The notes under the pieces were generated by a model, which was not told where the DNA came from, ran no database searches, and worked only from the letters and a program-made list of their open reading frames with translations. Both the position numbers and the translations under genes were made by a program. Below, one piece after another: positions 1 through 64,000 of a stretch of 64,000 nucleotides of DNA; position 1 is the first letter of the stretch; every line of letters begins with the position of its first letter. The stretch comes from Clavelina lepadiformis (taxonomy: Eukaryota > Chordata > Ascidiacea > Aplousobranchia > Clavelinidae): the NCBI RefSeq assembly GCF_947623445.1, contig NC_135245.1, positions 8,005,501-8,069,500 on the forward strand, given 5' to 3'.

Positions 1-1086
1 CCTTACAGATGAAAGAAGACTATGAAAAAGTCAAGCAACTGCTAATTAAAATCAGTTACACTCAGTTTAAGTGGTATGTTTGTGGTGACTTTAAAATGTT
101 GGGAATTTTGCTTGGTCTGCAGTGTGGTTACACAAAATACTCTTGCCTTTTGTGCTTGTGGAATAGTAGAGCTGACGGTGAGCACTATGAGAAAATTCAT
201 TGGCCGGCACAGGAAAAACTAATCCCAGGAATGTACAACGTCATCAAGGAACCTATAGTAAGCCGGGAAATAGTTTTACTGCCTCCATTTCATATCAAAC
301 TAGGCCTGGTAAAACAGTTTGTCAAAGCTTTGGATCCTCAAGGACAGGTTTTTCAAGAAATCCGTTCAATGTTTCCCACAAAATAAAAGGAGGAATATTT
401 GTTGGTCCTCAGATAAACACAATGTTAAAGTGTAAAAGCTTGGAAGAAAAAATAAATGAAACAGAAAAAGAAGCGTGACAAGCATTTCGAGGTGTGGTTG
501 ATGGATTTTTGGGAAATAAAAGGGACAGAAATTACAAAGAGTTGGTGGAAAAACTTATCAAAAGTTATCAAAACATGGGTTGTCGCATGTCTGTCAAACT
601 TCATTTTTTATGTTCCCATCTGGATTTTTTTCAAGAAAATCTTGGTGACTTCAGTGAGGAGCATGGTGAGAGATTTAATCAGGATATTGAGCCAATGGAA
701 AAACGATATAAAGGCCGCTGGGACAGTGCAATGATGGGAGACTACATTTGGTCTTTAGTAAGGCAAGACAGTAGTGTTCATAAAAGAAAAGCTCGCACAA
801 AAGTAATTTTTAACAACTCTTACTGTTTGACAAAACTATGTTACATTTATCTTCAAGCCTTAACGTTTTTAAACTGGTTTTTGTTTAATAAACCGAACAG
901 AACCTTGATGTGGAGTTAAGGTCTACTGCAAGAGTGGAACACAATTTGCTACATTTACAACTAAATCAGAGTTTGAATATCTCAAAAAGTAACGATGATA
1001 CGAAAAAACTAACTGGATTTTTGAACTCAGCACCCAAAAATACATAAAGGGGCATTAAAAAAGTAGCCAAACAAAAATTGTGTTAC
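1..1086 (+). mobile_element. Unidentified repeated coding element, copy 1 (broken, cut by window edge)
   Basis: The first 0.8 kb translates in pieces into a protein with stretches such as LPPFHIKLGLVKQFVKAL and EEHGERFNQDIEPMEKRY. I recall similar stretches in uncharacterised, dispersed animal proteins but cannot name the family. A second copy in reverse orientation lies at about 12,888-13,977. The two share the coding part and about 250 bases of 3' non-coding sequence ending near CAAAAATTGTG, so the repeated unit is larger than the gene. This copy is broken and probably continues upstream of base 1. The class of element is unknown to me; no terminal repeats can be tested because one end is missing. 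Confidence 0.6.
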
Positions 1087-1875
1087 ATAGTGATTTAACT
1101 CTGTACGAGAAGAAACTTACAATTGAAACAAATTGTAATAGAATCAGCTTTGAGGTATCCCGCTGTTTTTTAATCCAATTCCATGTACATACTATATACG
1201 GTAAACAAAACTACTGCACTTGTAAGCAGGCCCAAATAGTTGGCGGTGCCTTTCAATGTGATCGATGTAGAACAGCGTTGTCTTAAAAAGCGGAAGGGAA
1301 ATATGGGCAATACCCAATTATGACGTGTCGGTTGCAGTTAGTGTTTCTAAGCATGTTGCAGTAGTAATTGTCCAAAGACACTTTCTTTGCTATATGACGC
1401 GATATTGAATATTTTCAACATTTACGGAATCCGCATTATTTTCTGCAAAAAATGACAAACTTGCCAATGAAGCTTGATTTTTACCGTCGTGAAGTTGTTT
1501 ACCGGATACCTGATTACTTATTCAGTTACTTATTTGCAGTTGAAGTTGGTTTCCATGTCCTTGTTTATATAAACAACCCTCAAAATAAGTAATTTTGGTG
1601 CAAACAACTTAGCTATTCAAAGTTCAGGAAAACCGCTTTGCAATTTCTATTAAAGACTTTTTCAAAATAGGCTTAATAGGATATTATAGTTTTAAAGTTA
1701 TTGGAAAAGCAGGAAAGCTTTGAGAACCGTGTAAAGAGCGTGCAGCTTTTTACGGAGTGTATAAGTTTTTCTTTAATCATTGCGAAATGTTTGGCAGTTG
1801 CTACAACTGCCAACAGAGTTGCAGGGAGTTAAAATTTTATAGTACTTTTATATAAACAAGTCGTTCTGCTTGAAA
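1087..1875. other. Intergenic, upstream of the threonine aldolase gene
   Basis: No coding region, RNA gene or repeat was recognised. The last part must contain the promoter and 5' UTR of the gene starting at 1876, but no TATA box or other element stands out. Confidence 0.5.
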
Positions 1876-4800
1876 ATGGCAAATGTTCGAACTATTGACA
1901 TCAGAAGTGACACAGTTACCCAACCTACCCAAGAAATGAGAGAAGCAATGCTTTCTGCAGAAGTTGGTGACGATGTTTATGGAGAAGATCCAACCGTAAA
2001 CAGTGAGAAGGAATCAGTTTTATCTCTCAATTTAAATTGGCAAAAGCACATTTTCCGTGGCCAATTATAGCCTATGTCTTGTAGATATATTTCTACGTCT
2101 TGTTTAACATTTTCGACAGGACTTCAAGCAATTGCAGCAGAAATGTTTGGCAAAGAAGACGCTTTATTTGTGCCAACTGGAACAATGGGAAATTTAATAA
2201 GTATTTTGGCTCATTGTCAAGAAAGAGGATCGGAAGTTCTGCTTGGAAATAACTCGCATATATATATTTATGAACAGGGAGGTATTGCACAGGTATAGAG
2301 TTTTGGAAACTATAGGCAATATGTTTGCTTCATTTATTTATACAACAGCCGGGAAGACCTATTAAGTAATACTGTAGTATAGTGGTGTATTCCGTAAAAA
2401 AATCAGTGGGTGTTGGCTGTCCAGCAATTCTTGACACCGTATTATATTCAAATGCAGATTCCCGGACTATATCAGGAAAGCCTTTGAACAATCAATGCTT
2501 TGTCACTACACTTGAGCTTAAATTACTGAAATTTTTTCTGTGCGTCAATGTCATGGTTTCAAATTTTGTTTTTAATCTTGCACGAATAACAATGAAAAAA
2601 CGAAACAAAACAAAAAAGAAAGGGATCACACAATCCCTCGTCAAGAAGTGTAGGGACGGCGATCCTTCTCCAAAACACCACTGCTTCTAAATTAGAAAAT
2701 GTTCTTAGCTTGGAGGCGTTGTTCCACGACCTCTGCGTAACCTTCCAGACGGAACGTTCGATTTGGAGGAGTTAAAGTATCTTTATAACACCGGCACCGA
2801 TCTACATCGTACCAAATCAGCCGTCGTTGCTACCGAGAACACAATTTGTGGAAAAGTTCTCCCTTTAGAATTTATGGCCCAGGTAAATCGTCAAAAAAAA
2901 TTGCAAGAGCAAGGCTATTATAGCTTACATATCGCATGCTTACAAAAACGCATATTCCATGTAACATATTGCCTTTATTACCTGTTTTTGTTTTTATATA
3001 TTGCTTTTCATAAATTTAAGTCCTTCGGTATGAGCAATTGTACTCAATTTCGACATTTTATATTGCTTTATGTATATGCGTGATCTATTTCGTACTAATT
3101 TAATACATATTCTTCATACTTTTAGTTAAAAAAGGTTGCGAACGAGCTTAATATTCCTGTTCATCTCGACGGTGCTAGAATGTTTAATGCTGTTACAGCC
3201 CTTGACATAGAACCGACCGAACTGACAAAACACGTTGATTCACTTAATGTTTGTTTGTCCAAGGTGATTATATAAAAGAAGTTCATATTTTCATATCGTA
3301 TTAAGACACAGTTATTGTGCTCAGGTCTTATCATACATGTAAAGCAGGTGGTGGTTTCCTTTCGCAGGGACTTTGTGCTCCTGTAGGCTCGATAATTGCA
3401 GGAAAAAAGGACTTCATCACTCGGGCCAAAAGACTTCGCAAAGTTTTAGGTGGAGGAATGAGACAGTCGGGTGTACTGGCATCACCTGGGATAATCGCGC
3501 TTACCAAAATGAGCAAGCGTTTACAACATGATCACAATAAAGCTAAGAAATTTGGAAAAGGTTAGTAAAACACATCACTGACATAAATCCTGATGTAAAA
3601 TTAAGTTTAAAAAGTCAGGCAATTGATATAATTGTTCCATGTATACAGTTTTGGGGAAACTCTTTCTCCAAGCTTTATAAGTTTCTCTACTGGTCATCAC
3701 CAACAGCTTTTCATTATAGTCTAAATATCTGAACAGTAGGGTCAAATAATAATCAGAGGACTTAAAAAGACCATCTTCAGTCCGAGCATGAAGATCGCAA
3801 AACATACTTTGGCACAAACGACTTTATCGCACAATTAAGGCATTCACATAAAGAGGAAGGTAGAACGGAGGTGTTTGAAGTATTAAATTCCACTGATATA
3901 CTGGAAAAGTTTAACTCAACGTTAAAAAGACCGATTGAACTACTTCCGGTTATCTGAAGTAAATAAAATTGGATGCAAATACCCATGAAACTGGAATTGG
4001 GCAATTATAGAAGCCTGTTTAGAAATCAGTTGACCTGCGCTTTTGTTTCATTATTTTTCTGACTTAAATTGTATTGCAACTCTTAAAAAGTATGCCACTA
4101 AAACTGGTTTTTAGTGGTAATGAGGTTTTCAAATATAGGCTAAGCTTTAACTATTTCCTCGATAAATGTGCACATTTGAAGCTTATTTTTTCTGGTTCCT
4201 TATTAATCCAATCGTAATACAACATATAGAACCTGAACACTACCTAAATCTTCAAAAGGCTTACATTTATCTTCAATTTGACCCTAAATAACTAAAACCA
4301 AATTTTTGCTTACCCTTTCTCCTGACTTAATTTCGTTTTTTTTTGACAACCAACCGCGTGACCTACAAATAATTACTGTAAGTGGTGAAATGATCGCTTA
4401 CGAAAAATTGGCATGTTAGGGCATTAATAAAGCAAACAGATTTATATAGTAATGTTACAATGAATAATGCTTTGACAAATTATAACGTCAGAACCACGAA
4501 AACACTTTGAGTCGACATTTTGAGTTTACAAGCTTCGAGTGAGCGTCAGTTAACTGTTTACGTGCATGTAATTAAGAGATTCACTTGTACTGATAAAGTA
4601 ACTTCAAGTTATCCAAAATTTTGGTTTAAGCAAAGTTAAGTTAACTAGTTTACATTGTATTTAATTTGTTTTGTGTAAGTTAGTGTAAGTATAATGTCTG
4701 ATGAACTTCTTCATATATTTTAGCTTTGCTCGAGTTAAGGCCGGATGTTTTTAAATTAAATCTTGACGAAATTCAAACCAACATGGTTCTATTTGGTGTG

Positions 4801-5010
4801 GATCCCGCAAATTTCTTGAAAAACACCTCCAATGCGAACGCTGTAAAAGAATTTTGTGCAAGGATGAAAAAGCCAACAAGCGATTGTCCGGTATCCGTGG
4901 AACTTCTTGCCTATGACGAGCGCAATGCTCGAGCTGTATTTCATAACGATGTCTCGGATGAAGACTTCGATTTAATAATAATAAAGCTGCATCATGTTTT
5001 AAAGGAATAA
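1876..5010 (+). CDS. L-threonine aldolase (low-specificity type), six exons, complete
   Basis: PLP enzyme that cleaves L-threonine or L-allo-threonine to glycine and acetaldehyde (family knowledge). Exons: 1876-2002, 2120-2292, 2709-2882, 3126-3263, 3368-3560 and 4724-5010. Phases agree throughout and give 363 residues, close to the usual 340-360. The protein opens with [12 protein letters not shown], a fold-type I hallmark, followed by [17 protein letters not shown] (Asp173 and Arg176, which bind PLP) and [12 protein letters not shown]. Lys204, the last codon of exon 4, is the expected PLP Schiff-base lysine. I chose ATG 1876 because the aligned start of the fold follows within ten residues; the upstream TTG is not needed. 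No mitochondrial targeting peptide is obvious. The longest intron, 3561-4723, contains nothing recognised. The human counterpart is a pseudogene, whereas this copy looks fully intact. Confidence 0.95.
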
Positions 5011-5126
5011 ATTAACCAGCAGATTTAAGCGTTAAGCTTTGGGTTAAGAAAAGTTTATAATTTTTTTTAATTGCAATCGCTATTGGGTAATTGATTTCAT
5101 CCAAAATTTGCTTTACTATGTAAACA

Positions 5127-5132
5127 AATAAA
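5127..5132 (+). terminator. Poly(A) signal of threonine aldolase gene
   Basis: AATAAA 117 bases after the stop codon, the first canonical signal downstream. Confidence 0.7.
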
Positions 5133-5239
5133 TAGCCTATACCTCCAGTTTTTAACATAATTCAGCGACAACAAAAAGAATTGCTATCCATCTATACTTG
5201 TATTAATTTAGCGTGCAGTTACCTAACATGTTTCCATCA

Positions 5240-7200
5240 CTAGCCTACATAATACTGATGGCAGACCATATAAGTTTGTTAGAAATTCTCGGTAACCGGA
5301 ATTTAAAGAGTGTAGACATTTCACACCGGTCTCATCAAGAGAATCTCCCTTCCAAAGAACGACAGCAGCGAAATGTAACTAGTGGTGGTAAAGTTCTGTT
5401 GCAGCCTTATCTCGCGAGACTTAGTAGCCTACTGCAGTTTCGCAGGTCACAAACTATTGCTGACACTCGTCGGTCATCTATACCTCTGCATTTTATGTTA
5501 CTATTTCCACGAGAAACTGATGGCTGACATTTGGGCTTACATCAGGTGAACCCCTCATCAGGTCTAGAAACCTTCAAAAGAGTCGTTGCAAGGGAATTTT
5601 ATGTTTATCACCTGATCTTTGTCACCTTCACTTGCAATCCGAAATGAAATTCAGAATGCTCTTCTTTCAGGACAGGCAGCTGCTGATTGTCCCCACATTG
5701 TAGCTCATGTCTTCATCCAGAAACATAACGCCTTTATGGAGAAAATAAAAAAAATTGTGGTAAGGTTAAGACTTTTCTCTTATGTAATGTTATGTTGTTA
5801 AGTTTCAAAAAAGGGGACTGCCACACAGCCCTAATTTTCTCATACATGCTGACGATCATCGCCTTTGCATAGCTGACGACGTGGACAAGGTCGTATGTGT
5901 TGAACTTACTCCTGATCCGAATTCCTTGCCTGACGAATCCGAGAAAGATCAGGCAAAACGGTTGTATTGCAGAAGATGGTTCACGGGACTTGGGGACCAG
6001 AGCACACTTACGCACCTTGCATGGGTAATGGTACATGTGAGAAGGGCTATCCAAAGCCGTTCGCTGAGCGCACTGTTTGGGATCACAATAAATCCTACCT
6101 TACGTACAGGCGTCGTTCTCGAAAGCCCCACAGTTGCCAGATTCAGCACAATGGGCGCTCTGTTGGCAATAGCTAGTTTGTACCTTACACTCCATATACT
6201 ATGCGCTAAGATTTAGTTCTCATATCAACGTGGAGTCCTGTTGCTCCGCTTTGGCAGCCAATTACCTCTTTAAATATGTGCACAAAAGGTTTAAATGTGC
6301 CATGGTACGTGTTGAAAACGATCTCTTTCAAGCACGAAATGAAATTTACTTTTACCAAGAGATGAGCTCCATTGGTTTGAGTGAAATATGTTGGCGCCCT
6401 TTTTCGTTTGACATGAGCCAGCGTCAACCAGCTGTTTATGCACTCAGCATTCATCTTTTATACCAGCAAATGATATACTCGTACTTCGAGGAAGGTGACG
6501 AACGTGATGATGCTCAACAAAGGCCAAAAGTTACAGAGCTGGACGGGTTATTCGTGGATTCCAACAGAGATCATCCGGGCACAGAAGTCACATATTGCAA
6601 CTTTCCTGAGCGCTTTACCTGGAACAGCACAAGCAGAAAGTGGCCTCCCAGGAAAGCAGCTTATAATATTATCTGACACATTCTTATCGTGCATCTCTTT
6701 GCAGGAGACATTTTCTGCCTGCGCATTTTGTTAAAACATGATCACAGCAAAGGCGAATCATCCTTCGATTCCCTTCGACTGGTTAATGACCAACACTGCG
6801 AAACTTACCACGATGTCTGTCGGACACTTGGTCTTCTGCATCGCTCTTTGAGCAACATCACTGTCAATGGTAGGATGATTTTAAGAGGCAATGTGGTGTA
6901 CCTATTGATGAATGCACCCAGCGTGGAATGGTCCTATTATGTTTTGGAATCACGTTTGCAATGAAACGGAAAGGACCTGACGAGCTTTAAGCTTCCTTCC
7001 GCGGATGATCATATCAAAGTTGCGGTGTCTAAGTTACGTGGTCAATGGCAGCGTTCGCAGCTTCCGTCAATCATACAGGAAGCATTGCGTTATGACTGCT
7101 ATGCAAGACTTGGTTCGTGCAAGGCTTCATCTACCTTCTACACTGACGTCTTTACCATTCTTTACCATTTGATTTACCGATGTGTGCATGCGATGAATTA
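5240..7200 (+). mobile_element. Helitron remnant, Rep/helicase N-terminal part, decayed
   Basis: Short blocks in several forward frames match the Helitron replication protein. They include VTFTCNP near 5630, a block around 5660-5760 of the ALLPGQ...VARVF type, MVHGTWGPEHTYAPCM (5967 onward), NYLFKYVHKRF with SEICWRPFSFDM (6260-6420), and a late block around 6700-6960. The order and orientation match a single Helitron. The reading frame changes repeatedly and stops lie between the blocks, so it is dead. The 5'-to-3' DNA helicase half is not visible, nor is a 3' hairpin with a CTRR end, so both edges are approximate. It starts about 100 bases after the poly(A) signal of the threonine aldolase gene. 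Confidence 0.8.
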
Positions 7201-9277
7201 GAGTACTCTTTATACTTATGTCCCGGTTCCGTACAGAAGGAGAAGGTTTGAATTTAACCTTCGTAATTCACAGCGAATCGCATCTTACCCATGCATAGCC
7301 TATATAATATATGATGGAAGATGGCAGTTGGTCATCTGCTGTTTTGTTACTTTTGTGTATTTTTCTTTCCTCTTTGATTTTATGCTTATCCACTCCCAGC
7401 TTGCTGGACCCTGGAAAACAAATTTTGCAAGGATTTTGTCAAGCTGTCTTTGAGGGCAGTCTATCGGGACCTATCTGATTGTAAGATCCATTCTTTCATC
7501 ATCGTGACCGATGGCTTGCTTTGTTTGCTTCAGGTTTCTTTCGAAGTATTTCTGCAAGGCGTACTGCATTCGTCTTGCTGTCGAGAGTGATGTTAACCAC
7601 CTCTGCCGCTTTTTGGATTATACCTTTTATATAGCGAAGTGGTATCTGAATTTTCTGTTAATTGAGTGTAAATGTCTTCTCTAGAACTTTCCTTTGACAT
7701 TTAAATCGTCTCTTCCCGATGATTGCAGTAATCTGCAGAGAGTTGATTGTTCCATTGTCTTTTAATTCTATCTGCATAGGTTAGAAACTTAGCCATTCTT
7801 GATGTATCTTTCTTTACATCCTGGTGGTCTCTCTACTTCATCTCTCCTTTTTATGAATTATGAATTATGAAATTATGAATTCTACAATAGGCAGCAAGTG
7901 ATTTTATCGATTACCCATTGGAACTGAAAATAAGTAACTCAATAAGTAACCGGGGAAGCGGATACTAGCTTCACGCCGGTGGAAGAATTCTCGTCTCTGT
8001 AGATCATTTTTATTTTGGCAAATATCTAACACAGCGCCACCTACCGAGCAAAAACATATTCTAAGCTCACGACGTAATATCTCACTATGCAGGTGCGCAA
8101 ATTTTATCAGACTACGACACAGGTGCGGGGGTTTTCTTCTCCCTTATTTCTGTTTGGTTTTATTGTCTTTTGTTGAGTAATGATTGGGATATAGGCTACC
8201 ACACTGAGCGAACATTGTTGTTTGAGTTGTATTTTTATTCTAGGCGTTTGCTGAAACCCACGAAATTGAGATCCCCCTTCTTTTTTCTGACGATTTTCTC
8301 AGCCCCAAGAAGTTGTTCCACTTCAGTCCCACTTTGAGGGTGTTAAGTTTAGGTTAGGGTGTAGAACTGTAGATGTTTTGACAGGTTGAAAATTGACATC
8401 ATTTCTACGTCATGAAATTATAGGTTTATCTTTGTTAAAGTAGTTTATTAAAGGCTCGAAAAAGGCGTTTTTAATTTTTCATTGGGGAAAAGTTTATGAC
8501 GTAGGATGATAGGCGTCGATTTTTGAGAGAAAATAGAAAAGGTGGGGGCAAATTATAAATTGGGGATTTCCCCGCTTTGGAAGTGTGAGATCGGTACAAT
8601 ATTATCATTGTTTTGTATGTAGACTAATGCTTTATCTCAATGCGTTTTATGAAGTGACTTGGCCTGCTTTTCCAACTTGTCCCTAGGAACATAATATTGA
8701 ACATATTAGCCTATTTAAAAATTTAATCACAACTTGAGTAAGCGCATTAACTAGAAAATAACGTTTATTAGTAATACGATATGGAATAAACCTGAAATCC
8801 TACCTATTTTTTTTCTTGGCCAAATTTCCTTCCCCAAAGATTTACATTTATCTTCTAGTTAGCCAAGTGGCCTCCACTGAGAAGCACAGGGTTAAACGGT
8901 AGCTTTGGGTTAGGTTTAGGTTACTACAGTATGTTATAAGATTTTAGTTCAAAAGTTAACTGTAAACTGTGAAAAATAATTTTGAGCCTATCATGATATT
9001 TTTGGTGAAATAGTGGTAACCAGTGGGATATCTTTGTGAAAATATGTCTTGCTTTACACAATGATTCGTTTACAAAAACGTTTAAAAACTTTCTGAGCAG
9101 CTGTTTGCCCAAAAAACATGGAAAATTACACAAACCCAGACAGAAATAGGCTAGTTGACCATGACTGTCATATATACTGTATTAACTCCACTGTATGTAC
9201 TTACAAAAGTAAATATTTTTGTATTTATTAGGAAATCATTTATTTAACATTTGCTTAAATTATTATTTAAAAGCCAT
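7201..9277. other. Intergenic, nothing recognised
   Basis: About 2 kb of AT-rich sequence between the Helitron remnant and the first exon of the four-transmembrane gene. A short direct repeat of GAATTATGAA type lies near 7855-7880. I found no coding block or element ends. Confidence 0.5.
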
Positions 9278-12200
9278 ATGGATGTTTCAAAAGAACTTGT
9301 TGATGACCAGGTTCAGGATGAAATCAAATTAGAGACGTCACCATCGCAAATTAATCTTAATTTTAATCTGATCAAAAAGATTTCAGTAAGATTTAATTGA
9401 TTTTTTAGAACATGATTCTTTGGTGTTATTAGTTTGTAAAGTTGTTTGTTTAGTTACAATAAACGTTTGAACTTTATAAATTGTCTGAAGTTACTAAAAC
9501 AGACTGCTTGAAGGCCTGCTGCAAATACATATGTATGATATACTAGATATACTTAAAATGTAATAATTTGAAATATGTAATAATAATGTAATTTTGACAA
9601 TCTAGAATGGAGAATATGGCACATTCCATTAACAAGTTTCAAGAAACACAAATTTTAGGTGCCAGACAGCATTTTTTTTTGGTTTAAATAAAATGCATTC
9701 AAACAGCCATATTCGCCTTATATGTTTATTACTAATCAACCTGAAACCAGGGCTAAAAGTGGTTCAACTTTCTTGCTGGAACTATAGACTGCAAAGTGCA
9801 GACAAAAACAACCAACAATGATTTCACATATAAATGCAATCTTTCGCTCAATATCTGATCTCTAAATGTTTGTTGAATTTGAAATGGCCAAACAAATACG
9901 GTACTGTAATTTAGATTTTATTGTGGAAACCGCTACTGTTTGATAAGCTACCATAAATTTATAGTCTACAACATTCAACGACCTATAAACAATCGAAGCT
10001 TTCTACATCTATTGAAGTAGGAAATAGCCAGATCTATCTGGTTACAGAGCCTAGCGACTAGCAGGCGACTCCAATCACTACAATATATCTGCATTGTTAT
10101 CAGCATAATGATGTTTCCAAGTACCATTATTGTATTATATTGCATTGTTTATTTTTCGTCATTTACTGTGCAGAGCGAAAGTTAGGATGCTAACCATTAT
10201 AGTTATAGCACAATGCTCACAAACAGGAAAAAGTAGCAAAACTTAAAGGCTTAAAACATGCAAGAGACCAATAACACAATTGTGCTACAAGATGGTAAGC
10301 TAGCATGGTAACCAAACCCACGACAATAATAAAGACAAATGAAATCAATCACAGAAATAAACCAGAGCCAACAATTATAAAATAGGTTCCATAACAGTTT
10401 GAAATACTTGATTAGCCCTCCTTTGAAGTCTGGCTAAATACAAGCCTGTACCATGGCTCCAAAATAATGTTTTGCATAGTGGCATTCCGTGAGCCAACAA
10501 AACAGCTTAGAAGTCAAAATCTATGATAGCGGTATGGTCCTAACTTAGCCATTGGCTTAATATAAGCTATGTTGGCTTGCTTAAGCAATTCATTTAGACT
10601 TATTCCTAGCCAAAACTTTTTTATAGTGTGGAAGTTTGAAGTGAGTTTTGCTTTTATCCTGTGCCACCACTTTTTTGAAGGGGCTCTAAACACACAAGAT
10701 TTGTTTGTTGAACAATATTACGTTATAAGTTACGTTTTTACAGTACTTTCTACTGGAATGGCGTTTTGTTGTGCTCTGGCTCACTTTCACAAACATAAAA
10801 ACATTTGGTCTGTATATTGATGAACCATGTGCACACATTTTCAGAAAATGACCATCAAAATGGGACTGAGCAATTATGGATGCCAATGACTTGTCTATAG
10901 TTCTATTTGAGTAACTTTTTTGAATGACTGAGCTGTCGGTATGATAGTTAATATTTTTTTTCAAACTGAGGAAAGTTTTTAAATTACTTAAGATCTACCA
11001 TACTTTCTTGTCACTTGTGTCCCAGTTACTATGCTTGTTGTATGCACTTTTGACCAATGCTTTTCTTTTTTTTATGTGGTCTTACAGCCCAAGTTTAATA
11101 TCCCTTTATTTTACTCAAAAGGTTTGACTTAGCTCAAGGTATTGTTGGAATGATTTTTTCTAGCGTGTGCAACACATGAAGACTAAAAACTGGTAGTAAA
11201 TAATACAGAGTTGCAAGATTCCTAAGTTTGTATTTCTAATGGTTTTAGTATGGTATAGTGCAGAGTTTCTAAACTGGGGTCATGAGGCGTTCTTTGGGGC
11301 CATGAGCAGATGCCTCAATAGTGAGCTATAGTGTAATAGTAGGGAAAGAAGAGGCAAAACGGGACAAAGTTTCTCAGGTTTTTGTGCTTCTGCAAACTTA
11401 GTGGCGCAAAGGCTGCTGCACAAGCAGTAGTAAAGTGAAAAGTGTTTTGCAATCAACAATCTACCTTTTTCATTGATGAGCAAGGGGCCATGGATTTTGA
11501 GAGTCACTGGAAGGGGTCCAAGAACCACTGCTATAGTGGTATCCCATGATGAGTTTGTAGTGTACCATCAGGTCTGTTTTTCAGCTGCTGCTTGTTAATA
11601 AATAGTTGATTAAAGGTTTAAACTTGGGATCGTTAGAGATAAGTCATTGGTATCATTAGATATGATGTGTTAATTGTCATAATTAGCTCTTATTTTAGCA
11701 GAATGAAACAATATACTGTATATGGAATTAAATTATAGAAAAGCAAGCTGCCTTTAGTTGTAAGCCGCAAGTGATGATAAAAAATCTTTGTAAGTCATGG
11801 CTTACAATCAAATATACTATACCAGGGGTGGCCAAACTGTGGCTCTCAAGCCGCATGCGGCTCTTTGAGCATTTCATTGCAGCTCTTTAATGAATTAGCA
11901 TTGTTGAATTAGACATGTATTTTCCCGGTCTAGACGAGTTGTTTGATTAGATTATGAAACAATGCATTCTATCACACGTAGTAACAATGGACTCATTGTT
12001 AGTAATAATCAAATTACACTCCAAAAAGTACATTATTGTACAGAAGTGTGCTAACTTGTACACTGTAGTTAAGTAAACTGTCAGATTGAAGCTGTATGTC
12101 AGGGCTGACCTAGTTTTAAGTCTTGGTTACGGTTATACTAATAATTCCAAAAAAGAGTTAGTGAAGCCCAGGTGGAGACTCATAGTATCACCACGCAGCA

Positions 12201-15200
12201 CTAATGTTTATCAATAGCTACACTTCGATGTGAGTGAATAAACTTGTGTTTTTAGTGTGTTTATGTTGTGGCTCTTTTAAAACTGGAATTTTTTATATGC
12301 GGCTCGAGCATGAAGCAGGTCTGGCCACCCCTGTACTATACTGACAACCTTAATCTTAATTCCAAAGTTGTTGTTTATTTATACCCTATTTGAAGAGTTA
12401 CATAAAGTGTCATGCAAGTATAATAGGGTGTTAGTAGGTCACATTGCATCTATTATTCTCAACTTGACTATACATCTCTTTTATAGGTTGCTCAATTAGT
12501 TTTGGGATTTCTATCCATAGCTCTGGGAATTACCTTGGAAGTGTTTGCGGCCATCACACAATGCGACTCATCTATAATGAATTGCTTTCCCTGTACTGTT
12601 ATTGGACCTGGCATCTGGTGTGGTCTTGTTGTAAGTTACATGAAGCTTATCGGAATATAATAATGTACAGTATTTAACATTTATTAGTGATAAACATAGT
12701 TGAGTTTTAGAGGTTTGTAAAAATCTTCTGTTGAATTTACAATATATATATCTGATTCTTAAGCTAAAATATCAAAGATATTTTATTATGCTCTATGCAG
12801 ATTTTATTAGTTGCCTTTCAACTACAGTACAAGCAAAATCTTATTTTTACTTTTCTACTACAATAATATGAAAGATTACAATACGTACCACAATTTTTGT
12901 CTGGCTACTTTTTTTAATGCCCCTTTATGTATTTTTGGGTGCTGAGTTCAAAAATCCAGTTAGTTTTTTCGTATCATCGTTACTTTTTGAGATATTCAAA
13001 CTTTGATATAGCTGTAAGTATAACAAAATGTGTTCTACTCTTGCAGTAGATTTTAACTCCACATCAAGGTTCCGTTTGGTTTATTAAACGCAAAAGACAG
13101 TTTAAAAAGGTTAGTAAGAAATGCTTGAAGATAAATGTAACATAGTTTTGTCAAATAGTAAGAGTCGTTCAAAAATATACTTTTGAGTGAACTTTTCTTT
13201 TATGACCACTCTTCTCTTGCCTTACTAAAGACCAAATGTAGTTTCCCATCATTGCACTATCCCAGCGGCCTTTATATTGTTATTCCATTGGCTCAATATC
13301 CTGATGAAATCTCTCACCATGTTCCTCACTGAAGTCACCAAGATTTTCTCCAGATGGAAACATAAAAAATGAAGTTTGACAGACATGCGACAACCCATGT
13401 TTTGGGAGCTTTTGATAAGTTTTTCCACCAACTCTTTGTAATTTCTGTCCCTTTTATTTACAAAAATCCATCAACCACACCTCGAAATGCTTGCCATGCT
13501 TCTTTTTCTGTTTCTCTTCCAAGCTTTTACACTTTAACATTGTATTTATATGGGGACCAACAAATATTCATCCTTTTATTTTGTCAAGTGATAGTCTGGG
13601 AAACATTGAACGGATTTCTTAAAAAACTGATCTTTGAAAATCCAAAGCTTTGACAAACTGTTTTACCAGGCCTAGTTTGATATGAAATGGAGGCAGTAAA
13701 ATTATTTCCCGGCTTACTATAGGTTCCTTGATGACGTTGTACATTCCTGGATTAGTTTTTCCCGTGCCGGCCAATGAATTTTCTAATAGTGCTCATCGTC
13801 AGCTCTACTATTCCACAAGCACAAAAAGCAAGAGTATTTTGTGTAACCACACTGCAGACCAAGCAAAATTCCCAACATTATAAAGTCACCACAAACATAC
13901 TACTTAAACTGAATGTAACTGATTTTAATGAGCAGCTGCTTGACGTTTTCATAGTCTTCTTTCATCTTTAAGGAATAAGAAAAAATGAAAATTGACGATG
14001 TATATAACAAATAATTTTTGATTACAGCTAAAGAATCCTTGTGCAAATACTACCAATAGCTTTAATTGTACATGTTCCCCTGTTGCTGTAAATTACCTAC
14101 ATCCCACTGTATTTTTGTAGCGCCAGGCTGCCACTTAATGTAAAATGATATCTTAAATACATCTGCTTATTAGTATATGTACATTTTACATTTTTAGATT
14201 GTAGTTGCTGGAAAATTTGGAATAATTGTAACCAAGCGAAAGAGTCCGTTTTATGTAAGTATATACAGTATGTGTATTGAGGGCAATGTTTCAAACAGTA
14301 CTACTTGTTATTATGAACATTGACCTGAACTGTTTTGCATTGTTTTATATCATGTCAGTATAGAAAGTAAAAAATAATAGTTTGGTCATACTAATATGAG
14401 CAATATTTTGGAATTAATGAGCAACAGTAAATTAGGTTTTTATGTGCCAAGTTTTTGTGAAGAAGTGTTTTTGTGTAATGTTATAATATTGATTGCTTAT
14501 GCATGATATATATTTTAGTGTATCTTAAAATTGATTTGGTTGGTAAGCATCTGCGTCAGTTTCTGTCGTTCGACAGAGATTAGAACACACATTGTGTTTT
14601 GTTCATCATAGTCTTGTTTGTGGCTCCTTATTAGCTATACTATAGCTGTTTGAAATATCAAGTACTATGAATGCTACAAACAGCATTGTTATAAAACAGG
14701 GTTGACGGACCTGTTCGCTATCGCGGGCCACTTTGTCAGTTATAGCTGAGTAAACGGACCTCACAACTTTTTAGCCATACATACTAAAACCTGTAAAATT
14801 TTTCATAATAATTAGCATTCAAGCGCAACCGCTTCATTCGAAAGGTTTTTAGCTGCTCCCGCCACCTCAAAAATTACATCGGTTGAGTGCGGCAATCTAT
14901 TGAAGACATACTGCTGTGACTCAATCGTGCTAGCAGCATTTGATATCGCATTGTGCAAAGATTAGAAGCAGATCAAAGAAAGTGCATGACTGCTGGTCTC
15001 GCCGGAATGCTTCGCCATGCAAGAGCGATTGTCAAGCTGATTCACGGGCCACATGTTTGTCACCTCTGTTATAAAACAACGACCGTACATAGCTAAGAAT
15101 GTATCATAATTGATTGATCGTGAAACATATCAGTTAACTTGTAACTCTGGATATCAAACATTGAGAAAATATTTCTATTTTTAACAAACAAAACCAATCT

Positions 15201-18200
15201 TGCATTGCAGTTATTGATAAAGTTGTGAGTTGTATATTTCTTAATTGAGTTATGAAAGCAAACTTAGGTTATCCATATTTTCTAACCATCGTGTCAAGAA
15301 GGGAAATGTGCTACAAAGTTCATTGTGGCTTGACTTAGTTGAGTATGGTTACTACTCAACCTCTATGCAATACAAGCTTATGGTTTTAAAAATCGTTGTC
15401 TATAGCAGCGTGGTCCAACTTCTTTTCATCGCGGGCCAAAATCAGAAATTTTTTTATCTTGCGGGCCAATGTTTTTAAATTAGAACTGAAAAACAATGTG
15501 ACATTGATATTAGAACTGAAATTAGAATAGTTCAAAATTTAGCTGTTAAATGCTGATCGATGTGACATCTGCGGTCGAGGTTCTTCCTCGACAATAACGA
15601 CTATCAAAGCTAACTATCAATTCGCGGGCCAACTTTGGCCTGCAGTTGGACCACGCTGGTCTATAGCATTTCAAAATTTTACGCCACAAATTACCAACAC
15701 TTTGCATCAAATTAGTATTATATTACATCAAATTACCAACACCAGCTTTGCTTGTTTTAATAATGTGAACAGGTTTGTGTTTTATGCAGGTTTTGGTTAC
15801 CGTATGTTAATCCATGAAACATGATTTTAAATATTTTATGGTTAATTACAGGAAACATGCTAAGGTAAGCTTAAGTGCGTAGTTTAAACTTACTTTGAAA
15901 AAAGATTAAAACATATTTCAACACAGACAGGTCAAGACGTCATAATAGCACCTTAACAACATATACAGTGGGACCTCGTTAATCCGGACCCCGAACAACC
16001 GGAATCCCCGCTATCCGACACAAAACTGCCGGGAACGGATTTCTTCCTATGTATTTTACCCCTTTAATCCGGAAACCCCGCTGTCCGACTCCGACACAAA
16101 AGTTTTGGAACAAATGTGCTAAATCAATAGCAATAAAATTCGATAAACCGGATTATTAACATTTAAGCGAAAATGATTCACGATTGTCCTAATACACTAT
16201 GTACACTGGGTAGTTAGTTGACGAAACAATAGCCGATTATCTACGCATAATAATGTTGCGGTCTTTATTGATTCAAAAGTACAGTACTGTACAGCATTGC
16301 GCTTTGTAAAAAATTTTAGCCGCACAGCTTTTTAGTCATACTATGAAATACTGTACAGTATTTTAGAAACGAAAAAATAAATTGTTCATCAACAGTAACA
16401 AACAACACTTCCGCGGTCGCAAAAACATACGTACAGTACATCGGTTGAGTGCGGCAATCTATTGAAGACATACTGCTGCAACTCAATCGTGCTATCAGCT
16501 TTTGATATCGCATTGCACAAAGATTGGAAACAGGTCAAAGAAAGTTCAAGACTGCTGGTCCCGCCGGAATGCTTCGCCATGCAAGAGCGATTGTCAAACC
16601 GATTTGCGGCCGAATGTTCGTCACTTGGAAAGCATTTGTCTTTAATACGGTGGTTCTGGGGTTCGACACTGGGTCGGATCATACAAAAAATGTAATTTTA
16701 TTTTAGTTGCTGTCCAGCCAGAAAGTCGGTACTTAGAATTGGAGTAAGGTGCATACTGCGTTTTGTACACGGTGCTGCATTTGCAAAATTGATTGATTTT
16801 TTACTTTCCGATAATCCGGAAACCCCGCTAAACCGACATTTTTTGACGAAACGAAGTGGTCCGGATTAACGAGGTCTCACTGTATATATGTTATTTCACT
16901 TTTTGTGAATCAGTATGCCAAGAGCCAACAGAGTAATTGTATTCCACTCCATCACATAAATTCCAATCTGTCGAAGAAAAGTTTATGTTATGAAAAACAT
17001 TTCATTTTAAATTGTCTTTAAGCAGTTTTTGATGTGTAAAAGTCCTAAATATTTCAGTTCCACCTCTCAACGAAATCCTAAATACGCTACAGTGTATGAT
17101 ACATGATTTTAAATATTAATGATGGATTTGTTGAATGCAACTTTTGGGGTTTAATACCCTCCGAAAAGCTGAAGAGCCACTGATATATATAGAACTTTTA
17201 GCAGTATTAATACATTGTTTTTTAATCTATGTATGCTGTGCACGGCACTTGATTAAATATTTTTGTTTATTTAGATTATTGCCTTCACAGCTGTCAATTC
17301 ATCATGTGCAATACTTGCTTTAGGCGAAGTTTCTCTTGCTGTACGTGGTGCAATAACTGACCGAATGGTTATACACTTTTCTCGGGATGAATGGGTATTT
17401 AATAGTATTGTACCATAATGCAGAAGCTATAGTAGTTCACAGGTGCCTACTTCTGGGGTTAGCACACCATAGTATTTTTTGACTAATATAAGTTACCTTA
17501 AATGAATTATAATTATTAAACAATCGATTAGACTTTCATCAATTCAATCGAGTATGGTGTTGTTACTGCTGATGACTTGTTTTGTCCATGTTTTGAAATG
17601 AATACATATTGATAGTGTAGTTAAAAACCTATAGACAGCAGACAGCACAGCATAGCAAAGTATTGTTGTAAGGAAACACCTTATTGATGAAGATTAAAAT
17701 ACAGTGGTTGTCACTTTATAAGGCCATGATTTGTAAGCCAACCTGCTTATTAAGCCTAATTTAGAGTGGATTCGATTTACTTCATATATTTCTGTAGTAA
17801 ATTTAGACTGCTTTATAAGCCTAATTGTATAAAATTGAGGGAAAAAAAACAAGGTGAAAAGATTTTTGTGTTCTTCATGCCAAATGTAGCCAAGCCATGA
17901 GCTGTTCACCCCTTTTCTGGGTAGCAAGCTTAAATTCTGATGCAGCTGTTGCACCACAAGTTCGGTTGAATATAATATGATCGATTTTTCATGATTTTGT
18001 GCTGTAAAATTGTGGCTGATTAAAAGAATTAAATTCCTTATTGTCTGTAGGTATTGTGTAGGAATGTACTGAATCGTGTTTTTTGTATTCAGTCCGAAAC
18101 CAAATTTTTGGAAAGAAATGATTTTTCGGCTTAAAGTAGAATGTGATTATTTCATCTTAAGTTCTTATTATTATTTCCTCTTAAGGAAGTTCTTCCATGT

Positions 18201-21200
18201 TTTAGTTGTTTGGTATACAAAGAATTTATTTCTAATTTTGTTGTTGGTAAGTTAGTCAGTCTGAACGATTTAAATATAATAACCAAGTATTAGTTGTTTA
18301 AAATTATGGCTCGCAACCAGTCGCCCAACACTGATTTCAAGTTTTATCAGCCAATAATTTTGATGTCACAATAGGTTACATTTTGATGCCGCAATTGAGT
18401 TGAGTTGATTAAAGAAGTACCATATCACTCCAACGTTCAATATGCTGCTTACAACTAATTTTCATGCAAAGTTAAGACTTTATTGGAATAGTAAGATAGA
18501 AGCTATCCAGAAAATCCATTTACAAATCTTTACTCTAGATTGCCTTTCTCTGTCGGTATCCTCTAATCACAACAAAAAAAACAATTCTGTACTATACAGA
18601 TTTTCTCCTAAGCATAGCAACACTGACTGACTTAGCCTAAGGTAAAGACTTTGGAAGTCTCCAATAGAAAGGTTGCTCCCCTTAAGCAATACTGGAATTT
18701 TAAAATGTTCTTTTCAGAAGAGATATTCTGGTAATGACACTGTACATTCTTACTTAAGTAGTGCCTTTAGTATTCATTTACAATTAAATGTTTGAGGTTA
18801 AGACGTTAAATGTATGTAAATCAGAAATCAATATCCAAATTGTGCTTTAAGCATATAATAAGATAGGCCTAGCAACAAGCTTGACTGTGGTCTATATGAC
18901 CAAATGCAGTCAACAGTTTAGATCCAAGTAAAATTGTTATTTTTAAATTAAGCATGGTGTGGTGAACAGATTTACGGTTTGAAGTCATCAAATTTTTGCA
19001 ATTGACTTGGAAAGAATTTATTTAAAGTTTGGTCATCAGCTTGAGCTGTTTGCTAACCTCCCAGATGTTTTCAGAAGTAGGTGCTAAAGCAAAAAGTAAT
19101 GCATTTATATGGACGAAAAATGGAAGTTTGTATTTTTATGATTGCACTCATTAGGCTAACATTTGTATGCCACTACTATGTATTTGACTTGTATTGGTGT
19201 TTATAGGGTCGTCATCTTCCTACACACATGACCATCACTAACAGTGTTTTGGCTGTAGCTGCATTATTATCTGCTATCTTGTTCTTTGTTGCTGCCTGTC
19301 ATTCATGGCAGTATACATGTTGTCCCACAAATCCAGCCGTGAGTAAACCTATTTTTACATTGTTCCATTAAGTTTTCCAAGTTGCTCCAAATTTATCTCT
19401 TTCAATGGCGCATTTAAGTTCTGTGTTTAACATTCACACAGTGATTCAGTTTTGATAAAGATATATTTTTACACTTAACTTTATGCTCTGATTCTTAAAT
19501 CTGTTATGGCCTATAACAGAGGTGTCCATATTTTTTGTGTTCATGAGAGACTTTTACAAAAACCAGGTCACAGCTATTAACTAAAAGAAGTTTATGCATC
19601 AGATGCGAAATATAGTTAATCATTATATACCTGATCCACAAAGTATTAGATGATTTATACTTAACAACGCTTTAAGAAACAGAAACAGGCTTTCCTATAT
19701 GTAACATAAAAGAAAAAAATAATTAATAGTTAATGTAGCGACGATGAAAAATTTTTAATAATAGATCTGAAACTCTCTCTATCCTAAAATTGGCTTTTAA
19801 AATCCTTTTAAAACGAAATAATGAAGAACTTTAATTACAAAGTTTTGGATTTGTGACAGTGAGTGCCATAAAAATATCCCACACCTAAATCTAGTTGTTT
19901 TTTAAGGTATAATTCAACCTTTACCTTTAATATTTACTTCTGACCTTCTGTGTTCTTAACTGCGTTCGATTTCATCAGTTTCTTTCAAGTGCACATGTTA
20001 CAGAGAAGATTGTTTTATAGTATTTGATTTGCCGAACATTGAAGTAACATTTTTAGTTGGCGTTAATTCTGTTTGCTACTTGGAAGAACAGTCAGCCTTC
20101 CCGAGAAGTTGGAACTTTCAGTTATTATGTCGCTTGTTGACGTTATGCGTCACAGATTTGTTGCATATTTTGAGCTTGGCAAAATGTTTTGTTGCAGGTT
20201 GTATGAATATACTGATTTATATGAACTTATGGCATCAACAGGATTCATTCAATTTATTTTCTAAAACTCGAGATAGCTGCTTGTTAGCTTTCTCCTCAAA
20301 TTAGCTTGTTTTCCCTCCCCAATAAAAAATAGTCCGGTAAGTTCACGGACACAGACAACATCTACCCGGAACTCATACTCCATGATGGTTTTCCTTGATG
20401 ACTTGGCTGTGTAGCTTTTTGTTGTTCTGTTGTAAAGCCACAAAATCTGGAGAAGAGCCCTTGTAATCGCACTCCAAAAATCTCGGAAGCAACTTCGTCT
20501 TCTACAAACTGATCATGGTTGATCAGCTATGACTTTATAGTCGAAGTCACAAATTGTATTTCTTGCCCTTAAGTATTAATTGTGTGAAGCTTTATCGGGT
20601 GAGTATCATGTTGTCGAGGTACGTCTGAGTTTTGGCTTTCCTCAGCCTTTTTTCCTACAACTGTGCTTGTTAATAGATCATGTACTAATCCATTCCTATT
20701 GGCAATGTGTCCAAAATGTTTTAGTTTTCTTTGGTGGATGTTGGTCATGAGATTCCAGTCTTCTTCAGTCAAATTTCTGCCTTGTTTATTGGTTTTCTTT
20801 TCTCTCTAATTTATGTATAAAAGTTTTCCGTAACACCACATGTCAAAACTATTTATACATCTGATGTATGCCTTCTTGCAAATCCATACTTCACTGCCAA
20901 GTTGTGACAGGAAAAACTAGTGAGAGCATCAGATGTACTTTGGTGCACTTGCCTATGTAACATGGTTTCTAGATTTTCTTCACTGACACTGCTATTGATT
21001 TGGCAATGCCAATTCTTCTGTGGATTTTCATATTATCATCATACTCGTCTACGGTGATAAAATTTCCAACTTCGCAAAAACTTTCTACTTTTTTAATTAC
21101 CTGTGTTATCGACTGTCAGCTTACTGGTGTTGCTTTGGATGTCTTTGATTGCTGTTAGTTTTTTTCTGTGAGTGTATTTTTACACCTGCTTCTTTGCTAA

Positions 21201-23173
21201 ATGCTTTAACTCTATCCAGGCAGGATTGAGAGTTCATATATGGAGCCGGCTATTAAAACCTCATCACCTACATGTCTTAAGTTGGTAATGTCTTTTCCAG
21301 TGATTCGCACAATTCCTTTAAAGTTTTTAAAAGCTTTTCTGCATACAAATTGAAGAGGTGCACAAAAAGTATGCAGCCCTGTCTTACCCCTTGTCCGATT
21401 TCAAACCGTTCAGTCAGTCCAAAACCTGCCCTTACCACAGTCTTTTGGTCATTGTGCTGACACTGTATTAACTTTATGGGCTTGGAAACCAAGGTGTTCT
21501 ACATATGGTTATTCGCTATGGCAGGGGCGTTCAAATGGTGGATCTCTATCCGGATCCGGATCTTTTCAACTTTTTGTGTGTGCTGTAGCACACTTCACTT
21601 TTGACTTTTACAAAGTTATTAATATGTTGTAGGACCTACAATGTAGGGTGCATTTACAGAAATAAAGCACCATAAAAATTAAAGCATGTCCAATATGTTT
21701 ACTATTCGTATTTAGTGGATCATCATGTTGTCAGGTTTGGCTGTGGTGGATCATGGCAGAAATCATTTGAACACCCCTGCGCTATGGTATCAAAAGCCTT
21801 CTTGTAAAAGATGTAAAAAATGTAAACATCTTAGATATGTCGGCAGGTTGGTTGATTTTACAATGTTTTTCGATGATCATTTCATTGACCATTCTCAACA
21901 ACTCCATAGGTATGCCATCTATTCCCGGACTTTTCCTACTCTTTATTTAAGTTATAGCATGTTCGATTTTACGCATCAAAGGTTTCTAATTCTTCCATAT
22001 CCTTTGGTGTAGGATTTCCATCCACTTTCCTCTAAAGATTTTCATAATATTACTTCCATCTCGATTTTCTTTTTCCCAAATCATTTCACCGTCATGTTTC
22101 TGAGGGTCTTGTAGAAATGCTAATGTGTTGCCATATTATTTGGCCCAGTTCAGGTTACTTCAGGTCGAAACTTAAGTGACCTCATTCCTTGTGATTTTAT
22201 TAGACATTTGTAGATTATAAAACGACAGTAAGCCCTAAAGCCTGGCATTAAGATCTAATTAAAATGTAGCTTTGAAAAACGTACTTCTCAAGATCTTGAA
22301 ACAGTCAATTCATAAGTACCAGGGCCGACTAAAATTTCATAAATAATGTAATTCAGTACTTTTTCCAAGTGCACCGACGGTACCAGTATTGGTACTGAAA
22401 ACTACCATTGCACGGTAACTTGGTTCAACAGTCCAGCGGTATTGCCCACCTCTGGTTAATGGTACCAACCGGTTAACTGATTCATCACAATTACTTTTTG
22501 CAAAACTAAAATAATAGGGTGAGATATTTGACAGCGTCGTCCTGGTAATATCCTACCCAACAAATTTTTATTGGCCTGCGTTCTATGTTTTGGGCACCCC
22601 AGGTCTATAGAGTTTAAGAATTGCATTTTTTGTGGCTTTATACATGTTATAGTTTGTTTTGATATTATTTCAGTATTTGGATTCCAATTTTTATCAGCCA
22701 ATGATCAACATAGGACCAACATTTCCTGCAGATATGCGACCTTTTGTATTTCCTGGTACATTTTCTTAAACTTTTAATTTGCCCTTAAAATATGTTCAAC
22801 GTTCATTAATCAGCACCAAATATTAGCAGATTTAAATAAACTAAAGGTATTTTAAATTTTGTTAATAAACTAAATTTAAATAAACTAAAGGTATTTTGTC
22901 TTTACCCAGTTTACGTGAAATTACTAACAAATTTTTGGTAATTCAGGGAAAGTTTGTATAACTGTTTCAGCTCGCGAAGTATACATGGCACCACAAGGAT
23001 ATAATGGAAATACAGATTTTCAGTCTTCTGGTGACATACCAAGCATGCAACCACTGATTTTGGTGCCAAGCAATCAGATTCCACCATATTATCAGTCAAT
23101 GCCACAATTTCAAGCATGGCAAGGCCCTACAGTTGGATTAAGTCAATCTGTTGCTACTTCAACTCAGCCTTGA
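9278..23173 (+). CDS. Four-transmembrane protein, MS4A/CD20-like
   Basis: Exons found: 9278-9385, 12487-12630, 14198-14254, 17275-17394, 19207-19338 and about 22971-23173. The first five join in phase 0. They give a charged cytoplasmic N-terminus, TM1 (LVLGFLSIALGI), a Cys-containing loop, TM2 (GLVIVVAGKFGIIV), TM3 (IIAFTAVNSSCAILALG) and TM4 (VLAVAALLSAILFFVAA). The last exon encodes a Pro/Gln-rich tail ending ATSTQP. The topology, the short loop after TM1, and a 57-base exon inside TM2 fit MS4A proteins; other tetraspan families such as ENTREP are possible. The last exon needs one extra base of phase, so a small exon between 19339 and 22970 is probably missing from this model. Predicted length is about 250 residues. 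Most of its 14 kb is transposon-filled intron. Confidence 0.75.
11261..11530 (+). mobile_element. hAT-type miniature element (family A)
   Basis: 270 bases starting CAGAGTTTCT and ending ACCACTG, flanked by GTATAGTG and CTATAGTG (7 of 8 match), an 8-base hAT target duplication. It is a reverse-oriented relative of 62,985-63,302: the two share most of their length. The 82-residue open frame on its minus strand is part of the repeat and not a gene. It lies in intron 1 of the MS4A-like gene. Confidence 0.85.
11823..12333. mobile_element. hAT-type non-autonomous element (family B), 511 bp
   Basis: The ends CAGGGGTGGCCAAAC and, inverted, CAGGGGTGGCCAGAC are flanked by a perfect 8-base duplication TACTATAC at 11,815-11,822 and 12,334-12,341. 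There is no transposase frame. A partial relative lies inverted at 41,433-41,710. Intron 1 of the MS4A-like gene. Confidence 0.95.
12888..13977 (-). mobile_element. Unidentified repeated coding element, copy 2 (broken)
   Basis: Reverse-strand relative of bases 1-1086, matching from the 3' non-coding end (12,888) to the equivalent of the window start (about 13,972). It is broken. It lies in intron 2 of the MS4A-like gene, antisense to it. I could not find clear terminal repeats or a target duplication, and the class remains unknown. Confidence 0.6.
14697..15068. mobile_element. hAT-type miniature element (family C), 372 bp
   Basis: Starts CAGGGTTGACGGACC and ends TTGTCACCTCTG, flanked by a perfect 8-base duplication TTATAAAA (14,689-14,696 and 15,069-15,076). 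Its right half (about 14,875-15,064) is closely related to the core of the pogo-type elements at 15,966-16,882 and 39,400-42,571. Intron 3 of the MS4A-like gene. Confidence 0.9.
15406..15658. mobile_element. hAT-type miniature element (family D), 253 bp
   Basis: Inverted ends CAGCGTGGTCCAACT at both termini, flanked by a perfect 8-base duplication GTCTATAG (15,398-15,405 and 15,659-15,666). The inner sequence repeats CGCGGGCCAA motifs, as does family C, so the two families may share an ancestor. Confidence 0.95.
15966..16882. mobile_element. Pogo/Tigger-type miniature element with hAT-derived core, 917 bp
   Basis: Terminal inverted repeats begin CAGTGGGACCTCGTTAATCC on the left and CAGTGAGACCTCGTTAATCC on the right (inverted), with TA on both sides, as for Tc1/mariner-pogo elements. 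Inner CCGGAAACCCCGC motifs repeat near both ends. The core at about 16,436-16,630 matches the right half of hAT miniature 14,697-15,068. Open frames inside are shared repeat sequence, not genes. A second copy in opposite orientation is at 39,400-42,571 and a decayed fragment is at 33,706-33,880. Confidence 0.9.
20330..22150 (-). mobile_element. LINE (non-LTR retrotransposon) fragment with reverse transcriptase, decayed
   Basis: On the minus strand the order is KSPGIDGIPMELLRMV (near 21,970), an AFDTIA block (near 21,790), FEIGQGVRQGCI followed by HLFNLYAE (about 21,410-21,340), LRHVGDEVLIAGS at the place of the YADD box (about 21,280-21,240), and RKLKHFGHIANRNGLVHDLL (about 20,730). This is the LINE reverse transcriptase and its C-terminal tail, interrupted by many stops. 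The catalytic YADD reads HVGD, so it is inactive. It lies antisense in the intron after 19,338 and is split by the hAT element 21,522-21,779. I did not resolve the clade. Confidence 0.85.
21522..21779. mobile_element. hAT-type miniature element (family E), nested in LINE, 258 bp
   Basis: Ends CAGGGGCGTTCAAAT and, inverted, CAGGGGTGTTCAAAT, with perfect 8-base duplication CGCTATGG (21,514-21,521 and 21,780-21,787). Removing it together with one copy of the duplication restores the LINE sequence YKKAFDTIA...NHM across the gap, so it inserted after the LINE. Confidence 0.95.
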
Positions 23174-23707
23174 ATACAAGAATAGACAAAGTAAAGTACA
23201 TATTTTCCCATAGTTTGTTTTATACATTGTTTTATAAATTTTTATCGTGCGTGATGTGATGCAATTGCTGTTCATGCTTTAATGCAAATATTAGAAAGCT
23301 ACTTGTGTTTTTTCTAGTTTCCGACTTCCACTCACTCCAACATTAAGAATCCTATAAGCTTGTTGAATATCATTCATGAATTGCATCTTGTTTTCTGCAG
23401 CGCCTAAGGCTAAAGGCTTCATGTAGGTTTTTGCATCTATAAATGACGATCAATGCTCATCAAGGGTCTGTTTTGCTCTGCAAATTAGTGTGAAAAGGAA
23501 AATCTCATAACAAAACACAGCATGAAAATTATTGCAATATTATTTTAGACACTTTTTATCATGTTGCTTAGTGTTCATCTAAGTTAATACAAACCGAGTG
23601 GTTTAAACAGTGCAGTTTGGTTATGGTAGCTTTAACAATGTTTATTGGTATTTTTTGGCGCCTGATGCTAAATTTCTATTTTTCAGTAAGTTATAATATT
23701 GCTGCAA

Positions 23708-23713
23708 AATAAA
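23708..23713 (+). terminator. Candidate poly(A) signal of the MS4A-like gene
   Basis: AATAAA about 535 bases after the stop at 23,173. Confidence 0.45.
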
Positions 23714-24539
23714 TTCAAAATATATTAAAATGTATACTAGACTAAATGTTTTATTTGGTTATGGGCATAGTTAGCCAGTTACCTTTGGTGGTGTTTTAGT
23801 TTTCAATAAGTACACTTTATTGTCCTTTTACGTTTTAGTCATATCACTGCATAAAACTTAGAGATTTTGGTGAGATACAATTTCACTTAAACGTTTTCTG
23901 CATACTCTGTTGTCAGTTGTCACCCTCCATTTTTTTGTAATTTACGTAAATGTAAACAACTAAATAAATTACTATCAATTTAAGGTATCGGTTTGTGAAA
24001 AAAATGTGGATTTGTATGCTTTGTTAGACCGTAAAAGGATCATTACACTGCCAAGTTTTAGCAATGATTTTTATGGTGTTATTTATTATAACAACGTATC
24101 GCTACGTGATTGAGTGTGTGTGCATAAACATTGACAACCACAACATCATAACTTTCTGTGTAAAGCTTTGTTGTGAAGAACGATTTGTTGCTTTCAAATA
24201 GCGACAATGATATAAGCTTATGTTATTTCATAAGATCACTGTTGTGAAATTTTTTTGCCACACAGTCGTACAAGTTGGGCACTTCTTTAAACCTTACATT
24301 TTTGTGTGCCGTGTTATTTGCCAATTAGTGTCGTACATAAACGCATGCGTTCAGAGCAGTTTAGTTTAGTTTATTTGCTACGCTTAGATTTGCTGTGTGC
24401 TTCTGTTAATGCAAGTTATTACCAATTTCTCATTTAGTTGGCAATGAAGGTTTTGTTAAGGTGTTAGCTGAGAAGAATTCTTAAATCAACGGGAGTTAGA
24501 TGCATGGAGGTTGTACGAGGCTTTCCTGATGCTATAGGG
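23714..24539. other. Intergenic, nothing recognised
   Basis: AT-rich sequence after the MS4A-like gene. I saw no coding block and no paired element ends. Confidence 0.5.
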
Positions 24540-24860
24540 CAGGGGTCGGCAACCTGCGGCTCCGGAGCCGCATGCGGCTCTTTCATCCTTCTGATGCGGC
24601 TCTTATTAATTTTATTGCTACAGTAGAAACAAACAGAAGAACACTCGCGTCTTTATCTCACTGAGCACATTATAGTAAATGAAAGTATAGTCATTATAGT
24701 TACTGAATTAACTGCTTTTATAAATGCGACACATGACAGTTTTGTTACAGAGTGTCGTTTTCGTTTTATTGTGAAAATAGTTTTGCGGCTCCCAGTGATT
24801 TTTATTTTGTGGAATATCGGTTAAAATGGCTCTTTAAGTGCAAAAGGTTGCCGACCCCTG
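24540..24860. mobile_element. hAT-type miniature element (family F), 321 bp
   Basis: Ends CAGGGGTCGGCAACCT at both termini (inverted), flanked by a perfect 8-base duplication CTATAGGG (24,532-24,539 and 24,861-24,868). The CGGCTCCGGAGCCGCATGC stretch near the left end is locally palindromic. Confidence 0.95.
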
Positions 24861-26332
24861 CTATAGGGCATAGGCGGTGGCTGTTAAACGTTTTTTAGTT
24901 GCTTTGTTGTCAAAGTATATGAAATTTAATTAAATAATATTCATTGCTTAATTAAACATGCAATGCACTTTTAGGTAATATGTTCATAGAGATCTTTTCT
25001 GTTGGAGGTAGATTAAACAAGCTCGTTGTTTATGTACTTCATCCAAAAATGTAACATTCTTTAAGAAGCCAAAAGCCCTTAAATTTTGCAATTCCCATGG
25101 TTTAGTTGGACTTTCTACGTAATGGCTAAAAAAAGTCTGGTAGAGTTAGACCAACCAATGGTCAGCATGGCCGGTGTTGTTTATCAGTGTGTTGAATTAC
25201 CTTAGCAGGCGTGTTAAAAACTTCCTGGTCTCGTTAATTAATTATATTGTTAGGTTAGGGTTAGGCTAATGTAATCCAATTGAATTGAATATTGATGACA
25301 TTTGACTTTTTGCTAAAAATTGCAGTCTTGAGCTTAACAGGCTATTGCAAGACCTAGAGAAATATGTTGTATTTCATGAAATTATAGCATAAGACTAAAA
25401 TGACATGCAAAATTTCAAAGAGGACCATGCGAGATTTTTCGATTAAAAGCATTTTTAGTAATTTCACTTATAATAAAATAAACATAAAAATTAACCCTAT
25501 TTTCACTAGGTGTGGCTTCTCCTGCACACAGTCACAGCAATGACTTTTCCTAAAAATTGTTCAGCTATCTGTCCATGTTCGTTTTATAAAGTTGGATTTT
25601 CTTATTTTTTGAGATATTGTCATATTTTCATAATTTTGCTCCCACTCCGCATTGAAGCGTATCGTTTTCGTTTACTCATTTACGCACCACTAACTCGACT
25701 AACTATTCTCTTGTGTTCTCTTCTCGCGGTCAGCTGGTTTTCCGCACAGCGGGGGCGCGCGTAACAAGAAAAATTTCTAGCAAATTACTATTCATATTTA
25801 CGTCAAATGCAATGGCATAATATTACCAGTCGCTTTAAAAAGTATGTCCAGGCCAACGACAATCTCTGGTTAGAAGACGAATTTGTCTGTCTGCCACAAT
25901 TAATTTTGCATGATCTGAATTCCATGAAGACTGCTTGTCCTCTGCCAGCATCATTTGCAGATAAACAATGCCTACAGGATAAAAACGTGACTGAAACGTT
26001 TTTTGGAACCAACGAAGTACCAAACATTCTGTCTTGAGCGGTAGACCTACAGCAACTAGTGACTACTGCATGCCAATTTAAGTAAGTTTACAGTCTGTAA
26101 AACGTGCTAAGTATCTTTGGTCACGTATAGGGTCCGTAATGTACTTATTTGATATATGTTGCATTAAATTATCGGTTAATCGTTACATTATTGCGATAGT
26201 TATGAGAGAACTAACAAAAAATAATTCTGTTATTGGCTTTTTTGCAACCGGAAATCGAAACGTAACGGGCGCTGTTCAAACATGGGGACAAGCTTTGACA
26301 GTTTTAGTTTAAATAATACCATTTTCCATGCA
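24861..26332. other. Intergenic, one unassigned open frame
   Basis: Contains an ATG-started 76-codon frame at 25,807-26,037 (MQWHNITSRFKKYV...). It has no recognised domain and is overlapped by antisense frames of similar size. I do not call it a gene. Otherwise nothing recognised. Confidence 0.4.
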
Positions 26333-26340
26333 GTTTTAAA

Positions 26341-26760
26341 CAGAGGTGGAAAGACTGGAGGCACAGACTTGACTCCAGTCAAGTTTTTGGAAAGTTGTGA
26401 ATTGACTTGTGACCTGTATTTTGGTGCTTAAAAGAATCGACTTGACTCGTGATAGCGTGAAAATTTTGGTTGACTTTGGTCACAAAAGAAATTAATTATT
26501 TCAAGTCTTTGTAAAAACTATTTAAAAACAAAAGCGTCAGAAATGGACAAAATCAGATTTTATGCTTATATTTACGATACGAGTGTTCAGAAAGCTGTTT
26601 ATTATCGACCTAAAACGAAAAATAACTCGTATATGGTTATTTGTTTGTGACTTGGCATGTGGTAAGGCTTGGGCGTAATTTCATAGACGTTACTGACTTG
26701 GACTTGCGTTGTTAGTGACTTGACTAGTGTCACGACTATTAACAGCTGTTTCTATCATTG
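26341..26760. mobile_element. hAT-type miniature element (family G), 420 bp
   Basis: Starts CAGAGGTGGAAAGAC and ends GTTTCTATCATTG. The flanks GTTTTAAA and GTTTGAAA match at 7 of 8 bases. The interior is rich in GACTTG and its complement. A diverged relative lies at 44,778-45,247. Confidence 0.75.
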
Positions 26761-26768
26761 GTTTGAAA

Positions 26769-28719
26769 ACATTAAAACAGAATAAACACACAATGCAATT
26801 TAAATGTTGAAAATTAAAGGTTAAATTAAAGTAAGACTTTAATTTGGTACATGCTTATCCATTATATATCAGCATATTTCTGCTCAATTGTGGTACAATG
26901 TAGCTGGCCAAAAAAATAATAGGGGCCCCTTGGGTCCTCTGCTAAATCCGACCTAGTCGTAGCTACAAAAGTCAAAAATTTATTGGGCCCTGGTGTAAAT
27001 ATATTGTGTCGATTATGTTTAATTTTTTGATAAATATGTTTATTCCACGAAGCTGTTTTACTTGAGTAAAATACAGAATAAAGTTTAAGGTACAACAGGT
27101 CTCTACATACCGAAGTTGCAAAATAACGATTAAGACCAGTTGGATAAAGCTTAGGAAAAGGAAGTTGATTTAGGCTGTAATGTCGTCATATACGAAATCA
27201 ACGTTGGACATTCCAATAGGATTCATTTCACATAAGTTATTCTATTAGGACGCGTTATTAATTACTGCATAGGTTTGTAGGTATGCAGTAGGTTACTTGC
27301 CTCGATTGCCCATGTTTTACTATTTGCAAATTGTTTTGTCCTGCTCCAGTGCTTTTCAACCTGTGAGACTGCATGCACTAGTGAGAATAGAAAAACTCTA
27401 GTGCGAATGACGAACACGGTGCCGATGAAATTCGTCTCTCTGATTTTTAGTTATTCTTAAAGCAATGCTGGTTGGTTGTGTAAGTTTGTTGTTTTCATGC
27501 TTACCTTCTGGTCGGGAAATGACCGAGGCAAGTTCATCCGTAATGTATACGTTGCACAGTTATCACAAAGCAAATCCATTTTTTCAATGTAGCTTCCATG
27601 AATAAGACCGCCGTTAAAAACAACGTGACAGCATGTTGAAGTGGCAAAGGAAAAACAATAACGAAATAATGGAGCAAGTTGATATTATGACAAGACGGTC
27701 GCTTATCTCGTTTGCTTTATATTACGTAGAATAGTAGTCGGGTGCTATTATAGACACAAGAATGTGCGCTATTTTTGTATGGACATAGAAGTGGAAATTA
27801 TGAGTGAGTAAATTAGGATTAATGACTAATCAGTGAAATGAAATCTGTTGAAATATCTTTTACGTTGGTTTTGCGCGATCCGACCATTAGGCCTAACTTT
27901 GTATCATTTTGGAAGTAGTTTGCTTTAAGAAGATTTTTTTCATATTTTTAAATGTTTATATTTAATTTATTTTACTGCCAACTTCAAGCTTTCGATGTAG
28001 CCTATCTTTTTTATGCACACATCGCTAACAAAATCTTAGGGACCGATGTTATTGGTTCATGGGATGGTTTGACCTGGAGTAACTTGTAGGCAACATTCGC
28101 GTACTCGCACTGTTGTGAGGTAAATAAAATTGAAAAAAAAGCAATTTTTTTGTTAGAAATTTTAGCTGTATTGGCTATGTTACTCTCCATTCGCTTGTGT
28201 ACAGATCATTGCACAAACTCATGAAATTGGCAAGAAAGCTTTGAACTAGGCTGGGCCTAACTACGGTAACGCGAATGGCATAAAGAAGTTGCCTGACAAA
28301 GTAGTAGGCTATGGTATGGTACCACAAACTTTATTCTTGGACTGAGGAAAGTCTTTCCACAGCATAAACTCGGCGATAATTCCTCATCGCTCGAACCTCG
28401 GCTACCGATCCGATAGATACACACATTTTTTATTATTTTTTTAATTTGTTTGTATTATTCAAATTTGGAACTGTTCATCAAGACCGCTGAGTAAAAGTAA
28501 GCGTCGCGTCTGTATGTCTCCTTGTCTAAAACACGACTCACTCGAAATGCGAGTGAGGAATGAAGAGAAAAAAAATAATTCTTTAGGCAAATACACGTGG
28601 TGTCCTTCCACTATTTAGCGGACAGGGTGGTGAAAGATACAATACAGCATACTTATAACTATAAGGATTTTGGTACGGATTGTTTTATAAAACGTTTAGT
28701 TTCAATAAGTGGTACCAAG
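26769..28719. other. Intergenic, nothing recognised
   Basis: About 2 kb with no coding block, RNA gene or paired element ends that I could identify. Confidence 0.45.
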
Positions 28720-30080
28720 AAAAATTGAACGAATGACAAAATCGCCAGCCTGCCAAACGTTTTACAACTTGGACTGTACTACGTGCGGATGAGATTTTGG
28801 TGACACAAAAAAGAGCAAACAGTCATCAAAAAGAATGAAAAGCACCATCCTACTATTTACTGACTAGAAGCCAAAAAACAAATTTGGGAGGCAGACTAAA
28901 AATGGCCAAATTTCTGGAATTTGGCTTTCAAACAAACCAAATGACAACCATGTACCCTATCACAACAATTGCCTACGTTTTTCAAGCAGCAAGTACGTTT
29001 GTGTCTCCAACTGCCACTAGGGGCGACATGCGTCAAAGCAATCCGCCCAGACCATAAACGTTTTAGAATATGTCGATTTTTAGAATATCTGGGGTTCCAA
29101 ATGGGAACGAATCAAACGCGAAAGAATAAATCAAACTTGTGCACTAGTTATGTTGAAGGCGGTGCAAACATGATTGATATCGAGGCATATATAAACGCGT
29201 TAAAAATAAAATGGATTAAGCTACTAATTGACCCTAGTTTCCAGTCTTCATGGAAAGAACTTGAAAAACCTTTTTTCAGACACTCGTTGCTTTCATGCCT
29301 CCTACGGTCCACGGTTAAAATGGAAACAAAGTTGCCTAAAACTGTTTTGCCACTACACTCTTTGAGGTCTTCGGCAAGCGCATGGCGTACATTTGCGTCA
29401 GAAGAAGTATACAACCTACAAACCAAACCGCTTTTCTTCAATAAACTAGTTAGATATAAAAAGAAGTTATGCTACGTTTCCACTGTGGCTCCACTCGGCT
29501 CGAAGGTATCACAGAATACTACCAACTAATTGACACAAACGGTGATTATATAACTTTTGAAAAGCTTATCATTGACCATGACATTGTACCTAACAATCAA
29601 CTATTCGTGGAATATGTCAAACTTAAATCTGCAATCCCAGATGACTGGGACGAAACTTCGTGACAAATCGACTACAACAAAAACCCACTAGAATCTCTAA
29701 AACAATGCGTTATACTCCATGGGAAAACAACAAAACGCAGCTACGAGTTCATTCTTCAGCGAAAAGCTACGATAGTCAATATCATCCAAAACAAATAGGA
29801 AAAAGAACCTGGAATTGACATACCCGAGACAACATGGAAAAAATATACCGTGCCCATTACAACTCAACAATTGAAACAAAATTACGTTCATTTCAAATTA
29901 AACTTAACCTTAAAGCTATTGTTTCCAACCAGGCGCTGTTCAGGTTTGGAGCATTAGACTCCGAGCTATGCGTTTTCTGTAGAAATACTGTTGAATCTAT
30001 ACTACATATATTTATTCAATGCTCATTTTCGAGAATTTTCTGGGAAAATGTATGTAATTTATTGTTTGTTGTTGTTGTTG
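28720..30080 (+). mobile_element. LINE 3' half, decayed
   Basis: Frames at 28,969-29,529, 29,469-29,663 and 29,834-30,112 follow each other as in the C-terminal third of a LINE ORF2. There is an EGGANMIDIEAYINALKIKW block, a PLFFNKLVRYKK block, and a terminal zinc-finger-like region with SELCVFC...HIFIQCSFSRIFW (zf-RVT type). Frame changes and stops between them show it is inactive. The reverse transcriptase core should lie upstream but is missing or unrecognisable, giving a 5'-truncated copy as is usual for LINEs. The style resembles L1/Tx1-like elements, but the clade is not settled. Confidence 0.8.
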
Positions 30081-30112
30081 TGAAAAAAAAAGAGAACAAA
30101 AAAACATTTTAG

Positions 30113-33005
30113 AATAGAAATTTCTATGTGACCTCTTGATGGGTAGCCTACACGTTAAAGATATTAAAACAATAAACGTCTTATTGCAAATCTCAAGTGG
30201 TGTTTTTGCCTATGGCAAAATCATACAAATGCACACAATCCACCAAAGTACAGTACTTGTAGCCTGCAGTAATAAAAGAACCGCGTGATGGAAACAGTAA
30301 AGCGAATAAAAACTTAACAAAAACAATTCATCTCAATAAGATTGAATTTGTTTCACGCCCCCAAAATTACATTTTTTGACACCATACGGGGTCGCGACGC
30401 ACAGTTTGAGAAGCCCTGGTCTAGACTACATAAGGTATCGGCGTATTCTAAAATGTATAAGAATCCTAACCTGAATAAGTTCTGTATAACATTATGATTA
30501 GGCTATTTTTTAAAATATACCTTACTGAAGACACGACACCTGTCGATACAACTCCATCACAGTTCACCACCACTGCTGGGACTGGTTGCTTGGCCCCTTA
30601 ATGGCGGAATCGGAAAGTTTCAATTTGGCTTTAATTTCAGAGGCAAGTTAAGCGATCTAGTGTTTTATAGGATGTCTATCGCCCAAACCCTTGGTCAAAA
30701 CCGCTATCGTTTGTAATGTAATATCTATGCGCAAACATGCTCAAATAATTAATTTTTAGAATTGAGTTGCACAATTAGTCTTTATAAAAATTTTAATTAT
30801 ACGATTTTGTTGTAAATCATTTGTATTATTCAAAGATCATAGAAATCATAGTATTTATTTTTACTTAATTTCATACAAGAACACGGTATACTTTGTATGC
30901 TTCAGATCCTTCATCATTGTTATTCAAAATTCCAAATCCAGGAAGGAATTTAGGAAATAGGTGGTGAGTTGAGTATGTTGTCAGATTATTAACCCCTGGG
31001 TTGAGGAAAGTTGTTACATGACTGAAACTCTTATTACTGTGGCCGCCAAACTGTAGAGTACTGAGAGTAGGCTCTGGCCGACATCCGTTTTCAGCAGGAT
31101 TTTGCATGCGGAAAGCAATGAAAAATGAGTTGCGTAAATGACAAGCGCATTTGCTCAAAAATGGGGTCTTGTGCAGAAGTGCACAACCGGATTACGTTAC
31201 AATCTGAGTAGCTGGGGTCTAACTTGGTATGCAAAGGCATCCTGTGGTTGTGCACTTTTGCACTAGACTCACATTTAAGTGAGGTTAACAAGAAACTGTG
31301 AAAAATAGATTAGAAGTTTCCACTGAAACAGTGGTAGTGGCAGTCATTTTTTACAAACAAAAACTGTTTGTTTGAATGCCTATTTAAAATAAACAAATGA
31401 AGATATAAGACATTGTTGCACGTCAAAATTTTTTCTTTGCGCACAGTAGTGTCTATATGTCTATGTCTCATCGATAACTGCCATACTTCAGAGCCTGTAG
31501 TGTGATGTACCAACTGCTTGCATGAGATTCATCAACGTGCATACCAAACTTTTTATCTTCATGCCGATTTAAAATAAATAAACAAAGAAAAGCTGGTTGT
31601 TTGAACGTTATTTTATAATAAGTAGGCCTAAACGAAGACTTGAAGTTTTGTGTACACTGTCATATTAAATAGGGGTCTTTGCACACACTATTTCTCATCC
31701 AAAACTGCCAAATTTTTCAAAAATGAAAAATCTATGCAGGGGCTTGTCAAAGCATCAATACCTGCACATGACAGCCCGTGAGTGTGCCCGGACATCTTTT
31801 GTGCCCCAATATTTTGCCGAGAAAAACAAAAATGCACTCAGTATTTGGACTCAGAAATTGCAATGAAAGATCAGTTACTTAAAGTGAGGGATAAGTCCAA
31901 AAACAAGTTGACCTTACATGAAAGAATACTATTAACTGAACATTCTGGTATAATATTTTTGAAAAATACTTCTTAGTTAGGTAGTTATCGGCAAAAGAAA
32001 ATCGCAAAAAGTGTCTTTTTTGGCCTTCATTGTGACGTAGGTCAAAGCTCTTGTTCAGCCATAGATTAGTCAAGTTTCTTGACAACATGCTGCTGCTGTT
32101 ACTTTTCTACTAAAGCCGGAAATGTAGGTCGTAGGTATTGGGCCCATGTCCAATTAGGCATCATGTGAAAAATTAGCAACGTGAACCATTGGAATCGAAT
32201 AAATTACGATTTCCTACAAATATTTTTTTCAGCTTTGCACAAGCTGCACCTGCATGCACTTGCTCATTCCGAGGCACGAGCAATATCAAGGCCCAACCCA
32301 AACTTGATACTGCAACTGAGAATATGGTGCCTTTTAACGAGACCTCAGCTTGAGTTTGTTCTGCATTAGTTGTAACTTTGTCAATAGCTTTGTGAAACAG
32401 ACTTTATATCTAGAACTAATAAATTTCACTTGAAAAAGTCTGTCCTAGCGATCGGTCAGTCACAGCTAATTTATCATTTTTGGGTTATGTGAGTGTTGTA
32501 GCATTAGCACATGTCAATACAGTTTTGCCCAATTGGTTTCTATAAACCTTTGTCTTGAAATTTAGGCTTCTGAGTCACTTGATATCTTCTTAGTTATGTA
32601 GGTACTGTTTTGACACTGATCACTTGACTACTAAGATGGGAAAACTATCATTATAAATGATGAGATATATAATGTTTTTATAGTTTGTTTTGCAACAAGT
32701 AATTTGGAAACCATACTTTTCGTGTTTATTTTCAGTTGTTTTGTAAAGAAGTACAATGCCAACTTCAACATTTATTTAAATTCTCACCCTCTTTAATATG
32801 TTACGCTTTTAACGGCGAAAATTTTTTGAATATCTATGGCTGATGAAGTTTATATGTAAAGGATGTTGTTAAATTAAAAATCCAGCTGCTTCACAATGCT
32901 GGCACTGTATATTCTTTAGTTATAGAACCATTTGTTCCCAGATGTACATTATTTATTGACAGAACATAGCCTGGATCCTGGTGGTTAGTATTTCTAAAAT
33001 ATTAT
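30113..33005. other. Intergenic with element fragments
   Basis: A lone hAT-type right end (GTTTGAGAAGCCCTG, ending at 30,418) has no visible left partner. A 91-base palindrome is listed separately. The rest, including the presumed promoter of the next gene, shows nothing recognisable. Confidence 0.45.
31172..31262. repeat. Short palindromic element, 17-base arms
   Basis: TGCAGAAGTGCACAACC at 31,172-31,188 is matched by its inverted copy at 31,246-31,262 with one mismatch, around a 57-base loop. It could be a very small inverted-repeat element or a hairpin. Confidence 0.6.
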
Positions 33006-34745
33006 ATGAACAGAATGACTCAGATTTTTCAACGCGCAAAGGCTGTGTTAGTCGACTTGAGTGGTACATTGCATATAGAAGATCAGGTGATACCAGGCTG
33101 CCATGAAGCTCTCAGCAAGCTGAGAAAAAGTGGTTTGAAAGTAAAATTTGTCACTAACACAACAAAAGAAGATTTACATTCACTGCATCAGCGGCTGATT
33201 AGACTGGGTTTTGAAATTGAAGAAAATGAGATATATACATCATTAACTGCTGCAAGGCAACTGCTTGAAAGTGAAGGTTCAAGGCCTTACTTGATGCTAA
33301 CTGAATCTGCTAAAAAGGACTTTGTAGGGATTGATACTAACGTCCCCAACGCTGTTGTTGTCGGTCTGTCATCACAACATTTTCGATATGAGGCGATGAA
33401 TTACGCTCTTAGACTACTTCTTGATGGTGCATCATTAATTGCAATAAATAAAGCAAGGTATTTTATACAAAACTTATCTACTAACGTATTAATAGTTAGG
33501 TATAAAAAATATCTAGAAAATAAGCTATAGTATATTCAGTGTGTATCTACTGTCATTAAATAGCAGGTTTTTTATTATAAATCCGTTCTAATAGCTTAAC
33601 AGTTACCATCATCAACCATTTCCAGTTCCATGGTATTGTGTAACTGCAAGAAGGTACATAACTTAAAATATTATGTACTGTTAGTAGTCAGACATCATTT
33701 TCCTTACCCCGAAAAAAAACGGAATACTTTCTATCCGACATGAAACTACTAAAAACAGATTTCTTGCCAAGCGTTTTACCCCTGTAATCCGGAAACCTTG
33801 CCGTCCAACTTCGACCTGAGAATTAAGAAAAACAGATATGCCGGAACAATTGAAAAAACACCCCCTTATCCGGATTACAACATATGTTACTTATATATAT
33901 GTAGCAGTTTTTATACTTGTTACACATCAGTGTTTATCGTAGGCACAGTCATTGGCCAATTTTCTAACTTCCATTACTTGAATTATTCAATTTGAACACA
34001 GTTGGATCTTCAATACATTTTGAATGTATGAACTTGAGTTTACATCATGGTAATTTGTTGCAGGTACTTCAAAAGGCCCGATGGGTTCGCCTTAGGTCCA
34101 GGAGCTTTTGCAGCAGCTCTTGAGTATGCCACTGATAAAAAGTCAACTATTGTTGGAAAACCAGAAGCATCTTTTTTTCTAGGTGCTATCAAGGATTTGG
34201 AGTAAGGAGTTTGTTTTACGAATATTTATCTAATTTGTTTTTTACTTCATATAAGCACATGTTCAATGGCAAATCCTGTATTTTATTCATCATAGTTAAG
34301 TTAGATGTAGGATGATTGTCGAAACAATTTTGGTCAATTTTATCATAAACAATTTTAACAGTTCCAGTTATTCATGCATTTAGGAATAAGTTTATACAGG
34401 TTTAATATTAAGCTTTGACAATAAATTTACAGAGCTGCAGTACAGTATTTGGTCTGTAAATGTAATTTTTCGCAGCCATTACATGGTAATCAAAATGATT
34501 TCTCAACCTTATTTAATATATAATAAAATGATACTATTTGATGCAGTTGTACCCCTGAGGAATGTGTTATGATTGGTGATGATGTCCGAGATGATATTGA
34601 TGGAGCTATAAAAGCAAAAATGGAAGGCATTTTGGTTCAAACAGGCAAATATATTGCTGGCGATGAAGACAAAATTAGTCTTTCCAAAGACTGTGTTGCC
34701 CAAGACTTTTCGAATGCTGTTGATATGATACTATCTAGCCGATGA
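33006..34745 (+). CDS. HDHD2: HAD-like hydrolase, HDHD2 orthologue, three exons, complete
   Basis: Haloacid dehalogenase superfamily protein, presumed phosphatase with poorly known substrate. Exons 33,006-33,457, 34,064-34,201 and 34,547-34,745 join in phase to 262 residues; the vertebrate protein is about 259. Motif I is [10 protein letters not shown] with nucleophile Asp17 and Ser19 where most HAD phosphatases have a second Asp, as in vertebrate HDHD2 itself. Motif II is VTNTT, the motif III lysine is Lys183 in VGKPE, and motif IV is [10 protein letters not shown] (Asp208/Asp209). The [11 protein letters not shown] and [11 protein letters not shown] stretches are also HDHD2-like. I chose ATG 33,006; a second ATG three codons on is equally possible. 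MRI1 follows on the same strand after 1.08 kb. Intron 1 carries a decayed pogo-type fragment. Confidence 0.96.
33706..33880 (+). mobile_element. Decayed pogo-type fragment in HDHD2 intron 1
   Basis: Diverged relative of about 15,985-16,110 of the pogo-type miniature, sharing TCCGACA, GATTTCTT and TAATCCGGAAACC in the same order. No ends survive, so it is an older insertion than the two full copies. Confidence 0.7.
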
Positions 34746-35825
34746 TTTCTAAAACAGTTTGCTTTTATTAAGTGGGTTCCAAATCAGTGTGTTTTCAAGG
34801 CATGGGCTAGTGGTTTACTATCATCATGCAAATGTTAGACAATTTGTGTTGCATAACCGGAGGAAAACAGAGTAATCGGTACCTCCTATAACTTTACTGT
34901 GCAGGAATAATGTGCAAGTAAACTCCACATTTGTGCCAGACACGGTGCTTGCATTTTAAAAATCGTGAAAATTTTCTAAAAATTTTTGTCTTGTTTAAAA
35001 CTGAATTCTTTAATTATATGTTTTTCTGGTTTTGTGTACTTTTTGTGTCAGAATCAGTTTAAGGCTATAAATGAACAATAGGTTTTGTCATCTGTGATGA
35101 ACTTACTCTATCGAACACAGTTTGGTTATCGTACAATAAATGCAAATACTTTCGTCAAATTAATGGAAGAATTGGAATCAGTATACATCATTTATAACAC
35201 TTAGTATTGAATTCGTTGAACATTTGTTGCCTGGTTGTCATTCTTTACATGTATAGATTTAATTTTAAAAATTAGTTTTTAAAAATTGTATACCTGCATT
35301 CTGGCTGAAATGTTATTTTACAGTATAGTGTCATTGATAGATTGTCAAGTTATACTTTCGTATTTAAAGCAATTTTTACAAATTTGTTGACGTTAACTAT
35401 TTGAGACTACAATGCTATTTGAGATACAGTGAATTATACTTTTCAATCAGTTTTTCTTTAGATGCATTTTTTGCTGCTGTTTGGATTTTTTATATTTTTC
35501 AAGTGCCCAAACTTAACAAATATATCAGAATCAGTCCAAATATCATTGTAGCCTTTTGCATAAGAACTTGTCAGGAGAACTTGTATGTTGTTCTGACCTT
35601 GAATACTTTAGCATTTACTTTTTGATACTGAAATTTTCTTTAAATCATAATGAACTTTTATTTAGGTTTTTTAATTTGTGTGCAAGTGCATCGCATACTC
35701 AAAGTGCCGCTGTATTTCAAAAAATATATCTAAATGTATGCCTTTATCTGGTTATCTTACATATCACAGAATCATATTTAAAAGTTTTTGTTAAAAGTAT
35801 GTTTTAACTAAACAAAAGCTTCAGT
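34746..35825. other. Spacer between HDHD2 and MRI1
   Basis: Holds the HDHD2 3' UTR with AATAAA at 35,136-35,141 and presumably the MRI1 promoter. At 1.08 kb it is longer than the spacing expected inside a trans-spliced operon. No other feature recognised. Confidence 0.5.
35136..35141 (+). terminator. Candidate poly(A) signal of HDHD2
   Basis: AATAAA 390 bases after the HDHD2 stop. Confidence 0.5.
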
Positions 35826-38800
35826 ATGACACTGGAAGCAATAAAGTATCGACGGGGTGAACTTGAAATTTTGAATCAGCTTCTTTTACCACACCACACT
35901 ATTTATGAAGAAATCATTACTGTCAAGGATGGCTGGGAGGCTATCAACCAAATGAAAGTAACTTTTAGTTTTAGAAATTTTCTTGTTTTGTCATGCGTTG
36001 TTTCTAGTTACGTGCTTTCAAAAAATTACTTGGGCATCACTTACTTTTCTACATGGACAGATGCATACATTGTGATGTGTTACAAACACTGAATTTTTTC
36101 TTGCTGAACAGCAAAGAATCCCACCTTTTCAAGGCGTTACAAGTTGTTTCACAGTAACTTACCTCTACTGGACGTTGCTATAATATTAGTATATTCCTTG
36201 TGTTGCGTAAATAAATGTTTTCCATAAGATCTTGTTAAAACAGCAAAGAAACGTTATAACCTTTTTTGAAGTCGCAAAAACTCTTGGTGGTTAACTTAAG
36301 TTTTAGATGTAATAATATCACATTTTTATTTTATTAAACAACTACTTATGCTGATGTGCTTTAGGTTAGAGGTGCCCCTGCAATAGCCATCGTTGGATGT
36401 TTGAGTCTAGCTGTTGAACTCCACAACAAAGATTTCAAACATGTATCAGAAATTGGTATATTTGTGCAAGATAAAGTTGCATATTTGGTAACAGCAAGGC
36501 CTACTGCAGTAAATTTGAGTAAAACTGGGGTTTCCATTTTCCAGTATTGTAAGGATCTCATAACAGCTGGTAACGAAAATATAGAAAGTTTAAAATCTCA
36601 GTAAGTACATTACAGTATATCCTGTATCAAGTATCTAGCATTCTAGCACATGGGTGTCCAAACTTTTGAGGCTCATGAACTACATTTATAATGGCCAGTT
36701 CAAAATGAGCTACTAATAAAGAAGTTCTTTTATCAATTGCTAAATTGTGACAACATATTGGGCACCCCTGATCTAGCATGAACGGCACTGTGCTAAAATG
36801 TGGTATATTTACTTATGTTAATATACATATTGAACATAATTTTGCCCAGTTGAATATTTGGAATTTAGTCCAAGCTGGAGTGGTAAATCAACAACAAATC
36901 AAAAATTTTCTTCTAGTAATTAAATTGTCCCATCACTGGTTGGTAATGAGAATGACAGTTCAAGTTGCTAGTTCATACCGCCTACCTGCAAAATAAGATC
37001 TCCGTGCTTGTCTGGACAATCTGGAAAATGTTAGTTTTTAAATAAATGCATTTATAAATAGGGTTTGCAGACCGAAATATTTGAAAAAGCGTTTTCAAAT
37101 ACAGTGACACCTTTATGATAGTAATGATCCTACCTAAACAATTTTTCTGATAAAATACTTTGTTGTATGTTACAATGAGGACATTTTTTTTGCATGTGCT
37201 ATAGTAAGTACTGCTTATATGCAGAAACCATATCGTGCTGTAACTTACGCATAGATCTACTTTCCGAAACTTCTATAACTGTTTCTTTTGCATGAATCAT
37301 TGGTAGTTGGGCTTGGCATAGCCAACTTAGCAATTTTCTGCAATTTTTAGTTATTACAAAACTTTAATTGTACGTACTTGCACATATCATTATGCTTTTT
37401 GGGTGAACTTCAACCCCATCGCTGTTTTTATTCATTTTTCTATCTTAGATTGCTGGATCGCATGGAAAAATTGTTACAAGATGATATCAATGATAATACT
37501 AGACTTGGTGAACATGGTGCTGAATGTATTCTGCAAGGTATGGCTGGCGAAAATAATGCCGGCTGCACCATCTTGACTCACTGTAACACTGGATCCCTTG
37601 CAACTGCTGGCTACGGAACAGCATTAGGTATTACGAGATTTGTTATCACTATTTTTGTTTGTACCTGGACCACAAGAAAAATAACGTTGATTGTTTTCAG
37701 GTGTTATTAGATCATTGAAAAAACGAAATCGTTTGGAACATGTTTATTGTACGGAAACCAGACCTTATAACCAAGGCGCTCGTTTGACTGCATATGAGCT
37801 TGTGCATGAAAAAATTCCTGCAACTTTAATTGCTGACAGCATGGTAGCATTGCTTATGAAAACGAAGAAGTTATCAGGTTTGTAGAACTTTCAGTGTTAA
37901 ATATTTGTATGTCAAACAAATATTTGACGTTTTATTGCTCATCACTATGTTATATGCCAATGTTGTGGTGTAAGTATGTCGAATTAGTGCCATTGTCATC
38001 TCACTTTACAGATACTTTCAAACTTGTCTATATACTCGAGAGGTTTCTGTTTTATTGTTTGCGTGTTCCCGCTTTGTGTATCCAGTGAAGTACACAGGAA
38101 TGTACTATTTGGCAATGAACAGTAGAACACTAACGATAGGAAACATGTTGTAGAATTTAATGTCGTTCCTATACCTTAAATATTGTTAATGTACTTAAGT
38201 TGTTGTAGCTAAACGCAGCTTCTGCAATTAAACGTAGTTTTACTTTAGTTTTACAGTTTATGACATCGATTTTGTTACAACTCATTGATTGGTAATAACT
38301 AGATTATTCCTGTCGCATTGCTCTTGCTTTGTTTTATATTTCCTGTGTACCTTACCGGGATTTCAATTTTTTTCATATGAGTGATTTAGCTTACGTTTGA
38401 AGAAACTAGTATTTAAAAATATTTACTACTTGTGCTACTACCAGTACTAGTTTTGCTAGTGTTTACTACTACTAATGAAGTTAGTACAGTACAACACCTT
38501 TGTTTTAGCTGTGGTAGTTGGTGCCGACAGAGTTGCGAAGAATGGTGATACCGCAAATAAAATCGGTACTTATCAACTTGCCCTACTAGCCAAACACCAC
38601 AACATACCTTTCTATGTCGCTGCACCAGTTACCTGTCATTGTGATGTCACATATCACGGTGACGATATTGTCATTGAAGAAAGACCTCCCCACGAACTAA
38701 AGCAAATTGCAGGGGTGAAAATTGCTCCAGACGGTAAGAAAGAAATATTGCGGAATATTCCACGAAATCATTGTAGACGTATCGCAATAGTCATGAATTA

Positions 38801-39145
38801 GAGTTACTATTAATCCACGACCACAATGATGTTTCGCCCCGTAAGTAATGATTTAGAGACCGCTTACCGGTGTTAGAAAGGGTTAAGTTTGTTTTTGTTG
38901 CAATTTTACCGTATAATTTATCGTATGGTAGTTTAAGACGCCTGGTAAAGTTGCATGTAACAGCAGCACTCCAACGTTTGATAAGTATCTAATTTTATTC
39001 TGAAATCAAAATGATTTTCTTTTCAGGAATTGATTGCTGGAATCCTTCGTTTGACGTCACTGAGCATAAACTAATAACTGGCATTATGACAGAAAATGGT
39101 GTGTTTACCCCAAAAGAATTTCAGGACCAAATTCATTTGCCATAG
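35826..39145 (+). CDS. MRI1: Methylthioribose-1-phosphate isomerase, six exons, complete
   Basis: Converts 5-methylthioribose-1-phosphate to methylthioribulose-1-phosphate in the methionine salvage pathway; cytosolic. Exons: 35,826-35,957, 36,365-36,600, 37,449-37,627, 37,701-37,877, 38,509-38,733 and 39,027-39,145. All phases agree and give 355 residues, close to the usual 350-370. Landmarks are the N-terminal [27 protein letters not shown] after the first intron, [18 protein letters not shown] with the active-site Cys168, [14 protein letters not shown], and [13 protein letters not shown] with the catalytic Asp248. The C-terminal [18 protein letters not shown] is typical. Every key residue I can check is present. 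A 122-base hAT miniature lies in intron 2, and a split pogo-type element begins 255 bases downstream of the stop. Confidence 0.97.
36649..36770. mobile_element. hAT-type miniature, 122 bp, in MRI1 intron 2
   Basis: Begins CATGGGTGTCCAAAC and ends GGGCACCCCTG. The flanks TTCTAGCA and ATCTAGCA match at 7 of 8 bases. One end has drifted from the CAGGGG consensus, so it is probably immobile. Confidence 0.75.
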
Positions 39146-40086
39146 TCACACCCTCAGCGGTAATCTGAAGATATCATCGATCGAACATGTTTCATGAATA
39201 CAGTTACAGAGCAATTGCAGTGCTTTTATCACCGTAACATTATCGTTATTTTTGGTTACTGGTTACTGAAATAGTTAATATGAAACGTATGCAATACTAT
39301 AGAAATATTTCATAACGCCACTTGCGTTGGCTTTGGCTTAGAATGTTAGCAAAGTTTGATCAGTTAATTTGACAAAGCTTCACATCCAAGTAAGAAATAC
39401 AGTGAGACCTCGTTAATCCGGACCACTTCGTTTCGTCAAAAAATGTCGGTTTAGCGGGGTTTCCGGATTATCGGAAAGTAAAAAATCAATCAATTTTGCA
39501 AATGCAGCACCGTGTACAAAACGCAGTATGCACCTTACTCCAATTCTAAGTACCGACTTTCTGGCTGGACAGCAACTAAAATAAAATTATATTTTTTGTA
39601 TGATCCGACCCAGTGTCGAACCCCAGAACCACCGTATTAAAGACAGTGTTGCCACTCAAAAAAAGAAATTAACCCTACCAGCACACCTAAAAAAACCCTA
39701 CATCTCCCTACGCAGTTTGAACAAAAAAAAAGAAATTTTGGCGGTTTTATGGCACTTTATAACTACTTTAGTTTCAGTTCAAAAGCATCAGAACTAAAGT
39801 AGTTCAACATTTACTGACGTTTGTGTTTCCACTAATTGAATATATCAGTAATGTTGAATTTATAACAAGAGCAATAGCAGATAACATTCTTTGGTGCTTG
39901 TACTCAACAACTAAGTCAGAATATAAACCACAAGGGTTATCTTACCTAAATTTTCTGAATTTTAGTGGTGAAGCTGAGCCATACATGTTATCAAACCCTA
40001 TATACACCAAGCAAACTCTATCAAACTAAAGCAAGCCCTTCATAAGACATCTACTAACCCAAAAAATATTTAAAAAAAAAATAAAA

Positions 40087-40197
40087 CAACTCACAGTACG
40101 ATACAGCATCACAGTAAACAACTCACAGTACGATACAGCATCACAGTAAACAACTCACAGTACGATACAGCATCACAGTAAACAACTCACAGTACGA
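40087..40197 (+). repeat. Tandem repeat, 32-base unit, about 3.5 copies
   Basis: Nearly identical units beginning CAACTCACAGTACGATACAG start at 40,087, 40,119, 40,151 and 40,183, the last incomplete. They sit inside the hAT element. Confidence 0.95.
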
Positions 40198-40509
40198 AAC
40201 ATTCCTTTACAAGTACATCAGACTGCCAAATGTCATAACTAACATCAGAAAAACATTAAACAATTGCAATATCAATTTTACAGTTAGTGGAATACTGTCT
40301 GCAAAACATTGAAGCACTTGTCATAGACTCATAGTGTTAAAATCACGGAAATGATAAATTACAACAAATAAGCTAGTTACCGTATCATACGTGCAAATAG
40401 GCAGTGTTAACACAGTGTCTCATACCCACAGTTACTGTACCATTATCAAATGACAAACATTTATGAATATAAATCACAAAGTTGTCTAAGAAACTAATTA
40501 GGCAGTGAT

Positions 40510-41400
40510 CTTCTGAGATCAAAAACAAAAAGGAAAATCATCATTGTCCATAAATTCCACCTCTTCCGCAGCAACACGATCATCAGCACAATATTTATTC
40601 ATATATGATCGTCTAGCATTTGCATGCAGCCGAGCTAGTCTTGGTGTGACGTCAAAATTATCAGAAAATTTCTCACTCACTTTTATAATTCCCTCAAGAG
40701 TATTTACACCAAGATGGTTTCGCAGTTTGGTTTTGTTTAAGTTCGGCTTGGAGAATGTTCTTTCCACCACTGCAGTACTCTGTGGAAGAGCAGCTACCTG
40801 CAGCACAAATGTTGCCAGAGTTCTATAAGAATCAATTTTGCTCATAGCAAGCCAAAAATTTTCAAATAACTAGCCTTTCCATTGTCCAGAGATGATATTT
40901 TCATCTGCTAAAAGTGATCTCCATTGTCGCTTTGTCGGTCAATCTGCTGTGCATTAACGTTGAGCATGGTTGTAATGCAAGGAAGTCCACTAGCAATCGT
41001 GGCTGCAGCAGTGATTGAAGAAGTTTCGTTAACAATAGCAGATGGTTACAAATGCGAAAGAGATTGGAGTACAGGGTCATATAAATTGATTCTTTGATAT
41101 AATTGCTTCACTGCCTCCCTATACCATTCCCTACATCTTTCCAAGAAACTTTCTTTCTGATGAGATAGCAATTCTTTGATTGTGTCACTTGCCACCAAGC
41201 CTGGATAAACCTTTTGGATAGAAAGCCAGCGGGAGCTGTCGTCAACATTAAGATGGTGGATATGACTATCTTTGATATAAGATCGCTTCATAAAGTTCAA
41301 AGCAAACATTTTGATCACACGGACCACTTCGGACCACCGCGCGCAACACAAAGTCGTAAATCTACAAAACAAGATCACTTGATTCCTGTCTGTTCAATCT
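40510..41400 (-). pseudogene. hAT transposase remnant with C-terminal dimerisation domain
   Basis: The minus-strand frame 41,378-41,046 resembles the middle of a hAT transposase (DDSSRWLSIQKVYPG and following). The frame 40,845-40,519 is a hAT C-terminal dimerisation domain: LPQSTAVVERTFSKPNLNKT, then KLRNHLGVNTLEG. Between them the frame is broken, and the N-terminal BED finger and first catalytic residues were not found, so the enzyme is not functional. Confidence 0.8.
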
Positions 41401-41432
41401 GCTGATTCTGCTCATCTGCTGTCTCACTCTCC

Positions 41433-41710
41433 AGTCTCCACCTGCTGGGCTTCTCCAACTCTTTTTGCAATTTACAATTATTAGTATAACCATAACCAAG
41501 ACTTAAAACTAGGTCAGCCCTGACGTACAGCTTCAATCTGACAATTTACTTAACTAAAGTGTCCATGGTTACTACAATGAGTCCATTGTTACTACATCAG
41601 ATAGAACGCATTGTTTCATAATCTGATCAAACAACTCGTCTAGACCGGGAAAATGCATGTCTAATTCAACAATGCTAATTCATTAAAGAGCCGCAGTTTG
41701 GCCACCCCTG
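41433..41710 (-). mobile_element. Fragment of hAT family B inside the hAT element
   Basis: Inverted relative of the left half of 11,823-12,333, ending at the CAGGGG-type terminus (here CCACCCCTG). The other terminus and a target duplication are missing. It is either a broken secondary insertion or the 5' end of the element that supplied the adjacent transposase remnant. Confidence 0.75.
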
Positions 41711-42573
41711 GCTTAGACTATGTTTTTGTCATTATTCAGTAAATTTATTATTTGAATTTATTTTTATTTTACTTTAAACAAAAGGAAATCTATGAATAAA
41801 GGTGAAAAACCCGTAGGGTCACCCTACACCCTACAAGGGGCCAAAAAACCCTACCGTAGGGTAAAATCCCTACGAGTGGCAGCCTTGATTAAAGACGAAT
41901 GCTCTCCAAGTGACGAACATTCGGCCGCAAATCGGTTTGACAACCGCTCTTGCATGGCGAAGCATTCCGGCGGGACCAGCAGTCTTGAACTTTCTTTGAC
42001 CTGTTTCCAATCTTTGCGCAATGCGATATCAAAAGCTGATAGCACGATTGAGTTGCAGTAGTATGTCTTCAATAGATTGCCGCACTCAACCGATGTAATG
42101 TACGTATTTTTTTGCGACCGCGGAAGCGTTGTTTGTTACTGTTGATGAACAATTTATTTTTTCGTTTCTAAAATACTGTACAGTATTTCATAGTATGACT
42201 AAAAAGCTGTGCGGCTAAAATTTTTTACAAAGCGCAATGCTGTACAGTACTGTACTTTTGAATCAATAAAGACCGCAACGTTATTATGCGTAGATTATAA
42301 TCGGCTATTGTTTCGTCAACTAACTACCCAGTGTACATAGTGTATTAGGACAATCGTGAATCATTTTCGCTTAAATGTTAATAATCCGGTTTATCGAATT
42401 TTATTGCTATTGATTTAGCACATTTGTTCCAAAACTTTTGTGTCGGAGTCGGACAGCGGGGTTTCCGGATTAAAGGGGTAAAATGCATAGGAAGAAATCC
42501 GTTCCCGGCAGTTTTGTGTCGGATAGCGGGGATTCCGGTTGTTCGGGGTTCGGATTAACGAGGTCCCACTGTA

Positions 42574-44777
42574 TTTGTTGAAAAACGGTAGCCGCCAAAA
42601 CTGGCGGGCATAAATATTGGCTATGTTGTTAGCAGTAACTCTATCTGCTGTTATGTTTTCTCAACGATGTGCAGCTAACTTGAGGAGTTTGAGGTGAATG
42701 CTAAAAGTCCCGTGAAGCGCCTGATCAACCGTGTAAAGAGGATGATTTTCTTGTTTGCTTTATTAGAGTGAAATTACTAAAAATGCGATTATTCGAAAAA
42801 TACCGCACTGCAATTTTGCACAGGATTTTAAAATGCAATTATTTCATAACTTAACGTATCTTGAGCTCTTGCAATAGCTCGTTCAACTCAAGACTAGAAT
42901 TTTTGGCCAAAAAGTCAATTTCCAAGAAAATTTTAGCTTGACTTACGCATGCGACATGAAAGGTTTTGACGCGCCATTTGTTAGGGTAATTCCTTGACTT
43001 AAAAACAACACCAGCCATACTGGCCTCTGATTGGTCTTACACACTTTCTTGAAACATTGCGTAGACCGTCCAGTTGCAAAATTTAACCTTGGTCGGGTCC
43101 TAAAGTTATCGTCGACGAGGGAAAGCCTACTATGCCAACAAATGGAATGTCAGAACCGGCTGTCACCAGACAAAACGATGTTGACAAATAAAAGGAGCGA
43201 TTGAACGTCTATCTTGACTAACGATTAAAGGTTAAGGATGTGTACAATTTTATCTCTACTTCTCGATTTTTACAAGCCGTAAATAAAATGTCAGGTTTAG
43301 CTAAGACTGCTAAGTGATTGTGATGTTTTTGGAGATGTCTGACAGCTTCAAATCGTTCGTTGGAATTTTGCAGGGTTTGTGCGAGTTCATTCTCGTGAGC
43401 AGATTACTGCAAATTTTTCCTGTAGGGAAAGTCGCCCATGATGGGGCATTTAGGAAAACTGCTCTCACTTAAAAGCGCGATATGCTTTTGCATATCTTTT
43501 TTCGGATTATGTTAGCTCTGGCATTGCTTGAAATCAAGCGCAGTTATTAAGTTTTGATAAAATTTCTTGTTATTTATTGAGGGATTTACAAAATAGAAAT
43601 GGATTTCTTGTCTCATCTTGAACAACCATGGTAAACCAAGATGGGACAGCACACATAAATCTTTAATACCTTGCTTTAATTAAGCCGTAATCTTAGAAAA
43701 TTTTCCTTAAAAATAAAATTGATTTTTGCAACGATTAATTGTCGAACTGACGAATAAATTGGTTGACGAAACAAACAACGAAAGATGGTCTTCTAAAAAT
43801 CTGTATGGCCATTTCTTTCCAGCGTTTACCGCTGTTAAACATAAAAAAGAATTAGTTTTCCATTGTTATTTATGGCAGGCAAGCTTTATTAAATTTTGCT
43901 TGGCATATAGGCCACAACGTTAAAATATTTTATTTCCGTTTCAAGTATAGGCAACCCTCGTACGTAATTTACCAACTAAATATGAAGATATATTTATTTT
44001 ATAATATTGCCAAAGCTTTTTGGTTGCGCTGTAAGTTATATGCTGTCCTTTTCAAACTGATTTTTTTTCATTTTATAAGATTATTTCAAAAATATGATAA
44101 GCGCGTCAGATTTTGTGGAAAAACAAATTTCCCTTGTAGTTTAATATTTTCTCTAACAGACAAAACGTCGTGTTCATTCTATGTAACCTTTTGTGTTTTG
44201 TATCTTTTTCGTTCGTATCATAATAAATGTTGATAAATTTGCATCAAACCTGGTACAAATACAAACGCATTGATCTAAACTGAGTCGAATGTTGTAAAAA
44301 TATAGAAATCAGTCTCAACACCCTAAAGTATAACGCTGGTTCACTAAGTCTGGACAATGTGTCCCATCTTAAAGTAGCCATTATATTGCCAATAAACCGT
44401 TTCTGAATGATAAAGCGCTAAGTCTGCCAATTTTGAAGTCATCACATATTAACTCATGTATTTTAATTGTTAGTATAACAAAAGAAAATCAACTGCAACG
44501 TCAAACTAAAATCTAGTTATGTTGCAGAAGAATTTAAAATTTGGGTTCATTTTTCTTTCGATTAAAATAACTCAAAAAAAAGTAGGCTAGTTTTTTGTTA
44601 ATATGTCAGAAGGAAGGTGGTAACGTAACGGACCTAAAACAAAAGTCAATTTGGTGCCACCTGAAAGAAATTATCGCACTGTCCCATATTGCGCTTTGTC
44701 CCATCATGGGCAACTTTCCCTTATATGGAACCTGTCCCAAGATTCTTCGTAGCTCTAACTAAAGGATCACTTGTAAG
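42574..44777. other. Intergenic, nothing recognised
   Basis: AT-rich sequence with short spurious frames only. Phrases such as CCCATGATGGGGCA recur in inverted form near 43,436 and 44,701, but no element ends could be paired. Confidence 0.4.
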
Positions 44778-45247
44778 CAGTGATTGAAAGGTTTGACTTA
44801 ACTTAGTGATTGAAAAGTGTGTTAGTGCTTAAAAGACTTGACTGTGGAAAAGTCGTGGAAATTTCGATTGACTTGACTCGATCGAGTCACAAAAAAATCA
44901 TTTCAAATCGTCATGGCATCGGTTTTTATGTTCGTGGAAGGGCTTATTCAAAAATCACCAGGCAATACATCCTATCAAATGTGCCTATGCATTTTAGCCT
45001 ATGTCTATCTTATTTACTTTACGAGTATTCAGAAAGCCGTTTATTATATCGATCTAAATCGAAAATAAATCGTAAATATTAACTTGTTTGTGACTTTACA
45101 TGTGTTAAGACTTTGTCTTGACTCGATAAACGATAAGCTACTGACTTGACTTGGCTTGACTTAGGATTGTAGATTAAAATGACTCGACTTGATTTGAACT
45201 TGAAATGTAAGTGACTTGACTTGTGTCACGACTTGTTTCCATTACTG
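44778..45247. mobile_element. hAT-type miniature element (family G), diverged copy
   Basis: Starts CAGTGATTGAAAGG and ends GTTTCCATTACTG, with a GACTTG-rich interior like 26,341-26,760. The flanking duplication is no longer clear. Confidence 0.6.
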
Positions 45248-47439
45248 ACTTAAGACTTGGACTTAACTTTATAAACGTTACTAATTCGAACGTTATTTCC
45301 GTTTATAATTCAGATAGCGTTGTACAGTTTTTCTTAGTGTGAAAAAAGATAAAGTTAGCGAGGAAGCCATTTATTTTTGACTTAACCTATATAGCAGCTA
45401 TAGGCCTAGAATTACCAAATTTTGTTTTGAGAATGACAGTAGAGCTGCAGATTTTTCTTTGAAACGTCATTAAATAACCGTCTTTGTTTTCTCATCGAAA
45501 CAAAACCTGCCAATTTCGTGAAAAATCAAATGTCTTTCCATCACTTCTGGTTATGTTTCCATTTCTTTTTCTAAAATAATGCCAAAAAGGAAATGTAAAT
45601 GCTAAAAATTAGTTTCTGCGGTTCTTTCGTGAAGAATTGTTTGAGTGTTTATGCAACTTGAAAAAGGAATCATAACCATCTTGGATAATAATTTGGGCTA
45701 TAGACATGTCGTCCACGTAGCGGTATGATATTCGTAAAAATTTTCATCAAATTTTACAAATGGTAGGCTAGGCTACCTTTGTAGGTCTGTTGTATAATTA
45801 ATCAGAAGCCCTGGAAGAGGCGCGCATTTGCCCGCTTGCCTTTATATTTTTTGCCACCACGAGAGCAAAGAGGAGTCTGTGTAGTTAATGACTCTAAAAC
45901 AAAACATTAAAATAGATTCTTGTTAAATATGCTGCTTACAGCGTCAGCATCAATGAGACGCAAATTTTTACATAACTCAGTCTTGATATACTGCATTTAA
46001 ACTCACGTACATGTGTTTCGTCTTTTTTGTGCTTCTGAAATTTACAATTTGCATAAAAAAGTAAAACACTGACAAAAGATCAAAAATACATTTTTATACC
46101 AGAACGCCAGGAATTCGAGACTGTGCGATTTTCTACTAAAGCAGCATTTGTAAAGAGCCGTTTTTTAAAATTTTGACCCACCTGAAAACAATTCCAGCAC
46201 CCTTCTTGTAATAAGGCTTATTGGCTTTTGGGCAGTATAGGCTACTTGAAATATCGCCAAATCGTCTGTATGAATTTGATAAACCGTTCGTCCTATATGG
46301 TAAAACATTAAAGTTAATCAGGACCTTAGTAAACAGACTGATAAGTGATAACGTCAAATGAAGTTAAAATATCATTGCAACTTTTGAATGTTTATCCTGT
46401 TAATCATATCAAACGGGTCCTTAACGTTGGTCTTGTGTTGGCGTAGTGGAGTAAGAAGCCTAAATAGTGTTAACTGGGTAAGTGTTAACTTAAAGCATGT
46501 CTTTACAAATGTAATTCAATCAGCATCCAACGTGAATAATTTTCCTTATTTTTCTGGGTGAGATAAAACAAAAAACAGATACTAGGTTGCATAATGTATT
46601 GTGTTTCCATAGTTTAGCAAAATTGCAAATCTTTTCTCGCTTTGAGCATTCGTTAAAGAAAACAAAGACTGGATTTTTGTATAGTAGTCGTATCAATGTA
46701 AGTGTAACTTAAACTATGTTTAAACGTTATTTCTACTCCAAACTTTACCTATTCGCACAGTAGGCCTATATATTGTGTTTTATGACACTGGAAATTGTTG
46801 GTTTCCGAACTTCAGTGGCCTAGTACATTGATTTTTTATTAAAACTTTTGTAGCCTATGAAACCTATGGCGATCGAAGGTTTGCAAGTAGCTTTTTAGTT
46901 TTATGCAAAATTACAGTAAGTTAATAGTTTTTACAGAATATTTTAATATATCAATCTATGTATATATGCTCACAATTAAAAATTCTATGTAAAACGCTAT
47001 ACTAAATAGTTCACTCAAATTGCCGAATTCGCCAATTGGCCAATTTTTTGGTGAATCACGTGTTGTGAATCACAGAATGAGTGTTTCTCTAGTAAATAAC
47101 CTTTGCCGCGTAATTGTTGTGGTTGCAAAGTCACCGATTTTGCTTTTCAGCTAAATAATAAGGCGTTGTTTAACACAGCTCATCTGAAAGATGTTTTACA
47201 ACTTTTCATGTGGTTTTTCTGGTGTAGGTTACAGCCATTACAGTAGTGTGACATATCATCTCGTCCTTTGACAATTAAGACGAAGCTAACAAGGCTTTTG
47301 TCTATTTGAAAACGGAAAGGTGATCCTACACACAGAAGCAAAAACCCTTTAAAGTAAACGCTTATCGCAGTGAGGCCGCAGCTTAACTAAAACTTTTTAA
47401 GGTTGCTGGCATTGTTTGCTTTTTTAAAGTTGCTGCAAA
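45248..47439. other. Intergenic, upstream of the tandem-Ubl gene
   Basis: About 2.2 kb in which I recognise no gene or element. The promoter of the gene beginning at 47,440 should be at its right end. Confidence 0.4.
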
Positions 47440-50400
47440 ATGCTGCTTTATACAGAAGGGAACCCAAATGGTGAAAAGTACAGGTACGTAAATGTGAGCG
47501 AGATATTTGATACTGGGCAAATAGAAGCTTTCAAGCTTTGTTAAATCAACTTTAGTTATTTTTGTAGGTGGGTGTTTACGGCTTTATTTACAAAACTTGT
47601 TGTAGAGAAAAAGTAGTAAACGTATAAAATATTTAATGAGACCAGTGTGTGCTGTCCTATAAGTTATATATTTGTTTTGGTCTACAATTTTACGATTCTT
47701 CATTACCTTATAGCGTATATATAATATGGTATAATCCAAATATTCAATAAAAGTATAAACTGTTTTGGGCCTTTGATTGTTGGGATTATTATCGGCGGCA
47801 AAAATAATCTGTTGGATTTTTCTCGTGCGTAAAAGACAAGTGTGCAGCTTCTGCTTGGCACAATTTATCTTTTTCAAATAAATATTAGTAGAATATTATT
47901 TTTCTGTTAACTGTGATCTCATAAATATTATCCAACAATATTCTTTGATGTTATATCAATTATTTATACGAAATTATTTATAGTTATGTTTTTGCGCAGA
48001 AATCTTCATCGTTCTGGGCTGATCATCCAAGTATGTCTCGGCGATACAAACGAAGACATTTGGTTGGAGGGCGTTCGTGTTTCTACTTTAATTTCTGAAT
48101 TGTACCAAATTATTTGGCAAAAAACTAGCATCCATCCTTCCTCCCAACGACTTTTTCTCGGTGGAGAAGAACTAAGATCAGATGCCAGCTTGCTTGATTA
48201 CTACTGCACTTCCTCGGAACAAGAAAAGAGCGATTGTGTGTTCCGTCTGCGTTCTTTCATTCCGCTCTTAATATCTACCCTCGATTGCCCAGGTCCTATG
48301 TTAAGTGAGGTCGAGGTTAGTCCTAAACATGACGAGCCAATTTACGACATAAAACGACGAATTCGTGATAAGTTTCGCATCGAAATTAATCGACAACGTC
48401 TTCACCTGCATCCATCGACAATGGTTTCTTTTGTTAGAAGACGACCTCTCGATGACATCAGATTACTTTCAACATATTTGCCATTTTCAGTGGAAAAGAA
48501 ATTTCTGGAAGTTATTGTACAAAAAAGTGACCCTGAAAATCTGAAATCGTTGAAAGAAATTTACATTCGACTACCAAGAAAAGTTACAAATACCCGCGCA
48601 ATTAATAATGAAGGTAAACTCAGTTTCAGTTGTACATTGCATTGCAACATGCCTCTTGATACTAAGCCTAGTAAAACATTTAATCAGAAAAAAGAAAACA
48701 CTCCAGCTCATCCGGACCAACTTCCTCCTCCACCTCCTCCTCAAACTCCAGAGAGTGACCTGGCAAGAGAAGAAACTCCAAATCAGCTTTCGCCTTCTGC
48801 TGCGATTGATACTTCAATTCTGTCCTCACATGTTGATGAAGTGTGGTGGCTGACAATAGCAGTTAGCATAGACCAAATAATAAGAAGGGATCCCACAATA
48901 AAGGATATCGAGAAGGTTCTAAACGAAGTTTTCAAATCAAACACAGCATTGGCAAATCAATTTACAGGCGAAGCCGCAAATAGAAAACCTGAGGAGTTGT
49001 TCGAAGCTAAAACGATTGGTTTTAAACTGTGTTCTACAAAACCTGTGACGGGCGATAAGCGGCTGGATCCAATCGATACCATTTACAGCAAACTGTTGAT
49101 GCGTCACGAAGAAATGCTCTTATGCTTGACGTATCGTAACATGGAAGATAGATTAGAGATTTTGCCAGCAATTGGTAATGCAGACGATGGTAACACTGTC
49201 ATCAATAGCGGAAAAAACATCACACCACTGATACCGCTACTGCCTTTGAAATCGTACACCGAAAAGAATGTTTGCTACACCGCACCCCCTGATCCTGTTT
49301 CTTTGAGATGGAGTGTAGATCCCACGCATGCAATAGATTGTGGAGCAAAGCCAGGAGCTACCTTTGAGCTTACCGGAGCATCATACTCTATGGCGTATGG
49401 GTCATGGGATATCCCGGAACATAGAAAGACATACGCAGAAATTAGTGTAGAAGGTTCACTTCATATCGGAGATCTAGGACTTTGTTCATTGATTCGATAT
49501 GATCCATGTAGCGGTGAAGGACGACCTGATTTTGATGCAGAGGTTCTGATTGGTCAAAGCAAAACAAAACAAGAGCACGCCAATTTCAAGCAAAGAAAGC
49601 AAATAGTTTTCTACGTACAAGATGCAGTTGAGGTTACATTGTTGGGACCGGTTAATTCTTTAACTGTTAGATCTAAAACTAACAAATTGTTTCCTCCCTT
49701 TTCTACGGAGTCTGCAAACAAATGGGCTAACCAAAGAAAGCAGCTCATCAGCAGCCAACAAGATCTAAGGAAAGGGTCGTTCAACCACCCTACTCTTCCA
49801 AAACCCGCTCCATTTCATTTGCGGGTGGATGAACGGTGTATCGACAAGTCACAGTTGCTTTCAGACATTCTGCCATCCTGGAAAGATAGACGACAAATCA
49901 ACGAAACAGAAATGGGTAAATGGTATCTTGGGAGGGAAAAGGTTACAGATATTGCTGTGAAACCCATTGCAGAAAACGGTGGAAAAATGATTGCTTTTGC
50001 AACACTTTGTGACAGAGGTGTTTCTACTGATGGTCGACCTTATCTTGCCGTCACCTACAAGCGTCTAATTCCAGTTTTTTCTGACGCCTCCATGATATAT
50101 CCACGAAATGCAGCTATTGATTCCTTGCGTAAAGATTTGGATTTCCGTATACAAGCTCAGTTTTACATTTGCAACCCAATAGATGAAGAGTTATGTACTG
50201 AAACAGCTAATTTCACAGTGCGCTTGCGACAGCGCATCATTCGAGTTCATCATGAAACGCATACACCAGATGAGGTAACCAACTTTGAAACACCACACGC
50301 AGGATTAGAAGCAGCATTTAATGTCAAATTGGCAACGCCAGAATGGCACCGTGGTATGGGATTTCAGCTTAGCCCAACAAAAGAATTACAATCACCTTAA
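47440..50400 (+). CDS. Tandem ubiquitin-like domain protein of unknown function
   Basis: A long open frame runs from about 47,986 to 50,400, almost all in one exon. Residue numbers count from ATG 47,986. Around 12-90 is a ubiquitin-like fold (SSQRLFLGGEELRSDASLLDY, like the QQRLIFAGKQLED region of ubiquitin). Around 105-180 is a second one (EPIYDIKRRIRDKF, then NRQRLHLHP). A linker with PPPPPP lies near 247-252. From about 283 to 804 is a large mixed region without recognised motif or membrane span. Neither Ubl ends in the GG needed for conjugation. The start is uncertain: ATG 47,986 lies in what may be an intron. A better model has exon 1 at 47,440-47,483 (MLLYTEGNPNGEKY), donor GTACGT, acceptor GCGCAG at 47,994-47,999 and exon 2 from 48,000, in phase, giving 814 residues. 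Converges on the small heat shock gene. Confidence 0.8.
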
Positions 50401-50485
50401 AGAAACTATAATAGCAATTACTGATTTAGAACACAAGGTGATGTCGTGTGGTGTCTTATATTTGTTCAATATATCTGTAACTGTT

Positions 50486-50491
50486 AATAAA
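50486..50491 (+). terminator. Poly(A) signal of the tandem-Ubl gene
   Basis: AATAAA 86 bases after the stop codon, a normal distance. Confidence 0.7.
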
Positions 50492-50619
50492 CCTTCACAG
50501 TCGGTGTAATGGTGATTGTACACTGTACATTATAGGTACACCAACCAAATCGGACAAAAACTGATATTTCAAACGTGATTTATAAGTAAGGAACAATCAA
50601 ATTGTTCTTCATAATGTTC

Positions 50620-50945
50620 CAGAGTTGTAAACAGGCCATACATCGTTAACCCGAACCGGACAATTTTATTTGAAGCACGTATATGGCTCGAAAGTTAAAT
50701 TTTCGAATGAATCAACGTCATCTTTTGATGCCATTTTTATACTGGCTGCCTTTTCTAAATTGCGCTTCGCTTTTTGAGAGAAATTTTTAGCACTCTGCGC
50801 GCACGCATATTCGTGTAAAGAAAGTGAAAGTGCGACGCAAATTTTTCAAAGCGTGAGTCGAGCCCGAATCTGGCCCGAACTTTTTTTCAAATTTTAGCCC
50901 GAACCCGAATACTACCCGAAAAGCCGGGCCCAATTTACAACTCTG
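50620..50945. mobile_element. hAT-type miniature between two convergent genes, 326 bp
   Basis: Starts CAGAGTTGTAAAC and ends TTTACAACTCTG, an inverted repeat. The flanks TAATGTTC and AAATGTTC match at 7 of 8 bases. The right part is rich in CCCGAA motifs. It ends 12 bases short of the right flank and 20 bases from the small heat shock gene stop, so it must lie in that gene's 3' UTR or just beyond it. Confidence 0.85.
50665..50670 (-). terminator. Candidate poly(A) signal of the small heat shock gene, inside a transposon
   Basis: TTTATT on the plus strand is AATAAA on the minus strand, 295 bases after the stop of the small heat shock gene and within the hAT miniature. I saw no canonical signal nearer to the stop. 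Confidence 0.45.
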
Positions 50946-50964
50946 AAATGTTCGTCAAGTCATT

Positions 50965-52433
50965 TCATGAAGTTTTGCTCGTCTCTTCATAGTAATTCGG
51001 CGGGCTGACTACTTTCTCAGGCGACATCGGTTCGTTGCTACTCCGTCGCGATATTGAAGCTGGATAAAATGTTTCCATGTTTCGCACAGGAGCCTCCACT
51101 CTGAGATATCCATCAGGCATTAGGAATGAAACTACGTCGTATGGGTTAATGTTGCAAGGAAGCTCAAATTCTCGTTTCAGTTCCCTAGACCAAAAAAAAA
51201 ATAAAATAAATTAAAGTATACGCTATGCTCTTGCAAGTACTGTGTTGTTTTTAGTACAAATAACATTAAGATTTTAGTTGTGTTGTTGCAGTTATGGAAC
51301 GGTTATAGACACTACACGAAAAAAGTGTTCGGATTTTGATCTTTAAAGTATAAGCTACGTAGAGTTGTATCATGTCGAGATAAACTAACTTAATCACTGA
51401 ATTCGGTCCTTTCTCATCGGTGTCCGTATTTGACTTGGCTCGAATAACAAGCCGCGTGCCTTCAGTTTTTACTATTAAGTCACTTGGCCTGATTGTAAAA
51501 ACATTATTTGTGAAAGAACAACTTGAAGAAGAAAATAACAATGATTTTATACACTAAGTTTAGACATAACATTGCGACATCAGTTTATCAATTTTATCGG
51601 CCATGTTTATAGTATACTCGCTGTAAGCCTACAAGTAGGAGTACAACTATAAACCATATATTAAAGACAATGTATTAAACGTTTACTTACTTAAATCCCT
51701 TTACATCTATGTCTACTTCAAATTTATCAGGATTATTTTGCCTTTGAGGACAAACATCTCTATCAATCTCAAACTCAGCGTCTTCTTTAAATTGGGCTGG
51801 AGCTTTCCTCAGAATTCTTCCTTCTGTATCCTGACTACTCAATGCTCTTCTTTTGTGAGTTGGCCAAATATCATCCAATTCTCTGTCAAAAAGCGATGGA
51901 AAATTGCTGTCCTGAAAAAAGCTGTCATCTAATGAACGGTTTCTGCAAAAAAAATCATCATTGCTCCCGTTTTTCCTAAAAAAATTCTTCTTATTCCACA
52001 TTGATCGTAAACAGCGATCATCAAAGTCTCCAATCATTTTGTGCATTCTTTCATCAAAATCATCTCTAAAAAAGTTAGCCGTGAGTCGAGTGCGCCTTCC
52101 GACACGATTTTTTCTCGGATAGATATCGTCTTCATCATCTAACCACTTATCGGAAAATACTGAGCACACGTTTTCGACTTCTGGTGTTATAGAACCACTT
52201 GATTTACGTGAAGACCTGGATGAACTGCTTTTTAGGTAATCTGTTTTTATAGAAGACTGTTCTTCATTCGGTGTCCTTCGCCCTGAGCTCCATTCGCTCC
52301 AGGGATCATTATCAAATAATCTGATTCTTGGTGATTCTCTTCTATGAGATAATCCTCCACACGTCTCAAACAATTCATCAGGTGTTTTTGATGAAACTGG
52401 TGCCGCTTCATAATCTTTATTCGTTCGCGACAT
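50965..52433 (-). CDS. Small heat shock protein (alpha-crystallin/HSP20 domain), three exons
   Basis: ATP-independent holdase chaperone family. Minus-strand exons 52,433-51,691, 51,488-51,390 and 51,184-50,965 join in phase to 353 residues, long for a family usually of 150-250. The first 235 residues are hydrophilic: a Ser-rich run (LKSSSSRSSRKSSGS), then an Asp/Phe/Arg-rich stretch (FFRDDFDERMHKM). The alpha-crystallin domain spans about 236-313 and is cut by both introns: DKFEVDIDVKGFK, then PSDLIVKTEGTRLVIRAK, then REFELPCNINPYDVVSFLMP with DGYLRVEAP. A C-terminal I-x-I motif is not evident; the tail is Ser/Pro-rich and ends TSKTS. No TATA box or heat shock element was identified. It converges on the tandem-Ubl gene. 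Confidence 0.9.
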
Positions 52434-53574
52434 TTTTCACTCACCCTGCGTGCAGTGTTTTCAATAATGATTAATTTTTAGGCAAACGTTTTCCAATTTC
52501 AAAGTTCTTAATTCAATTTCGTAGATCTTCACTGATGTGGCTGCTGACCCTATAATATAGTATGTTAACCTTTTTAAACTCAAACAAAATTGTTACATTT
52601 ATACGCATGTAACATACATGTAAACGCTCAAACCCATGAAACTCATGATATGTGTCGATGTGTGTTTAGTTCGTAGATTGACTTTATATCCCCTGTGGAA
52701 TAATGCATAGACTTCTGGCAAATTAGCGATTGTTTCATCAATGGAAAGGGACGACACACTGTGATGCAATCAGATCTATTTTCGTCCATGATGCGACCCT
52801 CACTTCAGTCAATCCGGAAAGCTTGCTATCCCTTGAGACGCTTGTGTTGATGCATCAGTTTCAATGCATTCAACATGTAATAATAGAAGCCTTGTAAATA
52901 TCGATTGAAACATGTACCGTATAGGCCTAACTCTTATTGGTCGTTTTTGAATTAATCACGTAAAATGTAACGCAATGTATCTAATAAACTTTGATTTGTC
53001 TGACAAAGTTAGATGTGGCTCGTCAGCAGAAAAAAAATTGCTGATATTTGTAAACCGGAAAATTTCTGTGATAAGAATGTGAATCATCCTATAAATACCA
53101 AGACATAACAGACTGGTTTTGTTGAATAATTATACTTTGTGGAGTAAGATCCAAGCTCATTTAAAGTGTCCTCTGTCAGCCTCCTTATAATCCTTTATTA
53201 ATGATATGTGAAGAACTAAAGTTACGATATGTCAACTACTTGATTCCCAAGTTAGTTTCTCTTCTTGGTTGGACTTTCGAGACTCCTTCGCTATTCTTTT
53301 AAAAACTTTCCACAGACAATCCATTTGGAATTGAAGCATAACATAATTAAGTTGGCAGTACGTTTTATTTGATCGACTACGCAAAAGAAGTTATCACACT
53401 CAAAAAACTGTATTCTTCCTTGGCACTTTGCCAAGCAAATAACAATGACGCAGTAAATGACACACACAGTGGAAATTATGAATGTGGAAAGTAAAAACTA
53501 TTGAAGTAGGCGCAGGTACGCGGACTCTTAAAAGAAGTACATTATCATCATTGCAGGTCGGGGCAATTTTTTTC
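52434..53574. other. Spacer between the small heat shock and DLK-like genes
   Basis: Both genes read leftward, so this holds the promoter of the first and the region beyond the 3' end of the second. Nothing else recognised. Confidence 0.45.
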
Positions 53575-53580
53575 TTTATT
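53575..53580 (-). terminator. Candidate poly(A) signal of the DLK-like gene
   Basis: TTTATT on the plus strand, AATAAA on the minus strand, about 270 bases after the stop. Confidence 0.5.
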
Positions 53581-53850
53581 TAGCAGCAGCCAAAAGCATC
53601 CGTTCATTTCTTCGAAGCAGAAGATGTAATAAACTAATAAATTGGATGAAAACCCAAATGAGCGTAGATAATTGCCTAATAAAGTTTAGCTGTTTCGATA
53701 ATTGCTCAAACTAGGGCGCAGTGTCGACATAAAGAAATAGAGAAACGGTCCCAGGTAACAAAATGAAAAAGAGAAATAGTAACGAAATCACAGTATCAGT
53801 GCAAAAACGCAAAGACAAAAGAATGCAATATGAAATTAAAATGTACGTCC

Positions 53851-56800
53851 TTAAAGAGGATGGGCGTGGTCCGATGAATGCGTTAATCTATTGATGTCTA
53901 GAAGCGAGTTAATCTCGTCTATTGTTGCGATTTCGCTATTACTTCCCTGAGGAAGCGCAACGTACAGACAATCGACTGGGTGTGGTTTTGTGCTTGCGTT
54001 TCTTGATCCACGCGGTGGCGTTACTGTGCGCACGACGAGTTCTGGTTTAGACCGGTATAACGGCGGGTTGCAAGCAATGTCGCGCTTCTCATTGGCCGCA
54101 TCACCGGTTTTCGGAGGAATGACAATGCTATTTCGGCTGGTTCTTTTGTTTTCAGCGTCATTGTCGTCGGCTGCTTGATGAGACCCACGATAGCAAAATG
54201 CGGCACCAACTCGTCCCCTTTTCCCGCAGTATATCCACATAAACGCGGCGATACCGATAAAGAGCGCAACCGCAACACCCAGAAATGCGAAAGTAACTGC
54301 TTGCACAACTGATACAGAAGCTTGATCTGAAGAACTGTTTAGAAGCGCAGAGCCATCTACGACATTTTCCACGTAGGATACATCGGAGTTGGAGGATTCA
54401 ACTTCAAGTTTGTGGACTATGCGAGTAACTTTGATGTTAGTAGATGCTGGATGACTTTTCTTTGGAGGAGATATTTCTTCGACAAGAGGTACTCTCTGGA
54501 TCTTAGGAAACTTTGCTCCGCCAGTTCCAGAAAAAAGGGTTTGCAACGAGGACTTCTTAGATTTAACCGCATTTCCTAGTTGGACTGGAGCTACGGATAA
54601 GGTCGTGGTGGTTGTTGTTGATACCGTGGGAACAGGCAAGCGTTTTACTGCCTTTTCACAGCGTGCACCCTGGTAACCTTCAACACAAACACATCTGTAT
54701 GAACCTTTCCTGTTGATGCACCGTCCGCCATTTGCGCAGGCGTTTTCTTCCATGATGGCGCACTCGTTCACGTCCTGATTGCAATATCTGCCAACGTATC
54801 CACGAGCGCATTCACAACTGAAGTCACCGATCAAGTCGTGACAACGGCCACCGTTAGCACAAGGCCTGGTCAAGCACATCTTGATACGGGTCTCACACCT
54901 GTCGCCAGCGTATCCACTCGGACATGAACATCTAAGAAATAACAAAAACGTTATAGAAAAACGGAAACAACAACCGAATTGGCGTTACGGCAGATGATAC
55001 TATAAGATATATGTAGTAATTAACTAATTATATATATGCTTTATACTATACAGACAAATTCCCTTACTTTCCGCATCCAGCAATGCCGTTGCCAATTGAA
55101 CACGTTCCTCCGTTTAGACATTGAAGAGCAACATTGGGTTGGGTAGAGTGCGCAACGGTGGGCGGCACAATAACAACAGGCTTTCGTTTTTCATTGCAGT
55201 TTCTACCTGTGTATCCTTCCGGACAAACACAAACATAGGAACCTTGTTTGTTGATACATGTCGCTCCGTTATAGCAAGGGTTGTGTCGTTCACAGAACTG
55301 CATATCTGTACAAGAAAAAAACAACTTTAGCTATTAGAAATCAATTTTAACCTTACTTGTAGATATATTATTGAGGTTAAAGCAAAAGGCGCAACTCACC
55401 AAGGTGACAGTGTCTTCCGCCGTAACCCGCCTTGCAGTTGCATTGCCAGGGCTGATCACATGTGCCATGAATGCAACCTGGTGCTAACGTGCATTGTTCG
55501 CAATTGTCACCTTCCCAGCCTGGATAGCAACTGCAGGTCCCATCAGGTTGGCAATAACCTTTTCCCAAGTTGCATCTCAATGCACAATCTCCTTCTGTGA
55601 CAAAAAAAATAAATTTTATTGTTTCTGAAATTAAAAAGCATAAGATTTGTAAACTTACAATTCGAAATATAGTGAATGTCATTGTATTGTCTCAGTTTTT
55701 ATCGATTTAATTCAACGCAAACAAGTCCTTAATGTTATCCAGAAAATTGGTACTACATTACGCCCCGGGGAAATAAGATGCGGCCGCAACAACATATCCT
55801 TTGAATAGAAATTCTTGATACGACAATAAAATATTTCATTACAAGCAGGCTTGTGATGAAAGAACAGAAAGTTTCATTCAAACCTAGTTTAATTACATGG
55901 CGTATGGCGCAAAATTCCCGAAGGAGTATTATCGCCTCAAAATGTGAATCCATGACGTAGGCTACACTCGATCAGGAGACAATCTCGAGATAATTTGCCA
56001 TCTTCTATCCAAGATAAGCGACAGACGCTCACTGTAAATACTCAACAAATCGATTTCGAGGAGATTATGCGATTGTACGATCTGCTTCCTGTAAGCGCGT
56101 GCCTTTTTTTGTTCAGGCAGACTGCAAGGCGTAAGTTGACGGTATCTGGTATGCGTGCGCCATCGCAGAGTTCGTAACACCGGCTGTCGCAGGGTACGAA
56201 ACGTTATTCCCTCGCGAGCAACTCTGTCAACTTTCTTATGGGCGATTATATATATTGACACCTGTTAGACTAAGCACGCGAGTAAACCAACCGTGACCCG
56301 TTAAGCCGAAAGGCGAACTCCTTTTACCACAGCTACCGCATTGTTTACTTTTTAAAATTCCTGATAATGGGGTTTAAGTGGCTACAATTTAAATGCACTA
56401 ACACGAAGGGCTTTACGGACTATTGACAAAATGTAGCTCGGGTCACCTGGCAACAACGCCACTTGCATGTTCCCAGGCATATTAGTAGTTCATCCGTCTC
56501 TACCAACCCTGCCAGAGTCGCGTCGATATTTTATCCCAGAACACAATACCTTGCGCCTATATTACATCTTGTCGGCGCCTGGCTAAATAATTCGAGATTA
56601 CAGGTTTATAACAAGTGCTTGACTGCCCCAACTATAGAGATAACGATATAGTAAGGATTGTTTTTTTCCGTGGGAATAAAGCCACCAGCGCATAGCCCTA
56701 ATGGCGACTTTTGATAACGGAGTCGTTTCAAGTGGGTTACATCTGTCTCATCCAAACCCACTTCACATTAATAAAGCGTTTAAACAATGTTGACTGAAAA

Positions 56801-57534
56801 CAAGTGTTTTGAGTTTTTTGTGGTATCTGAAAGTGTCATATTCACAAGAAGCACGAAATTAAGCTTACGCAAAAAACGTACGTTTGACTGGACTTATTTA
56901 ACGTACTTTCTAATACAGGTCAAACGTCATTGCTAGGCTATATTTGCCTATGCCTTTATTAAGTGACATTTAGGTCATGGGAAATTTGGCGAAGTTAAGC
57001 TAATACCTACTACCGGTATACATCAATACTCTGTAAACAATTGAGTATCTTCATAGTACTAGCACTCTTAAAATTAGGTTTTGTTTGTAATCTTTTGAAA
57101 GGTATATTAGTATGGCACGGCTCTTTGCGCTGTAAACAAGTAATTTGTTTTAATTTCTAGTCCATGAAAGCTACGTTGTGTTGATTACCAATCACATTTA
57201 ACTTACAAAGAAAGGAATAATAGAGAAAGCTGCCTGTATAGTCCCGTAAATACACGAAGAGTATCAAGTAATTGAACTGTATCAATTACATTATAGTTAA
57301 GGCATAGAATGGTAACAATGGTTAGAATGGATGAACGGCGCGTCTTCTAATGACCTAAAGCAATCCCGCTCATCGAGCACCTTTATTCGCATGGCCTGGG
57401 TAACGTAAGATTATCATGTTTACGTTCTAGTCGGTGCACTCACCATTTGGGTTTCCCACGCTCGTTCCCACCAGTGCAAGAATCGTCGTTACAAAAGCGA
57501 CTCTCCAAAGGTACTCCGACACCTTCATCGTCAT
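53851..57534 (-). CDS. DLK-like (Delta-like non-canonical) EGF transmembrane protein, four exons
   Basis: Type I membrane protein related to Notch ligands. Minus-strand exons 57,534-57,444, 55,594-55,400, 55,305-55,068 and 54,931-53,851 join in phase to 534 residues. Exon 1 is a signal peptide (FVTTILALVGTSVG). Six EGF repeats follow, at about 33-63, 64-95, 96-133, 156-190, 195-228 and 229-270. The first pair (GYCQPDGTCSCYPGWEGDNC, then CIHGTCDQPWQCNC) has the form seen in DLK1/DLK2 and after the DSL domain of Delta. EGF6 begins DVNEC, a calcium-binding type. A Thr-rich stalk, one membrane span (about 383-410) and a 124-residue cytoplasmic tail complete it. No DSL domain is visible, as in DLK. 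The 1.85-kb intron 1 could hide an exon, so a true Delta is not fully excluded. Confidence 0.85.
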
Positions 57535-60500
57535 ACTAAAGCAGCGATGATTGACAGCACAAAACCAAGTAACCCTGAATGGGTAATTCTGCCCACGGCA
57601 AAGAATAGCGATGGAGTTGGTCGAATTGAAAGTAACCTAACTCCAATTTGCAGCCCTGTTGGTATATTTTGACGTCAGTAAGTAGCGTCAAATGATAGGA
57701 TTGACTTGGCAATCAGAAAGTTTTGGTACTATTTTTAGATGAAACGTTTTCCTGCAAGAAAAGACCAGTATACTGATTAACAGATATTATAACAAATATA
57801 TTATTAATGTTTATCATAACATACTTATTCAGTCAATCCTTGGGCATAAAACACATAAATCATCCTGACGGCTGTCAGTGCTAACATTCTTCCGTTGTCA
57901 ACTATTTTTGGTTACATAACCTAAAGATTACAGAACTAAAGAAAGCTTTTGGATACAAATGGTTCCAACGCTTGTTTTCAAATTGCACTTGTAACTATTA
58001 AAAAACGGCAATATCTGCGTTACCAAAAAACATCACATTTTATCGTACGTTTTTCACATTAGTAATGCTCTAGTCTTTCATCGAACTTTGGCAGCTAGAG
58101 CCCGAGGCAGCCGGTTCTCAGCTATCGACCGTGGGAAAGTGGTGTGAGATAGTTTACCTAAAACGCGATAAGACATCCACACACGTACCAAAATACCACA
58201 GTCCGAACACCAAAACAAAAGTACCGCGCGCGGCCTAACCTATCGAAATTGTTACATTTAAAAGCCTAAAATACCACCCAACCGTAAACAATTTACTGTC
58301 TCCAAAACGCAATAGAAACACCACAGCTCCTCGATAATTTGGTAGAAACTATTAGTTCAGTAACAATCGTATAGCATACCGTGCTTTTTACCTGGCCTGT
58401 TTTGCGGGAAATGCTACTGGAGAACTGGCTTCCAAATTCACTTTCTTAATACCGTGACTAACAACATACATAGGCGCCTCTTGTTACGTTCTTCTATGGT
58501 AAACATGTCTTTAACTTTTCCTTCTCAGAAATAGCTTTGAAATATTTCAAAGCCGCTGACGCTCTGGTATCTGTCGCCATGTAACTCTTCTAGACAAAAT
58601 TGAACGACAATTTTCTCACGCGCCAACTACTTTGTAGCCAGATAAAATGACAACCATACTTGCCAGCGTAGTATTTATACTGACCCATTTTTTTCGTTTT
58701 TGTCGTTTTGAAAATTAATTTCATGGATAAGCGGATGTTTTCTTGTCCATTATTACGAAACAATAGCGGTTCATATATCCGATAGATGAAATGTGTTTTT
58801 TGCTGGAGGCGATACCGGAACTTACTAATACCTATAATCATTCGCAAAAGTTTAATCTATCGTCGCTGACAGCGTTTGTTAGCAAAATTACGCCTTTCAT
58901 ACAAAAATGTAATTCATTCTAGGTATTAAGCTTAACCGGCTTTACACCTCATGCCGCTGTCTACGTTTTTCCGTTCTGACATGATCATCTAACTGACGAC
59001 GATTCTTATACCAACCACATGACACTGTGTTCCAGTCGCTTTCATGGACACCTGCCGATTAGAGACGGCTTTCTATCGCATTTTACTTCGTAATGATTAA
59101 AGGCTGGCCACGCGTACCCAATATTGCTGTTAGACAAGAGGTAAAAACGTAGAGAAAAAAGCACGCCTAAATAGATAACAAAGAATAGCTGACAGTTGGG
59201 CAACGCGCATCGCCCGTTACTAGAATACAAAAGCTAAAGGTCCGAATACGAAACGCGCCAACAGGTTCTGGAAGGCTATTAAAAACAAACAAAGCTGTGC
59301 AGCGAAAAGAAAAACTTACGCAGAGACGTCTTCTGCTACACGAGACAAAATTCATCAAGTCGTAAACTTGCGCCCCTTACACCAACCAAGCTGCCGCACG
59401 CGCCATCTCAGCAGGCTGCCTTTTGTGTGACAAACGCCAGACTGCTTCAACCAAGACCACAATTTGTTTGTCGGTGGGCATCAAAATCGAAGACAGACTG
59501 CGAAATTAAAACAATGGTTAACTACCAATGGACAATTAAATAGCAGACTTTGCATGCCACGTGACTGCATCGAATAACATAAGACTACCGGCGTTAGCAT
59601 ATCAGACACCATTGTTTCAAATCAGCCATAACAAATGACAACATTAGGTTGAACAAGAGAGATGTAATCCGCTTGAACAATAAAAAACCAGAATCCAATT
59701 CAAATTTGACCGTTACCACATCCTGTTGTAACGGTGAACTATAAGCAATTTAGTTAAAGACGGCCTGACAAGGCATGATTTCAAATTACCGCAAAAACCT
59801 TTATGCGGTGCATTTCACCAATTGATTGAGAAAGTTTATGCTTCACCGTTGCCATTGATTTTGACCTTAAACCTGACCATATAATTACTTTATTGTTCAA
59901 AGTTAAACAGTCTACATTTTTCGGCAAACGTTACTACTTTTCGTCATCCGCTCTTACACCATACAGTCAATTCTGATTTATGGTTTAATTATTACCTTTA
60001 TAAGACGACCACAAACTGCTGCTGTCTGGTTACACAACTAACAGCAGATGATGAACGAAATACTTACAATACTTAATTTCTCTTCAAATTAACGACAGTG
60101 CCTCATTTGAAAAACAGAGTCGGCCCTGCCAGACGCTGCATGGTTTTGCCAGTCAGATCGTAAACTAAGCAAATGTTAATTGTCAATGTTTAACGACTTA
60201 ATTTAAATAGTCGTTAGTATACCATACCGCGCCGGACAGACTCGTTAGAAACTTAACGATCTGTGTCTGAGCTGGGTTAAATTGGATGACCCATATTTAT
60301 GAAGAGGAAGATCACTTGTTGAAACACAGCAACAGAGTGTCGGGCATTGTAACTTCCTACACATCTGTGTATGAAGCAAGAAGGGTGCGTTGAACAGTGC
60401 TTTGATCAAAACACACAGAAGACTGTGGTATTTGTAGGAGAACAAACTAATCTGCATTTTTGATTCGAAATGGAATCACATCACCGTACCTCGGCACGAT

Positions 60501-62203
60501 TGCAATTCCATTGGTAGTACTTCATGGATTGACACATCAAAGGGTTTATCTGGATTCCAAGCTTCAAAGATTCCCATAAGAAAACTACAGCCCATAAGAT
60601 TATAACTGAGTAGAGAACCCGACAGTGCCATATTAAGTATATCTCTGCACGGTATTAACTAAAGACTCAAAATTAATCCACGTTGTTACTTTTAAGTTTC
60701 AGATATGAACCATCTCATCGGAACAGGCTTAACATACATTTTCTTTTAGCCTATCTTTTAATTATGGGCTATAATAAGATTTAGATAATGTCATATTGAA
60801 GTTAAAATTAAACCCGGTTCTCTTTTCATAACCTAATCAATAATGTTACTAATTTCTTTTACAAAGTAGAAAATGACCATTTTCAGTTGAGCATTGTCAA
60901 AACGAAACGCCCAGAAAGAAGTAATCAATTATTCATTTGCAGTTTTCTGTGGACCGTAAAGCTGGTTGAAAAAGTTTTATCGAGATGCGCTCGCGTGCCT
61001 TCTACATAATTCATCGCGATAATTTTCTCCATCCTAAATTCATCTTGTCAAATGTCCCTCTTTGCTACAAGCAGGTGCTCGCAAAGCGTCACGTCATTAA
61101 TAATTCACCGGGTATAACATGAATTCATGATGTATTCTTAACTATAAATCATAATCCTAAACCCAGTACCAGTTCATTTGGCAATGCAGCGTGTTGTTGC
61201 GGTTTAGAATGCCGCTGTGAAGGTACCTCGAGCCCTTCATTCTATACTGGATTTTGTTTACAAACACAATATCGGTTTTGTTGTAAAATCAGCCTCTTAT
61301 ATCGAAAGTGCGTTTTACAGTGCCCTTGAAGATCCTTTGCGTACATGCTTCAGTGTTAGAAATTTTATTTCTCATGTCATTCTGTCTCAGTAATGACTAG
61401 CCAAAAAAGTGGATTGGTTGTTATTGCATGAAATTTTCTTTCCGTCAGATTATCGTAATACAGTATATCACCAATTCATCACTATATTTGTGTGCAGTTT
61501 CTTGTGTTTGTAAAATTAATTTACGGTAAATTAAAGTAACCAAAAGCACATTTCTAGGCAAAATATCTGTTTTCTACACGTCTTTCCTTTAACGCTATAT
61601 AAAGGTGGTGTATTATCTTCTGCAATCTGCATAGCTAATACTATACCTTATATGTATGGTTTGCTTGCTAGTAGCAATGACCTAACTAAACGCCCTATTA
61701 CAACCTTGTTTCTCAAGCTTCACCAATTAACAGCCTGAATGTGAGATGCCAAGAAAACCTTAGTTTCAGCTCAACAAACTAAGTCGGTCGATGGATTGCG
61801 GTCGAAAAAAATTGGACTATCAAACACTGAACTCTGTGACTGCGGAAGCACGCAAACTATACAACACGTCTGAATTCTTTCCCCGTACTATGTTCTCCCG
61901 GCAATATTACACAACCAGTTACGAAAAGTTGACTGCTTTTACTAGCTAACTTAACAGATTTTTCAAAGCCGTTTACATCGATTGAACAGAAGTATCATGT
62001 CCGTATTTGGCATTACTAAATAAAAACCTTTTTGGCGGCAATTTCGTAACGACAATGCCACGCGCGTAAATGTCTACTGTATTTTAAACTTTTGAGTGTA
62101 TAGCAGTATTTATGCTGGATTGTAATAACGCAAAAATATGAAAATAGAACAACGAAGATAATCCAAGCTACAGTATATAAATCATTGCAGTATTATTCAT
62201 TAA
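57535..62203. other. Long intergenic region, nothing recognised
   Basis: About 4.7 kb between the start of the DLK-like gene and the 3' end of the glycosyltransferase gene, both on the minus strand. It has no coding block, paired element ends or RNA gene that I can identify. It is notable for the lack of transposon ends compared with the rest of the window, and regulatory sequence of the DLK-like gene is a plausible content. Confidence 0.45.
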
Positions 62204-62800
62204 TTAATTAATATTCAGTCCTTCATAGAAGGCCTCTGCATCTTTCAGAGTTTTTCTTAGTGGTTCTATTATGATGCTTGCCTTCGTTTCGCAAAAAGTG
62301 CCAGTAGCCGTTGCTTTCAGTTGCCGAAGAAATGTTTCCAATATTTTCTCGTTCCAGTCTGACTCGAAATTATACTAAAACAAGTACATGAGAGTCATTA
62401 GGTGCAGCCCATAACTGATGTTTAGCCAATACGAAGATAATGAGCTAAGGTAATGCAGACTTTACTTACAGAGCTGTATTGCACTTGTCGCAAACAACTG
62501 TGCTGGAAACGCGAGATTATGACAAACACGTGACCATGCATACTTAAATACGAACATTGCTGTTTCAGCAGATTGTAATCAACAAATATCTTATCAATGC
62601 TGTATTGCTATATGTTTGTACCCGTAAGAATGTTTCGTAAAGAGCTCGGAATGTAGGGTTGCCGGTACCAAAGAAGCTTGATTCAATTCCATGGACAGCA
62701 CCAGCTCCACCTTTCAACTCAGCATCGTGGCAAATGTTACTTTCGTCTCGACAAAAATTATTCTTAAAATTCCAAGAGCAGGGAAGTTGCTTTATTATGG
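62204..62800 (-). CDS. Glycosyltransferase, GXYLT-like, last three exons (partial)
   Basis: Minus-strand exons 62,800-62,622, 62,502-62,470 (33 bases) and 62,374-62,204 join in phase. They encode about 126 C-terminal residues ending EAFYEGLNIN. The first exon reads IIKQLPCSWNFKNNFC, then GAGAVHG, then NPTFRALYETFLR. This resembles the end of glucoside xylosyltransferases (GXYLT1/2), where a PCxWN block, a HG and AFRAxYEALR occur in this order, and more distantly LARGE-like GT8 enzymes. The Golgi anchor and DxD catalytic motif would be upstream, at higher coordinates, and were not found before the window edge. The exons are too short to show as long open frames. Family assignment is from memory of motifs and moderately sure; the exon structure is surer. 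Confidence 0.65.
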
Positions 62801-62984
62801 CTGCGACAAAAATGCATCAAACATATTATAATGTTCTAAAGAAGCTTTGTGTATAAATTTCTATACAAAAATTAATATCTCAAAACTAAACGTAAATTTT
62901 ATTTATAAATTTGTATAAACAAATTGTAATGCACGGTTTACATTTGGTATAAACGCACATTATTTCAGCATATATTCACTATAA

Positions 62985-63302
62985 CAGTGGTTCTCAACCT
63001 TTTGTGGTTCGTAGCCCCCTTACAGTGACCCTAAAAATCTGTGGCCCTTGCTCATCAATAACAAATGTAGATTGTAGATTGCAAAACAATTTTTACTTCA
63101 CTACTGCCTGTGCCGTAGCCTTCGCACCGTTCATTTTCGGCAGCAAGTACAAGCACAAAAACGTCAGAAACTTGTGTTGCCCTTTGCCTCATCTTCCCCT
63201 ACTACCACACTATAGCTCACTAGTGACGTATCTGCTCGTGGTTCCTGTAGAACGTTCCCATAGCCCCCTGAGAGGCCATGAGTCCCCGGTTGAGAAACCC
63301 AG
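62985..63302 (+). mobile_element. hAT-type miniature element (family A), second copy
   Basis: Starts CAGTGGTTCTCAACC and ends near GGTTGAGAAACCCAG. The flanks CACTATAA and CGCTATAC match at 6 of 8 bases. It is similar along its whole length to the inverse of 11,261-11,530. The 117-residue open frame across it is repeat sequence. If the glycosyltransferase gene extends rightward, this lies in one of its introns. Confidence 0.75.
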
Positions 63303-64000
63303 CGCTATACAGTATGCACGGTATACCGTATTAGCTGAAAATGGGGTGAAATTCTAAAAGTGTTTCTTTGTAATTGATAAATAAATACGACTTTTATAGA
63401 ATATTTGCAATTAATATTTTTTTATATTGTCGTATTATTGTATTGTATTTATTTCTATTTATTGCATTTATCGACCTGATTAATCTGTTTGCATCTGTGT
63501 TGACTCAAAATAAATAAACGATATGACTTTAAGTTTGCATTTTACTGGAAACAGAATAAGTCATGGAATAAAGTCAAACTCATTCTGCCAAAGTTTTAAT
63601 TCTGTTCAGAATTTCCGAATATCTCTGTTGGTTTGGAAGAATTTATCAGATTAAACACGAAAGTATTCGCGCTTTTGACCGTCATACACCCTTATAGGAG
63701 ATGAATTATAAATACTTTGCGTGTTTATAGCCCAGAAAATTTAGACAAACGAGACTACGAGATTGACGCCGAGCGCCAGTCTGTAGTGATATACTACAAC
63801 AAAAGACCCCCGAAGGGATTACGTCATCTCTGCGGGACCATCGCCTCACATATGGTGTTTCGACCGGTCTGGCACGTGTCGTCCTGCTGTATCATGCATA
63901 AGGCGCTCAACTTAAAGCGGCCTTCTGGCAAACAATGTGTCGTACGTTGCTTAGTCGGGAAGGAAATGGATTTGCATTAAGTACATTCGACCACTGTATG
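63303..64000. other. Right edge, no supported gene
   Basis: May be intron of the glycosyltransferase gene. An open frame at 63,717-63,980 (+) has no recognised motif, and I do not call it a gene. No exon matching the GXYLT catalytic region was found on the minus strand. Confidence 0.4.

What the first reader, a model, noticed from the sequence alone, without database searches (positions are those of the whole stretch)
47440..50400. A large tandem-Ubl protein with an unassignable 500-residue C-terminal region
Two successive ubiquitin-like folds open a protein of about 810 residues whose remainder matches nothing I know. Unlike every other host gene here, nearly all coding sequence is in one 2.4-kb exon, which suggests a retrocopy, an acquired gene or a fast-evolving lineage gene. 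Neither Ubl carries a terminal GG, so a scaffold or proteasome/ligase adaptor role is more likely than conjugation. The Ubl calls come from sequence pattern and the rest is inference.
Basis: partly seen in the sequence, partly recalled or inferred. Interest (0 to 1): 0.7.

Follow-up and report, generated by a model that had tools for sequence, protein, structure and literature searches.

The report
Tandem ubiquitin-like protein, unknown tail
This animal gene looks real and encodes about 810 amino acids that begin with two ubiquitin-like units joined head to tail, followed by a long part that matches nothing we could search, so it is probably a non-conjugating adaptor whose job remains to be tested.

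Summary
It starts with one secure ubiquitin-like (Ubl) unit (Pfam ubiquitin, E=2.2e-7). A second, degenerate one follows in the register of linear di-ubiquitin, the first ending RLR-SF where ubiquitin has RLR-GG. Alone, the second is below Pfam's cut-off (E=0.03 over 24,736 models). The C-terminal 526 residues match nothing beyond chance in Pfam, PHROGs, PDB sequences, phages, viral contigs or prokaryote genomes. Codon use lies within the range of five neighbouring pieces; poly-A and target-site-duplication marks of a retrocopy were not found. Best reading: a host gene for a non-conjugatable Ubl adaptor. The structure model was uninformative (mean pLDDT 31). The own-genome search did not complete and no animal sequence collection was available, so paralogues, orthologues and 'lineage-specific' are untested. 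A possible third Ubl-like unit (about 48835-49143) rests on weak evidence. Interest is modest.

The parts
47440..47483 (+). putative coding exon 1 (14 codons and 2 bases), donor GTACGT; uncertain
   Evidence: splice model gives one open frame of 814 aa; no transcript evidence
47484..47999 (+). putative intron, 516 nt, GT-AG, weak polypyrimidine tract
   Evidence: alternative intronless start ATG at 47986
48000..50400 (+). main coding exon, stop TAA 50398-50400
   Evidence: ORF of 827 codons stop to stop, far beyond the simulated maximum of 218
48013..48258 (+). Ubl 1, ends RLR-SF in place of RLR-GG
   Evidence: Pfam PF00240 E=2.2e-7 on the exon-2 product; PDB matches to ubiquitin and to the Np95-like Ubl 1wy8
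48259..48531 (+). Ubl 2, degenerate, joined directly to Ubl 1
   Evidence: PF00240 E=0.03 alone; co-aligned with linear di-ubiquitin up to residue 136 of the exon-2 product; end set by eye
48532..48834 (+). linker, proline-rich (PPPPPP), probably disordered
   Evidence: read from the sequence; no family match above cut-off
48835..49143 (+). possible third, very divergent Ubl-like unit
   Evidence: strand-helix-strand-helix-strand order in a low-confidence model (blocks of pLDDT 36-49) and hydrophobic pattern by eye; no Pfam, PDB or hhalign support
49240..50397 (+). C-terminal region of 386 aa without any match beyond chance
   Evidence: Pfam, PDB, PHROGs, phages, viral contigs, prokaryote genomes
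50486..50491 (+). polyadenylation signal AATAAA

Best explanation
A host protein-coding gene for a cytosolic or nuclear adaptor. Its N-terminus is a fixed, uncleavable linear di-ubiquitin-like module, which docks on ubiquitin-binding partners (proteasome, ligases, deubiquitinases or UBA/UIM proteins). The proline-rich linker spaces it from a C-terminal part that selects the client. Shown: the coding frame, Ubl 1, and the lack of GG at the junction and after the second unit. Likely: Ubl 2 and the head-to-tail register. Inferred: partner binding, the adaptor role, the location and client binding by the C-terminal part.
For: ORF size against simulation. PF00240 for Ubl 1. Di-ubiquitin alignment across the junction, with VFRLRSF over VLRLRGG. 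In that alignment, read by eye, ubiquitin's Ile44 is Phe and Val70 is Val in Ubl 1, so part of the usual binding patch (patch recalled) is kept. GG is absent, so a C-terminal glycine for E1 activation or for cleavage at the junction is missing (established knowledge). Codon use within the neighbours' range.
Against: Ubl 2 is weak alone, single-sequence hhalign does not align it to Ubl 1, and its Ile44 position reads as His. No interaction, expression or structure evidence; the only model is uninformative and shows no clear beta-grasp for either Ubl (mean pLDDT 31.2). The C-terminal part could hold an unrecognised enzyme fold.
Confidence: 0.5

Rival explanations
1. The C-terminal part is a fast-evolved version of a known catalytic or binding fold (for instance a ligase or peptidase domain), so the protein is a divergent member of a known Ubl-plus-enzyme family.
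For: Ubl domains often precede enzymes (established knowledge); the low-confidence model puts five adjacent strands in 652-744 of the exon-2 product.
Against: No Pfam or PDB sequence match at E up to 10 other than hits I judge chance.
Confidence: 0.25
2. Retrocopy of a multi-exon parent gene.
For: 2.4-kb uninterrupted coding exon.
Against: No A-run of 7 or more in the 600 bases after the stop and no exact direct repeat over 10 nt between the flanks compared. In 46500-51500 only one 16-nt direct family and two imperfect inverted pairs were found, which I judge chance. A likely but unproven 5' intron. An old retrocopy could have lost its marks.
Confidence: 0.08
3. Gene acquired from a virus, bacterium or other organism.
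For: No known relative of the C-terminal part.
Against: No relative in phages by tblastn, in viral contigs (no pattern match) or in prokaryote genomes (7 pattern matches, none confirmed); the two pattern scans reach close relatives only. GC3 and codon use resemble the neighbours.
Confidence: 0.05
4. Conserved but unannotated animal gene: orthologues exist in many invertebrates and it only looks orphan because no animal collection is held here. This is about origin and does not exclude the adaptor reading.
For: No animal sequence collection could be searched here; long intact frame with native-like codon use.
Against: Pfam, which covers all of life, has no model that matches the C-terminal part.
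Confidence: 0.45

Closest known systems
Linear di-ubiquitin / polyubiquitin (PDB 2w9n, 8q7r and others)
   Same: Head-to-tail ubiquitin folds in the same register with no linker
   Different: GG at the junction replaced by SF; low similarity; large unrelated C-terminal extension
ISG15 and FAT10 (tandem-Ubl modifiers; features recalled)
   Same: Two Ubls in tandem; ISG15 appears among weak matches of Ubl 2 (E 1.1-1.8)
   Different: These end in GG and are conjugated; here no GG and about 620 further residues
OASL (tandem Ubl fused to another domain; features recalled)
   Same: Non-conjugated tandem Ubl fused to a larger protein
   Different: In OASL the Ubls are C-terminal and the partner is an oligoadenylate-synthetase fold; here they are N-terminal and Pfam matched no such domain
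Np95-like (UHRF2, name recalled) Ubl, PDB 1wy8
   Same: Highest-ranked single-domain chain for Ubl 1 in the PDB table (E=2.5e-5)
   Different: No tandem Tudor, PHD, SRA or RING match in this protein (domain make-up of UHRF recalled)

Membership tests
Ubiquitin-like domain proteins (PF00240) | Ubl domain above the curated score | tested here: met
   31 bits against 25.4 for the exon-2 product; 24.3 for the Ubl 1 piece alone
Ubiquitin-like domain proteins (PF00240) | beta-grasp fold | tested here: inconclusive
   single-sequence model, mean pLDDT 31.2
Tandem-Ubl proteins (ISG15, FAT10, OASL kind) | second Ubl adjacent to the first | tested here: inconclusive
   E=0.03, 14.5 bits, below the cut-off of 25.4 alone; co-aligned with di-ubiquitin; not aligned to Ubl 1 by single-sequence hhalign
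Conjugating ubiquitin-like modifiers | C-terminal or processable GG | tested here: not met
   junction reads RLRSF, Ubl 2 ends without GG and the protein ends in ELQSP
UHRF family | PHD, SRA and RING domains after the Ubl (recalled) | tested here: not met
   Pfam finds none of them at E up to 1
Proteasome shuttle factors (RAD23/ubiquilin kind) | UBA domain in addition to the Ubl (recalled) | tested here: not met
   no UBA match in Pfam at E up to 1 for the whole exon-2 product or up to 10 for seven pieces; HMMER's filters may drop weak ones
Retrocopies | poly-A tract and target-site duplication | tested here: not met
   an old copy could have lost them
Retrocopies | multi-exon parent gene in the genome | not testable with these tools
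   own-genome search unanswered in 10 of 10 attempts

The most novel reading that the evidence does not exclude
The protein carries a run of three degenerate ubiquitin folds that mimics an uncleavable linear ubiquitin chain, fused to a C-terminal fold without precedent: a built-in chain mimic that tethers clients to ubiquitin receptors.
Probability: 0.12. Interest if true: 0.6.

Novelty: new variant of a known kind. Interest (0 to 1): 0.3.

Why it matters
If the C-terminal part is a new fold and the N-terminus works as a fixed linear-ubiquitin mimic, the protein would be a natural, non-hydrolysable bait for linear-ubiquitin receptors in an animal. On present evidence it is a well-supported gene with an orphan region, which is common in animal genomes (general knowledge).

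Tried and rejected
Structure: one AlphaFold2 job on the exon-2 product without an alignment gave mean pLDDT 31.2 and pTM 0.24. I draw nothing firm from it.

Internal duplication: hhalign of six single-sequence pieces against each other, 15 pairs, gave probabilities over 80 for three pairs only, all neighbours, where the 10-11 aligned residues are the overlap I had cut into them. No internal repeat was found. The same call gives no support for Ubl 1 aligning with Ubl 2 (probability 5.5, six overlap residues) or for the third unit aligning with either (0.1 each); single-sequence comparisons are weak tests.

Third Ubl: a three-way alignment was loose (14% identity to Ubl 1, against 30% for Ubl 2), Pfam gave no family and PDB no hit. 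Kept only as a possibility.

Hits dismissed as chance: phage baseplate protein gp17 (E=0.21; 0.33), a Piwi-domain protein and ribosomal L31 (E 0.91 and 0.98), plant cysteine-rich domain over the proline run (E=0.24; 3.9), COX4_pro_2 (E=0.33).

Papers: four searches held 1, 72, 36 and 39 papers, of which 1, 10, 10 and 8 were listed; none of the listed titles or abstract starts describes this gene. Of PMC13225635 I saw nine passages; they do not concern it. The unlisted papers were not seen.

Other searches that led nowhere: Rfam found 0 matches and ARAGORN 0 tRNAs in the window; NCBIfam and PADLOC 0 families for the exon-2 product.

Full report
The reading frame is real. A stop-to-stop frame of 827 codons spans 47917-50400, the longest of the 18 frames of at least 110 codons listed in the window; the next is 377 codons. 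In 60 simulated 64-kb sequences (order-1 Markov) trained on the frame itself the longest frame was 218 codons, and in 60 trained on the window 179. Mean log relative synonymous codon use is 0.062. The null (500 draws with background composition) has mean 0.029 and sd 0.014, with a maximum of 0.0755, so some null draws can reach it and the signal is modest. Five neighbouring coding pieces, which also trained the table (893 codons), give 0.00 to 0.156. GC3 is 0.34, inside their range of 0.29-0.43.

Gene model. The donor is good and the acceptor mediocre next to three others placed by eye. An in-frame ATG at 47986 would make the gene intronless. Only transcripts can decide. AATAAA starts at 50486.

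N-terminus. Residue numbers are those of the exon-2 product (800 aa, from 47998). Pfam's ubiquitin model scores 31 bits on it. The piece with Ubl 1 alone scores 24.3 bits (E=2.7e-5) and the piece with Ubl 2 alone 14.5 bits (E=0.03), both under the curated 25.4. The E-value of 0.03 is for 24,736 models. For the one model expected next to a Ubl the chance is of the order of 1e-6 (my arithmetic), so I accept Ubl 2 as likely. Against ubiquitin chains one continuous alignment covers residues 19-136, crossing the junction as VFRLRSF over VLRLRGG. The very low E-values of the long chains reflect many repeats each scoring about 14-20 bits; against single di-ubiquitins E is about 1e-5 to 2e-4. Within that alignment, read by eye, Ubl 1 keeps hydrophobic residues at ubiquitin positions 44 (Phe) and 70 (Val), while Ubl 2 has His at position 44. 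Against this, hhalign of the single sequences did not align Ubl 1 with Ubl 2.

C-terminus. The stretch from 48820 on (526 aa) finds no PHROG or phage match, no viral-contig match and no confirmed prokaryote-genome relative, and one PDB match that I judge chance (E=0.21). Its pieces find no Pfam family except COX4_pro_2 at E=0.33, far below its cut-off. The whole exon-2 product finds nothing in NCBIfam or PADLOC. Of these libraries only Pfam and the PDB cover animals, so 'matches nothing' means no described family, not no orthologue.

Structure. Without an alignment AlphaFold2 failed (mean pLDDT 31.2; 793 of 800 residues below 50), for the two Ubls as well. The best-scoring stretch, residues 284-379 (blocks of 36-49), shows strand, helix, strand, helix, strand. 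With the hydrophobic pattern this suggests a third Ubl, but no sequence comparison supports it.

Origin. There is no A-run of 7 or more in 50401-51000, and no exact direct repeat over 10 nt between 47300-48000 and 50400-50950. Nothing found points to a retrocopy or to foreign origin. The neighbours look like ordinary animal genes: an Hsp20-type gene, just under the curated cut-off (20.5 against 20.8 bits); an EGF-repeat protein, whose Delta/Jagged-type EGF matches are below their cut-offs; an IF-2B family enzyme (MRI1-like by eye); and a HAD-type hydrolase (finer names recalled). In that of 10 pieces found no family.

Conclusion. A real host gene with a probably non-conjugatable di-Ubl N-terminus and an orphan C-terminal part, most likely an adaptor. 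Modest interest until orthologues and a good model are in hand.

Noticed in passing
window 50965-52436, - strand: Small heat-shock protein (Hsp20/alpha-crystallin) gene: PF00011 at 20.5 bits against a cut-off of 20.8 on one piece, with a 249-codon acidic, serine-rich open stretch upstream that has no Pfam match.
   Followed up: partly
window 53851-54984, - strand: EGF-repeat protein (PF00008 E=2.3e-16) with Delta/Jagged-type EGF matches below their cut-offs and, by eye, a transmembrane segment; perhaps a Notch ligand.
   Followed up: partly
window 40519-40869, - strand: Looks like a hAT transposase fragment; the dimerisation domain scores 19 bits, below the cut-off of 21.4. The nearby frame 41046-41393 has no match.
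   Followed up: partly
window 37351-39145, + strand: IF-2B family enzyme (PF01008, E=1.4e-26 on the piece 38460-38801), by eye methylthioribose-1-phosphate isomerase, split by introns.
   Followed up: partly
window 5788-6676, + strand: Two overlapping frames (142 and 167 codons) resembling mobile-element code by eye; no Pfam match.
   Followed up: partly
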